Assembly (NCBI GenBank): GCA_023139225.1
Contig: JAGLNZ010000010.1
Location: forward strand, 1-9,073
Direction of reading: 5' to 3'
From: Desulfobacula sp.
GTDB taxonomy: Bacteria > Desulfobacterota > Desulfobacteria > Desulfobacterales > Desulfobacteraceae
Length of the DNA: 9,073 nucleotides
The position numbers were made by a program, and so were the translations under genes. The notes beneath the pieces are model-generated. The model was not told the origin of the DNA. It did not search any database and worked only from the letters and a program-made list of their open reading frames with translations. Shown in pieces: positions 1 through 9,073 of this stretch (position 1 is its first letter; every line of letters starts with the position of its first letter).

Positions 1-71
1 TGATATTTGACAAATTCAGACTTCTTGCAACCCTGTAGCCTAATCCTGTAAGCTGGTTCACTAAAAATCCC

Positions 72-1259
72 ATGACAAACCATCCAAAACAATTTACAAA
101 ATTTATCACCATCACAACCTTTACCAAACTCTTATTTAATATTACCCGCAGGCTGATTTATCCATTTGCACCGGAGTTTGCACGGGGTCTGAACGTAGAC
201 CTTTCTGCCATCACATCCGTCATTGCCGTCAACCAGGCTACATCCTTACTGGGGCCTGTGGGGGCCGGTTTTGCCGACAAATACGGATATAAAATCTTAA
301 TGCTGGTGTCACTGGGAATGCTGACCATTGGCACCTTTGCCGTGGGGTTGATCCCGGTTTATTCCGTATTGGTGATCAGTCTTTTTCTTGCAGGTTTTGC
401 CAAAAGCATATTTGACCCCAGCCTTCAGGCCTTTATAGGCAATTTTGTTCCCTTTGAAAAAAGAGGACAGATTATCGGCATTACAGAACTTGCCTGGGCA
501 GGATCAACTTTAGTCGGCATCCCCATAGCCGGCATTATAATTGAACGGTTCTCCTGGCAGGCGCCTTTTTTCATCATCAGCGGGCTTTCCCTGGTTTGCT
601 TTTTTATTATTTTGAAAATAATGCCAAAGGATATAAAAAGCGCCCAAGCATCTAAAACCAGAACACCGATGATATCAAACTGGAAAACCATTATTAAAGA
701 CAAAAAAGTTCTAGGAATTTTATCATTTGTATTTTTTATGTCTCTTGCCAATGACAACCTTTTTGTGATTTACGGGGCCTGGCTGGAACAATCCTACAAT
801 CTTTCTTTGGCAGCCATTGGTTTTGGAACTGTTTTCATCGGGCTTTCAGAAATACTTGGGGAAGGCTGCACCGTCTTTTTCTCTGACAGGATCGGGTTGA
901 AAAAATCCGTCATCATTGGCGTATCTCTGTGTACCATGGCCTATTTCCTTTTACCTGTTCTGAACGTTGGTTTGGGTTATGTTCTGGCAGGATTGTTCCT
1001 GGTTTTTTTTACCTTTGAATTTACCATTGTCTCCTCCATGAGTTTATCAACGGAACTTATACCGGAGTTAAGAGCATCCACCATGTCCGCATTTTTTGCC
1101 ACTGCCGGAATTGGAAGGGTCGCCGGAGCATTCCTCGGCGGTATTATCTGGTCAAATTACGGACTCCTGGCCATCTGCCTGATATCAGGGTTTTGTACCT
1201 TTGCCGCCCTGATCTGCCTTATCATTGGTTTTTATCAGAACAAATCCATTACTTATTAA
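72..1259 (+). CDS. Major facilitator superfamily (MFS) transporter
   Basis: This 395-residue protein is a secondary transporter of the inner membrane, probably a drug or metabolite exporter of the AraJ-like type; the substrate cannot be read from sequence. Hydrophobic segments spread over the whole length fit the usual 12 helices in two halves, with a hydrophilic central loop around residues 190-210. The MFS motif A is visible between the second and third helices (GFADKYGYK, residues 66-74) and again in the second half (FSDRIGLKK, about residue 270). Length is typical and the gene looks intact. An in-frame stop at 36-38 and no other nearby start support the ATG at 72, although there is no clear Shine-Dalgarno sequence before it. 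It converges on the next gene with only 20 bases between, and no strong terminator hairpin is visible there. The family call is firm; the role is not. Confidence 0.9.
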   Translation: MTNHPKQFTKFITITTFTKLLFNITRRLIYPFAPEFARGLNVDLSAITSVIAVNQATSLLGPVGAGFADKYGYKILMLVSLGMLTIGTFAVGLIPVYSVLVISLFLAGFAKSIFDPSLQAFIGNFVPFEKRGQIIGITELAWAGSTLVGIPIAGIIIERFSWQAPFFIISGLSLVCFFIILKIMPKDIKSAQASKTRTPMISNWKTIIKDKKVLGILSFVFFMSLANDNLFVIYGAWLEQSYNLSLAAIGFGTVFIGLSEILGEGCTVFFSDRIGLKKSVIIGVSLCTMAYFLLPVLNVGLGYVLAGLFLVFFTFEFTIVSSMSLSTELIPELRASTMSAFFATAGIGRVAGAFLGGIIWSNYGLLAICLISGFCTFAALICLIIGFYQNKSITY

Positions 1260-1279
1260 AGGCTCTTTTATTTGATTCT

Positions 1280-1990
1280 TTAAAATGAAAACTTGTCCCA
1301 GAATTTAAAGGACCCAAGGTGATGTGCGCCCGGAAGAAAGGGTTTAACTTCAGGGTATTTTTCTACAAAAACTGTTTGAAATCCAATGCGTTTTTTATTA
1401 AACCGGTTATGGCTGTCCGCAGCCACCCTGTACCGCATATAATAGGCATCATAATTTTTCATGTGCTTCTGACTTTTATTTTCCATAATATCTTTAAAAT
1501 TTGTATGGGTATACGTTAAAAGCGTCTCAAAACTTGCAAGATAATTGACACGACTTTTATGGTGCTGAATGACATTATGATCATTGTAAAATTCTTTGAT
1601 GGCAAAAACCCAGGCAAGATTCTTTCTATTAAAAAATTCTTCATGATCCTGTGTAAACACAAGCAGCCTGTCAATGACTTTTTGATTGTCTTTTACCAGT
1701 TGTCTTAATTCGCTGATCAGTTCGATCGTCGACTTTATATCGGTTATTCTCGATTGGACCATACTGATACCGTCAAGCTTTCCCGAGGCATTATATATAT
1801 CAATCGTACTCTTTTTAATATCCTCATTAAGCTTAATCATCTGTTTTATTATTGGAGGGACATTATCCTGTGTTTTTGTTTTCTTGTTTGAAACATAATA
1901 AAAAATCCCTCCTGCCGAAACCATTAAAAAAATAATCAGGAAAATAACAATCAAAATTGTGCCGGAGCCTCTTCTTGTTTTAAAAATCAT
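1280..1990 (-). CDS. Single-pass membrane-anchored protein of unknown function
   Basis: I do not recognise a family for this 236-residue protein. What can be seen: a short basic N-terminus (KTRR, residues 4-7), one strongly hydrophobic segment at residues 11-33, then about 200 mostly helical, polar residues. The positive-inside rule suggests an inner-membrane anchor with the bulk of the protein in the periplasm. The helical part (about 47-210) has heptad-like hydrophobic spacing reminiscent of a helical-bundle sensory or structural domain, and its second half is rich in His, Tyr, Asn and Lys. There is no catalytic motif and no cytoplasmic signalling domain. Translation starts after AGAAGGAT placed about 9 bases upstream. 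It lies 63 bases downstream of the HTH gene on the same strand, so the two may be cotranscribed. The reading frame is credible by start context and membrane segment; function is unknown. Confidence 0.72.
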   Translation of the reverse strand: MIFKTRRGSGTILIVIFLIIFLMVSAGGIFYYVSNKKTKTQDNVPPIIKQMIKLNEDIKKSTIDIYNASGKLDGISMVQSRITDIKSTIELISELRQLVKDNQKVIDRLLVFTQDHEEFFNRKNLAWVFAIKEFYNDHNVIQHHKSRVNYLASFETLLTYTHTNFKDIMENKSQKHMKNYDAYYMRYRVAADSHNRFNKKRIGFQTVFVEKYPEVKPFLPGAHHLGSFKFWDKFSF

Positions 1991-2053
1991 TCAAGATATC
2001 CTTCTATGATCATATCTGTCCCGCCATGCTTTATTTGTCTTGTTTTGAAATAT

Positions 2054-2800
2054 TTATTCATTCAATACCAGTGAAATAATGTCATTGACTGATTTTTTTA
2101 AGCCCGGTATTTTGCTTGCACTTCTACCGGCAACATTAAGTACCTTTATATCAAACTGGGGCAGCCATTGCCGCAATACCTTGGCAGGATTTTTTTCTGT
2201 TTCAAGATCTATGTGGCGCCAGGGCTTTTTGTGGGCTTTTGCAAAATTTATGGAATCGGCAGCATTGGGCGTAAGCTTGCCAAAGGAAAATACAATGGTG
2301 CCATCGGCATCCAATACGTTTTTTTCTATATTCTCATCGTTCTCACCTTCCCCCTTGGTTAACTCAATAATGTCCGTTAATTGTTCATTGATCTCGTTAA
2401 GCTTTTGATGGCTGCCCTTTTGTTTTCGTATACCCTTAAACGTTTCCACATTTGCCCCGGTGATGGCTGAAGTTAAATTCTCAATTGTTGTGATCAAGCG
2501 TTCAAACCTTTCGCCCAATTGTTCAAACTGGGCCATATCCATAGGTGCCATTGCTGCTGCAGGAGCTTGGTCCGTTGGTGCAGGCCCGCCCAGTTTCACC
2601 CGGATCTCCTCTTTTGTCATGCCGCTTGTCTGATAATATCCATAAATTTTCTTTATAAGATCTTCTGCCTCCGGCGGATATTCCTTGACACCCTCATGTT
2701 CGACCGGATCAGGAAAAAACTCTTCAAACCGACTTAAATATTCACGAATGGTACTTGATGAAATGTCCAGACCTTTAGCCATTTGAGCAATTGATTTCAT
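2054..2800 (-). CDS. MerR-type HTH protein with C-terminal half of a molybdenum-carrier-like (cpMoCo/YpsA-type) fold
   Basis: The 248-residue protein has three parts. Residues 1-70 resemble a MerR-family winged helix-turn-helix: a first helix-turn-helix (ISSSTIREYLSRF, 13-25) and a downstream helix pair ending in GMTKEEIRVKL (60-70), so DNA binding is likely. Residues 71-160 are an Ala/Pro linker followed by a helical, probably coiled-coil, region that could mediate oligomerisation. Residues 162-247 resemble the C-terminal half of the putative molybdenum carrier family (DprA/LOG/YpsA-like Rossmann fold): DGTIVFSFGKLT (166-177), a KPWRHIDLE strand (192-200) and LNVAGRSASKIPGL (221-234). The N-terminal half of that family, with its Gly-rich SGGQTG-type loop, is absent. 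The protein may therefore be a ligand-sensing regulator, but cofactor binding is inference. The ATG at 2800 follows AGGGA at a spacing of 6 bases. It heads a probable two-gene unit and is divergent from the receiver cassette, which it could regulate. Confidence 0.8.
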   Translation of the reverse strand: MKSIAQMAKGLDISSSTIREYLSRFEEFFPDPVEHEGVKEYPPEAEDLIKKIYGYYQTSGMTKEEIRVKLGGPAPTDQAPAAAMAPMDMAQFEQLGERFERLITTIENLTSAITGANVETFKGIRKQKGSHQKLNEINEQLTDIIELTKGEGENDENIEKNVLDADGTIVFSFGKLTPNAADSINFAKAHKKPWRHIDLETEKNPAKVLRQWLPQFDIKVLNVAGRSASKIPGLKKSVNDIISLVLNE

Positions 2801-2828
2801 GTAATTTCCCTAATATAAATATTTAGTT

Positions 2829-2858
2829 TTTATATTGACGATATTCTTTGTCCGGCAA
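2829..2858 (-). promoter_or_regulatory. Candidate promoter for the HTH / membrane-protein unit
   Basis: Read on the minus strand, TTGCCG (2858-2853) and TATAAA (2834-2829) are separated by 18 bases, a reasonable sigma-70-like pair (4 of 6 and 5 of 6 consensus matches). It lies about 30 bases upstream of the ATG at 2800. In such AT-rich DNA chance matches are common, so this is only a candidate. Confidence 0.35.
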
Positions 2859-2955
2859 AAGAAATGTTATTTTTTTTGAAAGTCGTTCATTAATTTATAT
2901 TAAATAAACCAATAAAATTCAATAATTATTTTCAAAACATATCCCTAAAAAAAAC

Positions 2956-2984
2956 TTGAGAAAAATTAAAGAACAAAGTAAAGT
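2956..2984 (+). promoter_or_regulatory. Candidate promoter for the receiver/FapA cassette
   Basis: TTGAGA at 2956-2961 and TAAAGT at 2979-2984 are separated by 17 bases, giving a sigma-70-like promoter about 50 bases before the first gene of the cassette. The -35 box matches 5 of 6 and the -10 box 4 of 6 consensus positions. The match is by eye only and the AT-rich background weakens it. Confidence 0.35.
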
Positions 2985-3022
2985 TTATTCATCAATCACC
3001 TTAACTCATACAAATTTTTCAT

Positions 3023-3028
3023 GGGAGG
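3023..3028 (+). promoter_or_regulatory. Ribosome binding site for the first receiver gene
   Basis: GGGAGG lies 4 bases before the ATG at 3033. It is a strong Shine-Dalgarno sequence and fixes this start: the protein then begins MAEKFDHTVLIVDDEE, the normal lead into a receiver domain. Confidence 0.75.
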
Positions 3029-3032
3029 CTAA

Positions 3033-3758
3033 ATGGCAGAAAAATTTGACCATACGGTATTAATTGTTGATGATGAAGAAAAAATCGGGAAAGCGCTTGG
3101 CCGGCTGATGAAAGGCATTGGCGCCAAATATGTTTATCTGGAATCAGGACAAAAGGCACTTGATAGAATAAAAACTTCCTCCAAGCCCTTTTCTTTAATC
3201 CTTTCGGATCAGCGAATGCCGGGAATGGAGGGATCTGTTTTTCTGGAAAAAGCCAAAGAAATTGCTCCGGACACCATCCGTTTTCTCATTACAGGCTATG
3301 CAGATGTGGATGCGGTTACCGATGCCGTAAATAAAGGGTCCATACACCGGTATATTGCCAAACCCTGGGATAACAAAATATTGGCTGAAACTGTCAGGAC
3401 CGGCCTTGAACAACATGAACTGATCATGGAAAACCACAGGCTGTTTGCACTTGCCAAAGATCAGAATACAAAATTGTACACACTTAACACGGATCTTAAA
3501 AAGAGTGCCGCCGTCCATCAAAAAGCAATTGTTCAAAAGGACAAACAAGTCGCCGAATTAAATGCCCGCCTTGAAAAAGGGTTTGAAAACAGAAATTATA
3601 TCAATGAAATGGAAGCCCTCCTAAAAGAAAATCAACTGCTGGATAACGAAAAGCTCAACTCACTTTATGTTGCTGTAATTACTGAGCTGTACGAACAATT
3701 TCAGGATATTGCCACCCGAAATGGTTTTGAAATGCCGGAAGATATTCCAGGAGGATAA
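3033..3758 (+). CDS. Stand-alone response regulator receiver with C-terminal coiled coil
   Basis: This 241-residue cytoplasmic two-component protein has a complete receiver domain at residues 6-127. The acidic pocket D13-D14, phospho-acceptor D59 (in SDQRMPGM), T87 and K110 (in AKPWD) are all present, so it should accept phosphate from a histidine kinase. The receiver is of the type often joined to HD-GYP outputs in RpfG-like regulators, but here no output enzyme follows. Instead residues about 128-225 form a helical, probably coiled-coil, tail, starting with the KDQNTKL segment (142-148) that recurs in both downstream paralogs. There is no DNA-binding domain. It probably works by protein contact, for example by pairing with the two FapA proteins through the shared coil, or acts as a phosphate sink; this is inference. 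It is first in the cassette and its stop is one base from the next start. No partner kinase lies in the window. Confidence 0.92.
   Translation: MAEKFDHTVLIVDDEEKIGKALGRLMKGIGAKYVYLESGQKALDRIKTSSKPFSLILSDQRMPGMEGSVFLEKAKEIAPDTIRFLITGYADVDAVTDAVNKGSIHRYIAKPWDNKILAETVRTGLEQHELIMENHRLFALAKDQNTKLYTLNTDLKKSAAVHQKAIVQKDKQVAELNARLEKGFENRNYINEMEALLKENQLLDNEKLNSLYVAVITELYEQFQDIATRNGFEMPEDIPGG
3749..3754 (+). promoter_or_regulatory. Ribosome binding site that sets the start of the receiver-FapA gene
   Basis: AGGAGG, embedded in the last codons of the preceding gene, lies 5 bases before the ATG at 3760. It rules out the longer in-frame start at 3709, which lies inside the upstream gene and would add 17 residues before the receiver. 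The stop (3756-3758) and the start are one base apart, so translational coupling is likely. Confidence 0.85.
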
Positions 3759-3759
3759 G

Positions 3760-6654
3760 ATGTCGGATAACAGTGAATATGGTATCCTTGTTGTTGATGA
3801 TGATGAACCCATAGTAAAAAATATGCGCCGGGTGTTGCGGCGAAAAGGATTCACCAAACTGACTTCCGCTCTCAATGGTGAGCAGGGCATCAAACTATTG
3901 GAAACCAGCCAGACCCCCTTCTTTTTAATCATGTCCGACCAGCGCATGCCAGGCATGTCCGGCAGTGAATTTTTAGAAAAAAGCATCTTGCTCAGCCCGG
4001 AATCTAGGCGGATGCTGATTACAGGATATTCAAATTTTGATGCCATTATGGATGCGGTTAATAAAGGCGAAATCCACCAGTATATTTCAAAACCATGGGA
4101 CAATGACGATCTCTTGCTCAGGATAATGGGTGAACTTGAAATATATAAAAATTTCCAGGAACGAAAACACCTTTATAAGGTTACAAAACGTCAGAATGCA
4201 AAACTGTTTGATCTTGCTTCATCCCAGAAAAAAGAGCTTCAAAAATTCACCATTGCCCTTGAAAACAAAAAAAAAGAGGTTGAACTGCTTATCCAGTCAG
4301 TCAAAGAGGCAAAGGATCAAGCCGAATTCAAAGAGATTTTTCTAGGGCTTGATGAACTTCTTTCCAGAACCATTACCATGAATAAAAACAATCTTACCCA
4401 GGCATTTAAAATAGCAAGAAAAGAAGTCATTTCCATGGCGGAAACCATTTCAGACCGAAACGAACTGTCCTTTTCGTCGGGAAACAGTCATAATGACAAC
4501 GCGGATATAGCTGAGCCGGAAGATGAAATATTTGAAATTATTGATCAGATTATTGAAAATGTGGTCATTGCCATCGAACCGAGCCTTTTTGGCATTGGAT
4601 CTGAACCCAGTACCGGTGTTGTGATTGATGATTACAAACTATTACCGGAATTTGATGAACTGGCATTTAATGACGGGTTTATCACTAAAGGCGAGCGTGA
4701 AAGAGCTTTGGAAGAGCTGGAGGAAAAAGAGGCTGGATTGTCCATGGGGCTAACCATTGATAAAGTCCTGGCCCAGAATGACTTTTTAAGAAGACAGGAC
4801 TTAAGCCGAATATTTGCAAAACTTGCCATGATTGAAACCAGGCTTTTAGACCGGGAGCTTGCTAAAATGATGGTGGCTCGGGAGATTGCATCAAGAAAGG
4901 ATATTGACCGGGCGTTTCGAAAACAATTAAACAACTTTGAAGACAGCGGAGTGGCAACATTTTTAGGCGATATTCTGGTGGAATCCGAGATTATTGACCC
5001 GGCAATCCGGGATGAAGTTATGGCCGCTCAGGATCGAACCGGGAAAAAGAAAAGTGCCATTGACCAGTCTTCTCAATTTTCTTCTGAATTCGGCGCTTTT
5101 GTGGATCTCCAGATTTCAGAAGACAGGGTTCAGGTATGGATACGGGTTCCCAAGACCGTGCAGGGGACAACAGATGTTGAACCGGTCAAGAAACTGATAA
5201 AAAAACGCGGTATAAAGTATGGCATCGCAGATGACATGGAAATTCGCAAATTTCTAAAAAATTGCACTGATCCCCATGAAAAATTTATTGTGGCCCGGGG
5301 AATTGCCCCCAGTGTTGGAAAACCGGCCCAGATTATATACCATTTCAATATAGAATCTGATTCAGCAGGAATCATCAATGAAGATGGTTCCATTGATTTC
5401 AAGGCAAGGGGAGATTCTCCCTTTGTGAAAAAAGGGCAGGTCCTGGCTGAAAAGAAACCCATGGAACAACCCAAATCCGGCATAGATATTTTTGGTGAAA
5501 CCCTTCTGGTGGGTGATGTGGATGATGTCCCCCTTGAAGGCGGTGAAGGGGTTGAATTGTCAGAAGATGAATTAACACTGACTGCGACCATTACAGGCCA
5601 GCCAAGTATTGATATCAAAGGGGTGATATCTGTCCTGGAATCCTTTACCATCAAAGGGGACGTGGACTTTAAAACCGGTAATATTAATTTTAACGGCAAT
5701 GTGATTGTCACCGGCACGGTTAAGGAAGGCTTTCTTGTTGAATGTGAAGACCTGACGGCCAATGAAATTAATGGCGGTATCATCAGAATAAAGGGAGATC
5801 TTAAAATTTCCAATGGTATTGTGAATGCGAATATCCAGACTCAGGGCAGTGTTCAGGCCAAATTTCTGAATAAAACAAAACTATACGGATATGGCGATAT
5901 GATGGTAACAAGAGAAATCATGGAATCCCATATTGCCATCAGTGGAGGCCTGAATAATGAGGCCGGCAGGATTACGGCCTGTACCATTGCTGCCAGAAAA
6001 GGGATGAGCGTCAAGCAGATCGGTACGGAAAAATCCGAATATTCCACTGTCAAAGCAGGAGCAGATGATCATATCCGATGGATCGCTGAAAAATATGATA
6101 CAAAGATAGAAAAAAAGCAAAAAGAGCTCGACTTAACCATTGCAGGGAAAATGGAATACGATGAAGCGTATAATGCTTTGCACGTTGATATTGCCAACCA
6201 GACCTTTGCCCAGGAAAAAATCACCAAAAAAATAGATTATTTAGAAAACAAAATTGGAGAACTCAAAGAAAAAGAAGAAAAGGCCAAAATCGTCAAAGAG
6301 CTCAAAGAGCTTGAGGCAACGGTACAACAAGCTGACAAGAGGATTAAAGCCATTTTTGAAGAGCAGGATGTTGTCCAGCAAAAATCCAATGAAAATGAAA
6401 AGAAAATTGAAGAATTAAATGAAAAAATTCAAAGCATACAAAAAGAAAAGGACAAGCTCATCAGCCGACTTGAAAAAGAAGATCCGATCCCTGAACTGAA
6501 AGTCAATAAAAAACTTTACACAGGCACAAGAATAACCGGCACCCAGGCCTCCATGATTCTCAAACAGGATCTTGGCGCTTCAAAATTCACAGAAATTGAT
6601 TCACAAAATCCTGACAGCCCAAAGCAGCTGATTCACCAAACCATTAACCTGTAA
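3760..6654 (+). CDS. Response regulator with helical repeats and FapA (DUF342) beta-solenoid domain
   Basis: This 964-residue protein has several parts. (a) Receiver, residues 5-128, with D13-D14, phospho-site D60, T88 and K111, so it should be phosphorylatable. (b) Coiled coil from about 138 with the KRQNAKL segment, then helical and acidic sequence to about 280. (c) A helical region at about 290-427 with two internally similar units that resemble MshEN/GspE-N-type repeats; the clearest is FLGDILVESEIIDPAIRDEV near 400-420. (d) FapA N-terminal region at about 444-625, including DGSIDFKARG. (e) Beta solenoid at about 630-760, starting with GDVDFKTGNINFNGNVIVTG. (f) A long Lys/Glu-rich coiled coil at about 768-907. 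(g) A closing strand segment (KLYTGTRITG) that probably returns to the solenoid. FapA proteins are linked to flagellar assembly and polar functions in Vibrio, but no flagellar gene is nearby, so the role here is open. No signal peptide: cytoplasmic. It is cotranscribed with both neighbours. Confidence 0.92.
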   Translation: MSDNSEYGILVVDDDEPIVKNMRRVLRRKGFTKLTSALNGEQGIKLLETSQTPFFLIMSDQRMPGMSGSEFLEKSILLSPESRRMLITGYSNFDAIMDAVNKGEIHQYISKPWDNDDLLLRIMGELEIYKNFQERKHLYKVTKRQNAKLFDLASSQKKELQKFTIALENKKKEVELLIQSVKEAKDQAEFKEIFLGLDELLSRTITMNKNNLTQAFKIARKEVISMAETISDRNELSFSSGNSHNDNADIAEPEDEIFEIIDQIIENVVIAIEPSLFGIGSEPSTGVVIDDYKLLPEFDELAFNDGFITKGERERALEELEEKEAGLSMGLTIDKVLAQNDFLRRQDLSRIFAKLAMIETRLLDRELAKMMVAREIASRKDIDRAFRKQLNNFEDSGVATFLGDILVESEIIDPAIRDEVMAAQDRTGKKKSAIDQSSQFSSEFGAFVDLQISEDRVQVWIRVPKTVQGTTDVEPVKKLIKKRGIKYGIADDMEIRKFLKNCTDPHEKFIVARGIAPSVGKPAQIIYHFNIESDSAGIINEDGSIDFKARGDSPFVKKGQVLAEKKPMEQPKSGIDIFGETLLVGDVDDVPLEGGEGVELSEDELTLTATITGQPSIDIKGVISVLESFTIKGDVDFKTGNINFNGNVIVTGTVKEGFLVECEDLTANEINGGIIRIKGDLKISNGIVNANIQTQGSVQAKFLNKTKLYGYGDMMVTREIMESHIAISGGLNNEAGRITACTIAARKGMSVKQIGTEKSEYSTVKAGADDHIRWIAEKYDTKIEKKQKELDLTIAGKMEYDEAYNALHVDIANQTFAQEKITKKIDYLENKIGELKEKEEKAKIVKELKELEATVQQADKRIKAIFEEQDVVQQKSNENEKKIEELNEKIQSIQKEKDKLISRLEKEDPIPELKVNKKLYTGTRITGTQASMILKQDLGASKFTEIDSQNPDSPKQLIHQTINL

Positions 6655-6668
6655 AGGAAAAGAAAATA
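6655..6668 (+). promoter_or_regulatory. Ribosome binding site followed by an apparent ATA start codon
   Basis: AGGA (6655-6658) lies 7 bases before ATA (6666-6668), an ideal spacing. The frame is closed upstream by TAA at 6645-6647, and there is no ATG, GTG or TTG between that stop and the ATA. Starting at the ATA gives (M)AETKKHKILVIES, which matches the N-termini of the two upstream paralogs in length. Later in-frame candidates are GTG 6696 (inside beta-strand 1), TTG 6717 and ATG 6729; these would cut into the receiver fold and have no placed ribosome site. Confidence 0.6.
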
Positions 6669-9073
6669 GCTGAAACAAAAAAACATAAAATACTTGTGAT
6701 TGAATCGACTATTGCCTTGTCAAACAGGATGCAGAGCCTTTTGTCTGCCAAAGAATATCAAGTGAGCAGTTTCAAAGTGTCAGCCGATGCACTTGAAGAT
6801 CTTGAAGCATCGAAAACCTCCCCCTATACCCTGATCATCTCAAGCTATATAATGCCCAAGATGAAAGGGGATGAAATCCTGAAAAATGCAAAGGAAACAG
6901 CCCCGGATACCCAGCGGTTACTGCTCGCAGATACGGCCGATTTGCAGACCCTGGTCAGCGCCGTTAATGAGGCCGGCATCCACTCCTGCCTTACCCTTCC
7001 CTTTGAAGATAAGGACTTTCTCATGCAGGTGAATCATTGCTGCAACCAATATGAAATCAACAAAAACCAGAAAAACCTCAATAAAATCATCCAGCGCCAG
7101 AATAAGCAGCTATTTCAAATTGCCGATAATTTCAAAAAAAAAGAAGCCTTATATTCAGACCAGCTTGGGGGAAAAGAAAAAAAAATTCGCATACTTGAAT
7201 CCCGAATCCGGGCGACAGGCAGATCTGCCTATCCGGATAAACCTGCTTTGCTGCAAGATATCCTGGCCAAACGCAATGTTTCATTTTCTTTGAATAATTT
7301 TGGTGAAGAATTTATAAAAATTCGGGATCAGATAAAACAAATTATTGAAACGAGCGTTTCCAGTCAAAATATTATACTTAAACCAATTTCATATCAGGAA
7401 GCATTTGCCCATACGCTCTCAACAAACGGATCCCGGCCTTTTGCAGAAAAAATACTGCCGTTGGTCTATACCCTGCTTAAAAAAAAGAATATGCCCGATG
7501 TTGAATCATCCGGAGAAGTCAAGGCAGTTATTCTGGATGACCATTTTGAACTGACGCTTTCAAAAAATAAAACCCAGGCATTGATTAAAATAAAAACAAC
7601 TGATCATCACATATTAAATCTTGCTTATGTCAAACAATTTCTTGAAAAAAATAAAATTATTAACGGGTTAAAAGAGGACCATGAAATAGATACCTGGCTT
7701 CACAAGACCACCCCGGAGGATGAACCCTTTATTATTGCCAGGGCAAAAGAACCCAAATTTCCGAAAGATGCTCAGATCAGATACCATTTTTCAACCAATT
7801 TCCTCCATGCCGGAAAAGTAAACAAAGACGGCAGTATTAATTTTCAAGACCGGGGTGAAATCCCTTATATAGAAGAGAATGCTTTTCTGGCAGCAAAGAT
7901 TTTTCCTGAAGAGGGCGCCCCCGGTATTGATGTCCTTGGAAAAGAGATTGCCGTGGGTGACCCCGTTGACCTTACCTTTTCCTCGGGTCCCGGAACCAGG
8001 ATATCTGAAGATGGTGTTAGAATCTATGCCACAACAGCCGGACAGCCCCACCTTGACGCTATGGGAAATATTTCCGTCTGCCCGGAATTTCAGATTAAAG
8101 GGGATCTTGGATTTGAAACAGGAGATGTGAACTTTGACGGTAATGTTATTATAAACGGCACTGTAAAGCAGGGTTTTAAAGTCAAATGCGCCTCTTTAAC
8201 CGCTAAAGAAATTCAGGGTGCCCAGATCGATATAGAAGGAGATCTGAACGTCTCTTTAGGAATCGTCGATACAGAACTTGTAAAAGTAAAAGGCTCTGTT
8301 CAGGCCAAATTTGTTCACAACTCCAAAATCAATGCCTTTGGCGACCTGATTGTTCAAAAAGAAATCATTGATTCAAAAATAAATTTAAGCGGTGCCTGCA
8401 TTAATGAAAACGGCTCCATCATTAATTCTAAAATTTCTGCAAAAATGGGCATCAGTGCCGGCAGTATCGGGAATAAATCTTCAAAACCCTCAACACTTAC
8501 CGTCGGCGTGGATGAACATGCCAATCTGCTTGTGGCCAGGGTTGACTCAAAATTGAACATCAATAACACTGCGGTCAATGAATTGACAACCGAAGTCAAA
8601 GAACTTGAAAAAGAAGACCAGGACATGCATGCTCTCATATCCAAACAGGCCTATATCCAGGACCGGGGCCAGCTGGAATTAAAAAATATTGAAAAAAAAA
8701 TGGAAGACCTGAAAGCTTCAGGGAATATGGCAGCATTTCAAAAGGTGTCCAAAACCATTAAGGAAATACAAAAAAATACAAAAAAAGCTGAAGAAGAAAT
8801 CAACAAAGGATTTGACCGCCAGGATGGGATCATTCTTGAAATTTCCCAGAAAAAAGGCAGGATAAAAGAATTTGAAGACCAGAACAAAGAACTTTTAGAT
8901 GAGAAAAAGCGATTATTGGAATTTTCGGACAGAAAAGAGCCCTTACCCGAAGTAAAGGTTGCAAAAAAGATAGAATCCGGAACAAAAATTTTTGCTGCCA
9001 ATTCATCCTTGAACCTATACAACTCTTCTTCCAGGTGCAGGATCAAAGAATTTTCCAGAAGCCCGGATGGTGC
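6666..9073 (+). CDS. Pseudo-receiver / FapA (DUF342) beta-solenoid protein, 3' end beyond window
   Basis: The frame is open from 6666 to the window edge (802 codons), clearly a paralog of the preceding gene. Residues 1-130 align without gaps to its receiver, but every catalytic position is changed: D13 to E, D14 to S, D60 to S (in ISSYIMPKM), T88 to A, K111 to L. It should not be phosphorylated by the normal chemistry. A coil with QRQNKQL (143-149) follows, then helical sequence to about 270 that lacks the MshEN-like repeats. The FapA N-terminal region is at about 280-470 (with DGSINFQDRG), the solenoid at about 475-610 (GDVNFDGNVIINGTV), a long coiled coil at about 627-758, and a closing segment (PEVKVAKKIESGTKIF). 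By comparison with its paralog only about ten to twenty residues should be missing at the right edge. The start appears to be ATA, 11 bases after the previous stop. The protein is cytoplasmic and probably pairs with the active receiver-FapA protein; this is inference. Confidence 0.85.
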   Translation, partial: MAETKKHKILVIESTIALSNRMQSLLSAKEYQVSSFKVSADALEDLEASKTSPYTLIISSYIMPKMKGDEILKNAKETAPDTQRLLLADTADLQTLVSAVNEAGIHSCLTLPFEDKDFLMQVNHCCNQYEINKNQKNLNKIIQRQNKQLFQIADNFKKKEALYSDQLGGKEKKIRILESRIRATGRSAYPDKPALLQDILAKRNVSFSLNNFGEEFIKIRDQIKQIIETSVSSQNIILKPISYQEAFAHTLSTNGSRPFAEKILPLVYTLLKKKNMPDVESSGEVKAVILDDHFELTLSKNKTQALIKIKTTDHHILNLAYVKQFLEKNKIINGLKEDHEIDTWLHKTTPEDEPFIIARAKEPKFPKDAQIRYHFSTNFLHAGKVNKDGSINFQDRGEIPYIEENAFLAAKIFPEEGAPGIDVLGKEIAVGDPVDLTFSSGPGTRISEDGVRIYATTAGQPHLDAMGNISVCPEFQIKGDLGFETGDVNFDGNVIINGTVKQGFKVKCASLTAKEIQGAQIDIEGDLNVSLGIVDTELVKVKGSVQAKFVHNSKINAFGDLIVQKEIIDSKINLSGACINENGSIINSKISAKMGISAGSIGNKSSKPSTLTVGVDEHANLLVARVDSKLNINNTAVNELTTEVKELEKEDQDMHALISKQAYIQDRGQLELKNIEKKMEDLKASGNMAAFQKVSKTIKEIQKNTKKAEEEINKGFDRQDGIILEISQKKGRIKEFEDQNKELLDEKKRLLEFSDRKEPLPEVKVAKKIESGTKIFAANSSLNLYNSSSRCRIKEFSRSPDG

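Follow-up and report, generated by a model that had tools for sequence, protein, structure and literature searches.

The gene pcnB is reported to carry an AUU-type start codon. Few bacterial genes with conserved AUA, AUU or AUC start codons are described in the accessible portions of PMC5472188 and PMC13009471, where infC, the gene of IF3 itself, is among the known examples of a non-canonical start. In Streptomyces, sigR starts with GTC, is repressed by IF3 and yields SigR at a level held below that of its partner RsrA, and GTC was observed in 32 and GTT in two of the 34 species compared (PMC5472188, in part). Reporters with the AUA start of ccpN and the AUU start of cvfC1 of S. aureus reached about 10% of AUG, and up to 30% was observed for ccpN in rich medium (PMC13009471, in part). 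The third gene (g3) of the receiver/FapA cassette presented here is similar to infC, ccpN and cvfC1 in having a predicted third-base-altered AUG with a Shine-Dalgarno (SD) sequence, whereas these are other kinds of genes, and that portion of PMC13009471 describes none that encodes a receiver or FapA protein. On what the available portion reports of sigR, g3 is likewise a signalling gene with a conserved, here predicted, non-canonical start in an operon with its partner; it differs in that sigR encodes a sigma factor and g3 a putative scaffold, in that IF3 repression is experimental for sigR and presumed for g3, and in that ATA, ATT and ATC predominate in g3 and not the GTC of sigR.

Vibrio FapA is said to have been the subject of two studies, Park 2016 and Park 2019. 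It is flagellar and pole-linked, and its partner EIIA-Glc binds it solely when dephosphorylated, according to the accessible part of PMC6877527, while the Borrelia FapA BB0267 lies in a flagellar operon (PMC11607428, in part). The second gene (g2) and g3 of the cassette belong to the FapA family as these proteins do, and they share a motility context, here a probable one, with BB0267. Unlike them, Vibrio FapA is under PTS control and not two-component control, with no receiver domain mentioned in that part of PMC6877527, and in contrast to the placement reported for BB0267, no flagellar gene was seen beside the receiver/FapA module. Among the titles listed from the open-licence literature, none dealt with receiver-FapA proteins or with non-canonical starts in this family; one match to DUF342 with a receiver was actually DUF3427, another match to DUF342 was actually DUF3426, and FapA is named in a reference only in the accessible part of PMC8789113.

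Layout and conservation of the cassette

The window, that is, the whole stretch analysed, is the entire 9073-base contig of a draft genome that is 77% complete and whose proteins have their closest named relatives in Desulfobacula sp., so g3 is cut at the contig end and anything 3' of it lies beyond the data. The preliminary description had placed three genes head to tail, with gaps of 1 and 11 bases, and had read them as receiver-coil, receiver-repeats-FapA and pseudo-receiver-FapA; the coordinates, all on the plus strand, confirm the former (1 base between g1 and g2, 11 between g2 and g3), and the Pfam matches and receiver-site residues the latter. The 11-base gap is true only with a g3 start at ATA 6666, a point absent from that description, as is the cutting of g3 by the contig end. 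Gene g1 (3033..3758, + strand) encodes a free live receiver with a coil, of 241 aa and with an ATG start (Pfam Response_reg, E 1.7e-15; D/D/D/T/K kept). Gene g2 (3760..6654, +), also with an ATG start, encodes 964 aa comprising a live receiver, helical repeats, FapA_N, FapA and a coil (Response_reg 7.7e-17, FapA_N 7.8e-33, FapA 1.1e-30), in which the codon of the phospho-acceptor Asp60, identified from sequence and alignment, lies at 3937..3939 (+), the repeats, seen as helices in the AF2 model, at residues ~290-430 (4627..5049, +) and the FapA_N and FapA domains at 5104..6282 (+). Gene g3 (6666..9073, +) encodes a dead receiver, a coil, FapA_N and FapA (Response_reg 1.2e-9, FapA_N 8.9e-30, FapA 2.9e-31), the last two at 7545..8720 (+), and a database copy has 777 identical residues and extends 14 residues beyond the window's end. 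Membership of the FapA (DUF342) family is indicated by 113.8 bits for FapA_N and 107.6 for FapA in g2, and by 103.8 and 109.5 bits, respectively, in g3, against cut-offs of 27 and 31. The top NCBIfam match common to all three receivers was nitric_RR_NosR, far under its cut-off; this is a model of a c-di-GMP phosphodiesterase response regulator.

An MshEN c-di-GMP-binding domain, considered for the g2 repeats on the basis of a motif, gained no support from Pfam or PDB sequences, neither of which gave a match. Weak matches of the repeats to DUF4388 were observed in five of ten members (best E 0.001), while the window's copy matched neither DUF4388 nor any other family. The fold comparison of the FapA part gave match lists filled by receivers, and no PDB sequence relative of FapA was present among the best 60 of 222 and the best 60 of 223 matches.

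Differential conservation was observed for the receivers. In the alignment, the residues at five receiver sites are D, D, D, T and K in both g1 and g2 of the window, whereas g3 reads E13, S14, S60, A88 and L111 at the same sites, with the Ser60 codon at 6843..6845 (+) where the phospho-acceptor Asp is expected. The residues D13, D14, D60, T88 and K111 of g2 are invariant across 41 aligned sequences, window included, each of the five phospho-receiver sites being kept in 19/19 g2 relatives, and the 19 relatives of g1 keep the sites, in order, in 19, 18, 18, 16 (plus one Ser) and 19 cases. For g3, the acceptor site carries an Asp in one of 36 ortholog rows and none of 20 paralog rows, and the receiver Lys in none of either set. 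Judged by these residues, the N-terminal domain of g3 is a pseudo-receiver, and the pairing of an active with an inactive receiver that had been described for this locus is conserved across its relatives as a live/dead split.

A search for the same three-gene order elsewhere, proposed in the preliminary description, recovered the complete g1-g2-g3 order in 10 other genomes (G018, G005, G056, G020, G002, G052, G035, G029, G070 and G055), so the arrangement is not confined to this one genome. The upstream part of the trio is cut off by the contig in G012 and G124, the g3 of G012 also having a frame break near residue 360, and ~4 kb lie between g2 and g3 in G037. The idea of a dedicated three-gene unit holds as far as a conserved module is concerned, but the trio is not its basic unit, since 19 loci from 18 genomes have g1 ahead of g3 with no intervening g2. 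Gene g1 also precedes g3 paralogs in 10/10 loci checked, so the core unit is probably g1 with g3, g2 being an added live-receiver FapA. Four loci have g1 and g2 without an adjoining g3 (G048, G031 and one locus each of G042 and G028), where less than 2.5 kb of contig is left in G048 and G031 and g2 is just 34-37% identical in three of the four. In an even draw of the order, 40 of 389 genomes had g3 matches, paralogs counted, with E no higher than 1e-150, and all but two of these 40 belong to the window's family.

The cassette had been described as encoding no kinase, which is right for the cassette itself and not for its setting, since a REC-HisKA-HATPase kinase gene occurs within the fetched flank of 16/39 related loci (the kinase's query locus included) and of 0/10 paralog loci; the window's contig ends inside g3, too early to show any downstream kinase. 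Upstream in the window are two minus-strand neighbours, a divergent gene for a MerR-type HTH with a cpYpsA SLOG domain by Pfam (2054..2800), found near the module at 12/39 loci, and a gene for a protein of 236 aa that has, by eye, a hydrophobic stretch at its N-terminus and matches no family above cut-off (1280..1990), found at 7/39 loci. Other neighbours at some loci include PAS-kinase-REC-Hpt, REC-HDOD and HDOD genes and one REC-HD gene, and the repeated neighbours around pairs and paralogs, of those annotated, are mostly metabolic genes.

The predicted start codon of g3

In the window, the frame of g3 contains no ATG, GTG or TTG from the upstream stop up to the first strand of the receiver, the first in-frame canonical codon being GTG 6696, residue 11, which lies inside that strand. 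The predicted start is the ATA at 6666..6668 (+), which has no SD-backed ATG, GTG or TTG near it, aligns with the ATG of outgroup orthologs and is preceded by an SD-like AAAGGA at 6653..6658 (+) that overlaps the g2 stop codon (duplex -5.6 kcal/mol). The g3 rows were anchored at the conserved K-I-L strand and the upstream codons listed with SD energies, which were scored against an assumed anti-SD string that may differ from this genome's own. An SD-backed ATG, GTG or TTG is absent at the start in 25/36 ortholog rows, window included; 24 of these have no canonical codon of any kind within 16 codons, and the 25th, G112, has as its sole canonical codon an ATG without SD. The codons of the 25 rows are ATA in 5, ATT in 5, ATC in 13 and GTC in 2, situated 7 to 9 codons ahead of the K-I-L anchor, and an SD of -5.3 to -8.7 kcal/mol stands at working distance in 25/25 (the better value taken where the same codon came twice), with two adjacent odd codons possible in G056, G008, G110, G115 and G122. 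Of the other rows, eight outgroups start with ATG, the SD being weaker than -5 in six, so SD strength alone is no marker of a start, and three are unclear. A canonical codon is nearby in G034 and both G111 copies. Some rows of genus g14 have a canonical codon farther upstream, within g1. All 20 g3 paralog rows start canonically. A sequencing error can be rejected because 25 ortholog rows have the same trait. From sequence, g3 in these rows lacks a normal start codon and is predicted to start at ATA, ATT, ATC or GTC.

A maximum-likelihood tree of 56 rows (36 g3 orthologs and 20 paralogs) places the 25 odd-start and three unclear rows in one clade of 28 (support 100/99), within which, over a summed length of 9.0 substitutions/site, this tree requires six codon changes, four at the third base; the orthology of distant rows is likewise assigned by the tree. 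That the codon changed repeatedly while no clear NTG reappeared among the 25 suggests that the weakness itself is kept. The handling of the starts by gene callers lends this added support: at an identity of at least 50%, 90 g3 clusters, drawn from the best 120 of 126 matches, place M inside the homologous start in 65 (contig-cut fragments included), at it in 9, upstream in 5 and have a non-M residue in 11, compared with 77 at the start, 3 inside, 6 upstream and 1 non-M in 87 g2 clusters among the matches listed. Since 9 of the 90 begin with M at the homologous place, these are probably returns to a normal start.

That callers pick internal codons in 65/90 clusters might also mean that the true start is one of these, with the odd codon a product of chance and a dead receiver able to do without its first strand. 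A GTG or TTG two codons past the anchor in 16/25 rows, a GTG 23 codons past it with an SD of -4.0 to -5.4 in six genus g8 rows (G110, G112, G102, G046, G113 and G115), where an internal start is conceivable, and the faster evolution of the first 30 codons of g3 compared with the whole gene (dN/dS 0.31/0.60 against G018) are in line with such a start, but it is very unlikely, as the choices of the callers are scattered from residue 10 to beyond 60, the commonest has a median SD of +1.05, strand b1 would be cut, and the weak codon aligns with the outgroup ATG behind an SD in every odd-start row. Less improbable, though still unlikely, is a weak start that is tolerated and not tuned, with ribosomes that finish g2 or g1 re-initiating at g3 so that codon identity hardly matters; the 11 bases between the g2 stop and g3 in the window and the overlap of the SD with that stop agree with it, whereas the g3 of G102 still has ATC ~260 bases after g1, the g1 match begins at ATG in 17/20 and the g2 match in 19/20 cassette loci, and six codon changes without a clear NTG return fit selection for weakness better than neglect. 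Production of g3 as a fusion with g2 through stop-codon readthrough or frameshift is compatible with seven loci in which both genes share a frame with the g2 stop alone between them (G018, G005, G020, G052, G035, G012 and G124), but the frames differ in the window, G056, G002 and G070 and the g1+g3 pairs have no g2 between, so a fusion is rejected as the general mechanism and is the least credible of these alternatives, its likelihood being close to negligible.

Association with motility genes

Across 86 family genomes, those with a group-1 g3 (34 full or nearly full, 4 partial) had FlhA or flagellin in 38/38 cases and those without it in 28/48, genomes with just a paralog or a FapA-part match being counted as without (Fisher 1e-6, uncorrected for common ancestry and genome size). 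Flagellin alone was found in 34/38 against 24/48, four g3 genomes being without flagellin, and FlhA alone in 37/38 against 25/48; G000 (77% complete) has flagellin and no FlhA match, which may be due to genome incompleteness. The receiver/FapA module is thus probably a motility-linked signalling system. A module with no such link, its co-occurrence with flagella stemming from descent or larger genomes, is possible but on the unlikely side: the neighbours annotated, which are part of the whole, include no flagellar family, the co-occurrence test is not phylogenetic, and in genus g8 the difference is not significant (11/11 with g3, 7/8 without), but the pattern recurs in two genera, with FlhA or flagellin in 9/9 genomes with g3 and 5/17 without in the window's genus, and in 6/6 and 2/7, respectively, in genus g14.

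Proposed function of the module

The reading that is somewhat favoured is of a conserved receiver/FapA module in which the dead-receiver g3, lacking an SD-backed ATG, GTG or TTG, is likely kept scarce relative to the live g1 by its weak predicted start. A level of g3 below that of g1 would be expected by analogy with the GTC start of sigR and the AUA and AUU starts of S. aureus, and g3 would be throttled at initiation, probably by IF3. Hybrid kinases encoded nearby would probably phosphorylate g1, and g2 where present; phosphorylated g1 would then probably bind the dead receiver of g3, a protein expected to provide a fixed scaffold through its FapA solenoid and coiled coil, probably at a flagellar site. 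With g3 limiting, the weak start and, via IF3, the state of translation initiation would determine how much live receiver there is per scaffold. Gene g2 would probably be a later addition, a FapA subunit that itself senses phosphorylation and probably mixes with g3, and as it ends a few bases upstream of g3 in the trios, translational coupling might there offset the weak codon.

The readable infC copies, 12 from 14 genomes with the window's own included, all have ATA in the corresponding position, preceded by an SD-like stretch, a GTG lying 2 to 7 codons upstream in 6/12, and in the window's genome infC shares the reading ATA GCT with g3. As infC of the same cells also starts with AUA, g3 is proposed to track IF3 availability, and the weak start could link the translation state to motility, the g3 scaffold being made in step with IF3 and ribosome supply setting the number of flagellar signalling sites; this extension is speculative and rather improbable.

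Database entries often truncate the g3 proteins, as in the 65 clusters above, cutting into the receiver domain. The module ties the poorly understood FapA/DUF342 family to two-component signalling, and its co-occurrence with flagella extends the tie to these. In several genera of a single family, the odd start of this putative signalling scaffold has apparently been retained while the codon changed without clearly becoming AUG, and it would add to infC, pcnB, sigR and ccpN a further, testable case of stoichiometry controlled through the start codon.

Initiation codons and database records of g3

GTC was observed at the g3 start place in two of the loci compared, L067 (genome G035) and L086 (genome G043), where the aligned codon of the sister genomes is ATC, and its distribution on the tree represents two separate origins. 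Both loci also carry ATA or ATT two codons 5' of the GTC, very near the Shine-Dalgarno (SD) sequence. The infC (IF3) gene in the bacterial family of the window exhibited an apparent ATA start behind an SD-like stretch in all 12 readable copies (G000:C735 of the window's own genome, at locus L150, and loci L147–L149, L151–L157 and L160), with a GTG located 2 to 7 codons upstream of the ATA in 6 of the 12.

Many of the g3 orthologs in public databases, among the matches listed (P0001–P0120), are N-terminally cut entries, and some of these records, such as P0025, P0029 and P0042, have lost the receiver match. The g3 frame is broken near residue 360 in L074, a low-coverage MAG contig of genome G012, which may reflect assembly error or decay.

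The g2 repeats and related gene pairs

Approximately four helix-turn repeats, counted by eye, separate the receiver and FapA of g2 (window positions 4627–5049); this region is strongly conserved, with only weak DUF4388 matches in relatives. Paralog loci L107–L126 form a second group of g1 and dead-receiver FapA pairs with canonical starts, flanked in several genomes by a carboxyl transferase and a DUF6125 gene on one side and a glycosyltransferase gene on the other. L054 (JAAEMR010000087.1), from a Gammaproteobacteria-labelled MAG, contains g1 and g2, the latter 56% identical to the g2 of the window, together with a separate g1-like/g3-like pair; the label or binning of this MAG may be wrong.

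Divergent neighbour gene

Divergent from the cassette, a minus-strand gene (window positions 2054–2800) encodes a fusion protein that combines a MerR-type HTH with a circularly permuted YpsA SLOG domain. Such a gene lies close to the cassette at 12 of 39 loci and is possibly its regulator.
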